In this document: in pieces, positions 1 through 64,000 of the stretch | How the letters are laid out: every line of letters begins with the position of its first letter | How positions within the stretch are numbered: the stretch's first letter is position 1 | Assembly (NCBI GenBank): GCA_944319885.1 | Contig: CALUFC010000002.1 | Span: 62,001-126,000, forward strand | Source of the DNA: an uncultured Coriobacteriaceae bacterium | GTDB lineage: Bacteria; Actinomycetota; Coriobacteriia; Coriobacteriales; Coriobacteriaceae | DNA length: 64,000 nt | Direction of reading: 5' to 3' | Translations under genes and position numbers: made by a program | The notes under the pieces: generated by a model | Database searches by the model: none | What the model was told of the DNA's origin: nothing | The model's input: only the letters and a program-made list of their open reading frames with translations

Positions 1-847
1 TGCCGCAGGTATTACCGGTGCGCAGCAGTTCCCCATCATCTGCCCCGGCAACAAGGGCATGCGCGAAGCCTGCGATGGTCGCATCTCCCGACCCCGTCGC
101 GTTGACCGCTTCGATAGGCGTGGCCACAACGCGGTAGCACACCCCCTCATGCAGCGCAATCGCTCCGGCAGATCCCATAGTCACAACTATCCAGGGGATG
201 CCCGATAGGCGCGCATCAGCTGCTATCGCCCCTCTCAGCCGTTCGATATCATCGGCAGAGAATTCGTCACCAAGCAGCGCTCCAACCTCAGAAATGTTCG
301 GCTTGATGAGCGTTGGTTTGATATCGGAAGCAAGCGCTTGGGCAAGCGGCGCTCCAGACGTATCCAAAAGCACGGGGACACCCGCGCCGACCGCAATGGA
401 GACGAGCCTGGCATAACACGAAGCATCAATGCCTCTCGGCAAACTGCCCGACATCGTGATGCAATCAACGCGCTTGATGAGCGTTGTGAAGAGGCGCACA
501 AAGCGCTCGAGCTCAGCAGGCTTAACCTCAGGGCCACTCTCCAGCAATTCCGTTTGGTTGCCTTCATGCAAGATGTTGAGACAGATGCGCGTCTCGCCTT
601 CTATGGTTACGAACTCATGGTTGATACCATCCTCATCCATGAGTTCAGCAAAATAAGCACCCATGTTGCCGCCGATGAGCCCCGTTGCCAGCACATCGTC
701 GCCAAGCTGCGAAAGGACACGTGCCACATTCAAGCCCTTTCCACCAGCGGTTTTCACAGGGGTCACGCGATTGACGTCGTCTATCGCGAGCCTGTCCAAT
801 TGGTACCTTGTGTCGACAGAGGGATTCATGGTCACTGTCAGAATCAT
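1..847 (-). CDS. lacC: Tagatose-6-phosphate kinase / 1-phosphofructokinase family (PfkB), C-terminus cut by window edge
   Basis: PfkB-family sugar-phosphate kinase, partial: the reading frame is open to base 1, so the last residues are missing. Translating the minus strand gives an N-terminus MILTVTMNPSVDTRY, then a KTAGGKGLNVARVL sugar-binding region, GNQTELLESGPE, and the anion-hole/catalytic signature ATGSGDATIAGFAHA near the end. These are the family's diagnostic motifs, and the N-terminus is typical of LacC. The gene lies 56 bp downstream of the aldose-epimerase-like gene on the same strand, so the two probably form an operon. It is a close paralogue of the complete kinase gene at 13100-14035, in the same orientation. 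Tagatose-6-P kinase is favoured over fructose-1-P kinase because of the nearby GalN-6-P isomerase (AgaS), but the substrate is an inference. Confidence 0.88.
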   Translation of the reverse strand, partial: MILTVTMNPSVDTRYQLDRLAIDDVNRVTPVKTAGGKGLNVARVLSQLGDDVLATGLIGGNMGAYFAELMDEDGINHEFVTIEGETRICLNILHEGNQTELLESGPEVKPAELERFVRLFTTLIKRVDCITMSGSLPRGIDASCYARLVSIAVGAGVPVLLDTSGAPLAQALASDIKPTLIKPNISEVGALLGDEFSADDIERLRGAIAADARLSGIPWIVVTMGSAGAIALHEGVCYRVVATPIEAVNATGSGDATIAGFAHALVAGADDGELLRTGNTCG

Positions 848-903
848 CGTATACTCCCAAGTTCCGGCACCTTCGCTCGAGAAGGCGCACCCACCCAAAG
901 CTG

Positions 904-1779
904 CTACATAACCTCGATCGTGAAACCGCGCTCCACCGTCTCGCCAGGTTGCGCGATCAAGCAGCCGCGCTTGCGCTCGAATACGTCGTCCTCATCCGAA
1001 CAGGTGGACAAACCACCCCATGGCTCGATGGCAACAAAATCGCCCGCCGGTTTACTCCAGATGATGAGGTATGGGAGGTCGGGAAACGTGATGCGAACGC
1101 CTTTGTCTTCCCCTCGCTTAACGAGCCTGACCGAGCGGCTCTGCAACCTGTCGTAGATAGTCTCTGAGTATTCAAATAGATCATGGGAGAGCTCGAGCTC
1201 AGATCCGCACTGCGGGCCTTCGGAGCGATGCTCGACATCAATCAAGCCAGTATCTACCACCGCAAACGGCACGGTCTCTGTTTCTGGCACCTCAAACTGA
1301 ACGATATAGTCCTCAAATCGCTCGCCTTCATCGAGCGGACAACGAAAACCCGGATGCCCACCGATGAAAAACGGCATGCCCTGCTTGCCTGCATTCGTAA
1401 CGGCGTACGTTACAGAAAGCACGTTCCCTTTGACCAAATAGCTTGCCGTAAGCTTAAAGGGAAACGGATAGCCCGCAAGTGTTTCCGAAGAATCCACGAG
1501 CTCTAATGTGGCGTGATCTACGCCGCACTCAACGAAACGAAAATCCTGCTTGCGAGCAAAACCGTGACGAGGCAGCTCGATATCGACACCCGCCTCAGTT
1601 ACGGCGCGGCCGTCGCGCAGTCCGCCGCAAATGGGAAAACAAATCGGCGCCTGGCCGCTCCATACGGACGGATCTCCCTGCCAAAGATATTCCCTGCCAA
1701 AAGCCTTAATAGAAGTGAACGATCCTCCCTGGGAGTCAAGAGCGACGCTCAGCGTGTCGCTACTGATGACATGTTTCAT
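904..1779 (-). CDS. Aldose 1-epimerase family protein (LacX-like)
   Basis: 291-residue protein of the galactose-mutarotase-like beta-sandwich family. It is expected to act in the cytoplasm on hexoses or hexose phosphates. Visible family features are an early LDSQGGSFTSI strand region, a QAPICFPICGG segment, PRHGFARKQDF with the conserved histidine, and FIGGHPGFRCPL with the second conserved histidine. The arrangement and length match the LacX-type subfamily better than secreted GalM. The start at 1779 is an ATG preceded by a purine-rich stretch. It sits directly upstream of the LacC-like kinase, as LacX sits with tagatose genes in other Gram-positives. The exact sugar cannot be read from the sequence. 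Confidence 0.85.
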   Translation of the reverse strand: MKHVISSDTLSVALDSQGGSFTSIKAFGREYLWQGDPSVWSGQAPICFPICGGLRDGRAVTEAGVDIELPRHGFARKQDFRFVECGVDHATLELVDSSETLAGYPFPFKLTASYLVKGNVLSVTYAVTNAGKQGMPFFIGGHPGFRCPLDEGERFEDYIVQFEVPETETVPFAVVDTGLIDVEHRSEGPQCGSELELSHDLFEYSETIYDRLQSRSVRLVKRGEDKGVRITFPDLPYLIIWSKPAGDFVAIEPWGGLSTCSDEDDVFERKRGCLIAQPGETVERGFTIEVM

Positions 1780-1986
1780 ATCTCAACCGCCCTTCCTGCG
1801 CCGCAATAGCGCATGCATCACCTGCGGACATGACATCGGGAGAAGCGTCGTCATGCCCGTCCATGTGGCAAGAAGGTAACTCTCACATTGCAGCGAGCAA
1901 CAGACCAATCGCCGCGCAGCGGCGGGCGGTAGTTGACAAGTTTTATGATTGCGACCCTCGTGATGCGCCACGCTTTGTAAGCAAAT

Positions 1987-2045
1987 AGTGCCTCGCGAAC
2001 CATTAAGGGGCCGAATTTTGCCCTCTTAATGGTTCGCGAGGCACT
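1987..2045. repeat. Perfect 21-bp inverted repeat (long hairpin) between divergent genes
   Basis: Bases 1987-2007 and 2025-2045 are exact reverse complements, 21 of 21. The 17-nt centre can extend the stem by a G-T and two G-C pairs. The hairpin lies between the epimerase gene (leftward) and the TIR gene (rightward). There is no T-tract on either side, so a simple terminator is unlikely. It may be a palindromic repeat element or a transcript-folding element in the epimerase leader. Confidence 0.8.
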
Positions 2046-2116
2046 TTCACCTTACAAAAGCGCCGCACACCGCGTTTCCGTCTGTGGACGAACGCTCCGC
2101 GCACGCGCACCCTCAG

Positions 2117-2142
2117 CCTATCGCCCGTATAATGGCGATAGG
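2117..2142 (+). promoter_or_regulatory. -10 box enclosed by a 9-bp inverted repeat (promoter/operator of the TIR gene)
   Basis: A perfect TATAAT lies at 2128-2133, about 90 bp before the TIR start codon. It is enclosed by CCTATCGCC (2117-2125) and its exact reverse complement GGCGATAGG (2134-2142). No good -35 is visible. A palindrome centred on the -10 element is the expected layout of a repressor operator that blocks RNA polymerase. The factor is unknown. Confidence 0.55.
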
Positions 2143-2221
2143 GAGCACGGGCAAGTCGCTCACGAGGGCAAGCACGCGCTTTCACCCACACCTTCACGAT
2201 CGACCCCGTACAAGAGGCCCC

Positions 2222-5200
2222 ATGGAATGCCCGAAGTGCCATAGCCCCCTTATCGCCGACGCCGCCTTCTGCCCACGCTGCGGGGCACCTATCGATGGCG
2301 CACCGGACTATGACGAGTATGCCTACGAGGCATTTATCTCGTACAAGCACCACAAGCGCGATGGCGCGCTCGCCAAGCGCATCCAGCGGGCCATCGAGGG
2401 TCGTCGCCTGCCGCGTGACATTGGCGGGAATCGCGCCGGAGATCGCTTGGGCAAGTGCTTCCGCGACGAGGACGAACTCCATTCGAGCGATTCGTTGCCG
2501 GCGCTCATCGAGGACGCCCTCAAGCATGCCCGCTACCTTATCGTGATCTGCAGCCCCGAAATGCGCGTAAGCGCTTGGGTGGCGCGCGAGGTGGAGCTGT
2601 TTGCCTCGTACCACGGCCGTGACAAGATCTTGCCGGTACTGGCCGAGGGCGAGCCCGCCGACTCGTTTCCGCCGCTGCTCATGACACGGTTGGAGTCTGA
2701 AGGCGACGCCTATGTCGAGCGCCCCGCCGAGCCACTTGCCGCCGATATGCGCGACAGCTCATATAAGCATTTCTCTGCCGAGGTGCTGCGCCTCGTGGCA
2801 CCCATCGCCGGTTGCGGATACGACGACTTGCGCCAGCGCGAGCGCACGAGGCGCCTCACGCGCATCGCCGTCGGAGCGGCAGCGGCAGCCGTGGTCGCGG
2901 CCGGCTTCGGCGCCTTTGCGCTTTTCCAGCAAACGCAGATTCAGGCGAACCTCAATGCGGCGCTCAAAAACGAAAGCGAGTACCTTGCCGAAGAGGCGAC
3001 GACCATCCTCGAGCAGGGTGACCGCCTGCAGGCGGTGCAGGTGGCGCTCCATGCGCTCGGTGACGGCGAAGGCGTCAACCGACCCTACACGCCATCTGCC
3101 CGCCTCGCGCTTGAAGAGGCCTGCCAGGTCTATCCCGGCAACTACTGGCGTCCGGTATATGCGAACTACGAAAAGTCAGCCTTTCGCGATGACAACATCA
3201 CCGTGAGCGACAGCGGTTCGTACTACGCGGTCGGGTTTTGGGACGATGCCACTCGTGTATACGATGTGACAACAGGCCTCGCCACGTGTGAGATCGAGGG
3301 CTCCAGCAAAGAAACTCGCATCTGTGCGCCCGCATTTGCCGGCGAAACGCTCCTCGCCGCCTACACCGACGGCGGCGTCGAAGGCTACGACCCAACAACA
3401 GGCGAGCGCTTGTTTCGTGTCGAGATGAGCCTTGATAGAGAAAACTACGTCTACCCTCAACTTATCACCCCTTCGCCGGATGGCAGCATGGTCATGGTCA
3501 CCAGCTTTAGCAGCTCTTCTCCAGCAACTATTCAGATAGCGCTCATTGACGTTGCAGCCGGCTCTTTGCAAGCGACCTGGAATCTGCCTTGCGAAGCTGC
3601 GCTCGGAGATTACGAATACTCATCGATTGACCCCTTTTCAGCTTCATTCTCTGAGGACGGCAACACATTTGTCCAATCGCTCGGCACGCAGGTTGCCATG
3701 TTTGATCGTTCGCAGAACGCATGGACCACGCATCCCGTCGATTCCGGCGTAATCTCCGATATACGCATCGAAGATGCCTTATACCTTGCAACTTTTGAGG
3801 AGCACGATGCAGGCAGCCGTTTTCACATCGAGCGCTACGATCTCGAAACGCTTTCATGCAGCTGGAGCCATGATCTCGATGCCATCACTACGTCGAGCTA
3901 CGAAGATGTCGCCCTTCCCATCTTGGCGCACACCGTCGAACACGAGGAAAGTCGTCTCCTTCCCATAGCGTACAACGACCGCATATCATATCTTTCCTGC
4001 CAAGACGGCAGCGTGGCGCTTGACATCCCAACCGGTGGCCAAGTAGAAACCTTTACCCATGCCACTGAAGGGGTCTCTCTGTGCTATGTGAGCAGCGGAC
4101 GTATCAGCACGCTCTATAGCCCCTTTGATCTGGGCGATATCGCGTCTCTCGGCGTGACCAACTTGAGTAGGCCCACGTCGGGCCCTTCATCGTATGGAGA
4201 AGAGGATGCTACGGGTGCGGCGGGCATCAAGCTGTTCAGCTCTGGAGACGAGACCTATTGCCTGCTCGCCAACGAGAGCGAACGGAGAATCCTCGTCTAC
4301 CGGTACGACCGCGACCAGGAAAAGCTGCCCGAGCGCACAAAACTCGACGAGGACATCCATGCAGCCTGCGACGATGAAACGATGCTCCGCAGCGCATCCG
4401 GCGCATATCGCGCGGTGCTCGATTACGACACCGACACGATTACCTGCTTCGACGGCAATACGTTCGAAGTCACCGCCACCACATCGCTTGCCGACCTTTG
4501 CGCGCTTGCCAACGCCGACGACAAAACAATCGTTGCCGAATGCGCGTTTAGCTCCGAACGCGAAGAGTTGCTCTATGTAGTGCTCAATAGCAATCTCCTC
4601 GTTGCCCTCGACGCAGCAACGGGCAAGGTTGTGGGCGGGCCCGTAGAGAGCACCTTGCTGCACCTAGAAAATTTTGCCGAGCAGGACGGCGAGCTTGTCT
4701 ATATAGATCGAACATTTGATGTTGATTCGCTCAAGGATATCTTCCAACTTGTCCACCTCGATGCAACCTCACTCGAAGAGCACTCGCGCAGCACCATCCA
4801 ATTCGATAAAACCATGAACATCTTTACCATCGACGAACTCGAAACCGTGGACACCCGCGCCGTCATCCGGTGGAATGGCAACAACACGAACCGCGTTATG
4901 GTCATCGACATGCAATCGGGAACTCCTGTCGATGCCGGGATATCTAGAAACCTCGACAATAGCCACAGGGAGCAAACCTTCTTGGCAGATGAGGCACATG
5001 AGCGCCTCATGTTTGTCATTGACGATGTAATCACCCTCTACGACAGCAATCTCGATGAACTGTGGTCATATCGCATTGACGGGGCGTCATGGAGCTATGC
5101 CAACTTCATCCCCGGCGACGATGTAATCGCGCAGTCCGATACGGGCGAGTTGATATGGCTCGATGGAGACACCGGTGCCGTCATCGCCAGAACAACGACG

Positions 5201-5500
5201 CTTCCAGACAGCATTACCATCAACCACATATGGGCAAGCGATGATGGAGAGCATCTCTATGCTGAAGGCTTTTCATTCGCGCTTTCAATTAACCTCGATC
5301 CTCATGCGTTCGACATCGAATCGTACATTCCGTGCTGCAAAGCGCAATCGAAAGACGGGCAATCGGTGCTCATATGTGACAGCTTCAATGCCTACACCCT
5401 CCCCACTTACACCACCGACGAGCTCATCGACTATGCGCAGCGCCTCATCGAGGGGCACGAGCTCACCCACGAGGAACAGCGGCGCTACCACATCGAGTAG
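2222..5500 (+). CDS. Zinc ribbon - TIR - transmembrane - beta-propeller protein
   Basis: 1092-residue protein. An N-terminal zinc ribbon has Cys 3, 6, 17 and 20. A TIR domain of the bacterial DUF1863-like kind spans about 36-160, with FISYKHH at the first strand, FRDEDEL around 80-86, and SAWVAREVEL. In that segment Glu123 aligns with the catalytic glutamate of NAD-cleaving TIR domains such as SARM1. A basic stretch (RQRERTRRLTR) precedes one membrane helix at about 215-237, then a coiled linker, and then some 800 residues of repeated short strands that read like WD40/PQQ-type propeller blades. The positive-inside rule puts TIR in the cytoplasm and the propeller outside. The ATG at 2222 was chosen over the longer frame from 2084 because of its AAGAGG ribosome site and the natural Cys-rich N-terminus. 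It converges on the zinc-ribbon kinase gene. Function is unknown; signalling or defence is inferred. Confidence 0.85.
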   Translation: MECPKCHSPLIADAAFCPRCGAPIDGAPDYDEYAYEAFISYKHHKRDGALAKRIQRAIEGRRLPRDIGGNRAGDRLGKCFRDEDELHSSDSLPALIEDALKHARYLIVICSPEMRVSAWVAREVELFASYHGRDKILPVLAEGEPADSFPPLLMTRLESEGDAYVERPAEPLAADMRDSSYKHFSAEVLRLVAPIAGCGYDDLRQRERTRRLTRIAVGAAAAAVVAAGFGAFALFQQTQIQANLNAALKNESEYLAEEATTILEQGDRLQAVQVALHALGDGEGVNRPYTPSARLALEEACQVYPGNYWRPVYANYEKSAFRDDNITVSDSGSYYAVGFWDDATRVYDVTTGLATCEIEGSSKETRICAPAFAGETLLAAYTDGGVEGYDPTTGERLFRVEMSLDRENYVYPQLITPSPDGSMVMVTSFSSSSPATIQIALIDVAAGSLQATWNLPCEAALGDYEYSSIDPFSASFSEDGNTFVQSLGTQVAMFDRSQNAWTTHPVDSGVISDIRIEDALYLATFEEHDAGSRFHIERYDLETLSCSWSHDLDAITTSSYEDVALPILAHTVEHEESRLLPIAYNDRISYLSCQDGSVALDIPTGGQVETFTHATEGVSLCYVSSGRISTLYSPFDLGDIASLGVTNLSRPTSGPSSYGEEDATGAAGIKLFSSGDETYCLLANESERRILVYRYDRDQEKLPERTKLDEDIHAACDDETMLRSASGAYRAVLDYDTDTITCFDGNTFEVTATTSLADLCALANADDKTIVAECAFSSEREELLYVVLNSNLLVALDAATGKVVGGPVESTLLHLENFAEQDGELVYIDRTFDVDSLKDIFQLVHLDATSLEEHSRSTIQFDKTMNIFTIDELETVDTRAVIRWNGNNTNRVMVIDMQSGTPVDAGISRNLDNSHREQTFLADEAHERLMFVIDDVITLYDSNLDELWSYRIDGASWSYANFIPGDDVIAQSDTGELIWLDGDTGAVIARTTTLPDSITINHIWASDDGEHLYAEGFSFALSINLDPHAFDIESYIPCCKAQSKDGQSVLICDSFNAYTLPTYTTDELIDYAQRLIEGHELTHEEQRRYHIE

Positions 5501-5533
5501 CATGCCGCCACGCGCCGGCAGGCACGACTGCCA

Positions 5534-6913
5534 TCAACTCAGTAACCCGTAGAGCACCACACCGCCCACTACAAGCGGGACGGCAACATCGCCCACTGCA
5601 TCAGCAAGCCCTCCGACGGCAGATGCGGCAGCGTCGGCTAAGCCTGGCACGAAGATCATTGCGATCACAACAGCAGCGACCGCAGGCCAGAAGAGCTTAT
5701 CGGCCGTGTCGACCCACGAGGCGGTCTTGGGCGCGGCAGTCTTGGGTGCAGGCGTTGTGTTTGAGGTACACCCGGTGCCGGCAGCGCGCTTCGTCTGCCC
5801 AGCTGTGGACACCGCGCCAGACGCCGGTGCCGGCTTTTGCGCCGCCGCAGCGCATGTCTTCGCAGCGCTCGCGCGCTTGGCCTTTGCACGTGCCCCGGCC
5901 GCGCAATACGGGCAGCTCGACACGCTCGCGCTGTACCAGTGATGGCCATCGGCAGCACATTGTGTAAGCTCCCGCCGATACCGTTCGAGCGCACGGCACC
6001 ACGCGGAGGCGGTGGGGCGGGCACCGGGGTCGGCGGCGGACCTCACAAACGCACGCTGGAACAAATCGGTGACATATGCCGGAAATGCCGAGATATCCGG
6101 TGCGAAACTCGGCACCTTTACGCGCGGCACATGGGCGAAGAACGGTGTTGCCCCCTGCTCGATGCGCTTATCGACCGGCAGCGGCGCCGGATACGAGCCG
6201 TTTTTGTCCGGCAGCGTCACGCAGTGATACGGATGAACGCCGTTCATGAGCATGCGGAAGATATGCAAAGCCAGCGCAAAGCGATCCGTCGCCTTGGTAA
6301 AGGTCTCGCCGGGCGCATCTTTGTAGGTGGTTCCGCGCACCGCTCGCAGCAACTCGGGTGCGTTGTACCCGGGCATGCACACCTCGCAGCGATACTCTTG
6401 GTGCTCGATGTTCACATGAAATGAGTCCACATCCACCATACCGGGCCTGCAGCCGTTCTCGAGCACGAGAACGTTACGGGTGTTGAAATCCCCGATAACC
6501 TGGCCCATCCCATGCAGCGCATCGACCATGCGGCAGAGCTCAATGAGGTAGTCGATCTTCTCGAGCTGCGACATGTCGATATCCGCGGGCGCCGGATACG
6601 CACAGACGTCCTCGAGCTTGCGATGCGAGGGCATGCAGCGCATCCCGAATCCTACGAAATGCTGGGCGTCGGGATCGGCATACAGTGCGCCCATGGGCCA
6701 TGCGATATGCTCGAGCGCCCGGATTCCCGCAACTTGCGGATACACCGACACCATCGCCTCGATCTTCCACCGATGCCGCTCAGGGTCGGCGAGGTAGATC
6801 TTCGCCACCAACCGCGACCGACCATTCATCTGGTAGATGGCCCCTTCTCCACCCTGCGCCAACGGCTTGCTTGCAAGCTCAACCCGCTCACCATGCTCGG
6901 TGTAGACAATCAT
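5534..6913 (-). CDS. Protein kinase-like protein with zinc ribbon and C-terminal membrane segments (TerY-P-type kinase)
   Basis: 459 residues. The glycine loop is GGEGAIY (21-27), the ATP lysine is in VAKIY (Lys38), the catalytic loop is GDFNTRNVLV (Asp142, Asn147), and a DVD (161-163) stands where DFG is usual. So the fold is that of a Ser/Thr kinase with changed HRD and DFG motifs but the key residues kept. A zinc-ribbon-like CAADGHHW...CPYC follows around 345-370, then an Ala/Lys-rich linker and hydrophobic segments at the C-terminus. The start is at 6913, not the long upstream frame, because GGAG directly precedes it. It is 22 bp downstream of the PP2C gene. VWA-PP2C-kinase with a zinc ribbon corresponds to the TerY-P triad described for Ter-type stress systems by Anantharaman, Iyer and Aravind (2012). 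Confidence 0.82.
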   Translation of the reverse strand: MIVYTEHGERVELASKPLAQGGEGAIYQMNGRSRLVAKIYLADPERHRWKIEAMVSVYPQVAGIRALEHIAWPMGALYADPDAQHFVGFGMRCMPSHRKLEDVCAYPAPADIDMSQLEKIDYLIELCRMVDALHGMGQVIGDFNTRNVLVLENGCRPGMVDVDSFHVNIEHQEYRCEVCMPGYNAPELLRAVRGTTYKDAPGETFTKATDRFALALHIFRMLMNGVHPYHCVTLPDKNGSYPAPLPVDKRIEQGATPFFAHVPRVKVPSFAPDISAFPAYVTDLFQRAFVRSAADPGARPTASAWCRALERYRRELTQCAADGHHWYSASVSSCPYCAAGARAKAKRASAAKTCAAAAQKPAPASGAVSTAGQTKRAAGTGCTSNTTPAPKTAAPKTASWVDTADKLFWPAVAAVVIAMIFVPGLADAAASAVGGLADAVGDVAVPLVVGGVVLYGLLS

Positions 6914-6935
6914 CTCCAGCCCCCTTGTTCCCCCA

Positions 6936-8114
6936 TTACCCGTCACGACCGCGTCTCCAGCTGTTGTGCAGGCTCCGTGCCATTTCCCTGCAGCCATCGC
7001 CCGCAGCACGGCCCGCCTGCGCAGCCGCCTGCACGGCGCGCTTCCACGCCGGCATCGCCTCGCGCACGGCATCGCCCATGGCATCCGCCACGGCGTCTGC
7101 TGTTTCGGCAAGGTCGTCAAGCGCTGTCGATGATGTTGTCGCCCGAGCAGACGTGGTGGCTGCGTCGACGGCTGTCGATGGCGGGCCCGGCGCATCCGCC
7201 GCACCCTCCGCCTGTTCGCCCTCCACATCCGCCTCGGCCTCCCGCTCCGCACGCTCAGCATCTTCCGCTGCATATGCCGCCATCACCGCCTCATGGCGCT
7301 TGCGCCGGATCTCGTCCCAATCGGGCGCCGCATAGTACGCGTCGGGCTGACGGGCGGGAAATTCTGCATCGTCGCAGATCACCACGAGCGTCTTGTCGTC
7401 ATCGATAAGCCCGCGCGGATAGCGTGCCAAAAATGCCTCAGCTTGCTGTTGCAGCTCGTCCACATGCTCTGCATCACCCTCTTGCGGATGCAAAAAGAGA
7501 TGACACTTCTCGCGGTCAAGAGAAATCCCAGCAAAGCGCTCCACCACAGGCGGCGCAAGCATCCCCTCGAGCACGCCGTCGGTGGCTAGCAAGCAGGTCG
7601 CCACGCCCTCCAGATGTCCAAACTCCCAATGGTCGTCGAAGCACAAAGGGAATACGCGCCCCTGCTCGTCGCGCTGCATCGTGGTGACCGGCACATACGT
7701 GCCATCATTCAAACACGCCACCAAGCCGGAATCGCCCGACTGGCCCCAGAACAGCGCGTCACCGTTGAAGATAGCCGCACAGAGCGTCGAGTCAAACTCC
7801 GTCACCGACTCCCCCGTCTCTGCCGCCCGCGCTGCCACTGCGTCGTAGCAGGCATAATATGCCTCGCGCATCATGGCCTCGAGCGCTTGCTCTCCCTCAC
7901 AGGCAGCGAGATGCGCGCGGCACCACGAGACGAACGTTTCGGCTGCCACCCGACTTCCCACCTGCGAGTAACGCTCCGATCCCAAGCCGTCGGCAACGGC
8001 GGCAATGACGATACTGCCCGCGTCATCGCACCAGACAGCGCATGAATCCTGGCAAGGGATATCGCGCAAGACGTGCCCGGGACCTGCGATGTTCACCTGA
8101 TATGAATAGAGCAT
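6936..8114 (-). CDS. PP2C-type protein phosphatase with acidic/Ala-rich tail
   Basis: 392 residues if started at the ATG at 8114, which has GGAG 6-7 nt upstream; a longer frame begins at 8144. Metal-dependent PP2C motifs are in order: IPCQDSCAV (Asp23), VADGLGSE (Asp42), WGQSGDSGL in the middle, CLLATDGVLEGML with the metal-binding DG, and a final DDKTLVVIC. The catalytic core therefore looks intact. After about residue 270 comes a charged, low-complexity region and a predicted helical tail of unknown role. The gene lies between the VWA gene (58 bp upstream) and the kinase gene (22 bp downstream), and it presumably reverses that kinase's phosphorylations. Confidence 0.87.
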   Translation of the reverse strand: MLYSYQVNIAGPGHVLRDIPCQDSCAVWCDDAGSIVIAAVADGLGSERYSQVGSRVAAETFVSWCRAHLAACEGEQALEAMMREAYYACYDAVAARAAETGESVTEFDSTLCAAIFNGDALFWGQSGDSGLVACLNDGTYVPVTTMQRDEQGRVFPLCFDDHWEFGHLEGVATCLLATDGVLEGMLAPPVVERFAGISLDREKCHLFLHPQEGDAEHVDELQQQAEAFLARYPRGLIDDDKTLVVICDDAEFPARQPDAYYAAPDWDEIRRKRHEAVMAAYAAEDAERAEREAEADVEGEQAEGAADAPGPPSTAVDAATTSARATTSSTALDDLAETADAVADAMGDAVREAMPAWKRAVQAAAQAGRAAGDGCREMARSLHNSWRRGRDG

Positions 8115-8172
8115 CGCTCGCTCCTTCCCCACCGCATCGACCACATCGACCGGTGATGCACCTCACACTCCC

Positions 8173-8901
8173 CTAGTTATTGAGCCAGCCATCGAGCGAT
8201 GTCACAGCAACCGAGCTATCGGCCGTGCCAATCGTGGTGGGCACGTGCAACGTCGCCCCCGGCGCGCTCGTGCTCGCTGCCTTCACGCTGTTCGCCGCAA
8301 AATCAAAGAACTCATGGAAGTCGTAGTCGCCGTCTTTCATCTCGAAGCAGAACTTGCCGTTCGCCTGGTTGAGCTGGGCCGCCGTTGCCTTGTCGTAGTC
8401 GCCAACGCCCAGGAAGAAGAGCTTCATCTTGCCCTCTCCGATACGCTCGTTCACCAACTGGGCCGCCTCATCCACGTTGCCGCGCACCGTGTCCGCACCA
8501 TCGGTCATGACGATGAGGTAGGGTTTCTTCTCAGCCATCATCTCGTTTTCGTGGTAGTAGCGGGTGCGCTCGCGAATCTTCTCGATACCCGTGATGACCG
8601 CGCCGTTGAGATCGGTCAGGCAGCCGCAGCGCAGCTCGGAGGGGCGCATGTCCTTGATGGGACGCCAGTCCTGCACGATGTGCACCTCATCATCAAAAGA
8701 GATCACGCATACGTCGACATTCTCCTCTGCCTCCTTGTCCTCGCAGATGATGTCCCTGAACCGGTTGAGGTTCTCGTTGATGATGTGGATGAACGGCTGG
8801 ACCGAACCCGAGGTGTCAATCGCAAGCACCACCGACATATGCTGGTCGGACGTGTAGTTGGGGATCTCGGTGGCAAAACGATCCTGCTTGAACAACGACA
8901 T
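8173..8901 (-). CDS. TerY-like VWA domain protein
   Basis: 242-residue single-domain von Willebrand A protein. The metal-ion-dependent adhesion site is seen as DTSGS (29-33), the threonine in CLTDLNGAV, and the aspartate in VMTDGADT. The segment from LAIDTSGSVQPF to the LN-rich helix resembles TerY of tellurite-resistance clusters. There is no signal peptide, so it is cytoplasmic. ATG at 8901 was chosen because AAGGG lies about 8 nt upstream; the longer frame to 9105 would swallow the ribosome site. It is the first gene of a three-gene leftward unit, VWA-PP2C-kinase. In TerY-P systems the VWA protein is thought to act as a scaffold regulated by phosphorylation; here that is inferred from order only. 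Confidence 0.87.
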   Translation of the reverse strand: MSLFKQDRFATEIPNYTSDQHMSVVLAIDTSGSVQPFIHIINENLNRFRDIICEDKEAEENVDVCVISFDDEVHIVQDWRPIKDMRPSELRCGCLTDLNGAVITGIEKIRERTRYYHENEMMAEKKPYLIVMTDGADTVRGNVDEAAQLVNERIGEGKMKLFFLGVGDYDKATAAQLNQANGKFCFEMKDGDYDFHEFFDFAANSVKAASTSAPGATLHVPTTIGTADSSVAVTSLDGWLNN

Positions 8902-9213
8902 GATGCATCCCTTCTCTCTCGAGCCGATCGCCCTGTGCGATCCGTCGCGCTCGCGGGCCGCGCCGTCTGGCGCCTCCCGTTGGCTGAGATTGTGGGACAT
9001 GGCCGAAAAAGGGCTTGCGCAAGGATGCATGAGGACGCTTGCCCGTGTCTCTACCGCCCATGCCGTGCGCTGTGTATGGCTGTCATGCCGCGATATGCAT
9101 TTCATTCATCATTTCCGCAGGTATTTATGAAAAATATGCGCATAATGTTGAGCGGTGCCCTAGCACAACCAGTCTCGTGGTCAAATCGATGGGGTTATGG
9201 ACATCTGCATGCA

Positions 9214-9247
9214 TGCGCTGCGTGATTCATATGGATCACGCAGCGCA
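9214..9247. repeat. 13-bp perfect inverted repeat with 8-nt loop
   Basis: Bases 9214-9226 pair exactly with 9235-9247; the core is GCGCTGCGTGAT and its complement around an 8-nt loop. No T-run follows on either strand. It is a candidate operator or transcript hairpin ahead of the VWA gene. Confidence 0.6.
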
Positions 9248-9392
9248 ATCAGGCATAGAACATGGTTTTCTGCCGCCTAAATCCAGCAGGAAACGCCCAT
9301 CAGGCACCAAAACGGTGCTCAAAACGAATGCATATGCCCGCTCGTAACCCATAGGTCCGCCTTCGTGACCATCGAAGCGGGTGTGCTACGAA

Positions 9393-9417
9393 AACACAAC
9401 GGAAATCTGTTTGTGTT
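9393..9417 (-). terminator. Terminator-like hairpin after the RyR-kinase gene
   Basis: Read on the minus strand, AACACAA pairs with TTGTGTT across an 11-nt loop and is followed by a short T-run. It lies about 40 bp beyond the stop codon of the kinase-RyR gene. The stem is short, so confidence is moderate. Confidence 0.45.
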
Positions 9418-9459
9418 GCGCGCCATGACGCCGCGCGGGCAATAACGGCGACCGAGCGG

Positions 9460-10914
9460 CTAGCGTACGATGGCAAGGTCAACCTGGGCCAGCAAACGCG
9501 GGATATCGCGCACATGCGCCCGATTGTACTCACGCGACGCCTCATCGAGCTCGCTGTACGGCACGAGCGCGTTGCTGATGCGGCGCTCCACATCCTTCAC
9601 CGGTCCGTATGTCCATCCCGCGTCGCGACGCTCCCGGCACCAACGCCGATGCTCAAGGTAGGCGAGATACTCAACCTCTTCGGGCGCAAATCGCTCGATG
9701 CGGCGAGCCGGATCGGCACGATCCGCCGCAACGATCGAGCAGCCGATGGCATGCACCTTCGCCGGGATGTCGCGCACCTGCGCGGCCGTGGAATCGGCCA
9801 GCACGTCGGGCTGGGCCTCGAGCGTTGCAAAGGCCACCGCCGCTCCCGTTGCACGCGTCTGATCGATATAGCGTCGGTACGCCTGCTGGGTGAGGCCGTC
9901 CATCGCACCGTACATCTTGGTTTCCGGCCGCCTCCGTGCCAGCAGCGCGCGGTCATAGGCGTCGAGATATCCACCGTGATGAATCGTGTCCCGCGCAAAG
10001 GCGAGCAGCTCGGGATCGGGGAACGCCTGCGCATCGACGCGCGGCAGGCAGAGCTCGCGCGCACGCGGCTCGATATCGAGCTCATGGTCGATATGGCGCG
10101 CGAATAGCGAGCCGTCTGATACATAGGCAACAAGCGGCCACGCACCCTGCAGGCGAGCGAGGTCGTTGGGATCCGCCGCATCGATATGTTGTCCCGTCGT
10201 CACCTCGAACTGCAGCGCCGCGAAATACGCCATGTCGATCATGAGCGGGGTTATGCCAGCGGGATCGATGCGCACGCCCATCGAGGCGGGGATGCCCAAA
10301 AACAAGCTGGTATACGGCTCGTTGCGATAACGGATGCAACTCTGTGCCGCGATGGCCGAGAGCTCGAAATCGATAATCGTGGCATGCAGGTCTTCCGGCG
10401 CGGGGCCGTAGCGCTTCACACACACGTTCGCCGCGCGCAGATCGCGGTGGAACACGTGGTTGGCATGCATGTTGGCAAGCTGCACGAGCACGTCGAAGCA
10501 TATCTTGCGTGCCTCGCGAGCACGCGTATCGGTATCGGGCGGCGCGAGCGGCGCAGCTGGACCTCCCTCGGCATCGATGGGCGCACCGTCGAAGATGGCG
10601 CGCTCGAGTGAAACGCCGGCGTACTCTTCGACGAGCGCAAGCTGTTGCCCGCGTGGGCCATGGCTCACATAGGGGCAAAGCAGCCGCGGGCCCACGCCGA
10701 TCACGCCGTTGCGTGCCAAGCAGGCGACTTCCGTTGCGTACGACGCCGCCGCTGTGTCGCGAAACACCGCCAATACCGCATCGGTACGCGCGCCCGCCGC
10801 ATCAACGAAGGTACCGCGATGCAGCACCTTGCGTTCTGAGGAGACCACCGGCGCGATATCGGCCTGGTAAAAACTTCCAGCCTCACCCATGAACTTGATG
10901 GATGTCGCTCCCAC
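9460..10914 (-). CDS. Atypical protein kinase fused to a C-terminal RyR domain
   Basis: 484 residues, GTG start with AGGGG just upstream. The kinase half keeps the catalytic loop HRDLRAANVCV (HRD 156-158, Asn163) and an IIDFELS in place of DFG. The usual VAxK lysine appears lost: the matching strand reads DAVLAVFRD. It may therefore be a pseudokinase or use another lysine. The last 80 residues or so (EEVEYLAYLEHRRWCRERR, then GWTYGPVKD, LVPYSELDE and a closing DIPRLLA) carry the ryanodine-receptor repeat (RyR) signature. In bacteria RyR domains are proposed to be ligand or nucleotide sensors in conflict systems. It is 9 bp downstream of the FHA gene on the same strand. What it senses is unknown. 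Confidence 0.8.
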   Translation of the reverse strand: MGATSIKFMGEAGSFYQADIAPVVSSERKVLHRGTFVDAAGARTDAVLAVFRDTAAASYATEVACLARNGVIGVGPRLLCPYVSHGPRGQQLALVEEYAGVSLERAIFDGAPIDAEGGPAAPLAPPDTDTRAREARKICFDVLVQLANMHANHVFHRDLRAANVCVKRYGPAPEDLHATIIDFELSAIAAQSCIRYRNEPYTSLFLGIPASMGVRIDPAGITPLMIDMAYFAALQFEVTTGQHIDAADPNDLARLQGAWPLVAYVSDGSLFARHIDHELDIEPRARELCLPRVDAQAFPDPELLAFARDTIHHGGYLDAYDRALLARRRPETKMYGAMDGLTQQAYRRYIDQTRATGAAVAFATLEAQPDVLADSTAAQVRDIPAKVHAIGCSIVAADRADPARRIERFAPEEVEYLAYLEHRRWCRERRDAGWTYGPVKDVERRISNALVPYSELDEASREYNRAHVRDIPRLLAQVDLAIVR

Positions 10915-10923
10915 AAGGCACCC

Positions 10924-12345
10924 CTACAGCACGTCGAATTCCGAGTCGCCGAGGTAGAGCCTATCGCCGCGCATGAGCGGCGCGCTCGGCACCTCGCCTT
11001 CACGCTCGTGGGTTCCCAGATACACCCGCTCGCCGGTTGCACGCTGAACGATCGTGCCGTTGCTCGACGCAAGATCGACGGCGAACACCGTGCCGTCAAC
11101 GGCATAGATGCCCACATGGCGCGCAGAGTCCGCCGGCAGATCGGTGGGATAGAAGTTCTCGCTGCTCTCGGCGGCACGCGCCTCCTCTGAAGCGGCGAAT
11201 GCAGCAGCCGCATCTTGAGAGGCCGGCAAGGCCCGGACCTCGCCACCACATTCGCGACCGATGATAACGATAAGCTCGGAACCCTGCTCTGGCAGCGCAT
11301 CGAGATTCACAAGACGCACCGTATAAGCCCTGTTCCCCGGCAGCAGCTGCCGGATGAGCGCCTCGCCGCGCCCGCGTTCGAGTACGCCGGCAACCGCGAG
11401 CTCGCGCGGAACAAACGGCGCGATCTCGGTGCGCGCCAGCTCGTCGGCATAGCAGTTCTTGAGCGCACGCTTAGGACCAAAGAACGCGCTGATAACAACG
11501 TTGTAGATCATGGCGCCCTTGTGCGCGTTCCACAGCGAGCTGCAGGTGTAGAACGAGTCTCGGTATGCATCGAACGATTCGAGCGTGGTGTTCTCGAAAT
11601 ACCGCACCGTCGCCTCATGGTAACCCGCGCGCCTGAAGGCGTCCGCCAGACGTGCCACGAGTTCTTCCACCGGCGGCCGGCCCAGTGCGGGATCGTCCTC
11701 AAACCGATCCCATAGGTCGAGACCCCACAGGAGGGTGTCCTGGCCCCGCTCGGTCTGCATGATCTTCTTGAATGCATCGGCACCAGGCGTCATGTGCTGG
11801 TAGCGCGCCTGGTCGCGCTTCGTTCGCTCCAGGAATCGGTCGAGTTCGGCGTCGTCGAACACATCGGTATACTGCTCACGCATCGCAGCGATGAGCTTCA
11901 TGGTCTTGTTGTCGTAATCGACGGGCGGCCATCCATGGCAGAAATCACGCCGGAGCTTGTCGTCGCCCTTTTCGCTCAAACGCAGCGGTGAGTTTCCGTA
12001 GCTCTCGCGCGCCTTCTGGAGGCGTGCGCCTGAAAGCTCCTCAAGGTCGATGTTTTTACCCTGGAACGCCGAGGCGCCGAACTCCGCCAACGCGCAGCGA
12101 AACACCAGCTGCCGCTCGGGATTGGCTACAAGCCGCGCGGAGAAGACGCTCTCGGGCAGCACGCCCACCAGCGCATTGCGGTTGAAAAGCGCGCGCTCGA
12201 CGAACATCTGGGCATCGGAAACATGCTCGATACTCGTAGGCCCGCCGCCCAGCTCGCGATCGCTCCGGTACGCGCGCGTGGTGTCCTTGAACCCACCGGG
12301 CAATTCGTACAGCGCGTCCCGCAAAACAATCAGGGACTCGAGCAT
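10924..12345 (-). CDS. Large protein with C-terminal FHA domain
   Basis: 473 residues with a strong GGAGGT ribosome site. The final 115 or so residues form a forkhead-associated domain: LIVIIGRE at the start, ARH for the S-x-x-H loop, and VFAVDLASSNGTIV for the conserved D-x-x-S-x-N-G-T. An Ala/Ser-rich insertion of about 40 residues sits between the GR and the serine loop. The N-terminal 350 residues are mixed alpha/beta with conserved-looking aromatic segments (ENTTLESFDAYRDSFYTC), and I do not recognise them. FHA domains bind phosphothreonine, so this protein is a likely reader of marks set by the neighbouring kinases. It is 9 bp from both the PP2C-like gene upstream and the kinase-RyR gene downstream. 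Confidence 0.8.
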   Translation of the reverse strand: MLESLIVLRDALYELPGGFKDTTRAYRSDRELGGGPTSIEHVSDAQMFVERALFNRNALVGVLPESVFSARLVANPERQLVFRCALAEFGASAFQGKNIDLEELSGARLQKARESYGNSPLRLSEKGDDKLRRDFCHGWPPVDYDNKTMKLIAAMREQYTDVFDDAELDRFLERTKRDQARYQHMTPGADAFKKIMQTERGQDTLLWGLDLWDRFEDDPALGRPPVEELVARLADAFRRAGYHEATVRYFENTTLESFDAYRDSFYTCSSLWNAHKGAMIYNVVISAFFGPKRALKNCYADELARTEIAPFVPRELAVAGVLERGRGEALIRQLLPGNRAYTVRLVNLDALPEQGSELIVIIGRECGGEVRALPASQDAAAAFAASEEARAAESSENFYPTDLPADSARHVGIYAVDGTVFAVDLASSNGTIVQRATGERVYLGTHEREGEVPSAPLMRGDRLYLGDSEFDVL

Positions 12346-12354
12346 GGCACCTCC

Positions 12355-12939
12355 CTAGGACAGCCGGATCACCACGGCCGCCGCACCTGCCTTCTCCCCA
12401 TGGGCGCCTGCCGCCGCCACGAGTGCGGCGGACGCATGCTCTGGCGTCTGCGCCTCCAAGCAGATGCGCTCGATCGCAGGTGCCGAAAGATGCCCCCATA
12501 GCTCGTTCGTCATGAGCACAAGATAGCGGTCTGCAGCCGTTATGCTGACAGTATACCGTTCAATCGTTGCCAACGTGAGGCGACCCGAACCGACATAGCA
12601 CCAGAGCCTTTGCCGCGGCCCCAGCTGCGGCGCGAACAGAAAGCGCACGCCGCGAACGCCCACGATGGCGCCCATGGTGTCGCCCGCGTTGGCAAGCTCG
12701 ATACACCCAGCGCCGCCCCACATGGCAATGCACGCCGAGCCCCTCTGCCCGCGCCGGCTCAGCAGCTCGTCGGCACGAAGTAGAAGGCGCGCGGAAAGAT
12801 CGCCCCTGCTCGAAGCGAAGATTCGCACGGTGCACGCGCGTGCGCTGGCGCCTCCATCCCCGCTGAACAGGCATGCGCCATCTGCACGGTGCGCGTCCGC
12901 GATGCCGATTCCCGTTGTTTGGATGAGCGCCTGCTGCAT
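12355..12939 (-). CDS. Degenerate PP2C-like protein
   Basis: 194 residues, ATG at 12939. The C-terminal half shows the PP2C core pattern: CIELANAGDTMGAIV (compare ANxGDSRAxL), then YLVLMTNELWGHLS, where active enzymes read DGLWGxxS, then a closing alternating helix/strand. The metal-binding Asp-Gly is replaced by Asn-Glu, and the N-terminal first metal site is not recognisable, so the protein may bind phosphoproteins without hydrolysing them. The upstream frame to 13248 is a shadow of the next gene. It is probably the first gene of the PP2C-like/FHA/kinase-RyR unit. The start is uncertain because the ribosome site (GGGGGCG) is weak. Confidence 0.7.
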   Translation of the reverse strand: MQQALIQTTGIGIADAHRADGACLFSGDGGASARACTVRIFASSRGDLSARLLLRADELLSRRGQRGSACIAMWGGAGCIELANAGDTMGAIVGVRGVRFLFAPQLGPRQRLWCYVGSGRLTLATIERYTVSITAADRYLVLMTNELWGHLSAPAIERICLEAQTPEHASAALVAAAGAHGEKAGAAAVVIRLS

Positions 12940-13016
12940 GTTCGCCCCCGTTCGCCCTTGCATGCCGCAAGCGTACGCCGCGCCGCCGCTCCCGCTTGCG
13001 CAAGCGCGGCATACGA

Positions 13017-13049
13017 AACGCCCCCTGCAGCAAAGCTCCAGAGGGCGTT
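13017..13049 (-). terminator. Probable terminator of the lacC gene
   Basis: AACGCCC at 13017-13023 pairs with GGGCGTT at 13043-13049. Read leftward, the stem ends in TTTCGT. It lies about 50 bp beyond the lacC stop codon and before the PP2C-like gene. Confidence 0.5.
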
Positions 13050-13099
13050 GCCAATCAAGAACGCATCGCGCGGCAGCCGCACGCAACGCAGGCTGCGCG

Positions 13100-14035
13100 C
13101 TATACCTCGGCAACCTCGATGCCGCCGAAGACCTCGTCCCAGTGCTCGATGGCGAGGTGGCCGGTCTGCGGATCCATCGCGTTGAGCTTGCCGCAGGTGT
13201 TGCCGTAGCGCAGCACGTCGACGTCATCCATGCCGGCGGCGATGGCATGCGCGAAGCCTGCGACCGTCGAGTCGCCCGAGCCGGTCGCGTTCACGGCCTC
13301 GATGGCCGGCGTGACCACGCGATAGCGCTTGTCACCATGGAAGGCCACAGCACCGGCGGCACCCATCGTCACGACCACCCATGCGACGCCCTGGAAACGC
13401 GGGTCCGCCGCAACGGCATCGCCTAGCTCGGCGGCCTGCTCGGTGGTAAACGAGGTGCCCAGCAGCCCGTTGATCTCGGTGAGGTTGGGCTTCACGAGCG
13501 TGGGTTTCACGGGCGCGGCGAGCGCCTCGTCGAGCGCCGCGCCCGAGGTGTCGAGCAGCACCGGCTTGCCGGCATCGACCGCCGTCCTCACCATGGCGGC
13601 ATAGGTAGACGCGGGAACGCCCTTCGGAAGGCTGCCGGAGATGGTCACGCAATCCGCCTGTGCAACGAGATCGGCGTAGTTGCCGAGAAACGCCTCGAGC
13701 TCCTCGGGCGAGATCTCGGGACCGCTCTCCAAAAGCTCGGTCTGATTGCCGTCGTGCAGCAGCGCGATGCACGTGCGCGCCTCGCCGGCGATCGGCGTGA
13801 AACGATGGGGAATCCCATCGGCATCCATAAGCTCGGAGAGATAGGCGCCGGCATGACCGCCCAAAAGACCCGTCGCCACCACGTCGTCACCCAGCTGCAC
13901 GAGCACGCGACTCACGTTGAGCCCCTTGCCGCCGGCCGTCTTGGCGGGCGTCACGCGGTTGACATCGTCGATAACAAGATGCTCGACCTCGTAGCGCGTG
14001 TCGATCGACGGATTCATGGTTACGGTGAGAATCAT
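13100..14035 (-). CDS. lacC: Tagatose-6-phosphate kinase / 1-phosphofructokinase (PfkB family)
   Basis: 311-residue cytoplasmic kinase. It probably makes tagatose 1,6-bisphosphate from tagatose 6-phosphate. The LacC/FruK-type N-terminus MILTVTMNPSIDTRY is followed by KTAGGKGLNVSRVL, HDGNQTELLESGPE, and the catalytic ATGSGDSTVAGFAHAI near residue 255. The length is normal. The 5' region has a TACAAT (14111-14116, minus) and a GC-rich hairpin around 14051-14072 close to the start. It is divergent from galactokinase and follows the aga-type genes, which produce tagatose 6-phosphate through AgaS. FruK activity cannot be excluded. No tagatose-bisphosphate aldolase is in the window. Confidence 0.88.
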   Translation of the reverse strand: MILTVTMNPSIDTRYEVEHLVIDDVNRVTPAKTAGGKGLNVSRVLVQLGDDVVATGLLGGHAGAYLSELMDADGIPHRFTPIAGEARTCIALLHDGNQTELLESGPEISPEELEAFLGNYADLVAQADCVTISGSLPKGVPASTYAAMVRTAVDAGKPVLLDTSGAALDEALAAPVKPTLVKPNLTEINGLLGTSFTTEQAAELGDAVAADPRFQGVAWVVVTMGAAGAVAFHGDKRYRVVTPAIEAVNATGSGDSTVAGFAHAIAAGMDDVDVLRYGNTCGKLNAMDPQTGHLAIEHWDEVFGGIEVAEV

Positions 14036-14203
14036 TCGACCTCCATCTCAGCCCGGCGGCGCGCGCCGGGCAAGAAACACATAACGTTTCACATAGAGTC
14101 CCCAGATACGATTGTATCCCTAAACACCCGTCAGGCCCTAGTGCCCGATCGGCAATCTCGCTACCGTTCATCCCCCGCGCACCGCATACCTCTCCCAAGG
14201 CAC

Positions 14204-14209
14204 TACAAT
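14204..14209 (+). promoter_or_regulatory. Possible -10 box of galK
   Basis: TACAAT lies about 50 bp upstream of the galactokinase start, in the 222-bp divergent lacC/galK region. A matching TACAAT for lacC sits on the other strand at 14111-14116. No clear -35 was found for either. Confidence 0.35.
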
Positions 14210-14257
14210 CATCTTAGACACCCCTGTGTTGAGGGGGACATCGCAGGAGGGAGCAGT

Positions 14258-15475
14258 ATGCTAACCGAACACGAAGCCCGCAACCTATACCTTGAGACCT
14301 TTGGAGACCCTGCTGGTGCGAAGATGCTCACCGTGCATGCGCCCGCACGTTCCGAGATTGCCGGAAACCATACCGATCATGAGGGGGGATGCGTGATCGC
14401 CGGCGCCCTCAACGCCTCGATCGACGGCGCGGCGGCGCTGAACGGCACCGACACCATCAACGTGACGAGCAAGGGCTTCGGCTCGCTCTCCATCGCGCTC
14501 GACGACCTCTCGGTCCACGACGACGAGCACAACACCGCCGCCGCCTTCGTGCGCGGCGTGGCACATGAGATGCTGCAGACGGGGCGCGAGCCGCAGGGCT
14601 TCAACCTCGCGCTCTCGACCACCATCCCCTCGGGCGCGGGGCTCTCCTCCTCCGGCGCTTTCGAGGCCACGCTCGCGCGCACCATGGGCATGCTCTGGGA
14701 CGGCCCCTATCTTGGCCCCGCCGAGCTCGCGTTTCTCTGCCAGCGCGTGGAGCACACCTACTTCGGCAAGCCCTGCGGCCTCATGGATCAGCTCTCGGTG
14801 ATTCTGGGCGGCCTCTCGTTCATGGATTTCTCCGATCCCAACCGACCCACCAACGAGGTGCTCGACGCAAACTTCGAGTCGTTTGGACACGCGCTCTTCC
14901 TCATCGATGTGGGATGCGACCACACGCAATTCAACTACGAGTACGTCCAGGTTGCCCGCGAGATGCAGATGGTTGCCGAGCAGCTGGGCAAGACGCGTCT
15001 GTGCGAGGTTGCTGAGGACGACTTCGACGATGCGGTGCCGCAGCTGCGTGAGCGCCTGGGAGACCGCGCCGTGCTGCGCGCCATCCACTTCTGGCGTGAG
15101 AACCGCCTCGTCAAAGAGCGCTGGCGCGCGCTGAAGTCGGGTGATTTCCGCACGTTCCTCGAGCGCACCAAGGAATCTGGCGCGAGCTCGGCGATGTTCT
15201 TGCAAAACATCTCGACCGGCGGCACCTACCAGCCCGCCATGGTGGTCATCGGCATGGCCCAGCGTGCGCTCGGCAGCTATGGCGCGGCGCGCATCCACGG
15301 CGGCGGCTTCGGCGGCACCGTGCAGGCGTTCGTCCCGCTCGACATGGCCGACACATTCCAGGAGCGCATGGACGGCTGGCTGGGTGAAGGTGCCTGCCGG
15401 AAGTACGAGATCTCCCCCATGGGCACATACGCCGTATGGTGGGACGAGAGCAAGAACCTCGATCGTCCCCTGTAA
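14258..15475 (+). CDS. galK: Galactokinase
   Basis: 405-residue GHMP kinase that phosphorylates galactose at C1, the first step of the Leloir pathway. Visible motifs are ARSEIAGNHTDHEGG (the galactokinase signature with the substrate-binding Glu/His/Asp), the ATP-binding loop TTIPSGAGLSSSGAFE, CGLMDQLSV with the catalytic Asp, and the late GGGFGGTVQAFV motif. The start was fixed by GGAGG at 14246-14250. The usual arginine before the glutamate-containing signature is kept (ARSE). It stands alone on the plus strand with its own strong terminator. No galT or galE is visible in the window. Confidence 0.95.
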   Translation: MLTEHEARNLYLETFGDPAGAKMLTVHAPARSEIAGNHTDHEGGCVIAGALNASIDGAAALNGTDTINVTSKGFGSLSIALDDLSVHDDEHNTAAAFVRGVAHEMLQTGREPQGFNLALSTTIPSGAGLSSSGAFEATLARTMGMLWDGPYLGPAELAFLCQRVEHTYFGKPCGLMDQLSVILGGLSFMDFSDPNRPTNEVLDANFESFGHALFLIDVGCDHTQFNYEYVQVAREMQMVAEQLGKTRLCEVAEDDFDDAVPQLRERLGDRAVLRAIHFWRENRLVKERWRALKSGDFRTFLERTKESGASSAMFLQNISTGGTYQPAMVVIGMAQRALGSYGAARIHGGGFGGTVQAFVPLDMADTFQERMDGWLGEGACRKYEISPMGTYAVWWDESKNLDRPL

Positions 15476-15495
15476 GCCATCAGCGCGCACACAGA

Positions 15496-15537
15496 ACGCG
15501 GCGGCCCGCCAGCAAGGCGAGCCGCCGCGTTTTTTTT
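15496..15537 (+). terminator. Rho-independent terminator of galK
   Basis: ACGCGGCGGC pairs with GCCGCCGCGT, with a further four inner pairs and a 5-nt loop. It is followed by eight T residues (15530-15537). It starts 20 bp after the galK stop. Confidence 0.92.
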
Positions 15538-15554
15538 GCTCTGTTGCCCGCAGG

Positions 15555-16727
15555 CTATGCGTTCACCGAGACACCGCCTACGATCGTGTCGTTCAGCGTC
15601 ATATCGGCATTGAAGATGGTGAGGTCGGCGGCGCGGCCCGGCTTGATGAAGCCCACCGTGTCATCGATGCGGGCAGAGCGCGCTGCGACCTCGGTGGCCA
15701 TGCGGATGGCCTGGTCGACGGTAGCAATCTGCCAGTCCACGAGATTCTTCACGCCGCGTGCGAGTGTGAGCACCGAACCGGCGATCGAGCCCGTGGTGCC
15801 GTCCTCCTTCACGATAAAGCAGAGGTTGTCCTTCATGACAACCGGCATGCCGCCCGAAACGTAGTTGCCCTCGGGCATGCCGCCGCAGATGAGGCAGTCG
15901 GTGATGGGCACGCAGTGCTGCCAACCCTTCGCGTCGATGAGCGCCTTGATGGCAGCCGGCACGACATGCTTGCCGTCGACGATGATCTCGGCGTAGGTGG
16001 AAGGCGTCGTCATGGCGCACCCGGTCACGCCCGGATCGCGATGATGCAGGCCGCGCTGGCCGTTATAGGTGTGCACAAAGCAGGTCGCGCCAGCGTTCAC
16101 CGCGGCGAGCGACTCGTCGTAGGTGGCGTCTGAGTGCCCGATCGCGGTCACCACGCCCTTTGCATCGAGCGCGGCGATGTAGTCGAGCGCACCGGGCTTT
16201 TCGGCGGCGAGCGCGCTCTTCACGATGCGGCCGCCCGCCTGCTCCTGCCAGCCATCGAACACGGCGACATCGGGATCGATCAAGAAGTCAGGGTTCTGCG
16301 CGCCCACGTGCGCCGTGGTGAAAAACGGCCCCTCGAGGAAGATGCCCGCCACACGGGCACCGCGGAAATCCTCGCCGCGACGATCGTCGGCCTCGGCGAT
16401 CGCAGCGCATGCACGGCCGATGTCCTCGACCGACTCGGTGAACGTGGTGGGCACCCACGCCGTGGTGCCGGACTTGGCGAGTGCGACGCTCGAGTCGTCG
16501 ATGGCATCGGGGTCGCAGTCAGTGGTGGCGTGGTTATGGAAGCCATGGATGTGCGTGTCCACGAGGCCGGGACCCACGATGCAGCCGGAGTAGTCCTTCA
16601 CCTCGACGCCCTCCGGGGCCTCGGGCGCCCAGCTCCCGAACACGCCGTCGGCGATCGTGAGGTAGCCGCCCTGCATGGTTGCCCCGGGGAGAACGAATCT
16701 ATCTGCCTTGATTGCATATGTAGCCAT
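15555..16727 (-). CDS. nagA: N-acetylglucosamine/N-acetylgalactosamine-6-phosphate deacetylase
   Basis: 390-residue amidohydrolase-fold deacetylase that removes acetate from an amino-sugar 6-phosphate. Seen are DTHIHGFHNH (metal-binding HxH and the following loop), IFLEGPFF with the metal-binding Glu, FVHTYNGQRGLHHRDPG, AIGHSDATYDE with a metal/catalytic His, and IVDGKHVVP. The length is typical of NagA. It is downstream of agaS and the PTS genes, all leftward. That suggests the real substrate may be GalNAc-6-P (AgaA activity), although the family name is NagA. Confidence 0.9.
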   Translation of the reverse strand: MATYAIKADRFVLPGATMQGGYLTIADGVFGSWAPEAPEGVEVKDYSGCIVGPGLVDTHIHGFHNHATTDCDPDAIDDSSVALAKSGTTAWVPTTFTESVEDIGRACAAIAEADDRRGEDFRGARVAGIFLEGPFFTTAHVGAQNPDFLIDPDVAVFDGWQEQAGGRIVKSALAAEKPGALDYIAALDAKGVVTAIGHSDATYDESLAAVNAGATCFVHTYNGQRGLHHRDPGVTGCAMTTPSTYAEIIVDGKHVVPAAIKALIDAKGWQHCVPITDCLICGGMPEGNYVSGGMPVVMKDNLCFIVKEDGTTGSIAGSVLTLARGVKNLVDWQIATVDQAIRMATEVAARSARIDDTVGFIKPGRAADLTIFNADMTLNDTIVGGVSVNA

Positions 16728-16819
16728 ATCCTGCTCCTTAGCTGAAGCCGGCTCTCGCGCCGGTTGCCTACCTAAGCGAATTCATACCCCGAATCGGAGG
16801 ACGGAGACGTTCGCAAACA

Positions 16820-16853
16820 CAGGGCGGGACATGCGCACGCACGTCCCGCCCTG
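16820..16853 (-). terminator. Hairpin between agaS and nagA
   Basis: An 11-bp perfect stem (16820-16830 with 16843-16853, core CAGGGCGGGAC) has a 12-nt loop. Read leftward it is followed by TGTGTTT. It is a weak terminator or RNA-stabilising hairpin between two genes of the same pathway. Confidence 0.6.
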
Positions 16854-16866
16854 CAACAAGTCGGTC

Positions 16867-18033
16867 TTAGACCTCGAACGGATGGATGGTGACGCCCTTG
16901 ACCACGCGGTTGACGGTACCGGTGGGGCTGGGGGTGTCGGGCGTGTTGCCCACGCGCACGGAGTTGAGCAGCGATACCGTCTGCGCAACCATGATGTAGG
17001 GCAGCGCCAGATAGGCCTCGGGCAGCGCAGGCGCGCCCTTGAAGGTGAACGACTCGCCCTCGAAGACCGGGCCGCAATCCTGCTGGATGGCGATGGTCTT
17101 CTGCGCAATCTTGTCGCCGTTGATCTCGTTCAAGATATCGAGATCGTACTGGCGCGTGTAGGGATCGTTGTTCATGAAGACGAAGACGAGCGTCTTGTCG
17201 TCCACGAAGGACTTCGGTCCATGGCGATACCCCATGGAGCTGTCCCACGAAGTGGCCACGAGACCATGGGCAAGCTCGAGGATCTTGAGCTGGCTCTCCT
17301 GGGCAAGGCCCACATAGGAGCCGGAACCCAGATAGGTCACGCGATTGAAGTCGCCTGCCAGGTAGCCGGCAATCTCATCCTCGCGGGAAACAACCTCGCG
17401 GCCCATCTCGGCAATCTGCTTCACCCATGCGAGTTTGTCCTCATCGGAAGCGGTGTCAAAAATGAGCGTCGAGAGCAGCGTCATGCAGCTGTAGGAGCCG
17501 GTCATGGCGAAGCCCTTGTCGTTGGCGCCCGGGATGAGCAGGGTGAGCGCATCGGGGTCGTCGGCGCTCTCAACGGCGAGCTTGCCCTCGGGGGCGCAGG
17601 TGATGTTCAGGAACTTGATGTTCTTCACGTACTTGCGCGCAACCTCGACGGCAGCGAGGCTTTCAGGCGAGTTACCCGAGCGGGCGAACGACACGAGAAT
17701 CGTGGGATCTTCGGGGCGCAGGAAATCGCGGGGCGCAGATACGATGTCGGTGGTGGCGATGGGGCTGAAGACGTAGGTGTCGGTATCACCGGCGGAGCGG
17801 AGATACGGCGCGGCGGTGTCGCCCACGTAATCAGAGGTGCCGGCACCGGTGAAGATTACCTGCGTGCGACCCTCGGCCATGGCGTTGGCCTCGGCCAGGA
17901 ACGTCTCGATTGCCGCCTTGTTGTCGGCGTAGATGCGATACGTCTCCTCCCACAGATCGGGCTGCTGCTTGATCTCGGCCGTGGTGATGTGAGCACCTAG
18001 CTCCTGCAGCTCCTCAAGACTCTTCTCGAACAT
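16867..18033 (-). CDS. agaS: SIS-domain sugar isomerase AgaS
   Basis: 388 residues with two SIS domains; the first contains FTGAGTSDYVGD and VSFARSGNSPES, both phosphosugar-binding loops. AgaS-type proteins convert galactosamine 6-phosphate to tagatose 6-phosphate with release of ammonia. Conserved blocks such as SSMGYRHGPKSFVDD and the C-terminal NTPDTPSPTGTVNRVVKGV match AgaS rather than GlmS or NagB. Two ATG codons are adjacent (18036 and 18033). The second has the better spacing from AGGAG. It lies after the GntR regulator and before the deacetylase. It links the PTS/deacetylase to LacC. Confidence 0.9.
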   Translation of the reverse strand: MFEKSLEELQELGAHITTAEIKQQPDLWEETYRIYADNKAAIETFLAEANAMAEGRTQVIFTGAGTSDYVGDTAAPYLRSAGDTDTYVFSPIATTDIVSAPRDFLRPEDPTILVSFARSGNSPESLAAVEVARKYVKNIKFLNITCAPEGKLAVESADDPDALTLLIPGANDKGFAMTGSYSCMTLLSTLIFDTASDEDKLAWVKQIAEMGREVVSREDEIAGYLAGDFNRVTYLGSGSYVGLAQESQLKILELAHGLVATSWDSSMGYRHGPKSFVDDKTLVFVFMNNDPYTRQYDLDILNEINGDKIAQKTIAIQQDCGPVFEGESFTFKGAPALPEAYLALPYIMVAQTVSLLNSVRVGNTPDTPSPTGTVNRVVKGVTIHPFEV

Positions 18034-18102
18034 CATGTCTCCTTTATCTCGCCGTTTTCAGGCACCCTGCGGCGCCCTGGTTACCAATGGTGTGAAGTAT
18101 CG

Positions 18103-18831
18103 CTAGTCTGCCCTACGGTGGTAGACCTTGTATTTGAACTGATCGGCACGGGCAACAGAGAGCGTGTACTCGACAATCTCATTGCTCATGTCGTAGGTGG
18201 TGCGCACCAGATCGAGTACGGGCGCGTTCTCGGCAATGCCGAGCAGATGCGCATCCGCGGGGCGCGCGATACTGGCGAAGAACTCCTCCTCCGCCACGCG
18301 AATCTTGTCGTGGAAATCCTCTTCGATAATCTTGTACAGTGCTTTGTGCTCAAGCATGGGACGCTTGAGCAACAGGAACTTGCGAACAGGCAGGTAGGTC
18401 CGCTCTACCATCATGGGCATGCCGTCTGCCGAGCGCAGACGCTTCAGGCGGAAAATCCTATCGCCGATCCGGCAGCCCATATGCTCGGCGATGTTCTTAT
18501 CGGCTTCCATCTCGGAAAAGTCCAAGATGGTTGTCTCGGGCACACGACCCATCTTACGCATCTGATCGGTGAAGCTATAGGCCTGCATGAGGTTGGTGGT
18601 TTGCGCCGAACGATCGGCCACAAACGTGCCGCGCCCGTGTTGGCGCACCACAAGCCCCAGACGCTCCAGCTCCTGCAACGCAAGGCGCACCGTGGTGCGC
18701 GACAAACCGTAGCGCTCGGATAACTCGCGCTCGGAGGGCATGAGGTCGCCGGGACGGTACTCGTGCTCGATCTTCTCGGTGAGGATGTCGACGAGCTGGT
18801 CGTACAACGGCTGCTTGCGGGCGACGGGTGC
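18103..18831 (-). CDS. agaR: GntR/HutC-family transcriptional regulator
   Basis: About 243 residues (ATG near 18832-18834, ribosome site GGGAGG). The N-terminal winged helix-turn-helix carries the GntR signature: LMPSERELSERYGLSRTTVR, then ALQELERLGLVVRQHGRGTFV. A UTRA effector-binding domain begins at about residue 90, with LRSADGMPMMVERTYLP. Family members of this type bind phosphorylated amino sugars and repress PTS and catabolic genes. The gene sits in the middle of the aga-type set, so local control of that set is likely. The gene name is given by context. Confidence 0.88.
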   Translation of the reverse strand, partial: APVARKQPLYDQLVDILTEKIEHEYRPGDLMPSERELSERYGLSRTTVRLALQELERLGLVVRQHGRGTFVADRSAQTTNLMQAYSFTDQMRKMGRVPETTILDFSEMEADKNIAEHMGCRIGDRIFRLKRLRSADGMPMMVERTYLPVRKFLLLKRPMLEHKALYKIIEEDFHDKIRVAEEEFFASIARPADAHLLGIAENAPVLDLVRTTYDMSNEIVEYTLSVARADQFKYKVYHRRAD

Positions 18832-18873
18832 CATGGTCTTGCCTCCCTTGCGGTGTCGGCTGCGTGTGAAAAG

Positions 18874-18908
18874 AAGGCCGCGCCCCCGATGCTCGGGGCC
18901 GCGGCCTT
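18874..18908 (-). terminator. Rho-independent terminator after the EIID gene
   Basis: A 16-bp stem with one mismatch (18874-18889 with 18893-18908, outer part AAGGCCGCG) ends, read leftward, in CTTCTTTTC. It separates the PTS genes from the regulator gene. Confidence 0.8.
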
Positions 18909-18970
18909 GGGGGACTCATGTGCGAGCAGGACGCGCGACCGCGCGGTGCGCGTCCCGTTAGACGATTTCC

Positions 18971-20044
18971 CTAACCCCAGAGGTTGATGAAGGGAAGTGC
19001 ACCGATGATGCCGATGGCGAGCAGCAAGACGATGCCCTTGATCGGCGTGAAGTTGTGCTTCGCGAACAGGAAGTACAGCAGAAGCACGAGGCACAGCGGG
19101 ACGAGCTTGGGCAGCACGGAGTCAAGCGTGGATGCCACGGAGTACTCGACCGGAGTCTCGGTAACGGTGCCATAGGTAACGGAGCTCATGCCGTTGCCCA
19201 GATCGACAATGCCGGTCTCGACAGCGTTGCCCTCGGCGTCAGCAGCGGTGAGGGGGTTGCCATCGGGGTCGGTGACGCCCATGGCGCCAGCCTCGGCGGT
19301 CTCGGTGTCAATCGCGAGATCGGCGAAGTTCTCAGCATCCTCGTTGGAGACAACGATGGTCTGAGCGGAGAGGCCACGAGTGGTGCCGTTGGGGATGGTC
19401 AGGTTGATCTGGGTGGCGCCCATGGTGACGGTCAGGCAGCCAACGACGAAGACGCCGAGGATGGAAGCCGCGCGGGTGAACGCCTGCATGTTGGCGGTAA
19501 GGGCGTCAATGGCGCTCGTACCAACCTTGTAGGACCAGTTCATGAGGCCGAAGCGGCACGCGAACTGAGCCACATTGAAGACGATCAGGAAGATGATCGG
19601 GGCAACAACGTTACCGTCGATTGCCATGTTCGAGGTGATGCCGGCCGTGATGGGCACGAGCGTCAGCCAGAACAGAGCGTCGCCGATGCCGCCGAGCGGG
19701 GAAGCCGCGGAGATGCGGACGGCGCGGATGGTCTGGGTATCAACCTTGTTCTGCTCGAGGGAGAGCACGATACCCATAACGAAGGTCACGAGGAACGGGT
19801 GCGTGTTGATGAAGTCCAGGTTGTGGTACATCGACGCAGCGAGGTCCTTCTTGTTGGTGTGGACCTTCTCGAGACCAGGAATCATGGCGAACAGCCAGCC
19901 GCCGGACTGCATGGTCTCATAGTTGAACGAGGACTGGAGCCAGCAAGAGCGCAGGGCCATGCGGTTGAGCGTCTTCTGATCGACGTTCGGCGCAGGGGTC
20001 AGATCCTCATAGCGCTCAGGTACGACGAACTCATTAGATGCCAT
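18971..20044 (-). CDS. agaD: PTS mannose/fructose/sorbose-family transporter subunit IID
   Basis: 357-residue membrane component of a mannose-class PTS permease. The conserved EIID start (MALRSCWLQSSFNYETMQSGG) and middle (SPLGGIGDALFWLTLVPI) are present, with several membrane segments and a closing helix at the C-terminus. Typical EIID proteins have about 270-300 residues. Here an inserted hydrophilic stretch of some 80 residues (about 230-315, rich in Asp, Ala and Thr) precedes the last helices and is probably extracytoplasmic. The ATG at 20044 follows GGAGGTGA and overlaps the end of the IIC gene by 11 bp. Sugar specificity for GalNAc/GalN is inferred from agaS and nagA downstream. Confidence 0.92.
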   Translation of the reverse strand: MASNEFVVPERYEDLTPAPNVDQKTLNRMALRSCWLQSSFNYETMQSGGWLFAMIPGLEKVHTNKKDLAASMYHNLDFINTHPFLVTFVMGIVLSLEQNKVDTQTIRAVRISAASPLGGIGDALFWLTLVPITAGITSNMAIDGNVVAPIIFLIVFNVAQFACRFGLMNWSYKVGTSAIDALTANMQAFTRAASILGVFVVGCLTVTMGATQINLTIPNGTTRGLSAQTIVVSNEDAENFADLAIDTETAEAGAMGVTDPDGNPLTAADAEGNAVETGIVDLGNGMSSVTYGTVTETPVEYSVASTLDSVLPKLVPLCLVLLLYFLFAKHNFTPIKGIVLLLAIGIIGALPFINLWG

Positions 20045-20831
20045 CTTCGAAGTCACCTCCGTCAGAGACAGCGCCCTTCAGCTCGGTCTGCTGCTGGAAG
20101 TCCCAGAAAGCAATGCCGAAGCCAATGAAGGTCAGGATGAGCAGAGCGGGGCCGGCGATGGCCTCGATGTTGCTCGCGATCAGGGCAAGGCCGAAGCCCA
20201 TGAAGAAGAAGCCCCACATATCGCGGTTCATCATGATCTTGAGCAGGATGGCGAAGCCCACGAACTTCATCATGTTGCCAGCCTGGGAAAGACCGGTGTT
20301 GAGCCACTCGGGGATGGAATCGACGATCTGCTGACCGACGGCGAGGCCGCCGATGAAGAAGAGCGTCACGATGACGGCGAAGATCAGGCCGAGAATGCAC
20401 TCGGAGACGATCGTCCACTTGGTGATGCCCTTGGTGTCAGCCTTCTCAGCGCAACCACGGAAGAACTCAAGCAGCGGAGCACGGAGCGTGAAGAACAGGG
20501 TGACGCCGTACTGGCCGAGGAGCGCGAAGGGGATCGCGGTGGCGACGGCCACGTTGGGATCCATGTCGAGCGAGCAAGCGAAAATGGCAGCCATGATGCC
20601 ACCGATGACCGCGTTAGGCGGCTGAGCACCTCCGATCGGCATGTTGCCGATCGTCATGAGCTGATAGGTGCCGCCAACAACCAGGCCGGTGTTGAGGTCA
20701 CCGAGGATAGCACCGATAACGGCACCAGTCACGATGGGCTGGTACAGGGACTCAAGGAAGTCGAACTGGTCGATAGCCGCGATAAAGGTGACGACGAAGA
20801 CGAGTGCGATCTGAACAATTGAGACGTCCAT
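20034..20831 (-). CDS. agaC: PTS mannose/fructose/sorbose-family transporter subunit IIC
   Basis: 265 residues, highly hydrophobic with about seven or eight membrane segments. The EIIC landmarks SLYQPIVTGAVIGAILGD, GGTYQLMTIGNMPIGGAQPPNAVIGGI and IPEWLNTGLSQAGNMMKFVGFA are family hallmarks of the sugar-translocating subunit. Length is standard. It lies between the EIIB gene (89 bp upstream) and EIID (overlapping), and together they form one membrane permease. Confidence 0.93.
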   Translation of the reverse strand: MDVSIVQIALVFVVTFIAAIDQFDFLESLYQPIVTGAVIGAILGDLNTGLVVGGTYQLMTIGNMPIGGAQPPNAVIGGIMAAIFACSLDMDPNVAVATAIPFALLGQYGVTLFFTLRAPLLEFFRGCAEKADTKGITKWTIVSECILGLIFAVIVTLFFIGGLAVGQQIVDSIPEWLNTGLSQAGNMMKFVGFAILLKIMMNRDMWGFFFMGFGLALIASNIEAIAGPALLILTFIGFGIAFWDFQQQTELKGAVSDGGDFEDGI

Positions 20832-20920
20832 CTAATGCTCCTCCTTTCAAATGTTTCGTGCGAACATCTTGTTCGCAGATCTACCATGCCGGGCTCCTCC
20901 CGGCATCCGAACACGCGCGC

Positions 20921-21403
20921 TTACGAGAAAAGCTTCGCCGTGTCCTCCACCGGCGTGCTGGGAACACGCCTGATCTCAAGCTCCACCCCCCTATCCTGAA
21001 GCTCCTTGAAAGCGGCAACGTCGGCATCGTCAACTGCCACGGACGTGGCGACCTGCCGCTTCCCCTCCGACATGTGCATGTTGCCGATGTTGACCTTCTT
21101 GATGGGCACGCCGCCCTTGACGAGCGTGAGCACATCGTGCGGGTTCTCGGCAACGATGAATATCTTCTGCTTCGGAGACGCCTTGTGAATGATGTCAATC
21201 GTCTTCTGAAGCGAGAAGAACCTGGTAGCGACGCCCGCCGGAGCGGCCATCTTCATGAGGTTCTGACGCATGGTGTTGGTGGAGACCTCGTCGTTGGCAA
21301 CGAGGATGAGGTTTGCGCCGATCGTGGAGTTCCACTGCGTGGCAACCTGACCGTGGATGAGGCGGTTGTCGATACGGGTGAGAAGAATGTTGGGCTCTGC
21401 CAT
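20921..21403 (-). CDS. agaB: PTS mannose/fructose/sorbose-family transporter subunit IIB
   Basis: 160-residue cytoplasmic phosphotransfer subunit. The active-site motif LLTRIDNRLIHGQVATQW places the phosphorylated histidine at residue 17. GANLILVANDEVS and LVKGGVPIKKVNIGNMH are the usual EIIB blocks. It receives phosphate from the EIIA encoded three genes upstream and passes it to sugar bound by EIIC/EIID. The start has a clear GAAGGGAA site upstream. Confidence 0.94.
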   Translation of the reverse strand: MAEPNILLTRIDNRLIHGQVATQWNSTIGANLILVANDEVSTNTMRQNLMKMAAPAGVATRFFSLQKTIDIIHKASPKQKIFIVAENPHDVLTLVKGGVPIKKVNIGNMHMSEGKRQVATSVAVDDADVAAFKELQDRGVELEIRRVPSTPVEDTAKLFS

Positions 21404-21495
21404 GGTTGTTCCCTTCGTTCACGCCTTGATGGCTAGACCTACCGTGCTTTGTATCCGAACGCTTGCACAATGCAGGCGAACGCTCCTAGCGCGAA

Positions 21496-21786
21496 TTACT
21501 TCGCGTCGATCTCCTGGATGGCGTAGCGCGAGACATCGAGCACAGCGCCCGAGCGAACCTTGACCGCCACACGATCACCGGAGATGCTCTGAACGATGCC
21601 GTAGATGCCGCCCGCGAACATAATCTCCTGTCCAGGCGCAAGCTCGGTGTGCAGCTCCTTGAAGTAGTTGCGCTTCTTTCTCATGTTGACCTGCGACCAG
21701 ATAGTGTATGCGACACCCATGATCACGAGCAGCGCGAGCAGCGCCACCGACGATGCGAGGACGTTTTGCAGAAACGATTCGCTCAT
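21496..21786 (-). CDS. YajC-like small membrane protein in the PTS operon
   Basis: 96 residues: one N-terminal membrane helix (about 12-32), a basic MRKKRNYF segment, then a small beta-domain (LAPGQEIMFAGGIYGIVQSISGDRVAVKVRSGAVLDVSRYAI) that matches the YajC fold, where YajC normally reads GDxVVTxGGIxGxV. Its ATG overlaps the stop of the EIIA gene as TAATG, so the two are translationally coupled. YajC homologues also occur inside streptococcal-type aga PTS operons, which suggests a PTS-linked role rather than general Sec function. That role is not established. Confidence 0.82.
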   Translation of the reverse strand: MSESFLQNVLASSVALLALLVIMGVAYTIWSQVNMRKKRNYFKELHTELAPGQEIMFAGGIYGIVQSISGDRVAVKVRSGAVLDVSRYAIQEIDAK

Positions 21787-22226
21787 TAAATACCGTCCTC
21801 ATCGGAGAGATCGTCCTCGGCACCGGCGAGCGCGGCAACCGACTGATGCGTGATGCCCGTCTGGCCGATCTGCACGGCCTGCTCGGCAAGCTCGGATACG
21901 GTGGAGCCGCCGGAACGGGTGAGCAACAGCTCGATGAGCATCGGCAGGTTGGTGCCCGTGACGATCTCGACGTTATCGACGTCGTTGGAGATCATCATGG
22001 CCTGGTTGAACGGGGTGCCGCCCAGCAGGTCAACGAACACCACGACGCCCTCGCACTCGGCGCGCATCTCGGTGATGGCAACGCGAAGGTCGTCGCCATA
22101 GGATGCCGCCTGGGAGCCCTCGAAGGGAACGATCTTGAACGCCGGCTGGTCTCCGGCCACCATGTCAATCGCGCTTGCAAGTCCATTCGAGAATTGACCG
22201 TGACCCGTAAGAATAAAGCCAACCAT
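21786..22226 (-). CDS. agaF: PTS mannose-family subunit IIA
   Basis: 146-residue cytoplasmic EIIA. The phosphorylated histidine is His9 in ILTGHGQFSNGL; VVFVDLLGGTPFNQA and GTNLPMLIELLL are the other conserved blocks. The ATG at 22226 is chosen over the longer frame to 22325 because of the AGGGGACGAAAGAG site and the family's usual N-terminus. It is the first gene of the PTS operon and overlaps the YajC-like gene. Confidence 0.93.
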   Translation of the reverse strand: MVGFILTGHGQFSNGLASAIDMVAGDQPAFKIVPFEGSQAASYGDDLRVAITEMRAECEGVVVFVDLLGGTPFNQAMMISNDVDNVEIVTGTNLPMLIELLLTRSGGSTVSELAEQAVQIGQTGITHQSVAALAGAEDDLSDEDGI

Positions 22227-22829
22227 CTCTTTCGTCCCCTTCCTCTGGAACGGGTGTGCGATTCGATGGCTTTGCGAATTCGCTTCCCGCGCCAACTGGT
22301 AGTAACCACGTAACGAGTTGTTCATATCATAGCACGCGGTCTTGCGCTGGCTCTTTCACTTTACTCAAAGCACGTTTGAAGCGCCGTTGGCAGGGAAAAA
22401 ACTACCGCTTAACGTGATTTTAGCAGGTAGACTGCCATATTGTGCATATTTCTCACGTGAGTTGCCTCGCAAATATACGCATGTTCAGACGTTTCTATTT
22501 TGTTTCGAACGCACTTCTATGACCTGCAGTAATCCTCAGAAATATGAAGTATTCGTTACTTGTATTACTTCTTCTGTACCACTTGGGGAGGGGTCCTTAT
22601 TCGCGTTTGTCATTTCGGTAAGCGGTCGTTTACCGTAAGTGAACGGTATATGCGCACGTACATTGCGTGATGCATTATGCCGCCTCGTGCGCCGTCGGCT
22701 CCGCATTCTGGATGCGCGTGTTGCATTTTTTTCATTGCCGAGCCTTGCACTCGCGCCCCATTCAACGTAATATAATCGTCCGTTGGCAGGATGTACCGCT
22801 TTTGCGTACCGCCCGCCTCCACCAGGAGC
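22227..22829. other. 603-bp intergenic region: PTS operon leader and tRNA promoter
   Basis: Less GC-rich than its surroundings. A leftward TATGAT (22326-22331) about 100 bp before the EIIA start may be the operon's -10 box; no convincing -35 was found. Around 22616-22647 two small stems share the same ACCG bases and so exclude each other, which could be regulatory or chance. The tRNA promoter lies at the right end. I see no protein gene here. Confidence 0.5.
22745..22773 (+). promoter_or_regulatory. Promoter of the tRNA-Thr gene
   Basis: TTGCAC (22745-22750), a 17-nt spacer and TAATAT (22768-22773) are followed by AAT. It is about 57 bp upstream of the mature tRNA 5' end. Confidence 0.6.
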
Positions 22830-22905
22830 GCCAGCATAGCTCAGTTGGTAGAGCACCGCTCTCGTAAAGCGGGGGTCATCGGTTCGAGTCCGATTGCTGG
22901 CTCCA
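22830..22905 (+). tRNA. tRNA-Thr (anticodon CGT)
   Basis: 76 nt including an encoded CCA. Acceptor GCCAGCA pairs with TGCTGGC, the D-stem is GCTC/GAGC, and the anticodon stem CCGCT/AGCGG encloses the loop CTCGTAA with anticodon CGT at 22863-22865. The T-arm is ATCGG-TTCGAGT-CCGAT. It decodes ACG threonine codons, common in this GC-rich genome. Confidence 0.96.
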
Positions 22906-22916
22906 GTGATACAGCA

Positions 22917-22948
22917 AGCCCGAGGAAGCACGCTTCCTCGGGCTTTTT
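22917..22948 (+). terminator. Rho-independent terminator of the tRNA gene
   Basis: A 12-bp perfect stem (AGCCCGAGGAAG with its complement), a 4-nt loop and a run of five T residues begin 11 bp after the tRNA. Confidence 0.93.
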
Positions 22949-22978
22949 GTATTGCAGCATGTTTTGTTCGCGTCGAAC

Positions 22979-24022
22979 CTACTGGTTGATACCGTACAGA
23001 TCGAGCTCGACGTCGGCGTACAACCCGTTCACATAGGTGCGCCACGCGCTCTGCGCGTCACCTACCTGCGCATAATAGTCCTGGTAAGCAACGTAGTACG
23101 CCATCATCGCCTGCTCGTAGGTCGCCGCATCCTGCGTGAAGTCCTCCTCGCTCAGCGCCGCATAATACGGGCCATCGGTTCGCGCCCACGTACCCGTCTC
23201 GGCATCCCATTCATCACCCAGCAGATCGATGATGTAGGCAGCGTACTCCGCCGTCGCCGCACTCGTGTCGCCGTCCGCGGGCTCGGCAGGCTTTTCAGGC
23301 TCCTCAACGCCCGACGCCTCCGGTGCGATCTGCGCATAGAGCTTGTTGATAAGCGCGTTCTCGCGTACGATCTCGCGCGCCTGGTCCTCGGACACGTTAT
23401 AGCTTTCCGCGATCGAGGCAAAATCGGAGTCCCCGAGTGTCGTTTCGGCGAACTCGGTCAGCTCGTCATCGGAAAGCTCGATACCGCGCGCCTCGGCATC
23501 TGCGCACAGGACCTTATTGCGCACATATGTGAGGATCGTATCGGCCGAGGGCGTCTCGTACGTGCCGTCATCCAGCTTGGCCGCCTCGAGCTCATATTGG
23601 CTTTCGATGGCCTCGCGCGCGGTGATGTCATGCTTCGCGCCGTTCAAGGTATAGGTTGCGATCACGTTATCGAGCTGGTTCTCGGCAAGCGTTCCCGCCG
23701 AGATACCGCGTTGGGCAAAACCGCCGGAACCAACCATGTAGCCCACAACGGCGGCGATCACCACCGCGATGACGGCACAGGCGATCGCGATGGGCACCAC
23801 GGGCGGGCGTTTGCCATCGGGCGCATCGTCTACCGCATCTGCCGCTTCATCGGCCTTCTCGTCGGCATCGGTCTCGGCATCATCGGCTTCAGCATCCTCG
23901 TCGCGCTCCACGACCTCGACCTCGCTCGCCGGCACGTCGTCGGGCGTGTCGGAGCGCTCGATCACCTCGATGCCCTCGATGACGTCATGTTCCTCGCTAT
24001 CTTTTTTCTGGATGAATCCCAT
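22979..24022 (-). CDS. Membrane-anchored SurA/PrsA-like foldase (SurA N-terminal domain)
   Basis: 347 residues. An acidic cytoplasmic N-terminus of about 75 residues precedes one membrane helix (VVPIAIACAVIAVVIAAVVGYMVG). An extracytoplasmic helical region follows that resembles the SurA_N chaperone domain: TYTLNGAKHDITAREAIESQ, then LTYVRNKVLCADAEARGIELSDDELTEF. No PPIase (parvulin) domain is evident, so it is likely a chaperone-type rather than a catalytic foldase. The start at 24022 has GAGGAGG nearby. It is convergent with the tRNA gene. The function is assigned by domain pattern only. Confidence 0.65.
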   Translation of the reverse strand: MGFIQKKDSEEHDVIEGIEVIERSDTPDDVPASEVEVVERDEDAEADDAETDADEKADEAADAVDDAPDGKRPPVVPIAIACAVIAVVIAAVVGYMVGSGGFAQRGISAGTLAENQLDNVIATYTLNGAKHDITAREAIESQYELEAAKLDDGTYETPSADTILTYVRNKVLCADAEARGIELSDDELTEFAETTLGDSDFASIAESYNVSEDQAREIVRENALINKLYAQIAPEASGVEEPEKPAEPADGDTSAATAEYAAYIIDLLGDEWDAETGTWARTDGPYYAALSEEDFTQDAATYEQAMMAYYVAYQDYYAQVGDAQSAWRTYVNGLYADVELDLYGINQ

Positions 24023-24129
24023 GGATCGTACCTCCTCGACCCTATCATGGCATGCCGCCGCCCCGCACACGTACGAGACGGCGGCGCCTTAGGTCTTGAT
24101 TAAGCGAACCGCGACAGAACCGCCATGCC

Positions 24130-25221
24130 TCACGCCTGCGCGATATGGGCGATCACGGCATCGGCAAAGGCGCGCGTACCCACTGCGCCCGCGTATGACC
24201 CCGTGAGCGCACGGCGCACATCGGCGGTTACCTGCGTACCCTCGGCAAGGGTTGCAGACACCGCGCGGCGCACGCGCTGGGCCGCATCCCCCTCGCCCAG
24301 ATAATCGAGCAGCATCGCGGCGGACAGCATCTCGGCGGTGGGATTGGCGATATCCTTGCCCGCGATATCGGGCGCCGAGCCATGCGTTGCCTCAAAGACA
24401 GCGCAGCCCTCCCCCATATTGGCACCGGGCGCCATACCGAGCCCGCCCACGAGCCCCGCGCACAAATCGGAGACGATATCGCCATAGAGGTTGGGCAGCA
24501 CGAGCACATCGAAGTCCTCGGGGTGCTGCACAAGCCCCATGCAGGCGGCATCGACGATCTTGTCTTCGAACGCGATGTCGGGATATGCCGCCGCGACCTC
24601 GCGCGCCGTGCGCAGGAAGAGGCCGTCGGTCGCCTTCATGATGTTCGCCTTATGCACCGCGGTCACCTTGCGGCGACCATGGCGCCGCGCGTACTCGAAG
24701 GCGTAGCGCACGATGCGCTGCGAACCTTCCCGCGAGATGGGCTTGACGGAGATGGCCGAGCCCGCACGGAAGCGACGCTGGCCGGATGCCTCGATCAGCT
24801 CGCCGAGACGCTCGACCGCCGGGTCATCGGGTTCGAACTCGATGCCCGCGTAGAGGTCCTCGGTGTTCTCACGAATAACCACGAGGTCGATATCGCGGTA
24901 GCGCGACCCATCGCCGGGAAGCGAATGGCAGGGGCGCACGCACGCGTAGAGATCGAACTCTTGGCGCAGCGCCACGTTGATGCTGCGAAACCCCGTGCCC
25001 ACCGGCGTGGTCACCGGCCCCTTGATGGCAACGCCCACCTCACGCACCGCATCGATGGTCTGCGGCGGCAGCGGCGTACCGTACCGCTCGATCGCACCGG
25101 CACCGGCTTCGACCTCGCGCCACGCGATGTTGGCACCCGCCGCGTCCACGACGCGTCGCATGGCGTCACAGATCTCGGGACCTATGCCATCGCCGGGAAT
25201 GAGCACCACGTCATGAGCCAT
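24130..25221 (-). CDS. icd: NAD(P)-dependent isocitrate dehydrogenase family protein
   Basis: 363-residue beta-decarboxylating dehydrogenase. It begins [13 protein letters not shown]. The substrate loop [23 protein letters not shown] has the Ser/Asn pattern of isocitrate rather than isopropylmalate enzymes. [28 protein letters not shown] with the catalytic Lys, and [19 protein letters not shown] complete the signature, followed by [14 protein letters not shown]. It acts in the oxidative branch to 2-oxoglutarate, probably NAD-linked by its short size. It is last in a run of four closely spaced leftward genes. Homo-isocitrate or tartrate dehydrogenase is less likely. Confidence 0.85.
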
Positions 25222-25224
25222 GGG

Positions 25225-25920
25225 TTACTCCTCATCATCGGCATCGTCGTCTGCTGCGGCAGCGCGCACGCGGCGCTTGGGGGCCTCGAGCTTGAAACGC
25301 TTGACGAGCATGTCGTAGATCTCGGCCGAACGCGCCTTGAGGTAGGCGCCCTTGCCGTTTTGCGCGTCGAACTGCAGGCGGCCGGCCAACTCGGAGGCGA
25401 CATCGCCCGAGATCTTGCCCTCGGCGAACGCGTGCAGGCAGGCGAGCATGTCGCGATACTCAAGGTCGCCGTGATAGCACTGGATGGCTTCGTCGATCAC
25501 GGGCCACACCTTCTTGGAGCGACCGCGCTCCGTGGCACCCCACGTGGTGAGCAGGGTGAACGCCGAAAGACGCAAGGTCGAGGAAAGCTCGTCGAAGAGC
25601 GCCGACTCGGCACCCTCGAACGCCGCACCGATCTCCTTCGCGTGATTGGGAACCAGGATCACCAGTGCATCGAGCACCTCCCAGCGCGTCTGCGCCTCGG
25701 GGCGATAGAGCGCATCGATGAGCTCGGGGATATAGGGTGCGAGCAGCTCCGCTTCGCGCACCGCGACGAGCGACACCACGCGCGCCGCAAGCTGGCGCTT
25801 CCGCCTGCTCGAACTCGCCAGATCCTCGATGAGCGCCGCGAGGGCATCGGCATTATGCTCGATCTTGCCCAGCTGCTCGACTTCCTCCTGCGTAAGCTCG
25901 CGTTCGTTGTGTTCTGCCAT
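25225..25920 (-). CDS. HEAT/ARM-like helical protein, unknown function
   Basis: 231 residues, nearly all helical, with an Arg/Lys-rich and acidic tail. The pattern of paired amphipathic helices (LAARVVSLVAVREAELLAPYI, IPELIDALYRPEAQTRWEVL) suggests HEAT-like repeats that bind protein or nucleic acid. No signal peptide. It lies 3 bp upstream of icd and 9 bp after the small membrane protein gene, so co-expression is likely. I do not recognise a named family. Confidence 0.65.
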   Translation of the reverse strand: MAEHNERELTQEEVEQLGKIEHNADALAALIEDLASSSRRKRQLAARVVSLVAVREAELLAPYIPELIDALYRPEAQTRWEVLDALVILVPNHAKEIGAAFEGAESALFDELSSTLRLSAFTLLTTWGATERGRSKKVWPVIDEAIQCYHGDLEYRDMLACLHAFAEGKISGDVASELAGRLQFDAQNGKGAYLKARSAEIYDMLVKRFKLEAPKRRVRAAAADDDADDEE

Positions 25921-25929
25921 AAAACGTAC

Positions 25930-26391
25930 CTACCTCTTCTTGCGCTTCGCTGCCGCACCGGCAGCATCATGCTGGTCCGTGTGCGACGTGGTATTACGGG
26001 ATTCAACGGAGATAAGATCCGGCTCGCGCTCGCCGGCGCGACGACGCGCACGGCGTGCACGGGCGCTCCCCGTCTCGGCTGCGCGCTGATGCGCACGGTT
26101 GCGGCTATAGAAGCGATCGATCGCCTTCCACGGACCAACCGATTCGCCGTAGCCCATCTTGAGGCCCATGAGCGCACCCGCCAGCAACCCCAGCGGCGTT
26201 GCGTAGAGCATCGCCGGCAGGGGGACGAGCGCCGTGATGAACACGCACAGCGCAACCGCCGCGACGTTGTAGAGCCAATAGGCGCGATCGGTGAGTGCGT
26301 GCTCGCCAGCGCGGTTGCCCGCGAGGAACCCGATATAGATGCTGAAAATGAGCAGCAGGGCAAAGCAGATGATGAATGCCGGATCGGTCAT
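25930..26391 (-). CDS. Small membrane protein, unknown function
   Basis: 153 residues with two or three hydrophobic segments: near the N-terminus (FIICFALLLIFSIYIGFLAG), then YNVAAVALCVFITALVPL and LLAGALMGLKMGYG. A long Arg/Ala-rich cytoplasmic tail ends in KRKKR. It is packed between the dehydrogenase gene (6 bp) and the HEAT-like gene (9 bp). No family recognised. Confidence 0.6.
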   Translation of the reverse strand: MTDPAFIICFALLLIFSIYIGFLAGNRAGEHALTDRAYWLYNVAAVALCVFITALVPLPAMLYATPLGLLAGALMGLKMGYGESVGPWKAIDRFYSRNRAHQRAAETGSARARRARRRAGEREPDLISVESRNTTSHTDQHDAAGAAAKRKKR

Positions 26392-26397
26392 GCGGCG

Positions 26398-27438
26398 CTA
26401 CTCCCCGTGGTGATGATGACCATGGCAGCACTCATGCTCGCCATCGCCATGATGATGGCCGCAGGTGCACTCGTGGTCCGGATCATCATGATCGTGACCG
26501 CATCCGCATCCATCTTCGTGCTCGTGGGCGTTCGTGTAGAGCGACCAATCGAGGCCCGCGGCAACCGCCTCGGCCTCCTCCTGGTACAGCAACGTGATGG
26601 CCTGCGTACCCAGCTCGGCACCGCCGATAGCGTCGAGCATGTCGTAGAGGGCGAACGCGGTGTCGGCGCCGGGCAGCGCGATCTCGCGCTCCTCGGCATC
26701 GGCAAGCGCAAGCCCCAGGTCCTTCAGGAAGTGCTTGACCATAAACCCGGGCTTCCAATCGCCATCCAGCGCCTTGGGCGCCAGCTGTTCGAGCACGCCC
26801 GAGGCACCCGTGCCGCCAAGGATCATCTCGCGCGTCTGGGCGAGATCGAGCCCCTCCTGCTGGGCAAACGAGAGCGCATCGGCCATGCCCACCATCGACG
26901 AGGCAAGCGCAACCTGGTTGGCGAGTTTGGCAGCCTGCCCCTGCCCGGCGCGGCCGAAGCAGAAGATCTTCGAGGTGAACGTCTCGAGAATCGCGCGAAC
27001 CGGCTCGATCGTCTGCTCGGTGGCACCGACGATCGCCGTGAGGGTGCCCGCGATGGCACCCGTCTCGCCGCCCGTCACCGGGCAATCGAAGGCAACGCGC
27101 CCCTCAACCGCCGATGCCTCGGCGATATCGCGCGCGAGCGACGGCGCGCTCGTGGTGAGATCGATGAGGTAGGCCCCGGGCTTCGAGGCGGCGATCAGGC
27201 CGTCGCCGGCGAGATAGAGCTCTTCGACATCCTCGGGATATCCCACCATCGTGAACACGACATCGGCGTCGCGCGCGGCATCTGCGGCGGAGTCGGCCCA
27301 TACCGCGCCGCGCTCGATGAGACCCTGCGCCTTCTCGGGCGTGCGGTTGAACACGGTGAGCGGATAGCCCGCGTCGAGGATGTGGCCGGCGATGGGGGCA
27401 CCCATGATGCCGGTTCCGATAAACGCTACCTTCTGCAT
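26398..27438 (-). CDS. 3-hydroxyisobutyrate dehydrogenase / tartronate-semialdehyde reductase family, with His/Cys-rich tail
   Basis: 346 residues. The N-terminal Rossmann domain begins VAFIGTGIMGAPIAG; the substrate motif reads FDCPVTGGETGAIAGTL, and the catalytic lysine is in GQGQAAKLANQ. Beta-hydroxyacid dehydrogenases usually end near residue 290-300. Here about 40 extra C-terminal residues carry many His, Cys, Asp and Glu in clusters such as CGCGHDHDD, CTCGHHHGD and CCHGHHHHGE. That tail should bind zinc, nickel or copper. It is first in the icd run, 24 bp after the DegV gene. The substrate is unknown. Confidence 0.85.
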   Translation of the reverse strand: MQKVAFIGTGIMGAPIAGHILDAGYPLTVFNRTPEKAQGLIERGAVWADSAADAARDADVVFTMVGYPEDVEELYLAGDGLIAASKPGAYLIDLTTSAPSLARDIAEASAVEGRVAFDCPVTGGETGAIAGTLTAIVGATEQTIEPVRAILETFTSKIFCFGRAGQGQAAKLANQVALASSMVGMADALSFAQQEGLDLAQTREMILGGTGASGVLEQLAPKALDGDWKPGFMVKHFLKDLGLALADAEEREIALPGADTAFALYDMLDAIGGAELGTQAITLLYQEEAEAVAAGLDWSLYTNAHEHEDGCGCGHDHDDPDHECTCGHHHGDGEHECCHGHHHHGE

Positions 27439-27462
27439 ATACGTCTCCTTCGATAGGCCCTG

Positions 27463-28413
27463 CTAGCCGCGAACGCGGCGGGCGATACGGTCTGAAAGCG
27501 AAATCTTCTCGGCACGGTTCTTGCCCCAGAAAATGAGCGCGACCATGCCCGGACCCACGTGGGCGCCGATCGTAGGCCCCACCGAGCCGCGGATGATGGT
27601 GAGATCGGCGCAGCCCGGCTCCTTGCGCACCGCAGCCTCCACCCAATCGCCGTCCTTCTCGGCATCGGCGGTCACGATGGTGAGCGGCATCGAGGCGTCG
27701 AGCACGTAGTTCTCCTGGAACGACTTGACGAGACCCTTGAGCGCCTTCTTGCGGCCACGGCTCACGCCCGTGAGCGAGAGCGAGCCCGCCAGATCGAACG
27801 AAAGCGAGGCCTTCACATCGAGCTTGGAGGAGAGCTGCGCCGCCGCGGGCGGGATGCGGCCGCCGGCAGCAAGCGAATCCAGGCTGTCCAAGGTGAAGTA
27901 GCCGTGGACATAGGTCTTGGCCTCGTCCGCCCACGCCGCCAGCTCGGCTGCGGAGAGCCCGTTGGCGCGCTGGCGCACCGCCTCGAGCGCCAGCAGCTCG
28001 CCGCAGGCGCATGGCAGCGCGTTATCCACCACATAGAGCTCGAACGCGGGGTACTGGGCGCGCACCTGCTCGGCTGCCTGGCAGGCGAACTCATAGCTCG
28101 ACGAGAGCGCGCTCGTGAAGCACAGATACACCGTGGGCGTGCCCTCTTCGGCGCATTGCGTGAAAAACTCCAGGTACCGGCCGAGCGAGATGGCCGAGGT
28201 GGACATCTTCACGCCGGAGCGAATCTGATCGTAGAACTCCTTGGGCGTAATCGATGTCCAGATATCGTCGGTCTTCTCGACGCCATCGACGATATACGGG
28301 AATCCAAGGATATCCACATCGAGGGTCGCGGCGATCTCTGGCGTGAGATCGGCGCAGGTGTCGACTACGATGCGGTAACGGTTTGCGTGACCGGAGGCGG
28401 AATGCTCAGCCAT
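27463..28413 (-). CDS. DegV family fatty-acid-binding protein
   Basis: 316 residues. The DegV pattern is clear: RIVVDTCADLTPE at the start, FYDQIRSGVKMSTSAISLGRYLEFF, then VYLCFTSALSSSYEFA, VVDNALPCACGELLALEA, and the second domain from LAAGGRIP to HVGPGMVALIF. Family members (FakB) bind fatty acids and present them to the kinase FakA for phospholipid synthesis. No fakA is seen nearby, so the partner would be elsewhere. Confidence 0.9.
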   Translation of the reverse strand: MAEHSASGHANRYRIVVDTCADLTPEIAATLDVDILGFPYIVDGVEKTDDIWTSITPKEFYDQIRSGVKMSTSAISLGRYLEFFTQCAEEGTPTVYLCFTSALSSSYEFACQAAEQVRAQYPAFELYVVDNALPCACGELLALEAVRQRANGLSAAELAAWADEAKTYVHGYFTLDSLDSLAAGGRIPPAAAQLSSKLDVKASLSFDLAGSLSLTGVSRGRKKALKGLVKSFQENYVLDASMPLTIVTADAEKDGDWVEAAVRKEPGCADLTIIRGSVGPTIGAHVGPGMVALIFWGKNRAEKISLSDRIARRVRG

Positions 28414-28436
28414 TCGACGTCACCTTTCAACAACAA

Positions 28437-28462
28437 GGCGGCCATCCGCATGGATGGCCGCC
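28437..28462 (-). terminator. Hairpin terminator after hpf
   Basis: An 11-bp perfect stem (28437-28447 with 28452-28462, core GGCGGCCATCC) with a 4-nt loop lies 28 bp beyond the hpf stop. Read leftward it is followed by TTGTTGTTG. Confidence 0.75.
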
Positions 28463-28489
28463 GCCTGTACGCATGCTTTCTGCGTTATT

Positions 28490-29074
28490 TTACTCGTCGA
28501 GCGCCTCGATCTTCGGCTTGATGATGCCATATCCACCATTCTTACGGTGATACACCACATTGATGAGCCCGGTGGTGGCGTTCTCGAAGACATAGAAGTC
28601 ATGCCCCAAAAGATCGGTCTGGATGAGCGCCTGCTCCTCGGTCATGGGCGTGATCTCGATGACCTTCTCACGAACAAGCTGATCGTCCTCTTCCTCGGGA
28701 ATGAGGAGGTCGGCCAGATCGTCGACGCGCTCAACCGGAGCGACCTCGGCTGCGGAGGCGCCCTGCTGACGGTTGTCGATCACCTTGGTCTTGTACTTGC
28801 GCAGCTGGCGGGTCACTTTGTCGGCGGCCATGTCGATCGCCGAGTACATGTCCTCGCCGTGCTCTGCCACGCGAATCACGGCCCCACGGGCACGCACCGT
28901 GACCTCCACGATCGCCGGCTTGGGATTCGCAGGGTTCTTCTCGTAGCGAAGCACGACATCACAGGTCATGGGCTCGATGTCAAAAACTTTGAGGGCCTCG
29001 CCGATCTTCTCGTCAACATGAGCGCGCAGGGCATCGGTTACCGTGGTCTTGCGTCCCGATACGATGATCTCCAT
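28490..29074 (-). CDS. hpf: Ribosome hibernation-promoting factor, long form
   Basis: 194 residues. The N-terminal S30AE domain (MEIIVSGRKTTVTDALRAHV through VRARGAVIRVAEHGEDMYSAIDMAADKV) is joined to the C-terminal dimerisation domain (PMTEEQALIQTDLLGHDFYVFEN, then VVYHRKNGGYGIIKP). This long form dimerises ribosomes into inactive 100S particles in stationary phase. The ATG at 29074 has AAAGGAG at ideal spacing. Confidence 0.96.
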   Translation of the reverse strand: MEIIVSGRKTTVTDALRAHVDEKIGEALKVFDIEPMTCDVVLRYEKNPANPKPAIVEVTVRARGAVIRVAEHGEDMYSAIDMAADKVTRQLRKYKTKVIDNRQQGASAAEVAPVERVDDLADLLIPEEEDDQLVREKVIEITPMTEEQALIQTDLLGHDFYVFENATTGLINVVYHRKNGGYGIIKPKIEALDE

Positions 29075-29284
29075 GCTTGGCTCCTTTTCTATCCGGGGAC
29101 AATACGTGTATCCACTTTGTACCCATATGCCCGCGCCCGCCATTCAGTCGATTGGCGAGCACGCCTGCAAGCCATCCGCCTACGCAACAGCGACGCACGC
29201 CGAATTGAGCAAAGGCATGCGCCGCTGTTGGCGATAAGGTATGGTGTTTGGCCCGCACGGCCTGATGCGCACGCGCTGCGCGTA

Positions 29285-30211
29285 CTACGACAGAGAATTG
29301 AGGCTGTCGGTCTCGTTGGCACCGTCTTCGGATGTTGTCTCGGTTGCATCGGGAATCGTCACGCCCGAGACCGCGCTGCCGGAAAGCGACAACGGCAGCG
29401 AGCCGTACCACGATGCATGCACCGCGTCGAGCGACCCGTCGGTGGTAATCGCATCGAGCGCCTGGCTCACCGCCTGCGTGAGCTCGGTGCTCTGCGCATT
29501 CATGGCGAAGCCATAGGCGCTCGTGGCGCCGATGGCACCAACGAACGACGTACCCGGATACGCGCGCGCAAGATACGCGCCGGACGCGGCGTCGCAGGCA
29601 ACATATTGGACCTCGCCGGCGCCGAGCGCCTCGAAGCACTCGTTCACGTTGCTGAAGGTTTGCTGCGAGCTCACGATGTTCGCGCGCGCCAGCGCCTCCT
29701 GCGATGCCGAGCCATCCTGCACGGCGACCGTTGCCGCTGCGATATCGCTTGCCGTCACCGTGGCACCCTCCGCAGGCTTGCCGAAGATGGCGATCGCGGT
29801 CTCGAGATAATCGCCGAAGACCGTCACCTCGGCGCTTTCATCGGTTGCGAGGGCGCCGACAAAGACATCCGCCTCACCCGAGGAAAGCACATCGGCGGGA
29901 GACACGGCCGAAACGATCTTAAGCTTGAGACCAAGACGCGCGGCGACGTCTGCCGCCACATCGACCGCATAGCCCTCGATCGAGCCGTCTGCCCCCACCA
30001 TCGCCTGTGGCGCATCGGCCGTATCGACCGCGACGGTCAGGGTACCGGGCTGCACGAGCAGTGCGTCGTCTACCGCCTGCGCAACCTCGTGCGAGGGAGC
30101 CTCATCGAGCGCGGGCGTCATGAGCGAGCACGCGCTCAGGCTCACGATGGCAACCGCCGCGCACACCCCCGCCATAACCCGCGCGCCTACCCTGCTCAGC
30201 ATTCTTACCAT
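29285..30211 (-). CDS. Solute-binding lipoprotein, amino-acid type (family 3)
   Basis: 308 residues. A lipoprotein signal peptide ends in VSLSAC, giving Cys at the mature N-terminus. The body has the family 3 binding-protein pattern: GTLTVAVDTADAPQAMVGADGSIEGYAVDVAADVAARLGLKLKIV, then DVFVGALATDES, and a second lobe with SAYGFAMNAQSTELTQAVSQAL. It should capture a polar amino acid or similar small ligand outside the membrane. No ABC permease or ATPase gene is adjacent, so it is an orphan or feeds a remote transporter. The start at 30211 leaves a leader of about 300 nt. Confidence 0.82.
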   Translation of the reverse strand: MVRMLSRVGARVMAGVCAAVAIVSLSACSLMTPALDEAPSHEVAQAVDDALLVQPGTLTVAVDTADAPQAMVGADGSIEGYAVDVAADVAARLGLKLKIVSAVSPADVLSSGEADVFVGALATDESAEVTVFGDYLETAIAIFGKPAEGATVTASDIAAATVAVQDGSASQEALARANIVSSQQTFSNVNECFEALGAGEVQYVACDAASGAYLARAYPGTSFVGAIGATSAYGFAMNAQSTELTQAVSQALDAITTDGSLDAVHASWYGSLPLSLSGSAVSGVTIPDATETTSEDGANETDSLNSLS

Positions 30212-30542
30212 AGCACCGAACCTTCGATTCCATCCAAGGGCATGACACCCTGACTCGTTCCTCGATCCCCCAGCTGACCTGGTCTTTGCCCCCACACCTG
30301 CGCACCGGGGCGTTTGCTCAGCCGCCGCAGCGGCATCACGACTAACCCGCTCGCCCGCGGGGCGGAATTGCCCCAAGCATGTAGAACGGACGGTGCGGCT
30401 TACCTCTAGGACGCGCCATGATCGCGCGCACGCGCACGTGCGCGCTTACGTGGGTCCCTTCGACCGCGTCTGTCATGGACTAGGGCTCGACGCCCGCAAC
30501 CACAGCCTGAGGGAACGGCACGATTATAGCATCGTTGCACAG
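30212..30542 (-). other. Long structured leader/intergenic region before the solute-binding lipoprotein
   Basis: 331 bp with no gene. A leftward TATAAT (30523-30528) sits just past the comF stop, with a weak TTTGGT 16 nt before it, so the transcript would have a leader of about 300 nt. The leader is GC-rich and full of short inverted repeats (for example an alternating CG/CA palindrome around 30423-30445). I could not match it to a known riboswitch or stable RNA. Confidence 0.4.
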
Positions 30543-31301
30543 CTACCAAACGCGTGCGAGCGCGAGGGCGTCGACAGAAGCTGCCCCAGCGCACACGAGC
30601 GCCCCGGCAGCCGCCGAGATGGTCGCACCCGTGGTGATCACGTCATCGAGCAGCAGAAGCCGCATCCCCTGCACGGATGCAACCACTTCATAGGCGCCCT
30701 GAGCCGATGCCTGACGCGAGGCGCGTCCCAAAGCGCGCTGGTCGCTCGAGCCGTGCTTGGCGAGCGCGTCGAGCAGCGGCACGCCGGCGCACAGGCAAAA
30801 CGATTGCGCGATCCGCTCCATATGATCGAACCCGCGGCGCCTGAACGCCGCCGCCGTTGCCGGCACGAATACGACTGCATCTGCCTGCGTGAGCATGCCG
30901 CCATAGCGCTCCGGCGCCACGTGCTCGGCATGCTCGGCGCACGCCAGCATGAGCTCGGCAAGCTCTGGCGCTAGGCGTCGCTCCCCGCCGTCCTTATAGG
31001 CTCTGATGATGCGCGGCAGCGGGCCGGAGAACCCCGCCAGCGCGAGACATCGCCCGTGATCGAGCACCGCTCCGGCGCACTCGGTGCACTGCAAGACGCC
31101 AAACGGAGCTCCGCATGAGCAGCAGCTCTGCCGCGGATCGATCAACTCGAGCGCAGCGAGGCACCGTTCGCAAATGAGCGCTCCGGGGCGCTCGCACCCC
31201 GCGCAGCGCGTGGGCGCAAGCACCTCGAGCACCGCCTCGCCGGCGGCGGCCATGATCCGGGCAGGCAGATGCCGTCCGGAAGCATATGCGGCATCAAACA
31301 C
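30543..31301 (-). CDS. comF: ComF family phosphoribosyltransferase-like protein
   Basis: 252 residues from a GTG start at 31301. An N-terminal zinc-finger region has CAGCERPGALICERCL and CCSCGAPFGVLQCTEC. A type I phosphoribosyltransferase domain follows, with FVPATAAAFRRRGFDHMERIAQ and the PRPP loop LLLLDDVITTGATIS. ComF proteins help take up single-stranded DNA in competence. The GTG is preferred because GGAGGGAGGG lies 6 nt before it. An in-frame ATG at 31319 would place the ribosome site inside the coding region. That site is buried in a hairpin. Confidence 0.87.
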   Translation of the reverse strand: MFDAAYASGRHLPARIMAAAGEAVLEVLAPTRCAGCERPGALICERCLAALELIDPRQSCCSCGAPFGVLQCTECAGAVLDHGRCLALAGFSGPLPRIIRAYKDGGERRLAPELAELMLACAEHAEHVAPERYGGMLTQADAVVFVPATAAAFRRRGFDHMERIAQSFCLCAGVPLLDALAKHGSSDQRALGRASRQASAQGAYEVVASVQGMRLLLLDDVITTGATISAAAGALVCAGAASVDALALARVW

Positions 31302-31303
31302 GC

Positions 31304-31335
31304 GCAACCCTCCCTCCATGCGGAGGAAGGGTTGC
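31304..31335 (-). promoter_or_regulatory. Hairpin that sequesters the comF ribosome-binding site
   Basis: Bases 31304-31317 pair with 31322-31335 (13 of 14 pairs, 4-nt loop). On the minus strand the right-hand arm contains the Shine-Dalgarno GGAGGGAGGG of comF. There is no T-run, so translational control is more likely than termination. Confidence 0.55.
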
Positions 31336-31394
31336 TAGCTGCACTATGTTTTACCCGTGATGAAGTGCGCCTATGCGCCGGGCGGGCGTTGCGA

Positions 31395-32939
31395 TCAGCT
31401 CTCAGCGGATGACGAGGTGCCCTGGCCAGATCCGTCCTGCTTGGGCTTGCGCGACCGACGGCGACGACGGCGCTTCTGAGGCTGGTCTGCCGCAGCATCG
31501 GCATGATCGGTTGCCTGCGAGCGCGCCTTTGCCGCCGCGCCTCCCCCGTCGCCAGGACGGCGGCGCGTCACCTTCACCTCGCCCTCTTGCACCTGCTCGG
31601 CAACGGAGGGCACATCGGGCTTGGTGGCCTGAGTGGCATGGCGACGGCGCGAGCGACGGCGCGGCGCATCGTCGTTTGCAGCCGGCGTGCGCTTCTGCGC
31701 GGACGCGCGCTGCTCGGGCGCGGCGCCCTCTTCGCTCACATGACGGCGGCGACGGCGCGATGTCCCTTCGGTACGCTCTTCCTGGCGCGCGGGTGCTGCC
31801 TGCACCTCGGGCGCTGCGGCGCGCTTGCGACGGCGGCGGCTGGGCGCGGCGCCCTCGTTGGCAGCCGATGCGCCCTTGGCCTTGCCCGCGCTGCGCGCCG
31901 CACGGCCGGACGAGGCGCCTTTCTGAGCCTCTTCGCGCATGCGACGACGGCGCGGCGTGGGGCCCGATGTCGCGATCCTATCCGCCTGGCTGAGCCCGTC
32001 GCCCACGTCGATCCCGGCCTCGCGGTCGAGCTCCATGAGGGCGAGCGCGATATCGGGCGACTCGATCTTCTCGAGCACATCGCGCGTCACGCAATCGGGA
32101 CGGCAGGCGCACTTCTGCTCTTCGGCGCGCTTCTTGCACGCATCCGAACAGCTCATGTCGGCGAGATTCACCCGGAAGACCTTGCCGCTCTCGAGACGCA
32201 GCACCAACTGCTCGCGCGGCGTATCGTACTCCTGGATCTTTGCCTTGCCCAGCGGCGTGTCGATCACGGCCTTCTTCTTGGGGGCGCGGCTCTTGAAGTC
32301 TTTGTACGCCTCGAACTCATAGCGCAGGCAGCACATGAGACGGCCGCATACACCCGAGATCTTCGACGAGTTGAGCGGGAGGTCCTGCTCTTTGGCCATG
32401 CGAATCGAAACCGGCTCGAACTGCCCGCCGAAGCGCGTGCAGCACAGCTCCTGACCGCACTGGGCATACCCGCCCGCCAGGCGCGTCTCGTCGCGCACGC
32501 CGATCTGGCGCATATCGACGCGGATGTGGAAAAACGAGGAGAGGTCTTTCACCAGCTGCCGGAAGTCCACGCGCTCCTCGGCAGCGAAATAGAATACGGC
32601 CTTCTCTCCCCCGAAGAGGTACTCGACGCCCACGGGTTTCATGTCGAGCCCGTTTTGCTTCACGAGACGCCGGAAATCGGACATGGCCGCCTCGCCACGG
32701 TCCACGAGCTCATCGGCGCGGTCGAGGTCTTCATCGGTTGCGATGCGCAGCACCGGCTTGAGCGGCGCTGCCAAATCGCGCTCCTCCACCTCATAGGGGT
32801 CCTCGAGCACCAAGCCCAGCTCGGTGCCGCGCTCGGTGGAGCAGACGGCGTGATCGCCCTCCATGATGTCCAACCCTTGCGGATCGAACCACAGGGCGCG
32901 GGAGGCAAACGGAAACTTAACGGGTACGACTACGGGCAT
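31395..32939 (-). CDS. ricT: PSP1-domain protein (RicT/YaaT-like) with long basic tail
   Basis: 514 residues. The first 280 or so match RicT/YaaT: VVVPVKFPFASRALWFDP, DFRQLVKDLSSFFHIRVDMRQIGVRDE, and the cysteine blocks CGQELCCTRF and CGRLMCCLRYE, which in Bacillus help hold Fe-S clusters. A further SCSDACKKRAEEQKCACRPDC follows. The C-terminal 200 residues are low-complexity and rich in Arg, Lys, Ala and Glu, likely RNA-binding. It overlaps the end of holB by 10 bp, matching the tmk-holB-yaaT order seen in Firmicutes. In Bacillus the Ric complex guides mRNA processing by RNase Y. Confidence 0.9.
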   Translation of the reverse strand: MPVVVPVKFPFASRALWFDPQGLDIMEGDHAVCSTERGTELGLVLEDPYEVEERDLAAPLKPVLRIATDEDLDRADELVDRGEAAMSDFRRLVKQNGLDMKPVGVEYLFGGEKAVFYFAAEERVDFRQLVKDLSSFFHIRVDMRQIGVRDETRLAGGYAQCGQELCCTRFGGQFEPVSIRMAKEQDLPLNSSKISGVCGRLMCCLRYEFEAYKDFKSRAPKKKAVIDTPLGKAKIQEYDTPREQLVLRLESGKVFRVNLADMSCSDACKKRAEEQKCACRPDCVTRDVLEKIESPDIALALMELDREAGIDVGDGLSQADRIATSGPTPRRRRMREEAQKGASSGRAARSAGKAKGASAANEGAAPSRRRRKRAAAPEVQAAPARQEERTEGTSRRRRRHVSEEGAAPEQRASAQKRTPAANDDAPRRRSRRRHATQATKPDVPSVAEQVQEGEVKVTRRRPGDGGGAAAKARSQATDHADAAADQPQKRRRRRRSRKPKQDGSGQGTSSSAES

Positions 32940-34072
32940 AGAAGCGCCTTCCTGATATCGAAGAGCATGACCTCGAAGGTCAGCTGGGGAGTTACGTTGC
33001 GGGCGATAGCTCGCTCGGCGGCGGATACGGCCTCGAGGGCGGCAAGGGCACCCACGGGACCAGTCGAGCGCACCAGGCGCTCCACGATGTCGGCAGCGTC
33101 TTCGTTCACGATGCCGCCGGGAACGCCCTCAAGGACTGCGAGCACGTCGCGCAGCAGCGAGCGCGCGCTCGCCAGCACCTCCATGATACCCGAACGCTCG
33201 CGCGCGTTGAGTTCGCGCTTGTTCCTGTCCTCAAGCTGCTTCAATGCTCCACGCGACAGGAAGTCGGCGTTCTCGGCGAGCACCGCCTCCTGCGTGGACT
33301 TCACCTCGTCGAGCGGGGCTTTCACCGCGACGACGAGCTCGCGGGCGGCATCGAGGATATCGAGGTTATCGGCATGGGGCAGCGCGTCGATGGCGCGCAG
33401 CATGCGCCGGCGGGCATCTTGCCTGCCCGCGCTCTTGAGAAACGCCACGGCACGCGTGGGGCTACCCGCCACCGCGACCGCCATGCGGCACCGCTCGAGC
33501 GGCACACCGCACGCCCGCTCCACGGCACGCGCCGCATCTTCGGGCGCGATCATGCGAAACGGCACGCACTGGCAGCGCGATACGATGGTGGGCAAGATCG
33601 TCTCGGAAGAGGTGCCCAACAGGATGAATGTCACGCCCTGCGGCGGCTCCTCGAGGGTCTTGAGCAGCGCGTTGGCGGAATCGGCCTTGAGCTGCTCGGC
33701 TCGATCGATGATGTAGACCTTGGCGTGCGCACGGATGGGGGCAAGCGCCACGTCGTCGATGAGGTCGCGCGTTTGGGCGATCAGGTAGCCCGTCACGCTT
33801 TCGGGTGCGAGATAGTGCACATCGGGATGCGTGTGGCGCGCCACACGCACGCAGGCATCGCACGCGCTGCAGCCGCCCTTATCGCAGATGATTGCCTGCG
33901 CAAGCGCCCACGCGGCATCGAGCTTACCCGAACCGGGCGCACCCAGAAACAGGTAGGCATGCGAGGCGCGACCACTCGCGACGGCACGCTCCAGAAACGC
34001 GCGCACGCGCGGCTGCGTATCGAGCTGCGCGATGAGCGAACGGGACGCCGCGCGCTCCGATGCCGGCATCAT
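32930..34072 (-). CDS. holB: DNA polymerase III subunit delta'
   Basis: 380-residue AAA+ clamp-loader subunit. The Walker A-like loop is FLGAPGSGKLDAAWALA, followed by the zinc module CDKGGCSACDACVRV, the Walker B-like VYIIDRAEQL, and ANALLKTLEEPPQGVTFILLGTS with sensor 1 and the SRC-like region SRCQCVPF. The start at 34072 overlaps the tmk stop (ATGA), so the two are translationally coupled. The longer frame to 34093 would overlap further without a better ribosome site. Confidence 0.92.
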   Translation of the reverse strand: MMPASERAASRSLIAQLDTQPRVRAFLERAVASGRASHAYLFLGAPGSGKLDAAWALAQAIICDKGGCSACDACVRVARHTHPDVHYLAPESVTGYLIAQTRDLIDDVALAPIRAHAKVYIIDRAEQLKADSANALLKTLEEPPQGVTFILLGTSSETILPTIVSRCQCVPFRMIAPEDAARAVERACGVPLERCRMAVAVAGSPTRAVAFLKSAGRQDARRRMLRAIDALPHADNLDILDAARELVVAVKAPLDEVKSTQEAVLAENADFLSRGALKQLEDRNKRELNARERSGIMEVLASARSLLRDVLAVLEGVPGGIVNEDAADIVERLVRSTGPVGALAALEAVSAAERAIARNVTPQLTFEVMLFDIRKALLCP

Positions 34073-34755
34073 CGCCCCGCCTCCTCGACACAAGCGGGGA
34101 TCGCAAACCCCGCGGCGCGGAGCTCGGCGAGCACCTCAGCATGAATCGCATCGATTTCGCGCGCCGCGTCGATGAGCTTCACGCGAGCCGGCTCCTCGGC
34201 CGCTATGGCCCGGAATCCCGCGGCAACGCGCTCTTGGAACGCGAGGCCCTTGGCCTCCATGCGGTCTTCGGCGCGGTTCGAGCGGCGCGACGCGGCCGTC
34301 TGCGCGTCGAGATCAAACACAAAGGTGACGAGCGGGCGGCACGCGCCCACCGCGAGCTCGTTGGCAACGCGCACGCGGTCGCGGTCGAGCCCGCCAGCGA
34401 ATGCCTGGTAGCACGTCGTAGAATCGTAAAAGCGATCGCAGACGACCACCTTGCCCGCCGCGAGCGCCGGCTCGATCATCTCGTGCACGAGCTGTGCACG
34501 CGCCGCCTCGTACAGCAGCAGCTCGCAGATGCCGCCCATCTCGCTATTGGCAGGATCGAGCAGCAGCGCGCGGATCTTCTCCGAGATGGCGGCACCGCCC
34601 GGCTCGCGCAGGGCGAGCACGTCGTACCCGGCGCGCTCGAGCGCACGACACGCCAGACGCGCTTGCGTCGACTTACCGCACCCGTCGATGCCCTCGACCG
34701 TGATGAACGCGGGTGCCGGCGCCCGCAGCGCCCCCTTCGCCCTGTTCTGCGTCAT
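34069..34755 (-). CDS. tmk: Thymidylate kinase
   Basis: 228 residues; phosphorylates dTMP to dTDP. The P-loop is FITVEGIDGCGKSTQARL, the substrate motif CDRFYDSTTCYQAFA holds DRF/Y, and a lid with arginines (SRRSNRAEDRMEAKG) follows. Slightly longer than the usual 210 residues because of its ends. It is first in the tmk-holB-ricT-comF run. Confidence 0.94.
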   Translation of the reverse strand: MTQNRAKGALRAPAPAFITVEGIDGCGKSTQARLACRALERAGYDVLALREPGGAAISEKIRALLLDPANSEMGGICELLLYEAARAQLVHEMIEPALAAGKVVVCDRFYDSTTCYQAFAGGLDRDRVRVANELAVGACRPLVTFVFDLDAQTAASRRSNRAEDRMEAKGLAFQERVAAGFRAIAAEEPARVKLIDAAREIDAIHAEVLAELRAAGFAIPACVEEAGR

Positions 34756-34775
34756 TAGCTATCCGTTCCTCATCG

Positions 34776-36230
34776 CTACTCAGTCGTTGCAGCTCCGGCT
34801 TCGAGCAGGGTCAGGGTGTCCCGCGTAATCTGCAGCGTCTGATCCACCGAGAACACCGCCTCGGCTTGGCCTTGCTCGTCGCCCTGCGTGAAATCCATCG
34901 AGTTGACACCGCCCGTGGAGCCGGTGAACTCGATGAATCGGTATGTTGAAGCGTTCTTGTACGCCCCGGCCGCGGCCACGAATTCGTCGTACGTTGCCTC
35001 CGCGCCGTCGACGGTGAACGTCGTCGTACCGGTGCTCTCCTCGGGTGCTCCCTCGGCGTATTCGCCCCACATCGAGAGCTCCTCGGCGAACGAGCCGTCG
35101 TCCCGCATGCCCCAGAGCACCTCCCCGTAGCGCATGGGAACACCGGGGGCAGGTGTGGTGCCGGCGCTCTCGTAGCCGTCGAAGAACAGATACACCTTGT
35201 TCTCGCGCGTGTACTGCGAGAGGAAGGTCGCGCCGCCGTTGGTGTAGGAAGCTCGCTGCTCATGGATGCATGCGATGGAGCCCTCGCCATCCTCCCCGCC
35301 GTCTGGGTCGTATGCCCAGACCTCGACGCGGTAGGTGTCCTCCGTCACTTGGAACGAATCCGCGAGGTTGTTGGTGGTGTAGGCAACGAGCAGCTCCTCG
35401 AGGCCGTCGCCGTTGAAATCGATGGTTTGCGCCAGCACGAGACCGGTCGCGGCGCGCGTCGAGCCGCTCCAGACGTCCATAGCGGCGGGCTCGCCGTATG
35501 CATCGATAATCTCCTGGCATTTCGCCAGGTAGAGCGCATAGGATGCAGCGCGCGGGTCGACCTCCTCGGCAGGTTCCTCCTCATCGGCGACGTCGTCGCT
35601 CTCCGCCGGTGGCGGCACCACGATCTCATCGACCGCGTACTCGTTCTCCTCGGCGTACTCGATGGTAATTTCCTGCTCGATCTTGGTGTCGTTGTCGATG
35701 ATCACCACGAGGTAATCGCCGTCCGGCACATCATCCATATCGGCGAAGGTGAAGCCGCCGTCGCCGGTCACCCGTACCTCGCGCACCGGCTCGGCCTCCT
35801 TGGCCTCGCGGGCAAGCTCCTCAGACAGCTTCTCGTTGGCTGCGGAAAGCGCGTAGAGCCGCACGCGGTACGAGGTGAGAAATACCCCATCCTCGCCTTG
35901 CGGGCGGATGCGCGTGACGATCGAGGCCTGTGTGGCGCCATCGACGCCCGAGCCCGTGGACGCGCCCCGGGGGAGCAGCAAGAACACTGCGACCATTGCG
36001 ACGATCACGACAGCCGCCACTGCCAACGCGATGATCGGACCACGCCGCGGCTTCTTGCCATGAGGGTCACCGGGTGCGGACGTGCCGCCCGCCGGAGCGG
36101 ATGCCTCGACGGTAACCTGCCCCTCCGCCGCAGAATCGCCGACGGCAGCGGGCTGCTTCACCGGCGCACCGCATGCCGTGCAAAAGGCGCTCCCTGGCTT
36201 GATCTCAGATCCACAGCTTGTGCAGAACAC
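34776..36230 (-). CDS. Zinc-ribbon membrane protein with extracytoplasmic domains, unknown function
   Basis: 484 residues. An N-terminal zinc ribbon (MFCTSCGSEIKPGSAFCTACGAPV) is followed by a Pro/Ala linker, one membrane helix (IIALAVAAVVIVAMVAVFLLL) at about 65-88, and a large outer part. That part has a short beta-sandwich-like segment (VRVTGDGGFTFADMDDVPDGDYLVVI), an acidic linker, and a C-terminal domain around FNGDGLEELLVAYT that resembles an FG-GAP/calcium-binding loop. It lies 20 bp upstream of tmk. The domain set recurs in gut actinobacteria and clostridia as uncharacterised proteins. Function unknown. Confidence 0.7.
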   Translation of the reverse strand: MFCTSCGSEIKPGSAFCTACGAPVKQPAAVGDSAAEGQVTVEASAPAGGTSAPGDPHGKKPRRGPIIALAVAAVVIVAMVAVFLLLPRGASTGSGVDGATQASIVTRIRPQGEDGVFLTSYRVRLYALSAANEKLSEELAREAKEAEPVREVRVTGDGGFTFADMDDVPDGDYLVVIIDNDTKIEQEITIEYAEENEYAVDEIVVPPPAESDDVADEEEPAEEVDPRAASYALYLAKCQEIIDAYGEPAAMDVWSGSTRAATGLVLAQTIDFNGDGLEELLVAYTTNNLADSFQVTEDTYRVEVWAYDPDGGEDGEGSIACIHEQRASYTNGGATFLSQYTRENKVYLFFDGYESAGTTPAPGVPMRYGEVLWGMRDDGSFAEELSMWGEYAEGAPEESTGTTTFTVDGAEATYDEFVAAAGAYKNASTYRFIEFTGSTGGVNSMDFTQGDEQGQAEAVFSVDQTLQITRDTLTLLEAGAATTE

Positions 36231-36341
36231 CGTCCACCACCCCGATTCTCATGCGCTGTGCCGCGCAGCCATGCTGTTCAAGCACGCGAACACAGCGTCC
36301 CGCCGCATGCTCGACACACGCAACGGGACGCTCGACAACAT

Positions 36342-37664
36342 CTACAGTACGCTGTTCTGGTAATACCAGGCGTTCTCCTGATACTCGGGCCACTCGCGCG
36401 GATTGAAGTCCTGCATCCAGTAGCCGAAGGCGCGCGCGATCACCATGGAGGCCGCCGTACCCACGAAGAAGATCGCGAACAGCAGGATGATGATCAGCGG
36501 GAAGAAGCTCATGATCGCCGCAAACGCGGTGCTCGCCGCGTAGGCGCTGGCATATCCGTACGACATGCCGTAGCCCGAGAAGGCCAGCGGCGCAAGACTC
36601 GTTCCCACAACCACGCCAAGCAGGATGAAGAAGATGATGAACGCCACGATGGTCAGGCCGAGCGCGGCAGCCATGGGGCCCCAATACGAGGTGAAGGCCT
36701 TGCCGGTCTTGTTCTGTGCGGTGAACATCTCCCATGCGCGCTTAACGTTGAGGCCCGAGCGAACCTTGCCGCAGATAGCGCTCCTGAGGTACATGACCGT
36801 GAAGAACGGGCCGGTGAAGATAGCGAGAACCAACCAGATGAGCGGCATGAGGCCATCGAGGTTGATGGCGCCGAGCAGGAGCCCCAATACGAAGAACAAT
36901 GCGAACATTGCCACCGAGAGGATGAGGCTCACACCATAGGCGTACAGGCCGCTATCGAGCACGCCGGGGCGCACGATCTTCTGGGGCATGGGCTCGTGCT
37001 TGCCGAACGCCTGCTCCTTCGCCCACGTGTATACGTAGCCGCTCGTCACCAGACCGCCCACGCCGGGAACGAACTGGAACGCCGCGAGCTTGAGAATGAT
37101 CTTGAGCTTGCTGGGCGAAGCCTTGAAATCGCTCCATGCGCGCGCCAGGGGGCTCGGGCCCTGCGGCGGCACGATGGCGGGCGTCTGCATGGTCTGACCG
37201 GTGGGAATGCTGCCCTGCGTGCTGCCGGGGGCTGCATACTGCCGATAGGTGAAATCCTGCGGAGGCTGCTGCGGTGCGCCCGGCTGCTGGGGTGCGAACC
37301 CGCCGCCGGGGAAGGATGCACCGCCCGCCGTACCGCCAATGTGCTGCGTGGGCTGAGCAGGCTGCTCGGCCGCTCCGCCCTGCGGCGTCACGGAAGCAGC
37401 ATCCGATGCCGGCTGCGCGGGCTCCACCGGGCTCGCCGGCCGCGCTTCCTCAGGTGCTGCCGCAGGCTCTCCGGCAGATGCCGCCGGCTCGGTTACCGGC
37501 TCCGTTGCCGTCTCTTCGGCGGGCTGCTGTGCAGCGGGCTGCTCGGCCGGCACCTCGGCGACGGGCTCAGCCCCAGATTGCGCCGCGATGACGGCGGCTC
37601 CGCAGGATGCGCAGAACTTGTCGGAATCGCCCAGCGGGCTACCGCAGTTGTAGCAATAGGCCAT
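36342..37664 (-). CDS. Zinc-ribbon multi-pass membrane protein, unknown function
   Basis: 440 residues. The start at 37664 follows GGGGGAG. The N-terminal zinc ribbon MAYCYNCGSPLGDSDKFCASCGAAV is followed by about 150 residues rich in Ala, Pro, Glu and Gln (low complexity), then five or more membrane segments (GVSLILSVAMFALFFVLGLLLGAI, PLIWLVLAIFTGPFFTVMYL, LGLTIVAFIIFFILLGVVVG, IMSFFPLIIILLFAIFFVGTA). The membrane half resembles DUF4013-like or glycerophosphoryl-domain membrane proteins, but I cannot name it. It is probably co-expressed with the zinc-ribbon protein downstream. Confidence 0.7.
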   Translation of the reverse strand: MAYCYNCGSPLGDSDKFCASCGAAVIAAQSGAEPVAEVPAEQPAAQQPAEETATEPVTEPAASAGEPAAAPEEARPASPVEPAQPASDAASVTPQGGAAEQPAQPTQHIGGTAGGASFPGGGFAPQQPGAPQQPPQDFTYRQYAAPGSTQGSIPTGQTMQTPAIVPPQGPSPLARAWSDFKASPSKLKIILKLAAFQFVPGVGGLVTSGYVYTWAKEQAFGKHEPMPQKIVRPGVLDSGLYAYGVSLILSVAMFALFFVLGLLLGAINLDGLMPLIWLVLAIFTGPFFTVMYLRSAICGKVRSGLNVKRAWEMFTAQNKTGKAFTSYWGPMAAALGLTIVAFIIFFILLGVVVGTSLAPLAFSGYGMSYGYASAYAASTAFAAIMSFFPLIIILLFAIFFVGTAASMVIARAFGYWMQDFNPREWPEYQENAWYYQNSVL

Positions 37665-37965
37665 CGTGGTCACTCCCCCTTCTCAAAGGCGCGACCGTGC
37701 AGGCGCGCCTTCCGAATTACCAACATGCGCCTCGTGCGGCGAGACGCTCGCACGACGGGCGAACGGAATGGCTGGCATCCACCCCGATCGACCATCTTGC
37801 AGTGCATCTATTGTACTTGAAGGAGCGGACCCCGCCGGCATGCCTGGCGGGCTTATGCAAGGATTAATTCACCCGCATGCCCCCCACGCTCCATGTGCGA
37901 GCCCGGTCCTCAGGTAGCTGACCTCAATGGACCATGCGCCTCGTCTCCCGATATGGTCCGGCGGC
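37665..37965. other. Intergenic region between topA and the zinc-ribbon membrane protein
   Basis: 301 bp, no gene seen. A leftward TACAAT (37810-37815) is a possible -10 box for the downstream zinc-ribbon gene, without a good -35. A GCCGGC/GCCAGGC-rich stretch at 37831-37855 could fold but no clear terminator for topA is visible. Confidence 0.35.
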
Positions 37966-40554
37966 TTACTTCTCGGCGTCTTTTCTGGCACCGCGCTTCG
38001 CGGTCTTCTTCGTGCTCGAGCTCTTGGCAGAGGTCTTCGTAGCAGCTTTTTTCGCGGGCGTTTTCTTCGCCGTGCTTTTACGCGCGCCGCCGCGGCCGCG
38101 CGCGGGTTTCTTCTCCTTGCCGGGACAGTCCATGTTCACGCAGATGCGCCACGGACCGCGCGCCGTCTCGACCACCACCACGGGGGCACCGCAGTGCTCG
38201 CACACCTCGCCGGTTGCCTCGAGCTTGCCGCGCGCGGGCAGCGGATAGGAGACGCCGCACTCGTCGTAGTTCGTGCAGCGAATGAAGCGCTTGCCGCTCT
38301 TCTCGCTCTTATGCGCGATCAGGTCGCCGTGGCGGCCTGCCTCGGCGCACACCGAGCACTCGCCCACCTTGAGATCGGGCTCGTAGTTGGTGGGGCACTT
38401 CGGATTCACGCACATCTCGTACGCCTTTTGCCGGAACGGCTGGCACTTGATACGCGGAGCACCGCACTCCGGGCACACGGCAGCCTCGCCCTCGAGCGGG
38501 CTCACCTTCACGCCGGAGGGAACCGGGTAGGTGACGTCGCACTCGGGCCAACCCATGCAGCCGATGAAGCTGCCGCGCGTCTTGGCCGAGGTCTTCATCA
38601 CGAGGTCCTTGCCGCACTTGGGGCACGCGCCCACGCGGGCGTCGGCTGTCACGGCGTCGGCGATGCGATCGCCCAGATCGTCTTTGTGCTCGATGAGCGC
38701 ATCGAGCATGCCGGCGAGGAGCGCGCGCGAGTGCTCCACCACATGCTCCTGCGTATCGGCGCCCTCGGCGACGCGCGTCATGTCCTCGTCGAGCTCGGCA
38801 GTCATCTCGGGCGTGGTAATGCGCGGCGCGAACTCATGGAGCGCGTCGACGATCGCCATGCCCAGCTGACTGGGCTCGATGGGGTCGTTTTTAAGGTAGC
38901 GCACCTGGTAGAGACGCTCGATGATACTTGCACGCGTCGACTTGGTACCCAGACCGCGTTTCTCCATCTCCTGCACGAGACGGCCTTGGCTGTAGCGCGC
39001 GGGCGGCTCGGTTTGCTTAGCCTCGAGCTTGATGTCGTGCACGTCGACCACATCGCCCTCGGCAAGTGCGGGCAGCTGCTCATCGCGCTTGAGGCCATAC
39101 GGATATGCCTCGCGGAAGCCGGGGCTCACGAGCACATCGCCCGACGCCTGGAAGGGCTCGCCGGCAACGTCGATGGTGAGCTTCGTGTTCTCGATGGTCG
39201 CCGGACCCATGAGGGTCGCCAGGAAACGGCGCGCGATGAGGTAGTACAGCTTCTTCTGTCCGCCGTCGAGCGACTCGGGGTCACCTTGGCCGGTAGGATG
39301 GATGGGTGGGTGATCGGTGGTCTCGGTCTTGCCGCGCGTGGGCTTCATGGGGCCCGCGAGCACCTTCGCGCACACCGGGCGCAACGCCGGGCTGTTCGCC
39401 GCGAGACCATTCACCACGCCAGCCAAATCGAGTGTGCGCGGATAGACCGTGTTGTCGACACGCGGATACGAGATGAAGCCCGCCATGTAGAGCGACTCGG
39501 CAATGCGCATGGTGCGCGCCGGACTGATGCCCTCTGCCGCAGCGGCCGCCTGCAGGCTCGTCGTGTTGAACGGCGCAGGGGGCTGCTGTTTGCGCGAACG
39601 CTTGGCAACGGCCGACACCGTACCCGTCTTGGCGTCATCGACATGCGCAAACGCCGCTTCGGCTGCCGCCTTATCGGTAAAGCGCGCCGTCGTGTGGGCA
39701 ATCTTGAACGCATGGTCCTCATCCGAACCCGCCGGCGATGCCAGACCGCGAATCTGCCAGTAGTCCTCGGGCACAAACGCCATCCGCTCGCGCTCGCGCT
39801 CCACCACCAGCGCCAGCGTAGGCGTTTGCACGCGACCCGCCGAGCGCACGTTGCCAAACCCGCCGAACCGCGCCAGCGTGAGGTAGCGCGTGAGGACCGC
39901 GCCCCAGATGAGATCGATGTATTGGCGACTCTCGCCGGCATCGGCCAGGTTCTGGTCGAGCGTCACAAGGTTCTCGAATGCCGCGGTGACCTCGCCTTTG
40001 ATGAGCGCCGAGTAGCGTGCGCGATACGCCGGCAGCTGAGGTGCAACCTCGCGTACCATATCGAGGGCGTCCGAACCAATCAGCTCGCCCTCCCGGTCGA
40101 AGTCCGTCGCGATGATGACCTCGTCCGCCTTCTTCGCAAGGTTTTTCAGAACGCGGATGATCTCCTTCTCCGCAGGCTTCTTGAGCACAGGGGCCCAGGT
40201 GAGGTAGGGCAGGCTCTCAACCTTCCAGCCTTTGATGGAAATGCCGTTCGCGAGATAGGGCTTGCGCTTAGTGCTGTAGGGCGGACGCGCGAGGCCATCG
40301 GGCACATCGGCGGGAAGGACTTCGCCGTCTTCCGTTACAGAATACCAGCCCTGTTTTTTGTCGAACAGGATTTCATCGGGGAAGTCGGGGGCGAGAATAT
40401 GTCCCGCCAGGCCCATGGAAACCCATGCCTCGCCTTCCACCTCGAAGCGATAGACCTGTGTGTTGTAAACCTTATCGGTCTTGGGCTTGGTAGTGGAGAG
40501 CAGCTGCGCGATCTTCTGCGCTGCGATGTTCTTCTCGGCAACAACGAGTTTCAA
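37966..40554 (-). CDS. topA: DNA topoisomerase I (type IA)
   Basis: 862 residues from a TTG start. The N-terminus LKLVVAEKNIAAQKIAQ is the usual TOPRIM opening, and GAGGGG lies 7 nt before the TTG; upstream frames would add about 50 unrelated residues. Landmarks are TDFDREGELIGSDAL (metal-binding Asp/Glu), RYSALIKGEVTAAFEN, SAGRVQTPTLALVVERE, the active-site region GFISYPRVDNTVYP with the catalytic Tyr, then several C-terminal zinc ribbons (CPKCGKDLVMK, CPECGAPRIKC, CSVCAEAGRHG, CEHCGAPVVV). A lysine-rich tail of TKKTAKR-like repeats ends the protein, as in other actinobacterial TopA. It relaxes negative supercoils. Confidence 0.93.
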   Translation of the reverse strand: MKLVVAEKNIAAQKIAQLLSTTKPKTDKVYNTQVYRFEVEGEAWVSMGLAGHILAPDFPDEILFDKKQGWYSVTEDGEVLPADVPDGLARPPYSTKRKPYLANGISIKGWKVESLPYLTWAPVLKKPAEKEIIRVLKNLAKKADEVIIATDFDREGELIGSDALDMVREVAPQLPAYRARYSALIKGEVTAAFENLVTLDQNLADAGESRQYIDLIWGAVLTRYLTLARFGGFGNVRSAGRVQTPTLALVVERERERMAFVPEDYWQIRGLASPAGSDEDHAFKIAHTTARFTDKAAAEAAFAHVDDAKTGTVSAVAKRSRKQQPPAPFNTTSLQAAAAAEGISPARTMRIAESLYMAGFISYPRVDNTVYPRTLDLAGVVNGLAANSPALRPVCAKVLAGPMKPTRGKTETTDHPPIHPTGQGDPESLDGGQKKLYYLIARRFLATLMGPATIENTKLTIDVAGEPFQASGDVLVSPGFREAYPYGLKRDEQLPALAEGDVVDVHDIKLEAKQTEPPARYSQGRLVQEMEKRGLGTKSTRASIIERLYQVRYLKNDPIEPSQLGMAIVDALHEFAPRITTPEMTAELDEDMTRVAEGADTQEHVVEHSRALLAGMLDALIEHKDDLGDRIADAVTADARVGACPKCGKDLVMKTSAKTRGSFIGCMGWPECDVTYPVPSGVKVSPLEGEAAVCPECGAPRIKCQPFRQKAYEMCVNPKCPTNYEPDLKVGECSVCAEAGRHGDLIAHKSEKSGKRFIRCTNYDECGVSYPLPARGKLEATGEVCEHCGAPVVVVETARGPWRICVNMDCPGKEKKPARGRGGARKSTAKKTPAKKAATKTSAKSSSTKKTAKRGARKDAEK

Positions 40555-40581
40555 CGGGGGACCCCTCACGTATGCTATCAA

Positions 40582-40599
40582 CGCACTATATATAGTGCG
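40582..40599. promoter_or_regulatory. 18-bp perfect palindrome in the topA 5' region
   Basis: CGCACTATATATAGTGCG is fully self-complementary and lies 28 bp upstream of the topA TTG start. A leftward promoter candidate is just beyond it: TTCTCA (40642-40647), 17 nt, TATACT (40619-40624). That puts the palindrome near +15 to +30 of the transcript, a repressor position. Confidence 0.55.
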
Positions 40600-40785
40600 C
40601 TCTACCTTCTCGCCGGACAGTATACGCGAGTTGTCCCCAGATGAGAAATATCTACAGATCGTGCGTGCGCTCAGCACACCCCAATGCGGCGCAGCATCAG
40701 CGCCCAATTCAGGGCGCGCGACGATACTCCGCGCTCGCGCTCTCCCGTTTCATCTTCTCGCGCTGGCACGTTTTCTGGTCTCCAG

Positions 40786-40935
40786 TGTGCAAAAATGACG
40801 GTAGTGCACGACTAAAATCCGGTATACATTTTTACCCTCATTTTATTCATATAAAACCGCAGGATTACGCACGTCTGACGCACCCTATCCCCTGGGATGC
40901 AAAAGTTAAGGCGTGCACTACCGTCAATCTTGCAC
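40786..40935. repeat. 150-bp MITE-like element with 23-bp terminal inverted repeats
   Basis: 40786-40808 and 40913-40935 are inverted repeats matching at 21 of 23 positions, with a perfect inner 14-bp core (TGACGGTAGTGCAC). The roughly 104 bp between them are AT-rich and non-coding. The element sits in the 519-bp gap between topA (leftward) and the DUF4097 gene. The rest of the gap holds the topA promoter and palindrome; no gene is seen. No clear target duplication was found. Confidence 0.6.
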
Positions 40936-41073
40936 ATATATGACCGCTCAAGCTGTCACTCACCCTCAACATGAGGAATATGTAGCCCACCCCGGTGCAT
41001 AAACCACCGTGGCACCGCGTATCGCGGTGCCACGGTCCTCTTGAGCTGTCCGGCAATGCTCGTGCGCAGCGAG

Positions 41074-42000
41074 CTACGAAATCGAAATCGACCCATCCAT
41101 GCTATCAATCGAGACCGACGCCGAGCCATCCCCATACACGTAGCTGCCATCACCGGAAGATCTCAGCTCATCTGCGAGTGAACCCTCGATACCGTCACCC
41201 GACATCGAAGAAACCGAAAGCGTGAAGCCCGCCTCATCAGGCACATCGAGCGCAACGCTGCCGTCCATACCCGAGAACGACATCGCCGGCAGCGGCAGAT
41301 TCGCAAGCGAAAGTGAGATGGAACCGTCCATGTAGGACGCATCAACGGAAGTTGTAATCGAGCCCGTCAACGTTACATCCCCATCCATCATGTCAAGCGT
41401 GATGCCGCTTGCATCGAGGTGATCGACGGAAACCACGGGATCCATCGCGGAAAGCGAGAGGTCTCGGCACGCGAGCGCATCACCGGTAATGCGCGCATCC
41501 GACGTTGCGATATCAACGGTGTCGAATCGCCAGCGGTGAGGGTCAGGCAGCTCGATAACGAGGTGCTTCGCGAGGTTGTCCTCAGAGCCGTCGCCAAACC
41601 ACGTCACGCGATCCGCATCGAGCGCATCATCGATCCGCAGCGTGTCTCCCTGTAAGAAGATTTCCGCTTGCTTCAGATCGGCGCGATAGGTGCCGGCATC
41701 GATGGTCTCGGTCACGGTGATTTCGTCGCCTGCGCCGGCTGTGAAACGAACATCGCCATCCGTCCAATCGATATCGAGATGCTTGACGTCAGCCGCCGCA
41801 TAGGTATCCGATTGCGTGAGCGGCTCATCGAGCTGCAGCGCATCACCTGCAGGCACCGCGTGCAGCGCATTCGAGACGATGCTCCATGGGGACCGCCCTG
41901 AAAGCGCCGGCAACGATGCAAGCAGTATCACCAGCACGATAAGCACCGCACCGATTCCAACCTTGATCTTCTCGGAACGTGTAAGCTTTGCCATCGTCAT
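41074..42000 (-). CDS. Membrane-anchored DUF4097-type beta-strand repeat protein
   Basis: 308 residues. A basic start (TRSEKIKVGIG) leads into one membrane helix (VLIVLVILLASLPAL). The rest is an array of short beta strands with repeated MDG and SMSGD turns (DMMDGDVTLTG, YMDGSISLS, GMDGSVALD, SMDGSISIS), the pattern of DUF4097/LiaG-like solenoids. Its ATG overlaps the stop of the regulator gene (ATGA), so the pair is coupled. Such pairs often sense or respond to envelope stress, but that is inference here. Confidence 0.75.
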   Translation of the reverse strand: MTMAKLTRSEKIKVGIGAVLIVLVILLASLPALSGRSPWSIVSNALHAVPAGDALQLDEPLTQSDTYAAADVKHLDIDWTDGDVRFTAGAGDEITVTETIDAGTYRADLKQAEIFLQGDTLRIDDALDADRVTWFGDGSEDNLAKHLVIELPDPHRWRFDTVDIATSDARITGDALACRDLSLSAMDPVVSVDHLDASGITLDMMDGDVTLTGSITTSVDASYMDGSISLSLANLPLPAMSFSGMDGSVALDVPDEAGFTLSVSSMSGDGIEGSLADELRSSGDGSYVYGDGSASVSIDSMDGSISIS

Positions 42001-42659
42001 CTGCCCCCTTCCGAGTCTGCCGACGCTTCCGGCGCATGGGGCACGCCCGCCGCGGTGCTCTCGCCGCGCGCGCAGGCATCATCCACAATGCGCGCGATCC
42101 AGTGGTAGATCGGTATGGTGAGGAATACGAGCCACGAGGTCCCGAAGGATCCCGCAAACCCCAGAATGAAGAAGAGGATCACCATCACGATGCCATAGGG
42201 AAACGAGCGCCACGGACCCTTCGTCTGATCCGAAGCTTGCCACGCCGCCGCCTCGGTTGCGTGCTTGCTTGCTGCCGCAGCAGCCTCGGCAGCCTGCGCT
42301 GCGGCACGACTCGCCTGAGCGGCAGCCTCGGTTGCCTGCGACGCCATCGCGCGATCTTGCTCTCGCGCCGCCCGCTCTCGCTCCTGTGCCTCCCGTGCCT
42401 GCTCGGCGCTGTCGGCACGTTCCGCACGCTCGAATGCCACATCGTCTTCGACGTCCTCGTCCACGCGCAGCAGTTCATCCAGACTCACGCCATAGAGCTT
42501 GGCAAGCGCAATGAGATTCTCGGTGTCGGGCGAGCTCTCCGCTCGCTCCCACTTGCTCACCGCCTGCCGCGAAAGCCCCAACTCATGCGCCAACGATTCC
42601 TGGCTATATCCGCGCTTGCGCCGCAGTTCTGCCAAGCGCTGGGCCACCTCAACGTTCAT
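41997..42659 (-). CDS. XRE-family regulator with Ala-rich coil and membrane segments
   Basis: 220 residues. N-terminal helix-turn-helix of the XRE kind (VAQRLAELRRKRGYSQESLAHELGLSRQAVSKWERAESSPDTENL), then about 75 residues rich in Ala, Glu and Arg that should form a long helix or coiled coil, and two hydrophobic segments (FPYGIVMVILFFILGFAG, SWLVFLTIPIYHWIARIV). It therefore looks like a membrane-tethered DNA-binding protein. AAAGGGAG precedes the ATG at 42659. It is coupled to the DUF4097 gene and probably controls it. Confidence 0.8.
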   Translation of the reverse strand: MNVEVAQRLAELRRKRGYSQESLAHELGLSRQAVSKWERAESSPDTENLIALAKLYGVSLDELLRVDEDVEDDVAFERAERADSAEQAREAQERERAAREQDRAMASQATEAAAQASRAAAQAAEAAAAASKHATEAAAWQASDQTKGPWRSFPYGIVMVILFFILGFAGSFGTSWLVFLTIPIYHWIARIVDDACARGESTAAGVPHAPEASADSEGGR

Positions 42660-42864
42660 CGCAACTCCCTTTTTCGTAACCCTTGCCAGCACGTGCGCAC
42701 GCCTTGGCACATTCCTTTGGTACCGCTGATTTCAGGCTATCGAGATTGCTGGTGGCGCGCCAGCATGTCTGGTGGGAATTTCCGCAACTACCGGTTGCGT
42801 AGGGGCTGAGCAGCGGATTTATGAGCTCGCATGCTAATGAGCTGACCGAGTTACGGCCACCAGG

Positions 42865-43206
42865 CTATTCCCACGTCTTCCAAACATCCGGCTCATAGCC
42901 CACGGTTGCCTGACGGCCGTTACGTACAATGGGCTGCCGCAGCACCTGCTGGTTCTCGAGGAGTTTCTCGAACTTCTGGCTCTCGGCAAGATAGGTGATG
43001 AGCGCCACGGTATCCTGATCGCGAGCATCGGGATCGATCACCGCACCGAGGCCGCCCACAGCGCGTATGACCGCTTGGAGCTCTCCTTTGCTCATGTCTT
43101 TTTGCGCCAGATCAATGAACTGGAACTTAATGCGGCGCTCTTTGAAATACCGCTGCGCCTTCTTGGTGTCGAAGCTCTTCTTGGTGCCGAAAATCTGGAT
43201 GTTCAT
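42865..43206 (-). CDS. ArsC/Spx-family protein lacking the redox cysteine
   Basis: 113-residue thioredoxin-like protein of the arsenate reductase/Spx family: MNIQIFGTKKSFDTKKAQRYF at the N-terminus, RRIKFQFIDLAQ, and the conserved QPIVRNGRQATVGY near the end. In ArsC and Spx the first loop holds the catalytic Cys (xCxxC or TCxxS). Here it reads GTKKSFDT with no cysteine, so redox chemistry of the usual kind is not possible. It lies 54 bp downstream of hypB. Role unknown; a binding protein in the manner of Spx is possible. Confidence 0.82.
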   Translation of the reverse strand: MNIQIFGTKKSFDTKKAQRYFKERRIKFQFIDLAQKDMSKGELQAVIRAVGGLGAVIDPDARDQDTVALITYLAESQKFEKLLENQQVLRQPIVRNGRQATVGYEPDVWKTWE

Positions 43207-43260
43207 CCGTGTGCTCCCTCTGCCCCATCTCGACGGTACGCGTATGCGCTGAGCATAGCG

Positions 43261-43938
43261 CTATGCGCGCGCGGCCTCGATCTGCTCGGCCAACCACGTG
43301 CACCATGCATCCAGGCCCTCGCCGGTGCGCGCGCTTACCGCGAAGCGCGGGGCTCGAGGATTGAGCTCATCGAGCACGGCGTTATAGGCACCCAGATCGA
43401 AATCGAACGCAGCGACAACATCGATCTTGTTGAGAAGCTGCGCACCCGCATGCTGGAAGATACCCGGATATTTGACGGGCTTATCGTCACCTTCGGGTAC
43501 CGAGAGGATCATCACCGCAAGGTTCTCGCCCAGATCGAAATCCACGGGGCACACGAGATTGCCCACGTTCTCGATAAAGATGACATCGATATTCTCAAGC
43601 CCGACACCGGCATCGAGCGCATCGACCGCCTGCGAGATCATGTTCCCTTCGAGGTGGCACAGGCCGCCCGTGTTGATTTGCACCGCCGGCAACCCCGCCT
43701 CTTTCATGGTCTGCGCATCGACATCGGAAGCGATGTCGCCCTCGATCACAGCCGCGCGGTAGCGGCCGCGCAGGCGCTCGTTCGTGGCGAGGATCGTCGA
43801 GGTCTTGCCCGATCCGGGGCTTGAGAGCACGTTGACCACGAAGGTGCCGGTCGCTCTGAAGCGTTCGCGCAGCTGGTGCGCCAGACGCTCGTTTCGATTG
43901 AGGATGGGGCTTTCGATGGTGAGTGTTTGCTCGGACAT
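43261..43938 (-). CDS. hypB: Hydrogenase nickel-incorporation GTPase HypB
   Basis: 225 residues. The P-loop is VLSSPGSGKTST, then IEGDIASDVDAQ, the metal-binding CHLEGNM region, FIENVGNLVCPVDFDLGE, and the G4/G5-like LLNKIDVVAAFDFD. HypB uses GTP to deliver nickel with HypA to [NiFe]-hydrogenase or other nickel enzymes. The His-rich N-terminus of some HypB proteins is absent. It follows hypA by 77 bp. No hydrogenase structural gene lies in the window. Confidence 0.95.
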   Translation of the reverse strand: MSEQTLTIESPILNRNERLAHQLRERFRATGTFVVNVLSSPGSGKTSTILATNERLRGRYRAAVIEGDIASDVDAQTMKEAGLPAVQINTGGLCHLEGNMISQAVDALDAGVGLENIDVIFIENVGNLVCPVDFDLGENLAVMILSVPEGDDKPVKYPGIFQHAGAQLLNKIDVVAAFDFDLGAYNAVLDELNPRAPRFAVSARTGEGLDAWCTWLAEQIEAARA

Positions 43939-44015
43939 GCCGAACGGCTCCTTTCACGTCAACCTTGAGGCAGCGCCACGACGCTGTGCGTGGCGCGGTT
44001 AAATCCGCCCTATCG

Positions 44016-44366
44016 TCAGGGCGTCTCGACCTCGATTGAGATGATATCGAGCTCACGTCCGGCCGTCAGCTCGGTGTCCGCGCTGCCGCATTCGGGGCAG
44101 CGGCAATGGAAGCGATCGTGCGAGAACGCAGCGCCGCATGCACGACAGCGGCTGCGCGGATGGACCTCTTCCACGGTGAAGGTGCAGCCGAGCGTGAGGG
44201 GGTCCTCTTCGCTCAGAACCTCCCACGCGAGCTCCAGGGCCTCGGGCACGACCTCGCGCATGTCGCCGATACGCAGATGCACCGTGCAGACACGCGACGC
44301 CCCCGCATCACGGGCGACGGGAATGACGCTCTCGAGAATGCCGGAGACGACGCTCATCTCGTGCAC
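44016..44366 (-). CDS. hypA: Hydrogenase nickel-incorporation protein HypA
   Basis: 116 residues. The N-terminal MHEMSVVSGILESV gives the Met1/His2/Glu3 nickel site. The zinc site is made by CRACGAAF and CPECGS. HypA hands nickel to the large hydrogenase subunit in partnership with HypB, encoded next. It starts 10 bp after the tatC stop, so it is likely in the same transcript as tatAC. Confidence 0.95.
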   Translation of the reverse strand: MHEMSVVSGILESVIPVARDAGASRVCTVHLRIGDMREVVPEALELAWEVLSEEDPLTLGCTFTVEEVHPRSRCRACGAAFSHDRFHCRCPECGSADTELTAGRELDIISIEVETP

Positions 44367-44375
44367 GATGCGCCC

Positions 44376-45155
44376 CTATTCGTCGTCGGCGAACAGGCCA
44401 ACGCCCTTGGTCTTGAGGCCCTTCTTGCCCTCGCGCGCCAGAATCACAAACCGCGTCACAAACAGCGACAGCTCATAGAGCGAGACCATGACGGCGAACA
44501 TGAGCAGCATGGTGATGGGACTCGCATCGGGGGTGATGGAAGCCGAGACCACGATGAGCACCACGTAAATGTAGCGCCAGGCCGCGCGGAACGACGCGTA
44601 CGGCACGATATGGAAGACCGCGAGGTAGAACACGATAAGCGGCAGCTCGAACGCAACGCCGAAGCCAATCATGAGCAGCATCTCGGTGCCCACGTAGTCA
44701 TCGAGCATGGCCCAGGCGGTTGCGATGGCGTCGACCTCGCCCGTGAGCCACTCGAACGCCGGCGGCACGATAAAGAAGTAGCAAAACGTCATGCCCACGA
44801 AGAACAGCACCGTAGCCATGATCACCGTGGGCACCACCCAGCGGCGCTCATTGGGCTTGAGCGCCGGCAGGAAGAAGGCAAGGATCTGCCACACGATCAT
44901 GGGAGAGGCCATCACGAGGGCCGTGCGCAGCGCGATGGTGAAGCGCGTTGTGAAGCCGCCGAGCGCGGTTCCCAGATAGAACTGCCCCTCGGGAACAAAC
45001 GGCTTGATGGGATCGGTGAGAATATCGATGATAACGGGTGTCGCGAAGTACATCACGAGCGTGGCGATGAGCACGGTGACCACCACGATCGTAAGGCGGC
45101 GACGGAGCTCCCCGAGGTGGTCGAGGAGCGGCATGCGCGCAGGTCCGATGGGCAT
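44376..45155 (-). CDS. tatC: Sec-independent protein translocase TatC
   Basis: 259 residues with six membrane helices. The signature begins MPLLDHLGELRRRL, the conserved cytoplasmic Glu region that binds the twin-arginine signal. FVPEGQFYLGTALGGFTTRF and the VGMTFCYFFIVPPAFEWL segment follow. Its ATG overlaps the tatA stop as TAATG. It receives folded, often cofactor-containing exports such as hydrogenases. Confidence 0.94.
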   Translation of the reverse strand: MPIGPARMPLLDHLGELRRRLTIVVVTVLIATLVMYFATPVIIDILTDPIKPFVPEGQFYLGTALGGFTTRFTIALRTALVMASPMIVWQILAFFLPALKPNERRWVVPTVIMATVLFFVGMTFCYFFIVPPAFEWLTGEVDAIATAWAMLDDYVGTEMLLMIGFGVAFELPLIVFYLAVFHIVPYASFRAAWRYIYVVLIVVSASITPDASPITMLLMFAVMVSLYELSLFVTRFVILAREGKKGLKTKGVGLFADDE

Positions 45156-45769
45156 TAGCGCTCACCCCCTTCTGTAGCGGCATCGTCGGTCGGAGCGTCT
45201 CCCGTCTCGGACTCGGCCTCGCGCTTGCGACGGGGGCGACGGGCATAGAGATCGGCGGTGGAGTGCGCAGGCTCCGCTTCCGGTGCAGGCTCTGCTGCCG
45301 ACGCCGGTTCTGCTGCCGGTGTCGCCTCGGTGCTCGAGGAAACCTCGGGCGCGGCGTCGGATGCGCCGGCGTCGGATGCGGCAGCTTCGCTCGCGTCCGC
45401 CGCGGCAGCCGGCTCGGCATCGGCGGCAGCCTCACGCTCGGCCTTCTCGGCCGCCAGGCGTGCGCGCCGCTCGGCGAACGTCTCCTTGCGCGGCGCGGGA
45501 GCGTCGGAGCCCTCGCCCTCATCGGCGTCGGCATCGTCGCTCATCGCAGCGGCCGCCTTGGCGCTCTTGCCCGCGGCAGAGTCGTTCACCGCGGCCGACA
45601 TGGGATCGATCACCTCAGACTGCACCACGGCGGTCATCTTCTGCTGCGTCTCGCGGAACTGACGCAGGGCGCGCCCCAGCGTGCGGCCGATCTGCGGCAG
45701 CTTGTCGGGGCCAAAGAGCAAGAAGCCAAAGACCACGATGATCAAAAGCTCGGTTCCACCGATGCTCAC
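45155..45769 (-). CDS. tatA: Sec-independent translocase subunit TatA/TatB with long tail
   Basis: 204 residues. The N-terminal helix and hinge (GTELLIIVVFGFLLFGPDKLPQIGRTLGRALRQFRE) are classic TatA/B. The remaining 140 residues are low-complexity Ala/Glu/Pro with basic blocks, far longer than most TatA. No separate tatB is seen, so this protein may serve both roles with TatC. The upstream region holds TATACT (45829-45834, leftward). Confidence 0.9.
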   Translation of the reverse strand: MSIGGTELLIIVVFGFLLFGPDKLPQIGRTLGRALRQFRETQQKMTAVVQSEVIDPMSAAVNDSAAGKSAKAAAAMSDDADADEGEGSDAPAPRKETFAERRARLAAEKAEREAAADAEPAAAADASEAAASDAGASDAAPEVSSSTEATPAAEPASAAEPAPEAEPAHSTADLYARRPRRKREAESETGDAPTDDAATEGGER

Positions 45770-45828
45770 GTGAAAACCTCCAAGGTCAAACCGTATCGCG
45801 AGATACCGTATAACGAGTCAACTGGAAT

Positions 45829-45859
45829 AGTATACCGCGCGGCGCCGCACGAGCGACAA
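45829..45859 (-). promoter_or_regulatory. Candidate promoter upstream of tatA
   Basis: Leftward TTGTCG (45854-45859), 19 nt and TATACT (45829-45834) lie about 60 bp before the tatA start. A second hexamer TTGACT sits just downstream (about 45815-45820) next to a small GTATC/GATAC hairpin. Neither pair is ideal. Confidence 0.35.
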
Positions 45860-45873
45860 CGCGCACAAACGCG

Positions 45874-46188
45874 TTACCGGGCCGTGATAGAAATCTCCTT
45901 GTCCACACCCAGCAACTGCGCCACGCGCATCACACCGGGCTGCGCATGCACGATCGAGAAGCGCTTGTCGTGCTCCTGCGCGTGATGAGCGGCGCCCACG
46001 AGCACGCCCACGCCCGTGGAATCGATATAGGCGACATGCTCGAAATCGAGCTCGACGGCCTCGGTGGGCTGCTCGAGCGCCATATCGATAGCGTCACGCA
46101 GCTTCGCGGCGTTCGAGATATCCACCTCGCCGGTCACGGCAATACCGTAGACCTCGGGTGCGGGTTTGGTTGCGATCGTCAACTCCAT
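45874..46188 (-). CDS. STAS-domain protein (anti-sigma factor antagonist-like)
   Basis: 104 residues: a single STAS domain with GEVDISNAAKLRDAI and the phosphoacceptor region YIDSTGVGVLVGAA, where the serine of DSTG is the one phosphorylated by anti-sigma kinases. GGAG is 8 nt before the ATG at 46188. No anti-sigma factor or sigma factor gene is adjacent, so partners lie elsewhere. Confidence 0.88.
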   Translation of the reverse strand: MELTIATKPAPEVYGIAVTGEVDISNAAKLRDAIDMALEQPTEAVELDFEHVAYIDSTGVGVLVGAAHHAQEHDKRFSIVHAQPGVMRVAQLLGVDKEISITAR

Positions 46189-46211
46189 GGGTGCTCCAAT
46201 CAGGGTGTACC

Positions 46212-46892
46212 TTATGAATCTTGCAGGGCGTCCAAGCGCTCCTGCGCGTAGGATTTCACGTTGTAGGCATCGGCGTCGCCAGCAGCGTCGATGGCCGCCT
46301 CGTAGGCATTGCGGGCGTCGTCCACGCGGCCGGTCGCCTCGTAGAACATGCCGAGATTTGCCCACGCGGGCGCAAAGGAATCGGCTGAATCCGAGGTCAG
46401 CGCCTCAAGATCGGCAATCGCCGTGTCGGTGTCTCCGGTGTAGAAGCGGCAAATCGCGCGGTCCACGACAACCGCCTTCGCCTCGGGATTCGCCTCAAGA
46501 TAGGTGTCGTAGTAGCCAATCGCATCGTTCAGCAGCTCGGTTGCATGCGCGCTGTCCTCGTCGTCTGCCGCATGGTTCATGGCGGCAACGCCCCAGTCGA
46601 AGTAACCGTTGGCGACATCGAGCAGCGCAGAGGGATTCGAGGGATCCGCCTCATACTGCGAGAGCAGCGAGCTCGTAGCCGTGCCGTACTGCGCGTCGAT
46701 CTCCTCGAGTGCATCACCATCCGAGGCGCCGCTCTCGGTACCCACCGCAGCGGAAGCGTCGTTCGAAGCCGCCTGCGGCGCAGGCGAGAACGCACCAGAG
46801 AACACCGCCACGGCGATGCCCGCAACGATTACCAGTGCAACGATCACGATTGCCGCACGAGCGCGACCCGCTTGCTGCGAAGAAAAAGCCAT
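46212..46892 (-). CDS. Membrane-anchored TPR protein
   Basis: 226 residues. One N-terminal membrane helix (AAIVIVALVIVAGIAVAVFSG) is followed by an acidic linker and TPR-like helical pairs (LLDVANGYFDWGVAAMNH, AIGYYDTYLEANPEAKAVV, PAWANLGMFYEATGRVDDARNAYEAAI). It should be an extracytoplasmic adaptor. It is 12 bp downstream of another small membrane protein and 23 bp upstream of the STAS gene. Confidence 0.82.
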   Translation of the reverse strand: MAFSSQQAGRARAAIVIVALVIVAGIAVAVFSGAFSPAPQAASNDASAAVGTESGASDGDALEEIDAQYGTATSSLLSQYEADPSNPSALLDVANGYFDWGVAAMNHAADDEDSAHATELLNDAIGYYDTYLEANPEAKAVVVDRAICRFYTGDTDTAIADLEALTSDSADSFAPAWANLGMFYEATGRVDDARNAYEAAIDAAGDADAYNVKSYAQERLDALQDS

Positions 46893-46904
46893 CGTGCGAC
46901 CCCC

Positions 46905-47282
46905 TTATTGCGCGTCGCTTGCGCCGTCGCCCTCGGCAACGTGCGCCGTACCGTCTTCATCGACGGTGACATCGGGGTGCCCTTCGGGCAGCGCGTACGC
47001 ATCTTCGCCCGCAGCGCTCTCAAGCTGCTCCTCAGATGCCGCCTTCGAGCTCTCGAGCGCGCTCAGCGTAGCAGAGGACCCCGCGAGATATCCGATCACC
47101 ATACCGAGCAGCAGCGCGATCACCGCGATGGCGAGCACCATCCAAAACGGCGGCGCCTCGCGGCCGGACGCGGGCTTTGTTCCGCGCGGCTCACGGGCGC
47201 GCGCCGGCACAGCAGGCTCCTCGGCCGCACCGGACGCCTGATCCATCAGCTCCTGCTCGTCATCAAAAAACTCGTCTGCCAT
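46905..47282 (-). CDS. Small single-pass membrane protein, unknown function
   Basis: 125 residues from ATG 47282 (GAGGAG 11 nt before). An acidic start MADEFFDDEQELMDQ, an Arg/Pro-rich linker, one membrane helix (PFWMVLAIAVIALLLGMVIGYLAG) and an acidic outer tail (EGHPDVTVDEDGTAHVAEGD). It may work with the TPR protein encoded next. No family recognised. Confidence 0.65.
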   Translation of the reverse strand: MADEFFDDEQELMDQASGAAEEPAVPARAREPRGTKPASGREAPPFWMVLAIAVIALLLGMVIGYLAGSSATLSALESSKAASEEQLESAAGEDAYALPEGHPDVTVDEDGTAHVAEGDGASDAQ

Positions 47283-47404
47283 AGCAGCCGCTCGCTCCTC
47301 TGTACATCGAGGCGGTGCACGCACCGCCGTGAACAACGCGGTATTCGGTCTATTGTATCTGGCACCGCGCGCCGGCTTGCCAGCAGCACGAAATACCCGC
47401 GAAT

Positions 47405-48730
47405 CTACGCCTGCGTGCGCTCCTCCTGCGCGATCTGCGCCGATACGAGCTTCGTGGCGAGCACGAGCACATCGAGCGCGGCCTCGAGCTCTTCCACGCT
47501 GGGGTAGGTCGGCGCGATACGAAGGTTGGTGTCGTTGGGGTCCTCCCCGCCCGGCCACGTGGCGCCGGCCGGCGTGAGGGTAACGCCCATCTCCTGGCAG
47601 AGCTTCCAGATGCGCTTGGCCGAGCCGCGCGGGCCGTCGAACGAGACGAAGTACCCGCCGCGCGGATGCGTCCAACGCGCGCAACCAAGCCCGCTCAGGC
47701 CCTCGGTGAGCTTGCGCTCAACCGCCTCGAAGCGCGGGCGCAAGAATGCGGCGTGCTTCTTCATATGCTCATGGACAGCGTCGATATCGGGCAAGAAGCG
47801 CGCATGCATGAGCTGATTGAGCTTGTTCGCCGAGATGAGACCCACCTGCAGCGTGCGCGCCACCTCGTCGACGTTGGCCGGGCTGGACCCGAAAAACGCG
47901 ATGCCCGCGCCGGGGAAGGTGATCTTCGAAGTCGACGCCACGGCCAGGATGCGGTCCTCTTTGCCCACCTCGCGCGCGGCATCATGGATGTTCAGCAGCT
48001 CGTCGCCCTCATCGAACAGGTCGTGCACCACATAGGCGTTGTCCCATACGATGCGGAAATCCGGTGCCGCCTTCATCACGGCGAGGCGCCGAACCGTCTC
48101 GTCGGAGTAGGTGATGCCCGTGGGGTTGGAATACTTGGGCACGCAGAACATGCCTTTGATGGAATCGTCGGAGGCGCAGAGATACTCGACCTGATCCATG
48201 TCGGGACCCTCGTCGGTCATGCGCACCGGAATGTTCTCGATGCCCAGATCCTGCGTGAGCCCGAAGTGGCGATCGTAGCCGGGGCTCGGGCAGAGCCACT
48301 TCACGCGGGGCAGCTTGTACCAGGGAGTGTAACCGGGTACGCCCTTCTCCCAGTAGTGAATGAGCACCGACTGCATGATGTTCAGGCTCGAGGAGCCCAG
48401 CACGATGGTCTGCTCGGGCGGAACGCCCAAAAACTCGCCGGCCAGACGGCGCGCCGAGGGGATGCCATCGAAGCAGCCGTAATTCGAGCAGTCCACGCCT
48501 TCATCGAACAGATCGGAGTCGTGGTTCAAGATGTCGAGCATGGGGCGCGAGATGTCCACCTGCTGCGGGCTCGGTTTACCGCGGGCCATGTCGAGCTTCA
48601 GCTCTTTTGCCTTAACCTCCTCGACCTCGCACTCGAGTTCCTCGATGCAGTGCGCGAGCTCGGTGAGGTCCATTTTCTCGTAAACGTTCTTCGTAAGTTC
48701 GGCTTCAACCTTCTCGTAGTTTGTCAGCAT
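47405..48730 (-). CDS. Class I aminotransferase (aspartate aminotransferase-like)
   Basis: 441-residue PLP enzyme. A long helical N-terminus (LTELAHCIEELECEVEEVKAKELKLDMARGKPSP) is typical of the PF12897-type aspartate aminotransferases. VPKYSNPTGITYSDE holds the Asn/Pro/Gly active site, IVWDNAYVVHDL the PLP-nitrogen Asp, and ASTSKITFPGAGIAF the Schiff-base lysine. R in the late NLRIAPTYPS binds the substrate carboxylate. ATG at 48730 has GGAGGG at good spacing; a TTG two codons earlier does not. Confidence 0.88.
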   Translation of the reverse strand: MLTNYEKVEAELTKNVYEKMDLTELAHCIEELECEVEEVKAKELKLDMARGKPSPQQVDISRPMLDILNHDSDLFDEGVDCSNYGCFDGIPSARRLAGEFLGVPPEQTIVLGSSSLNIMQSVLIHYWEKGVPGYTPWYKLPRVKWLCPSPGYDRHFGLTQDLGIENIPVRMTDEGPDMDQVEYLCASDDSIKGMFCVPKYSNPTGITYSDETVRRLAVMKAAPDFRIVWDNAYVVHDLFDEGDELLNIHDAAREVGKEDRILAVASTSKITFPGAGIAFFGSSPANVDEVARTLQVGLISANKLNQLMHARFLPDIDAVHEHMKKHAAFLRPRFEAVERKLTEGLSGLGCARWTHPRGGYFVSFDGPRGSAKRIWKLCQEMGVTLTPAGATWPGGEDPNDTNLRIAPTYPSVEELEAALDVLVLATKLVSAQIAQEERTQA

Positions 48731-48937
48731 GCGCAAACCCTCCTACAGGAATCAATCTGTACGAGTATAGCCGCAACGAGCCGCCATAGCGCGGTGCGCC
48801 TGCTCTGAAGGCCTCTTGTAACGATTTCCCCACGAACGAACGCAAAGCTCATCTGCTCCAGACAAGAGACACGACTCATGAAACGCACTTGGCGCTACGC
48901 CCCGTCACCCTTGCCCGCCTTCAACCAGCAACACCCA

Positions 48938-49097
48938 GAATTGTTTTTTCAATCACGCAATGGTTTATCCCCTCAGTGCGAAGTAGCGTCGCTTTTTTGA
49001 TTCATGAACCCGCTTGTTTCCTGGGCAGACGATGTCGGCATCGTCTTTATACTCAGCACGTAGCCTCTGAACCATTGAATACTTGAAAAAACAATTC
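48938..49097. repeat. 160-bp MITE-like element with 28-bp terminal inverted repeats
   Basis: 48938-48965 and 49070-49097 are inverted repeats matching at 24 of 28 positions; the outer 15 bp (GAATTGTTTTTTCAA) are perfect. The inside is non-coding and AT-richer than the genes around it. Size and shape recall a miniature inverted-repeat transposable element, but the repeats differ from those of the element at 40786. Confidence 0.6.
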
Positions 49098-49169
49098 GAG
49101 CATCCCACGAACGACGCAGGCACGCCCGGGCAGCTGAGCCACATGCATGCCGCGCACGAGGCGCTCCCT

Positions 49170-49178
49170 TGCTATAAT
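49170..49178 (+). promoter_or_regulatory. Extended -10 promoter of the 49217 gene
   Basis: TGC directly followed by TATAAT (49173-49178), an extended -10 element that can act without a good -35. It is 39 bp before the start codon. Confidence 0.6.
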
Positions 49179-49216
49179 GCCGGCACGAAGACTCGCGCCC
49201 GTTTAGGAGGCAGCCC

Positions 49217-49471
49217 ATGGAGCTCAATGCGTTTCAGGCCGAATCGTTTGGCGACCTCCAGCGCCTGGTGGACGCCTTGTTCACAGGACGCAAGACCGTT
49301 GAGCGCCTTGACGTCGTTGTGCAGGCCGAGCTGCAGGATCTTGACGCCGACCTCATCGAGATCGTCACGCTCCTACCGCCCGGCCGCTATGAACGGCAGC
49401 GTCTCTGCGACCAGCTCAACTCCGCGCTCGCGGCACATGGCTGGGGCGGGACATACGGCACGGTAGAGTAG
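49217..49471 (+). CDS. Small conserved-looking protein, unknown function
   Basis: 84 residues with a strong TAGGAGG ribosome site and an extended -10 promoter, so it is surely expressed. The sequence (FGDLQRLVDALFTGRKTVERLDVVVQAELQDLDADLIEIVTLLPPGRYERQRLCDQLNSALAAHGWGGTYGTVE) is a mix of helices with no signal peptide or cysteine motif. The bound, evenly charged layout suggests a small cytoplasmic regulator. It converges with nhaA (31 bp between stops). Family not recognised. Confidence 0.75.
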   Translation: MELNAFQAESFGDLQRLVDALFTGRKTVERLDVVVQAELQDLDADLIEIVTLLPPGRYERQRLCDQLNSALAAHGWGGTYGTVE

Positions 49472-49501
49472 CAGCGCACCGCTGCCGCGCGCTATGGCCG
49501 C

Positions 49502-50950
49502 TTACGACCGCTTCGCCGAAGATGTCCGGCAGGCGAGATGCATATACGCGAGCCCTATGAGCGCTGCCGATACCGAGCCGGCAAGGATCGCGGTCTTGGC
49601 TGCAAGCAATTCGGCGGGAATCTCGGTGAACGCGAGCCCCGCGATGAGGATCGACATCGTGAAGCCGATGCCGCCGAGAATGCCCACGCCCACGATATGT
49701 CGCATGCCCACACCCGATGGCAACTCGGCGATGTGGGCCTTCACCAGCATAAACGTCATCCCTGCGATGCCGAGCGGTTTGCCCGCCAGCATGCCTGCAT
49801 ACACGCCGATGGCAACGGGGTCGAACACGAGTGAGAGCGGATCGACACCCACCAAACGCACCTGCGCGTTTACAAATGCGAAGATGGGCAGGATGATGAA
49901 ATTCACCGGCGTCGAGATATAGTGCTCGAGGCGCTGCAGGGGTGGCGTGACGCGGTGCATAACGCGCTCCACGCCGCGTGCCGCATGGGTAAAGTCGTGC
50001 TGTCCCAGGATATGTGCTTCGTCGTCGAAACGGTCATCGAGATCGGGAAGCTTCGACTCGAGCCATCCCACGAGCTCGGACGCGTTGATATCGGAGCGCG
50101 CAGGAATGGCGAACGCCAGGATAACGCCGGCGAGCGTGGCGTGGACGCCCGACAGGAACAAGCAGAACCACAGCACGAGACCGAGCACCAGATACGGAGC
50201 CAACCGGAAGTGCCGGCGCGCATTGAGCGCGGCAAGCGCCGCGGTCACCAGCGCAGCCGCCGCGAGCCACGGCAGGCTCGGAGCGTGGCCGTAGAACAGC
50301 GCGATCGCGGCGATGGCGAGCAGGTCGTCGGCGATGGCGAGGGTGGAAAAGAATACCTTGAGCGCCGGAGGCACACGGCTGCCCAACAGCGAAAGCACGC
50401 CAAGCGCGAACGCGATATCGGTTGCCATGGGGATGGCCCAGCCATAGACCGCCCCGCCGCGGTTCACGAAACCGTAGATGCACGCGGGCACCACCACGCC
50501 GCCCACGGCGGCAAGCATGGGCAGCAGCGCCTGCCGCGGCTGGCGAAGCTCGCCCACGGTCATCTCGTATTTCAGCTCGATGCCCACAAGCAGGAAAAAG
50601 ATCGCCATGAGGAAATCGTTTACGAACAGCTCCACCGACAGCGTGAAGGTCGCCGGCCCGAACGCAAGCGTGACCGGCTCCTGCAAAAACTCGTGAATAG
50701 GCTCATATACCGGCAGGTTTGCACAGATAACCGCGGCAACAGCCGCAAGAATCATCACCGCAGCCGAGATGGTGCCGTTAGATGTGATGCACTCCCACAT
50801 GCCCCGCCGCTCGAGCCGGCGGCGCTGCTGGGGCGTGATGAGCGCCGCTGGAGCCGTGACGCCGCCCAAGGGCAGCTCCGAGGCAAGCGCCTTGCGCTCA
50901 GCCACCTTCGCGGCCTTGCGTGCGATCCTGCTGTTTGGACGCTTGCTCAT
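49502..50950 (-). CDS. nhaA: Na+/H+ antiporter NhaA
   Basis: 482 residues with about twelve membrane helices. Key motifs are GIELKYEMTVGELR, PMATDIAFALGVLSLLG and the ion-binding pair in TLAIADDLLAIAAIALFY, equivalent to Asp163-Asp164 of the Escherichia coli enzyme; the late VNFIILPIFAFVNAQV also fits. It is about 90 residues longer than the enterobacterial protein: roughly 50 extra basic cytoplasmic residues at the N-terminus plus a longer middle loop with HILGQHDFTHAARGV. It exports Na+ in exchange for protons at alkaline pH. Confidence 0.95.
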   Translation of the reverse strand: MSKRPNSRIARKAAKVAERKALASELPLGGVTAPAALITPQQRRRLERRGMWECITSNGTISAAVMILAAVAAVICANLPVYEPIHEFLQEPVTLAFGPATFTLSVELFVNDFLMAIFFLLVGIELKYEMTVGELRQPRQALLPMLAAVGGVVVPACIYGFVNRGGAVYGWAIPMATDIAFALGVLSLLGSRVPPALKVFFSTLAIADDLLAIAAIALFYGHAPSLPWLAAAALVTAALAALNARRHFRLAPYLVLGLVLWFCLFLSGVHATLAGVILAFAIPARSDINASELVGWLESKLPDLDDRFDDEAHILGQHDFTHAARGVERVMHRVTPPLQRLEHYISTPVNFIILPIFAFVNAQVRLVGVDPLSLVFDPVAIGVYAGMLAGKPLGIAGMTFMLVKAHIAELPSGVGMRHIVGVGILGGIGFTMSILIAGLAFTEIPAELLAAKTAILAGSVSAALIGLAYMHLACRTSSAKRS

Positions 50951-51026
50951 GTCCTCGTTGCTCCTTACTCCAAAGGTTGGGTATCACATTACTTACCAGC
51001 TGCTTTGATATGGCGTTTTACGAAGA

Positions 51027-51050
51027 GCGAGGCGCATGTTTGCACCTCGC
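51027..51050 (-). terminator. Hairpin after the restriction gene
   Basis: A 9-bp stem with one G-T pair (51027-51035 with 51042-51050) has a 6-nt loop. Read leftward it ends in CTCTTCG. It lies between the R-M stop and nhaA. The 214-bp gap around it shows no gene. Confidence 0.45.
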
Positions 51051-51164
51051 CTTCTACATCCATCTTTGTATATCGTTGCATACGCATCGCTGACTCAATA
51101 AGGGGCATCGTGCGATTCCACAACCTGCTCCAAATTCGGACTAAGAGCGCGCACCCCGGAAGCG

Positions 51165-52025
51165 TCAATTAATTGCGCAATTCAAACTGTCACGACAGCG
51201 TTCGCGAACTTCCTCATGGCCACCTGCAACAGAACGTTCCAAAAGAAGGTTGCACACTCTATCAAAGAACGTCTCGATGGAAAGATCGACATCATACATC
51301 CTGTCTGCCAAGCTAGAGGAAAGCTCTGCACCACTTTGTTCATCCCATGTTGCGAGAATGAGCCCAACCACATCGTATGCATCGTCCTCAGACTGCAACT
51401 TCTGCAGCATAGAAACGATACGCGATAGATTTCCCGCGTCGGAAAGAACATCTTCATGCAACAACATGACAAAACCAGTGACCGCAAGCGGATGTCGACT
51501 TTTCAGGTTCTTGACATCTCCGTATGCCTCTTCAAAGCGGTTTGTCCAGTTCTTGCCAAAAGAACCACTCATGGTCTTGGTGGAAACGAGCAACTCAGGC
51601 CCTGAGGGCCACGTCGCCATCCCAACGTCTACCTGCTTGGAAAACGCAGCGCCTAAAACCCGCGCCTCCGAACCCGGATACGTATGAATACGTTCAAGAC
51701 ATGGCTTCGACGTACTCGATGGCAACCAAGATAGAAAAGACGTGATGGAAGGATCGAGCACCTGTGGAGCATCGTATCTCGGCCATATTGCCTCACGGTC
51801 GAATCCCGCCAGTCGGAGCTCCTCGGCTATCCAAACATCCAAGGCACCTGCTATATTCCCGGACTGCGGGTTGCACCCCTCGCGTGCAGCAACGTCGAGC
51901 AGGAGCTCCAAAACATCCCGCTCGGGCGTTGCCACGCCCCTACGCCAGAAAGCGCGCCCATCAGCACGCATGGTTTTATATGCTTCAATTGCGGCGACAA
52001 GCTTGAGGTATACATCCTTCTTCAT
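51165..52025 (-). CDS. Putative type II restriction endonuclease
   Basis: 286 residues. The assignment rests mainly on position: its ATG overlaps the methyltransferase stop (ATGA) in a two-gene unit. A possible PD-(D/E)xK core is QVDVGMATW...PELLVSTKTM, with Asp133 and Lys150 (a Ser where the acidic residue of ExK is common), followed by NRFEEAYGDVKNLK. The remainder is mixed helix and strand with no recognised recognition domain. GGAGG is 6 nt before the start. GC content is visibly lower than that of the flanking genes, which fits acquisition. The cut site is unknown. Confidence 0.65.
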   Translation of the reverse strand: MKKDVYLKLVAAIEAYKTMRADGRAFWRRGVATPERDVLELLLDVAAREGCNPQSGNIAGALDVWIAEELRLAGFDREAIWPRYDAPQVLDPSITSFLSWLPSSTSKPCLERIHTYPGSEARVLGAAFSKQVDVGMATWPSGPELLVSTKTMSGSFGKNWTNRFEEAYGDVKNLKSRHPLAVTGFVMLLHEDVLSDAGNLSRIVSMLQKLQSEDDAYDVVGLILATWDEQSGAELSSSLADRMYDVDLSIETFFDRVCNLLLERSVAGGHEEVRERCRDSLNCAIN

Positions 52026-53686
52026 GATTTTGCCTCCTTGGCTCGCCGCTGCCTCCGCAATCTCATCTGGTCGCTTGCGCACCTCATCGTATCAATCTCT
52101 TCATCTTCGAGAATGCCCTTCCACAGCGCAGCGTCTACGCAACCAGAAATACTGCTGAAGCGCCTCTCCTCATAGAAACCGTCGATACGATCTCGCAGGG
52201 CCATGAGCTGATCATATCTGTCTACGAGATGATCAAAGGAGGGAACGAGCCATCGCTTCGCTTCTCGAGGCTCGAGTTTCAGAACGCCCCCGCCGTAGCT
52301 CCGACCAGACAACTCTGCAGAAAAAAGCGATACCGATGAAAACGCTGCCATCGGCAGCACGCACTTACCAACATCTCTCATGTCTTCGTTGAATACGAGC
52401 CCATGAACCGAATTGACGCATGTGACATTGGCGTCATTCGCGCAGATGTTAGGACCATGAGCATTCATATAAGTAACGAAGGCATCGGGCGTCGCCGTTA
52501 CAGGAACGCGCCACCAAGGAGACCGCTTTCGACATTTGTATCGAGCCGATACCCCGCGCTGCTCTCCCGTTTGGATATATTGGCATGCAGCAGGTGATGG
52601 ATTGACCGGCCAAAACAGCCTTGTCTTCATTCCACACCCATCGAGTTCGAGCCAATCATCTCGATTGAACGTCACCTTGCGTAAATGGTTCGAGCCGGGA
52701 GGACATGCGGCAATCCAATCCCCGTCAACGAGACCCAGCTCTTCAACTTCGTGCTTCGATAAAACAAAGAAGCTGTTGCAACCGGTTACCGATCCGAGAG
52801 AAAGCCTTCCCCATTCCTTAAGTTCAACCAAGTAACCATCTTCAATGAGGCGCTGAACGATTGTAAGGGAGGTGTCAGGTGCAAGCACATTGGTCCAGCG
52901 TTCCCCGTTGGAAGCAGGCTTCCTCTCTTGAGGGGCAGAACGGTATGCAGAGTCAAGATCCTTGCACTGATACCACGAAATAGAATCGGAAACGCCCGAC
53001 TGGAACCCGTAGGCAAACAATAAAACGACTTCTTCTTGAACCTCTGGGAATATCCGCTCCTCGAAGGTAAATAGCTCTATGCGAGAAAACCTATTCAGCA
53101 GAAACGAGCGAATCGAAGCAGCATAGTTTACCGTGAGCAGTTCTGCAGGCAGAACCATCCCGATGCGTCCGCCCACAGATAGGAACTCACATGAATGCAG
53201 CAAGAAGGGAACCCAAAGTGATGACAGGAGGCTCAGTTTTATACCGCTTCGCTCAGCAATACGCCGAATCTCACGCTGCGAGGCCTCGTCGATGACCTGA
53301 AAACGAACATAGGGAGGATTTCCCACAATCACGTCAAAAGAGCAATTCGCCTGATATTGCAGAAAATCCCCAACCGTGATCTGGCAGGCAAATCCGTGCT
53401 TCCTCAACCGATCCACAGCAGCTTTTGCGCTCGGCGCATGCAGCTCACACCCGTGAACATGATCGCGCACATCCTGTTCGGTGGCACCCAGCTCACGTAA
53501 TCGTCTGCAAGAAGCCAGCAGAAATTCCGCCTCGCCGCATGAAGGCTCAAAAACCCGGTTGCTCTTTTCAGAGATAAGCCTGCTGGAAATAAAATCCGCA
53601 AGCTTTGATGGCGTAAAAAACGCTCCGCGCCGCTTTCTTCTTTCTGGGGCATCCTGCCGCTCAGTTAATACCGATCCATAAGCCAT
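52022..53686 (-). CDS. N6-adenine DNA methyltransferase (TaqI-like, type II R-M)
   Basis: 554 residues. Motif X is RGAFFTPSKLADF (21 onwards), motif I FEPSCGEAEFL (46-56), and motif IV VIVGNPPYVRF with NPPY at 123-126; GGRIGMVLPAELLTVNYA is the motif VI-like strand. The order X-I-IV is the gamma class (M.TaqI/Eco57I type). The C-terminal 300 residues are the target-recognition region. AAGGAGG precedes the ATG at 53686. It is the first gene of the R-M unit, so the methylase is made before the nuclease. GC content and codon use are lower than in the surrounding genes. Confidence 0.88.
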   Translation of the reverse strand: MAYGSVLTERQDAPERRKRRGAFFTPSKLADFISSRLISEKSNRVFEPSCGEAEFLLASCRRLRELGATEQDVRDHVHGCELHAPSAKAAVDRLRKHGFACQITVGDFLQYQANCSFDVIVGNPPYVRFQVIDEASQREIRRIAERSGIKLSLLSSLWVPFLLHSCEFLSVGGRIGMVLPAELLTVNYAASIRSFLLNRFSRIELFTFEERIFPEVQEEVVLLFAYGFQSGVSDSISWYQCKDLDSAYRSAPQERKPASNGERWTNVLAPDTSLTIVQRLIEDGYLVELKEWGRLSLGSVTGCNSFFVLSKHEVEELGLVDGDWIAACPPGSNHLRKVTFNRDDWLELDGCGMKTRLFWPVNPSPAACQYIQTGEQRGVSARYKCRKRSPWWRVPVTATPDAFVTYMNAHGPNICANDANVTCVNSVHGLVFNEDMRDVGKCVLPMAAFSSVSLFSAELSGRSYGGGVLKLEPREAKRWLVPSFDHLVDRYDQLMALRDRIDGFYEERRFSSISGCVDAALWKGILEDEEIDTMRCASDQMRLRRQRRAKEAKS

Positions 53687-53751
53687 GCGTCACCTCCTTG
53701 TACGCATTGACTATATCAATTTGTGCGGACATCAGCGATCTATCAACATCA

Positions 53752-53780
53752 ATAATACAAACATATGTTCGTTTATTCAA
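53752..53780 (-). promoter_or_regulatory. R-M promoter with LexA-type palindrome in the spacer
   Basis: Leftward TTGAAT (53775-53780), exactly 17 nt, TATTAT (53752-53757), about 65 bp before the methyltransferase start. Inside the spacer, 53758-53771 reads CGAACATATGTTTG on the minus strand, matching the Gram-positive LexA box pattern GAAC-N4-GTT(C/T). A bound repressor would occlude the promoter. Confidence 0.6.
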
Positions 53781-53800
53781 GAGCAATTCACGCTGCGGAA

Positions 53801-53839
53801 AGATCAGGGTCGACGCGATTGCAGCATCGACCCTGATCT
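53801..53839 (-). terminator. Terminator of the pilus/Hsp70/J operon
   Basis: A 13-bp perfect stem (53801-53813 with 53827-53839; AGATCAGGGTCGA) has a 13-nt loop. Read leftward it ends in TTTCC. It lies 115 bp after the J-protein stop and just upstream of the R-M promoter. Confidence 0.65.
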
Positions 53840-53953
53840 GTGCAAACCGAAAAATGCGCACGAAGCGAACGCTACTTGGATACAGAGGGAATCCACAGGT
53901 CGCGTACGAGTGCGTGGGCAGGAGGCGCCGCGTAGCATCAGAGGCGAGCGAAT

Positions 53954-55252
53954 TTATCCGGTTTCCAACGCATCCCAGAACTGCTCGCGCAGCCTATCCT
54001 TGCGCTCAAGCATATCCTCCTCCTGATTCATCCGCCCTGAATCCCCTACAGCAGCACCACTCTCTACGGCAGCGCCATCCCCTATGGCAGTCTTCCCTTC
54101 CTCGGGTGCAGGCGAGGCGGTCTCGCTCGGCTCCATCTCCGCTACCTCGCACGACGTGACCTCGGTCACAGTTCCACTTAGAGCCACGGTCAAACTGAGC
54201 AGATACGTCGTACCGCTCCCAAGCTCCTTAACCGTACATAAACCATCAAGCTCCCAATACGCCTCCCCAAAGGGCTCGATCGCAGTGATATCGGACACCT
54301 CGAACTCACCGCCGCCAAGCTCGTCGGCCATATAATCCGTGATGAAAGCCTTGTTCTCATCGGCGTTTTTCGCCAACAGCCCATCGATATCCTCGAAGGC
54401 AAACTCCGACCGCTCCTTCTCGAGATTGCGCCCGAAGTCTTCAACCTGCGTCTCGAGAGCCTGCTCCTTCTCATGCACTTGCTCCCTGTCCCATAGAAGC
54501 AAAAGAGCAAAACCTATGGACAGCACCAGCGCGACCGTCCAGGCAGCAGCGGCGATACGCTTCCTATGGAAGCTCCTGCGCGCACCCAGGCATTCAAAGG
54601 TCAACGTTCCCTCAGGTGCCTTAAGAGCCTTGAAGAGCTCGCTGAGCTGATGCCTGTCCGCCCTCTCCACATGCCGATGCAGGATGCTCCACACCTGCTC
54701 GTCGAAGGCCTCTCCTACCGGCCAGAACCGCTCGCAATCGTTACGATGCAAAAACGTGAGTGCCTCCGGACGATTCAGACCGCCCTCAAAGGCCGCTCTA
54801 AGCTCATCACACCACGCTTCCGCTTCCTGCTCGAGGACGACATCCTCCTCCAAGCCTGCGCGAAGATAGTCTGGAACGGCAAACTCGTCGTATCGCGCAG
54901 CCCGCTCGCGATGCATGCCCTGACGCGCACCATCGTACCCCAGCTCGCGATCAACCGGCGTGTCATGCGCCTGAGGCCGAGCATATCGCTCTTCCTCCCG
55001 CTCGTCCTTATCATCCGCCGCATTCGCTGTCTCATAGCGCTCTTCAACGGGAACCGAGACGCGCGGCATGTGCTTGGCGCGACGCACGTGAGCGAGCGCC
55101 ATCTCATATGCTTCGCGAATGCGCTCGTACTCATCGGGATGATCTTCGGGATGATAGAGCGATGCAAGCCGCGCATGCGCACGCCGCACGTCGCGCGCGG
55201 AGGACGCCTCCTCATCGAGTCCGAGGATCTTAAATGCCTCGTGAACTGTCAT
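53954..55252 (-). CDS. Membrane-anchored J-domain protein
   Basis: 432 residues. The N-terminal J domain reads MTVHEAFKILGLDEEASSARDVRRAHARLASLYHPEDHPDEYERIREAYEMALAH in type. At the HPD position it has HPE, with another HPD five residues on. An acidic linker and a helical region of about 90 residues (DEFAVPDYLRAGL ... FWPVGEAFDEQVWSIL) follow. One membrane helix (AAAWTVALVLSIGFALLLLW, about 233-252) leads to a coiled coil and an outer alpha+beta domain with an NTF2/lumazine-like strand pattern, then a Ser/Ala/Glu-rich tail. Its ATG overlaps the Hsp70-like stop (ATGA). It probably brings that Hsp70 to the membrane where pilins are exported. The role is inferred. Confidence 0.83.
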   Translation of the reverse strand: MTVHEAFKILGLDEEASSARDVRRAHARLASLYHPEDHPDEYERIREAYEMALAHVRRAKHMPRVSVPVEERYETANAADDKDEREEERYARPQAHDTPVDRELGYDGARQGMHRERAARYDEFAVPDYLRAGLEEDVVLEQEAEAWCDELRAAFEGGLNRPEALTFLHRNDCERFWPVGEAFDEQVWSILHRHVERADRHQLSELFKALKAPEGTLTFECLGARRSFHRKRIAAAAWTVALVLSIGFALLLLWDREQVHEKEQALETQVEDFGRNLEKERSEFAFEDIDGLLAKNADENKAFITDYMADELGGGEFEVSDITAIEPFGEAYWELDGLCTVKELGSGTTYLLSLTVALSGTVTEVTSCEVAEMEPSETASPAPEEGKTAIGDGAAVESGAAVGDSGRMNQEEDMLERKDRLREQFWDALETG

Positions 55253-57075
55253 GACAGCGTCCCTTCGTCCCCTTGTTCGCCCTCATCCTGCTCGATCTGG
55301 TCGTCGGAATCGTCAGCTGTGTCCCATGAATTCGGATCCATCCAATCGATATCCCACTGTGCCGCATCGCTCGCAGCAAAGAACGCATCCGCACCGGTAT
55401 CGCTCTCAACCATGTCCATCAATTGATGGAACTCCTCGATACGCTCCCTGATCCTGCGTACGCTGCCCCCCGCCAAAGCGTTCGAGCGGAATTCGTCGAA
55501 CGCGTTCTTCAAAAGCTGCTGAGCATCCTCGCTGCCCACCATATCGAAGAGATCCTCGGCGCGTTTCACCGCAAGACGGTACTCGGTGTTCGTGCTATCC
55601 AGCTTGATTTCACTCACCGTCGCTCGCAGCTGCACGTGCTCTTCGCCCGCCTTCAGCCGCCTCCAGCTCCTACCTTCATACACGTAGCGCGCGACAACGT
55701 TGCAATCTTTGACGCGCAGCTCGAGTGCCAGCAGACAGTTGATGTCGTAGAACAGCTTCGCAGAGCATTCCCTATACTTGTCTTTTGACGTTCCGACCTT
55801 GATCGATAGCTCGGTGAGCTGCTTGTTGTACTGGGGATAGATGCTTTCGCCTTGATAGATATCAAACGTGACGAACTTTCTCGTGCCAGGCACGTAAAAC
55901 GTAACTTCCCCTTGCGCAGGAAGCCTGGTATTCCGTTTGATGATGAACGAGCTCCGTAGGGAGTATGTCTCGAGGTCCCCCAACGAAGTCGATAGCGAAA
56001 AGGGGCAGACATCGGAAAGCAGGATGTCGCGCACGCCCTCGCTCCGTTGCATCACGCCGACGTACATCCCCAGACCGAGCGCAATCGCGTAATCGCATTG
56101 TTCGGTCGAGGTCACCGGAACGTTCAGAGCCGCCATGAGATAACGGCGAACAACCGGCATATGCGAGGATCCGCCCACCATAACCAGCGAGGTAATTTCC
56201 TCGGGCTCGAAGCCCGCATCGCCGAGCGCTCGCTTGAGCGGAATGGACATCCTTTTGAAGATCTTGCAGGACAGCTCATAGAGACGCCGGCACGTAAGAT
56301 GGAGCGGCTTATCGTAGCCGGGCGCCTGCACGGAAACGTCTGTCTCGGCATCCATCGTGTCGAGCCGCCGCTTCGCCCGCTCCGCAGCGAGCCGCAGCTC
56401 CTCGTACAGAGGCGTGCCCGGGTCGGGATGGATCTGCCCGTTGACCGCACTGAGCTCACGCGCGATCACTGCATCGAAATCTATGCCTCCCAGCTGGTTA
56501 TCACCCGAGACGGCGCACGTGTTCACCACGTTCTCAAAGCAGTCGACAACCGAGACGTCTAAGGTTCCACCGCCGAAGTCAAAGACGACGAAGGTTTCCT
56601 CGCTCTCAAGATCGTGGTTGGCAAGCGCCGCTGCCGAGGGCTCATTGATCAATCGGTTGACCCGAATGCCCGCGATCTCCGCCGCGCGCTTCGTCGCCAC
56701 GCGCTGGGCGATGTCGAAATATGCCGGCACGCTTACCACCGCCTCGGTGACCGGCTCGCCTAGATACGCCTCCGCATCCTCCACGAGCTGGCGCAACACG
56801 CACGCCGATAGTTCCTCCGGCGTATAGCTTCTCCCGGCGAGCTTGACCTTCTCGTCCGAGCCCATGAGGCGCTTGAACCGCGCGCAGGTTCGCTCGGGGT
56901 GCGTGGCCAAGCACGCCGCCGCCGGCGCTCCCACAACGGGACCATGCTCCCCTATGGTGACGACGCTGGGAGTGAGATAGGAGCCATACGCGTTTGGTAT
57001 GAGTTCCGACTTGCCATTCCGCCAAGTCGCAACCAAGCTGTTTGTTGTTCCAAGGTCGATCCCCACAATCGCCAT
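55249..57075 (-). CDS. Hsp70/DnaK-like chaperone of the pilus operon
   Basis: 608 residues. The ATPase domain is complete: MAIVGIDLGTTNSLVATW, the P-loop region FVVFDFGGGTLDVSVVD, INEPSAAALANHDL and MVGGSSHMPVVRRYL. A substrate-binding-like beta domain (LRSSFIIKRNTRLPAQGEVTFY ... YQGESIYPQYNKQLTELSI) follows, then a short helical end. The beta domain is divergent and lacks the long DnaK lid and C-terminal EEVD-like tail, so this is not the housekeeping DnaK. The start is fixed at 57075 by GGAG and by the Hsp70 N-terminus; the longer frame is a shadow. It is 14 bp after a sortase gene and coupled to the J gene. Confidence 0.88.
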   Translation of the reverse strand: MAIVGIDLGTTNSLVATWRNGKSELIPNAYGSYLTPSVVTIGEHGPVVGAPAAACLATHPERTCARFKRLMGSDEKVKLAGRSYTPEELSACVLRQLVEDAEAYLGEPVTEAVVSVPAYFDIAQRVATKRAAEIAGIRVNRLINEPSAAALANHDLESEETFVVFDFGGGTLDVSVVDCFENVVNTCAVSGDNQLGGIDFDAVIARELSAVNGQIHPDPGTPLYEELRLAAERAKRRLDTMDAETDVSVQAPGYDKPLHLTCRRLYELSCKIFKRMSIPLKRALGDAGFEPEEITSLVMVGGSSHMPVVRRYLMAALNVPVTSTEQCDYAIALGLGMYVGVMQRSEGVRDILLSDVCPFSLSTSLGDLETYSLRSSFIIKRNTRLPAQGEVTFYVPGTRKFVTFDIYQGESIYPQYNKQLTELSIKVGTSKDKYRECSAKLFYDINCLLALELRVKDCNVVARYVYEGRSWRRLKAGEEHVQLRATVSEIKLDSTNTEYRLAVKRAEDLFDMVGSEDAQQLLKNAFDEFRSNALAGGSVRRIRERIEEFHQLMDMVESDTGADAFFAASDAAQWDIDWMDPNSWDTADDSDDQIEQDEGEQGDEGTLS

Positions 57076-57089
57076 GCCGCACTCCAATT

Positions 57090-57815
57090 CTAAGAACGAC
57101 GCTCTATCTGCTCGCAATACACCACGTAGCGTTGATAGTTCTCGTAAAGCGGGTGGCAGGTAACCAGCGTGAGCATGGTCTTTCCCTGCTGTATCTTCAC
57201 TGCCTCGATATCCGAGGGGTCGATCACCGCGGTTCCCGTCACGCGATATACAAGCGTTTCCCACGGATTGTCCACGTACACCTCATCACCCGCGACGAGG
57301 CGAGGGATGTTGTTGAAATACGTGTTGGCCCGGTAACCTCGATGCCCGGCTATGACCGCATTCGCCGAGACCCCCTCGACCGCGCGCATCGGCAGGCTCG
57401 TCTGCGAGAGATGGGCCGCGCCCGCATCGATATGCTCTTCCGTAGCGCCCAGATACACGGGCATATCGATCTGCGCGGCAGGAATTCTAAGACGAGCGAA
57501 GATCTCGTCTGAAAACCCCCAGCGGGCGAGGTCGAAGCTGGGCTCCTCGTAGCTCCAGGCATCCTTGAGGCCGGCCTGTCCCGCATTATCGAGCTCGCGG
57601 TTGTACGCATCGACCGCCCTGCGCAGATCTTGCAGAACGGTCCCGGCGTCTTGCAGCTGCCCCACCGACGCCTCAAAGCGCTCGATCTCCTGCGTCATCC
57701 CAATGCCGCGGCACCACGCCTCGACGTACGGAAACGCCGCGATGGCGATCCCCGCGATCACGCCCGCGCCCGCGAGAGCCCTCAGCACACGTATGCGCCC
57801 CTCCTCAGCGCCCAT
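57090..57815 (-). CDS. srtC: Sortase (pilin-polymerising, class C-like), second copy
   Basis: 241 residues from ATG 57815. One N-terminal membrane helix (VLRALAGAGVIAGIAIAAFPYVE) precedes a sortase barrel with AVIAGHRGYRANTYFNNI (catalytic His), MLTLVTCHPLYENYQRYVVYCE (catalytic Cys in TCHP, Arg after it). Class C enzymes usually read TLxTCTP and carry an N-terminal DPW/DPF lid; the lid is not obvious here and there is no C-terminal helix. Its start overlaps the previous sortase by 11 bp. It may load the tip or anchor subunit. Confidence 0.88.
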   Translation of the reverse strand: MGAEEGRIRVLRALAGAGVIAGIAIAAFPYVEAWCRGIGMTQEIERFEASVGQLQDAGTVLQDLRRAVDAYNRELDNAGQAGLKDAWSYEEPSFDLARWGFSDEIFARLRIPAAQIDMPVYLGATEEHIDAGAAHLSQTSLPMRAVEGVSANAVIAGHRGYRANTYFNNIPRLVAGDEVYVDNPWETLVYRVTGTAVIDPSDIEAVKIQQGKTMLTLVTCHPLYENYQRYVVYCEQIERRS

Positions 57816-58767
57816 GACGACGCCTCGTCGATGCGATGATCTTCCTTGCTGCCACAACGACACCGAGCACGACGGCTCCCAACGCCACGCCAGCTTGGAA
57901 GGGGCTCACCCGCCGCATATCGTCACCTTCGGCGGCAGCCCGCTTGGGATCATACGGGCAGCGCTCTCCCCGCACGAGCAAGCGATGCGTGTTCACGCCA
58001 TAGGGCGTGCAGGTTGCGAGCGTCACATAGTCGTGCCCAGCATGCGCACTGAGCTTTGCCATCTCATCTGGCTCTATGACCGAAATATCGTCCACGCGGT
58101 ATGCCATGACCTCATCGAGCACCGTGATATAGAACTCGTCGCCTATCTTGAGCTCATCGAGACGGGAGAAGAGCTCTGCTTGAGGCATACCGCGATGCGC
58201 TGTAAGTACGGGATTTCGACCCACCTCACCAATGGGCAGCGCCGTCTGCTCGATATGGCCCACGCCTTTTGCAAGCACCTCTTCGCTAGAGCCATGGTAG
58301 ATGGGAAGCTGAACAGAGATCGCGGGGATCTCGATGTATCCCATAACGCCATCGCCCGCCAAATTAAGCACCTGTTCGTAGTTCTCGGGCAAGGCATAGC
58401 CGCTACCGGGAACAAACGGATCGTGTACCGGATCTCCTGCAAGGTTCTCGTTGTATTCAACTGCCTCGGCGCGGGCATGCTCTAAAACCTCGGGAGCATA
58501 CTGAGCAACGGACTGCTCGTAATCGACGATGACAGAACTTGCATGCAGCTCTGAGAGATAATTGCTGATCGCGGGATACGCCATGATCAAGAGCCCGATG
58601 ACGACAAGAGCCGCGCCCGCGAGCGTCTGCGGGAACCGCTTGGAATGTTGGCGGGCGGCACCGTACGCTGAACGGCGCGACGCGCCCGCGCTATACGACG
58701 AGCCCGCCCAAGCGGCAGTGTGCACGGATCGCGGCCTCACTGCCACAGGAGGACGAACGGTATCCAT
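57805..58767 (-). CDS. srtC: Class C sortase (pilin polymerase)
   Basis: 320 residues from ATG 58767 (a GTG at 58809 is possible). An N-terminal cytoplasmic segment and membrane helix (ALVVIGLLIMAYPAISNYL) are followed by the lid motif HDPFVPG, then the barrel with NPVLTAHRGMPQAELFSRL (catalytic His), YVTLATCTPYGVNTHRLLVRGER (catalytic Cys and Arg) and a C-terminal membrane helix. Lid plus two helices is the classic class C layout for building covalent pili. It follows the major pilin gene after a strong hairpin. Confidence 0.93.
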   Translation of the reverse strand: MDTVRPPVAVRPRSVHTAAWAGSSYSAGASRRSAYGAARQHSKRFPQTLAGAALVVIGLLIMAYPAISNYLSELHASSVIVDYEQSVAQYAPEVLEHARAEAVEYNENLAGDPVHDPFVPGSGYALPENYEQVLNLAGDGVMGYIEIPAISVQLPIYHGSSEEVLAKGVGHIEQTALPIGEVGRNPVLTAHRGMPQAELFSRLDELKIGDEFYITVLDEVMAYRVDDISVIEPDEMAKLSAHAGHDYVTLATCTPYGVNTHRLLVRGERCPYDPKRAAAEGDDMRRVSPFQAGVALGAVVLGVVVAARKIIASTRRRHGR

Positions 58768-58826
58768 ACGCGCTCGTTGCTGAAAGTCATCGCATCCCAA
58801 TGAGATCACCCATCATGTCGGGGGAA

Positions 58827-58862
58827 GGGGATCCGGCCGGAGCACGCTCCAGCCGGATCCCC
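58827..58862 (-). terminator. Strong hairpin between pilin and sortase genes
   Basis: An 11-bp perfect stem (58827-58837 with 58852-58862, GGGGATCCGGC) has four further inner pairs. Only a C-rich tail with TTCC follows leftward. It is probably a partial terminator or RNA-processing/stability stem that lets pilin be made in excess over sortase. Confidence 0.7.
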
Positions 58863-58907
58863 CACGTTTAATCGAACGCCCTTGAAACCCTTGAAAAAAG
58901 ATGCTGC

Positions 58908-60476
58908 TTATGCGCGGTCGTCACGCTTGCGCAGCGCGTACAGCGCTCCCACACCGCAGGCGATGACAACGACGCCCGCCGCGGTAAAGAGTGCGGTACC
59001 CATACCGCCCGTGGTGGGAAGCACAAAGCCCTTGTTGTTCACAACCTCCACAGGCACATAGCCGATCTTGCCGGATTGCTCGCCCTGAACGTGCCCGGTA
59101 TACTCTCCCTGGCTCTCAGTCGCCTTAATCACGACCTCTATCGGGGAGATAGGGTTGTAGCCCTCGGGAGTCTTGGACTCATACAGCGTATACGTTCCCG
59201 CAGCAAGACCTTTGAGGTCGAGCTTGCCCTGGCTGGACACCACGAGGGTCTTGTTCGCGCCGCCCTCGGAAGCCTTTGCCACGCGATACTGGCCATCGCC
59301 AATCTTGATGAACTGAATCTCGGTGCCATCCTCATCGGTCAGGTAGAACTCGGCACCTGCAAGCGGCTGCTTGTTGCCATCGACCTTGCTCACGTCGATA
59401 CCGTAGGTGTATACCTTGACCTTGTCGGTGTTCTCACGCCAGTTGCCGTCTGGATCACGCCAAACGATGCGAGCATCATTCTCGTTGCCAAGTTCGCCCA
59501 CAACCGCGTTCTCGTTCACCGTGGCAGAGTAGGTAACCGAGATGGACGGATACTGCTGCTTATCAAGGAACGTCTTAGTGAACGTGATGAGGAAGGTCAT
59601 CGGGGTGCTCGACTCCGGATGCTTGGCATCCGTAGTGTTCAGCGTATAGTCAGTACCGGCAGAAAGCAAGGTCTTCCGACCTCCGGAGCTGACACCATAG
59701 ACCTTGATGCTCGACGTATCGAGTGTAAGACCGTCACACATGGTATCGCCCACGTACAGCTCACGATTGGTGGATCCCTCCGCCCACTGGGGAATCTGCG
59801 AATCGATGACGTACGGCACAACGTCGCCGACCTGATACTGATTCGTGTCGTCATCCTCGCGCCCCGTGCTATCATCGAACTTCTTATCGATGGTGATAGG
59901 TTCGCGCTTGAGCGTCACGTTGTAGTTGTCCTCGATTGTCCATTGGCCTTCATTGAGAACTGGAACCAGGTTGACAACAGCTTCCTTGTAGTTGTAGCTG
60001 ATACTGCTCGTAGAGAGCAGGAGGTAGGAGCCCATCTGGAGCTTTCCGCTCGTTGTATTTCCAGTCAGCTTTTGGCTCGGTCCAAGGATCACGTCACGGC
60101 TTCAAATAGCGTCGCCAAGCTTTTTGAAGAACGTTTCCTTCTGCGTTGAAGTGAGGCTCTGGGTGAATTGGTCGCTTACTTTGCCGTTCGCACCAACATA
60201 TGAAGGGTAATTATTTCGTACCCAGCTGACAACATTCGTAGTCGATCCACCCGCGCTGTTCCAGTAATACCCCTCGGGCGAAGCCTGTCCATCTTCCCAC
60301 TTAACGGTAATTACCTGGTAGACCGAAGTTTCGGTTGCTGATTCGGCACCAGAAACGGTAATTGTTGCCGTGGACCGATTGGTCGCATTTGCCGCATGTG
60401 CTGGCGTCGCAGCAAAGACCATCGCGACCAATGCTACGAAAGCGGCGAACAATACCTGCAGCCTTCTCTTTCCCAT
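58908..60476 (-). pseudogene. Major LPXTG pilin gene interrupted by one in-frame TGA
   Basis: One continuous reading frame of 522 codons broken only by TGA at 60102-60104 (codon 125). The first part has a ribosome site AAAGGAG, a signal peptide ending in TPAHA, and the start of a pilin domain. After the TGA the same frame continues SRDVILGPSQKLTGN into isopeptide-type pilin domains. It has an E-box (LYESKTPEGYN), Cna-B-like segment (LAGAEFYLTDEDGTEI), sorting signal LPTTG, a hydrophobic helix and a basic tail. No good internal start lies after the stop. CGA-to-TGA or TGG-to-TGA by a single change would explain it. Read-through, phase change or a sequencing error are alternatives. Confidence 0.8.
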
Positions 60477-60580
60477 ATTGTACTTTCTCCTTTCACCCAG
60501 CCCCAGTTTAATAGGGCAAGATCCACTGCATCGGCAGCTGCGCTGGTTTACATGGCGCAGCCTAGGTATGAGGCGTCACG

Positions 60581-63500
60581 TCATAGCCGCCCCCCTCGCC
60601 GCAAACGGGCACGAACGACAAATCCTACGGCGCTAACCGCTACACCTGCAGCCACGAACATGGCGATGCCGCGACCGCCCGCGTGCGGAATGTCCATGGG
60701 GCGATAGTTGGGGAGCTGCCAAGATCCGGAGTCTGTAGTCGCGAATGCCGGAGGCATCGTCGCGCCATCGGCGACGGCGACGATGGAAATGGGGCTTTCG
60801 TCATCCAGCGCGTCTACAGTTACATTCCACTGACCAGTAGGCTGGAAGTAGCCCGTAGGCGCTTTGGTTTCCACCAAGCGGTACACGCCTGACTTGAGTT
60901 TTGCGAAGCTCACGAGACCGGTATCTTCTGCGCTTTCCTGCGTTTGAACCAGCTCCCAGGAGCTACCCGGATCCTCAACATCAAGCAGCCCATCCTGCGG
61001 CGCCTCGCCATCGCCATTCCATTTGAAGAGCTTGAACTCGGCGCCGGCAAGGGGCACCGTTGTGGAGTCGCCATCTACCTTGGCAAATGAAAAGTCCACA
61101 TCGGCGGGTGTGGGTGCCGTGGTCGCCGTGGAAGAGACGGCCTTCTTGAGCGCATGCGCTTCAAGCGTGACAGTGTTCGTGAACGTATCGCTCGTGTTGT
61201 GCAGCAGCTCGGTACGAGCATCATCCCAACCATAGTCGAACGAGAGACTTAAGACTGCGCCCGGAGGAACCGGCGTGGTGCCCAGCGTGAAGAATCCTAT
61301 GGCGAGGATTTCTTGACCATCCAGCGCGTTTTCCACCGCCTGCTTGGAGCTTGCATCGAGGCTGCCGTCGGCGTTGAAGCGGATTCGTTCATGCTGCCAG
61401 CCATCTCCCCCAAAGCCGAGGTGGGTCATTGAATCCCAAAGGGTGCCATCCTTCTGCATCGCGCGCATGTTTTCACGGCTGAGATAGCCGGGAATCATGT
61501 ATGCCATGTATAGCGACCGGTCTTCAGGAAAGCCGGCGGCGTTGAATGAGACGTTCTTGAGCTTGTAATCCTCGAGCTCGCGAATATCCTCTGCGGTTGT
61601 GCTCCAAGACCCGTCATCAGCACCGGGAAGAATGTCCACCACGCTCAGCAGCTGGAGCGGAGCCGTGTCATCATCCGCATTGTTCATGAATGTAATGTCG
61701 AAGCCCATGGGGTCGGTGCCCTCTGCGTTGCGCTGCTCCACCTTGGGCGTCTTGATAACCGCAGCGCTCTGACTCCTCACCACGGCAACTGTGGCAGAAC
61801 TGGAATCAGCAGCTCCGCTCACCGCAAGCGAAGCAGAAACCGTATTCGCCAACGAGTCGCCGTTTGCGAGATCCTTGAAGGGGTCATCGGATGAACCAAG
61901 CCTCACCGAGTAGTGAATCTTGGGCAGGTTGTACGACACCGGAACGTTGTTGAACGTCCAGGTGAGCGTTGTTGATCCATCTTCATTTGCCCGTTCATCA
62001 ACGGTGTAGGAAAGCTTGGACGTTGAACCGGACCAGCCATCCATAGCAGATTGCATGGTGTCCCACGCCTCGGTATCGCTGGCATCGACGGAGACCGTGT
62101 CGTCGCCGTCTGCAACCCACTCACCGCCGGCGCCGCCGTTGGTAGTTCCGTCTTGCCTATAGTCACCGCCATAGGCGATGCCCCAGCGTTCCTCGGGCGT
62201 CGCGCCATCGGGATTCACCGGGTTCATGCCTGCGGGAATCGTGTCCGTCAACGTGACGGTATCGGTGAGGCGCGATAGATCTGAGCCGGTATGCTGCGCA
62301 TCGATGGAGAAGTCCACCCGGCGCTGTCCCTCATCTAAGTTGAAATTGACCTTAGGCAAGCCCTCGGACTGCTGAGCGACTTCTTTCTTAACATCGACAC
62401 CGTTGAGACGCACGTAGAACGACGCACCGCCGGCGGCGGGAGTGTTATCGTATCCTCCATTTAGTCGCGCTGCGCTCTCCGCCATCTTGGATACGTTTCC
62501 GCTCGCGTCAAACTCAGCCTTCTTGTAGCCGGTGAAGATGTTGTCGGAAAAGGTGCCAAGCCCGCTTCTGTGGGCCCACTGCCATTTCCCAAGGGTCGTG
62601 GTGGTATCACTCCTCCTCCGATACGCATTGGTGTTCACGTACTCCGTCTTTCCGGAGAGCGCATTGGTTTCGGTGCGATAGAGGTCTACACAAGAGGTGG
62701 TGGAATCCCATGTCAGGATACCAACCAGTCGCGGGTCATCCTTTTTGGTTATTGCCTCGCCATCCCGAACCGCCGCGTCCGTCTTTATGCGCATTGGCAC
62801 TGAACGAATCTGAACGTACAACGAGGTTGCCACTCGAAAGCCTGTTTTTTGATAGGCAAAATGGTCTTCCATCATTTGCTTATCGACGAGGATGTCGTAC
62901 ACCACGCCAACAATCGGATCACCAGAAGCTATTGCATCCTCATAACTGCTGTGAACCGAGAGTGACCCAGTGGGCTTATCTTCAAAGTGCGTTGCGTTGT
63001 CGTTACCCAGATGAGTTGTCAACAGCTCCTCATCCGAGCTCCACCCACCGGGCTTTGTAACGTATTTGACGGTAGTCTCAGCATCACCATGATGAAGCCA
63101 GCCAGAATCCTGCGAGAAGACAGCAGACTCGATAGGAACCTCATCCAACATGTCCCCGTTCACCTCGAACACCTCGTCATCGAACTTCATGAACTTCGTG
63201 ACGTAGCGGGGAGCGTCCAGACGCGAAAAGTAGCTCGTAGAATCATCGTCGAGGAAGTGATACTGGTTTTGGCTCGCAGTCACAAACGATTCCCCCGGGG
63301 ATACCTCATAGATACCGGAGTGCGAACCACCATCCAGATTCGATCCATCGGGAATACTGTACATCTTGGTCAGAGAACCATCGTCCTCAATGCGCTCTGT
63401 TGTGTAGCCGTGGATAATCGTCGTGTTGTAGTTAATGTGGAAACCGTGATCCCCCTCAACCGGCGCGCCGGGGCTGTGAATCTGGGAGCACTGATCATCC

Positions 63501-64000
63501 TCGGCATAGCAATCGCCCGAAACAGCGCCGCCAGTGTCCTCGACTCTTAGGTCGGTGATCTCGACCCACGTTGTATGCCAGTCATAACCATACTGCGGAG
63601 CTTCGACCTCGAAGAGATAGGAGCCGAAGTTGTAGACCACCTCGGAATCGTAGTCGGGATTCTTGGTTTCCTCCGTTCGCGAGGCGTTGTAGTTCGCGGA
63701 AACCTTATCGATGTTCTGCTTGTCGATATTGAAGGCGCCAATCTGGAATGTGAAGGTGGCGGGAGTGCCGTTGCCGGTGTCGTTTTTGTACTCCTTTACA
63801 CCGATAGCCCCGCTGTCGTAAATCGTGTTGAACGAGGTCTTATGGCTGCCATCGGGTTGCATGCCAAACGGCGCGGTCACGCCATAATCATCTTCGCCAA
63901 GCACCCTGTTGTTCCAAGGACTCGATCCTGATTGCGCTTCACCGAGAGCGTTGACCTTCACCGCCTTCAGGTTCTGTCCCCAGTCCGTCTGGAAATCGAC
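60581..64000 (-). CDS. Large pilus-associated surface adhesin (probable tip or minor pilin), 5' end beyond the window
   Basis: At least 1139 residues; the frame stays open through base 64000, so the N-terminus and signal peptide are outside. Repeated beta-rich domains (TLTWTFNNVPVSYNLPKIHYSVRLG and similar) fit a chain of Ig-like isopeptide modules. Near the end a Cna-B domain is clear (VDFSFAKVDGDSTTVPLAGAEFKLFKW ... GVYRLVETKAPTGYFQ with the Glu of the E-box). It ends with IPHAGG, a hydrophobic helix and RARLRRGG, a sorting signal that departs from LPxTG. The gene is 104 bp upstream of the pilin gene in the same operon. Confidence 0.9.
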   Translation of the reverse strand, partial: VDFQTDWGQNLKAVKVNALGEAQSGSSPWNNRVLGEDDYGVTAPFGMQPDGSHKTSFNTIYDSGAIGVKEYKNDTGNGTPATFTFQIGAFNIDKQNIDKVSANYNASRTEETKNPDYDSEVVYNFGSYLFEVEAPQYGYDWHTTWVEITDLRVEDTGGAVSGDCYAEDDQCSQIHSPGAPVEGDHGFHINYNTTIIHGYTTERIEDDGSLTKMYSIPDGSNLDGGSHSGIYEVSPGESFVTASQNQYHFLDDDSTSYFSRLDAPRYVTKFMKFDDEVFEVNGDMLDEVPIESAVFSQDSGWLHHGDAETTVKYVTKPGGWSSDEELLTTHLGNDNATHFEDKPTGSLSVHSSYEDAIASGDPIVGVVYDILVDKQMMEDHFAYQKTGFRVATSLYVQIRSVPMRIKTDAAVRDGEAITKKDDPRLVGILTWDSTTSCVDLYRTETNALSGKTEYVNTNAYRRRSDTTTTLGKWQWAHRSGLGTFSDNIFTGYKKAEFDASGNVSKMAESAARLNGGYDNTPAAGGASFYVRLNGVDVKKEVAQQSEGLPKVNFNLDEGQRRVDFSIDAQHTGSDLSRLTDTVTLTDTIPAGMNPVNPDGATPEERWGIAYGGDYRQDGTTNGGAGGEWVADGDDTVSVDASDTEAWDTMQSAMDGWSGSTSKLSYTVDERANEDGSTTLTWTFNNVPVSYNLPKIHYSVRLGSSDDPFKDLANGDSLANTVSASLAVSGAADSSSATVAVVRSQSAAVIKTPKVEQRNAEGTDPMGFDITFMNNADDDTAPLQLLSVVDILPGADDGSWSTTAEDIRELEDYKLKNVSFNAAGFPEDRSLYMAYMIPGYLSRENMRAMQKDGTLWDSMTHLGFGGDGWQHERIRFNADGSLDASSKQAVENALDGQEILAIGFFTLGTTPVPPGAVLSLSFDYGWDDARTELLHNTSDTFTNTVTLEAHALKKAVSSTATTAPTPADVDFSFAKVDGDSTTVPLAGAEFKLFKWNGDGEAPQDGLLDVEDPGSSWELVQTQESAEDTGLVSFAKLKSGVYRLVETKAPTGYFQPTGQWNVTVDALDDESPISIVAVADGATMPPAFATTDSGSWQLPNYRPMDIPHAGGRGIAMFVAAGVAVSAVGFVVRARLRRGGRL

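Follow-up and report, generated by a model that had tools for sequence, protein, structure and literature searches.

Comparison of a seven-gene locus of a gut bacterium with related loci in other genomes shows that its conserved core is made of three modules: a TIR-propeller protein, a RyR (ryanodine-receptor Repeat12) domain, and a domain named X here. The gene cluster suggests a new Toll-like signaling pathway, probably acting against phages. The reading that we lean towards, at somewhat better than an even chance, is a Thoeris-like circuit in which a surface TIR protein would make an NAD-derived signal, RyR would read it, and X would be the part controlled.

Architecture of the locus and its core proteins

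The window (the whole 64,000-nucleotide stretch of DNA analyzed here) belongs to a 2.02-Mb assembly whose close relatives by sequence, where named, are Coriobacteriaceae and Collinsella-like. Seven open reading frames (ORFs) at positions 2222 to 12939 are open and intact. The TIR gene lies on the + strand and the other six on the − strand in two runs, the first encoding a kinase, a PP2C, and a VWA protein (5534 to 8901) and the second a kinase-RyR protein, an FHA protein, and a degenerate PP2C (9460 to 12939). The preferred starts are 2222 (+) for TIR and, all on the − strand, 6913 for the kinase-zinc ribbon, 8114 for PP2C, 8901 for VWA, 10914 for kinase-RyR, 12345 for FHA, and 12939 for the degenerate PP2C. 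The first-pass annotation had described seven genes in about 11 kb on these strands, and all were found intact at about these positions. Pfam support was clear for the TIR, zinc ribbon, propeller, PP2C, VWA, and RyR domains, weak for both kinases, and marginal for FHA and the second PP2C; the last two calls were upheld because of the FHA fold model and the profile scores of homologues. The seven proteins matched no named system in PADLOC or NCBIfam.

The TIR-propeller protein (1092 residues; 2222 to 5500, + strand) was delineated from Pfam, an alignment of 20 sequences, PDB TIR matches, and hydropathy and charge. It comprises a zinc ribbon (residues 3 to 24; Pfam, 5e-6), a TIR domain (residues 38 to 145, positions 2333 to 2656; TIR_2, 3.8e-9), one transmembrane helix (residues 212 to 236), and a beta-propeller region (residues ~326 to 1005; PQQ/propeller, 2e-8). 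Four residues past a conserved tryptophan, the TIR domain carries a glutamate that is invariant across the 20 homologues and aligns with the residue-86 glutamate of the plant TIR protein Roq1, which makes cyclic ADP-ribose isomers; the catalytic role of this glutamate is well established. In the homologues, a single hydrophobic helix follows the TIR domain, with 4 to 9 lysines or arginines before it and usually 0 to 3 after it. Because of this skew, the positive-inside rule predicts that the TIR domain is cytosolic and that the propeller is outside the cell.

The kinase-RyR protein (484 residues; 9460 to 10914, − strand) was recognized from a RyR profile, a structural model, and fold matches, with a model confidence of 59.8 overall and ~80 within RyR. 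Its RyR, or Repeat12-like, region (residues 333 to 484; 9463 to 9918, − strand) matched PF02026 with an E value of 7.2e-13 (49 bits, against a curated cut-off of 27.4). In the model fold search, the same residues matched a Bacteroides RyR protein and Repeat12 of human RyR3 (Z score of 10.2 over 108 residues, 2.7 Å); unlike the human protein, the window RyR is bacterial, sits on a kinase, and is not a channel. The atypical protein-kinase domain (9934 to 10905, − strand) had a weak Pfam match (3e-5), and residues 4 to 324 matched protein kinases in the fold search (Z score of 8.1 over 225 residues, 5.5 Å). According to the alignment, it keeps the HRD aspartate, the asparagine, and the DFG aspartate and is without the usual beta-3 lysine, given which the kinase may be inactive. 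A second, truncated RyR frame of 174 residues is found elsewhere in the same genome (L034 9641-10162; G000:C12:56647-56811).

The X-FHA protein (473 residues; 10924 to 12345, − strand) was characterized by sequence, Pfam, modeling, and fold matching. Overlooked by the first-pass annotation, its residues 1 to 295 form a separate, conserved, and all-helical domain in the model, namely, domain X (11461 to 12345, − strand), which was delimited by the model and a profile survey and has no Pfam match. The FHA domain (10927 to 11403, − strand) scored 0.13 in Pfam by sequence alone, and its homologue at locus L042 scored 1.9e-6. The model of 10924 to 12345 matched FHA folds (best Z score of 10.1 over 86 residues, 2.2 Å), and the domain carries SSNGT, which fits the SxNG motif of FHA phosphothreonine readers. 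FHA folds were the only matches in a search with the X-FHA model, in which the X part was modeled, within the full protein, at low confidence.

Linkage of TIR, X, and RyR across genomes

A profile of X retrieved 15 loci in 14 of 298 Coriobacteriia genomes, and at all 15 a TIR-propeller gene and a RyR domain were present within 10 kb. The first-pass annotation had grouped the TIR gene with the RyR and FHA genes; far from being usually absent from such loci, TIR accompanied every X/RyR locus of this class survey. X is fused to RyR at 8/15 loci, and the kinase and FHA are absent from all 8, whereas at 7/15 loci RyR is carried by the kinase and X is joined to FHA in all 7. Both architectures occur within one genus (genomes G224 and G252). 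The kinase-FHA pair was therefore read as a substitute for the RyR-X fusion, such that a phospho-relay seems to take the place of the covalent link. The earlier proposal that kinases write marks read by FHA fits this joint presence and absence. In two loci (L042 and L045), TIR, X-FHA, and kinase-RyR follow one another in a single same-strand run. A wider scan for further copies, covering 84,980 genomes, added six X-RyR fusions adjoining TIR-propellers and two X-RyR copies truncated by contig ends, in which the propeller can still be recognized; an exception, locus L074, has X-RyR with no TIR within 10 kb. More distant loci in G015, G183, and G283 combine kinase-RyR, X-FHA, and the degenerate PP2C with no full TIR gene within 10 kb, and in G183 a TIR of 165 residues is located ~17 kb away.

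The association between RyR and TIR was also examined independently of X. RyR (PF02026) is rare, with 38 matches in 32 of the 298 Coriobacteriia genomes, and TIR_2 is present in 59 of the 298. TIR_2 was found within 10 kb of 20/38 RyR matches, where TIR counts and genome sizes would predict 0.46, and 24 of the 32 RyR genomes carried TIR (Fisher 5e-13), these linkage probabilities being ones that ignore shared ancestry. General clustering in defense islands was rejected as the source of the link: in the same 32 genomes, N6_Mtase (64 matches) was near 1/38 RyR loci and AbiEii (47 matches) near 2/38, versus 20/38 for TIR (40 matches). The first-pass annotation had called for a neighborhood search in other phyla, and the linkage reappeared in an unrelated order, Lachnospirales. 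Among 295 genomes around a Lachnospiraceae genome, TIR was within ~6 kb of 7 of the 20 RyR loci (~0.35 expected), and 19/20 RyR genomes carried TIR somewhere, compared to 131/295 overall. The TIR-RyR link thus spans several architectures and two phyla. Given the three-way linkage, TIR, RyR, and X were therefore taken to be one functional group.

Other arrangements of RyR were encountered during these surveys. At L036 (6321-9970), a TIR-propeller gene overlaps a RyR gene of 108 codons, and two human faecal phage records (MT836850 and MT837259) carry RyR domains 54 to 55% identical to this RyR, a possible case of counter-defense. L049 (6655-13630) has two different RyR proteins in tandem, immediately followed by a TIR membrane protein. 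A single protein at L026 (9911-12538) joins RelA/SpoT, TPR, TRPM-type SLOG (LSDAT), and RyR, and its gene is flanked on each side by propeller genes. Finally, clostridial-type clusters (L100 8156-12376 and L106 to L108) contain a PP2C, a 1400- to 1500-residue protein harboring RyR internally, and a separate RyR protein of ~100 residues; in L100, the giant protein has a protein-kinase match and a Card1-like nuclease domain at its C terminus, and TIR genes are found near L106 and L108.

Optional modules of the locus

TerY-P triads consist of a VWA protein, a PP2C, and a kinase-zinc ribbon protein (PMC11090510, PMC7159879), and a corresponding set, with the kinase-zinc ribbon less certain, is encoded by the adjacent genes at 5534 to 8901 in the window. 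The first-pass annotation had equated the two, and this held well for the TerY-like VWA protein (8173 to 8901, − strand; Pfam, 1.5e-6), whose MIDAS motif DTSGS...T...D can be read from the sequence, and for the active-type PP2C phosphatase (6936 to 8114, − strand; PP2C_2, 5.2e-28). The picture was less clear for the kinase (5534 to 6913, − strand; sequence, Pfam, NCBIfam, and hydropathy), which has a weak kinase match (0.0007), a zinc-ribbon-like CxxC motif (CPYC), and a C-terminal membrane hairpin, with no match to a C-terminal zinc-ribbon profile in Pfam. PADLOC models gave no convincing TerY-P match at the window triad. Small proteins that resemble each other and share a DTCSLL motif, PIN-like on inspection, lie beside the triad kinase at L025 (4242-4889) and L045 (17694-18302) and are not found in the window; that of L045 has no Pfam match. 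The degenerate PP2C (12355 to 12939, − strand; Pfam and homologues), scoring 0.07 in Pfam, was rightly named as such beforehand, as a homologue scores 1.7e-6 for PP2C and homologues keep the DGxGG that the window copy has lost.

Both the triad and the pseudo-PP2C are optional rather than core. The full triad is present within 10 kb at only 3/15 X loci (the window, G066, and G036), with the kinase ~5 kb away in G224, and the degenerate PP2C at 5/15. With the kinase and FHA also absent at 8/15 loci, we rejected the seven genes as one fixed system, as first proposed, and neither the triad nor the second PP2C was retained as a necessary part. Whether the triad acts with its neighbors at all is evenly balanced in our judgment. 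It and the TIR-X-RyR genes could be two separate cassettes that came to be neighbors and do not act together, an arrangement compatible with TIR-to-RyR signaling. The scarcity of complete triads at X loci favors this view, as does their habit of riding with other systems, including CoCoNuTs, where they are termed non-core (PMC11090510), and in L033, a decayed copy of the locus, the match to the window extends no further than position 9290, between the two − strand units. On the other hand, the triad repeatedly accompanies more than one form of the system, being found in the window, G066, G036, and L076 and, in G183, ~4 kb away from the kinase-RyR unit.

A candidate TIR-to-RyR circuit and its alternatives

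Many bacterial TIR proteins involved in defense deplete NAD+. Since the catalytic glutamate is present in the window TIR, the kinases, FHA, RyR, and propeller could together sense infection or stress, with TIR as the final NAD+-depleting killer, much as the first-pass annotation had it. This is unlikely in our view: TIR here is a receptor-like membrane protein retained at all X/RyR loci surveyed in the class, and the kinase and FHA are missing at half of these loci. RyR domains were reported in 2026 as phage proteins sequestering or degrading TIR signals, binding or cutting the TIR-made molecules 2′cADPR and 3′cADPR (PMC13232231), and a RyR domain would hence fit better downstream of TIR. Because RyR domains bind these TIR products and RyR-TIR linkage is seen in two phyla, a signaling role for TIR appears more likely than that of an effector paired with a RyR sensing something unrelated.

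A second doubtful alternative is ordinary surface signaling, in which a gut ligand or wall stress would be sensed through the propeller and defense would play no part. The predicted extracellular location of the propeller is in keeping with it, as is the setting of the window copy among sugar-metabolism genes. The right-hand flank (pfkB, galK, nagA, and agaS) is kept in relatives, and two pfkB-like genes (1-847 and 13100-14035; proteins 62% identical) bracket the locus. Nonetheless, several features resemble those of immunity genes, namely, patchiness, decay, swapping of modules, and the neighbors found elsewhere. Presence is patchy at this fixed site among relatives, since five of them (G599, G242, G601, G165, and G018) have the pfkB-nagA-agaS flank with no system gene. 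At the same chromosomal site, a related genus (G027; L033 14686-15711) has a decayed kinase-RyR/FHA/PP2C copy with neither TIR nor triad, in which a ~3-kb internal deletion joins the start of the degenerate PP2C to the final 53 residues of RyR. Some Eggerthellaceae copies adjoin AbiEi/AbiEii, type I restriction-modification, RhuM, HipA, or PIN genes. A defense role is plausible.

The residues of RyR bear on whether it would read or remove a TIR product. The reference was RyDEP (Mycobacterium phage DyoEdafos gp78), of an anti-Thoeris phage family, in which an H75-D117 dyad is needed for cleavage and H100 contacts a phosphate; several natural homologues bind 2′cADPR and 3′cADPR without cutting them (PMC13232231). 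The window RyR resembles this family in that H75 and W78, invariant in the alignment, correspond to H422 and W425. It differs in being host encoded and in belonging to a set of RyR domains fused to a kinase or X beside a TIR gene, and its dyad is incomplete, with asparagine at the D117 position, and serine at that of H100. The D117-equivalent aspartate is absent from all TIR-linked X-RyR fusions, including all Eggerthellaceae copies, and three TIR-linked RyR domains (L022, L042, and L045) keep the dyad histidine and aspartate as well as H100. Because H75 and W78 are kept while D117 and H100 are replaced, the window RyR would be expected to bind its ligand rather than cut it and is probably a receptor, not an enzyme; the serine at the H100 position could weaken or change its ligand preference. 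It is quite improbable that RyR is a brake soaking up or degrading leaked TIR product to prevent accidental firing, as might be argued from the sponge or glycosidase activity of phage RyR proteins (PMC13232231) and from the three domains with intact residues, since the D117 aspartate is missing from the window RyR and from every Eggerthellaceae X-RyR copy and a pure brake would not need fusion to an output-like partner such as the kinase or X.

The TIR-to-RyR circuit builds on gene content, linkage, the fusion/relay swap, the TIR and RyR residues, predicted folds, and sequence-derived topology. The TIR-propeller protein would span the membrane, the propeller facing outward and the TIR enzyme facing the cytosol, and perturbation of the propeller or membrane would lead TIR to convert NAD+ into a small ADP-ribose-type signal that RyR would bind and leave intact. 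Where the system has two genes, as in Adlercreutzia hattorii (L065), signal-bound RyR would directly switch on the fused X. In the window form, the bound signal would turn on the atypical kinase carrying RyR, the FHA domain of the X protein would read the resulting phosphate mark, and X would act as output here too. Phosphorylation would be tuned by two add-ons, the TerY-P-type triad and the pseudo-PP2C, and the system would most likely serve to protect against phage or some other threat to the envelope. That TIR makes, RyR reads, and X acts is the simplest circuit because the RyR family has been directly shown to bind TIR products. Several observations weigh against it: the window TIR gene lies on the strand opposite the other six, TIR is missing within 10 kb at L074, G015, G183, and G283, the H100 position is serine and the kinase is without its beta-3 lysine, and defense-gene neighbors accompany only some copies, the window copy sitting between sugar-metabolism genes.

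As in Thoeris (a ThsB TIR protein with a ThsA effector), a TIR with a catalytic glutamate adjoins a gene for a domain able to bind ADP-ribose-type signals. However, RyR would be the reader here, the TIR domain belongs to a membrane protein whose propeller is predicted to lie outside the cell, some loci add a kinase-FHA pair as a putative relay, and no SIR2, SLOG, or Macro domain was found by Pfam in the seven proteins; for want of a SIR2-SLOG or Macro partner, the locus is not a member of Thoeris as defined. A full-text literature search, with most subscription papers outside its reach, found no paper on host RyR-TIR loci. The locus joins two immune themes so far apart, TIR-made cyclic ADP-ribose signals and RyR domains. 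More tentatively, and rather short of an even chance, it could represent a Toll-like pathway in which the NAD-derived messenger of a membrane TIR is read by a host RyR, with output through a fusion or a kinase-FHA relay. Were this the case, receiving TIR messengers would be an ancestral role of the RyR Repeat12 fold. An old question is whether Repeat12 lets animal ryanodine receptors bind cyclic ADP-ribose. If hosts use RyR as a receptor, phages may have captured RyR from their hosts, and the two-gene bacterial form would offer a test of that question.

What the first reader, a model, noticed from the sequence alone, without database searches (positions are those of the whole stretch)
60102..60104. 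In-frame TGA inside the major pilin gene
The frame before and after is the same and both halves are good pilin sequence, so only one codon is wrong. It could be a recent nonsense mutation that switches off pili, a reversible change, stop-codon read-through, or an assembly error. No good start or SECIS-like element follows.
Basis: seen in the sequence. Interest (0 to 1): 0.6.

Follow-up and report, generated by a model that had tools for sequence, protein, structure and literature searches.

The report
Pilus gene broken by stop codon
The gene for the main building block of a surface pilus in a gut bacterium related to Collinsella carries one misplaced stop signal, which most likely just switches the pilus off, as is already known in other bacteria.

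Summary
On the minus strand, 60104-60102 reads TGA, codon 125 of an otherwise open 522-codon gene (60476-58908) for a sortase-assembled backbone (major) pilin with ribosome-binding site, signal peptide, Pfam PF16569, PF17802 and PF00746, E-box and LPTTG. The four nearest relatives found align through the stop with no gap next to it; one codon is replaced, at a column where 26 of 26 relatives vary and none has Trp, Cys or a stop. So no conserved recoding site. The genome has no SelA, no tRNA-Sec over threshold, 42 tRNAs with ordinary anticodons and a normal RF2. No repeat that could flip the codon was found. Best reading: a nonsense mutation that makes the backbone pilin a pseudogene; all polymerisation and anchoring parts lie downstream, so no pilus shaft is expected. 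A base error in the draft assembly is the main rival and cannot be excluded, because no conspecific strain or reads were available. The cluster sits in a block of about 14.8 kb missing from a close relative. Nonsense-broken backbone pilins are known (Streptococcus suis sbp2). Ordinary.

The parts
58908..60476 (-). Backbone (major) pilin gene, interrupted; 522 codons if the TGA is passed over
   Evidence: Pfam PF16569/PF17802/PF00746; solved pilin relatives
60102..60104 (-). In-frame TGA, codon 125, in the N-terminal domain
60102..60476 (-). Truncated product: signal peptide plus part of the N-terminal domain (124 aa)
   Evidence: AAGGAG seen
58908..60101 (-). Untranslated remainder: rest of N-terminal domain, the Pfam pilin domains, E-box, LPTTG anchor; no clear Shine-Dalgarno site before its first possible starts
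60581..64000 (-). Large tip-type pilin, intact; runs past the window end to the contig position equal to window 65467 (1628 aa)
   Evidence: PF17802
57805..58809 (-). Sortase 1, intact
   Evidence: PF04203
57090..57863 (-). Sortase 2, intact
   Evidence: PF04203
50968..64000 (.). Accessory block holding the pilus cluster (continues to about 65782 in contig terms); replaced by about 175 bases in relative G065

Best explanation
A nonsense mutation has turned the only backbone-pilin gene of this type in the genome into a pseudogene. Ribosomes stop after 124 residues (shown by the sequence). The product would be a secreted or degraded fragment of the N-terminal domain, without the region where the pilin-motif lysine is expected, the main pilin domains and the LPTTG anchor (position shown, consequence inferred). 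The two cluster sortases and the tip pilin are intact, but with no backbone subunit no pilus shaft should form; the tip pilin might still be displayed singly (inferred). The damage looks recent because the other genes and the remaining 397 codons are open (inferred).
For: TGA in frame between two halves that align jointly to intact relatives. All 26 relatives aligned lack a stop at this position. No restart signal. RF2 present; TGA ends 5 of the 8 other genes listed, so TGA is a normal stop here. No SelA, tRNA-Sec under threshold, 42 ordinary tRNAs. Accessory location. Precedent: backbone pilin sbp2 of S. suis truncated by nonsense mutations (passages of PMC2797073).
Against: No second strain of the species and no reads were available, so a base error is not excluded. 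A single stop with no other damage is also what an error, or a leaky functional stop, would look like. UGA is the leakiest bacterial stop (recalled).
Confidence: 0.8

Rival explanations
1. The base is wrong in the assembly, or is a minority or mixed allele of the sequenced population, and the gene is intact.
For: Draft assembly of 29 contigs, 1.66% contamination; only one base need be wrong; all else in the cluster is intact.
Against: 99.8% complete assembly with the cluster inside a 145-kb contig; substitution errors are rare in such drafts and nonsense pseudogenes are common (established knowledge, not measured here). No homopolymer at the codon itself.
Confidence: 0.14
2. The TGA is translated at a low rate by near-cognate tRNA, so some full-length pilin is made.
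For: UGA is leaky in bacteria (recalled). The rest of the frame is undamaged.
Against: No relative shares the stop: 0 of 26. Nothing marks a selected read-through site. RF2 present.
Confidence: 0.04
3. The codon encodes selenocysteine or another programmed residue.
For: Only that the frame continues.
Against: SelA absent, with E. coli and M. jannaschii ringing among the control genomes; best tRNA-Sec score 46.5, below the cut-off of 47, and it is tRNA-Ser with anticodon UGA; no Cys or Trp at the column in 26 of 26 relatives.
Confidence: 0.005
4. A reversible on/off switch of pili acts at this codon.
For: Pili are often phase variable (recalled).
Against: No inverted repeat around the codon and no tandem or homopolymer tract at it.
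Confidence: 0.015

Closest known systems
sbp2 of the Streptococcus suis srtBCD pilus cluster
   Same: Backbone pilin gene truncated by a nonsense mutation while the cluster persists (passages of PMC2797073)
   Different: In S. suis it recurs in many strains; here one genome only
sfp2 of the Streptococcus suis srtF cluster
   Same: Pilin gene with an early nonsense codon (ochre after codon 49), first annotated as two ORFs
   Different: Ancillary, not backbone subunit; pili of the major subunit still form
SpaH/EbpB-type LPXTG major pilins
   Same: Domain set and sorting signal
   Different: Plasmid-borne matches are about 29-30% identical over half the length, and intact

Membership tests
Sortase-assembled backbone pilin | Signal peptide, pilin domains with E-box, C-terminal LPXTG anchor | tested here: met
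   PF16569, PF17802, PF00746; LPTTG and an E-box read; signal peptide by eye
Sortase-assembled backbone pilin | Linked sortase and ancillary pilin genes | tested here: met
   two PF04203 genes and a 1628-aa PF17802 protein adjacent; sortase class not tested
Sortase-assembled backbone pilin | Pilin-motif lysine used for polymerisation | tested here: inconclusive
   a lysine-bearing stretch lies at the end of the N-terminal domain, aligned with L164-L167, but no canonical VYPK
Pseudogene by nonsense mutation | In-frame stop before essential domains, absent from relatives | tested here: met
   stop in 0 of 26 relatives
Pseudogene by nonsense mutation | No functional product | not testable with these tools
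   needs protein data
Selenoprotein | Sec biosynthesis genes in the genome | tested here: not met
   SelA absent; tRNA-Sec not over cut-off
Phase-variable gene | Repeat tract or invertible element | tested here: not met
   and the sequence

The most novel reading that the evidence does not exclude
The UGA is kept on purpose: leaky read-through sets a low dose of backbone pilin, so that few or short pili are made while the tip pilin is displayed singly.
Probability: 0.02. Interest if true: 0.6.

Novelty: new member of a known kind. Interest (0 to 1): 0.12.

Why it matters
It adds one example, from a Collinsella-like gut bacterium, to the known pattern that accessory pilus clusters can be broken in the backbone gene. 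It also warns that this genome should not be counted as piliated from gene content alone.

Tried and rejected
Searched for close copies of the pilin: none in genome contigs, viral contigs or among plasmids at high identity (9 records, all under 60%). So no strain comparison was possible.

Two separate genes side by side: rejected, since relatives have one frame across the site and the second part has no clear start signal or signal peptide.

Paired frameshifts instead of one codon: rejected, since the nearest relatives align without a gap beside the stop and other frames score below zero.

A codon-usage scan of the whole window did not single out the site: 147 stops had 60 open codons on both sides, and the site was not among the 25 printed. 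One search took minus-strand loci in the wrong orientation and was replaced. Residues 126-195 tested alone scored 0.0 bits against the 12-relative profile (the head of that output was cut), so the profile evidence next to the stop was weak until nearer relatives were found.

Rows set aside: of 27 matches besides the window's own, the alignment used 23 (L004-L026), with a subset of 12 (L004-L015); L027-L030 were left out. One search used those 12 plus 14 new loci (L164-L177).

Full report
Observation. The triplet at 60102-60104 is TGA on the minus strand. It lies in frame at codon 125 of a gene running from ATG 60476 to TAA 58908. An AAGGAG sequence precedes the ATG, followed by a typical signal peptide (by eye). 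With the stop read as X the protein has 522 residues and no other stop.

What the gene is. Pfam finds PF16569 (residues 216-338), PF17802 (360-459) and PF00746 (479-520), all after the stop. Solved relatives are Gram-positive surface pilins; 23 distinct sequences match at E up to 0.001, and the best (9uvr, E 1.1e-24) aligns from residue 95 to 520, through the stop. Two intact sortases lie downstream and a 1628-residue PF17802 protein, a probable tip pilin, upstream. It is the only backbone pilin of this type in the genome: the other two matches in the whole genome are the tip protein and a weak match at E 0.098.

One codon only. In the family, 22 of 65 genomes (own included) match at E up to 1e-8, at 27-42% identity, and their N-terminal domains diverge. 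In the order, 23 of 395 genomes (own included) match at E up to 1e-30, the best relative at 7e-79. Four of these (L164-L167) share the motif around the stop and align with no gap next to it; the residue at the position differs in each. Over 26 relatives the column is variable, with no stop, Trp or Cys. The N-terminal domain alone is a weak match to the family profile: 9.4 bits against a maximum of 6.8 among reported shuffles (170 of 200 reported), other frames below zero; and the first 124 residues find no pilin in the PDB set (7 matches, E 0.25 to 6.2, none a pilin).

Translation of UGA. RF2 is present at 469.7 bits. In one search, TGA ends 5 of the 8 other genes listed (the DNA methylase, its neighbour, Hsp70, the first sortase and the tip pilin). 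SelA is absent, with E. coli and Methanocaldococcus ringing as controls. No tRNA-Sec reaches the cut-off; the best match, 46.5 against 47, is tRNA-Ser with anticodon UGA. All 42 tRNA matches were read by ARAGORN and have ordinary anticodons; a suppressor missed by the tRNA model is not excluded. Possible internal starts at codons 129, 148 and 187 have no clear Shine-Dalgarno sequence.

Setting. By its pyrophosphatase the genome is a Coriobacteriaceae member near Collinsella; the nearest record is an uncultured Coriobacteriaceae MAG at 97%. In that MAG's genome (G065) the flanking DNA is collinear with the window, but the stretch between window 50967 and 65783 (contig terms) is replaced by about 175 bases. 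The block of about 14.8 kb holds a DNA methylase, a J-domain-like and an Hsp70-like protein, two sortases and the pilins, at generally lower GC than the flanks. No direct repeat of 11 bases or more joins the two edges searched. G065 has only one weak match to the pilin anywhere, at E 0.02. The cluster is therefore accessory; whether it was gained here or lost there is not settled.

Interpretation. The best explanation is a nonsense mutation that has inactivated the backbone pilin of an accessory pilus cluster. An error in one base of the draft is the chief rival. Read-through, recoding and a switch have nothing in their favour beyond the open frame.

Known cases. In Streptococcus suis the backbone pilin gene sbp2 is truncated by nonsense mutations in serotype 2 strains, and the ancillary gene sfp2 has an early ochre codon (passages of PMC2797073). 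Of that paper nine passages were read, of PMC8088525 two (not informative here) and of PMC5536039 twelve (pilus assembly and the pilin-motif lysine). Searches for Collinsella with pili and sortase (5 papers) or with pilin (12 papers) listed none whose title concerns Collinsella pili; these papers were seen in the listing only.

Noticed in passing
window 50968-64000, to about 65782 in contig terms: A block of about 14.8 kb with generally lower GC, carrying an Eco57I-type DNA methylase and the pilus cluster, is replaced by about 175 bases in relative G065.
   Followed up: partly
window 53954-57264 (-): An Hsp70-like protein and a J-domain-like protein follow directly on the second sortase; whether this pair belongs to pilus clusters was not tested.
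   Followed up: no
window 60102-60476: Third-position GC of the first 124 codons is 0.54 against 0.72 for the part after codon 195; in 12 relatives the drop is at most 0.12. The 5' part may be of different origin.
   Followed up: partly
L028 (genome G016): A 3' remnant of another pilin with a stop inside the matched stretch, in another genome of the family; its tail is nearly the same as that of several intact pilins.
   Followed up: partly
window 60581-60700 (-): The tip-type pilin ends in a sorting-like signal with IPHAG instead of LPXTG (by eye); Pfam's anchor model did not match it.
   Followed up: no
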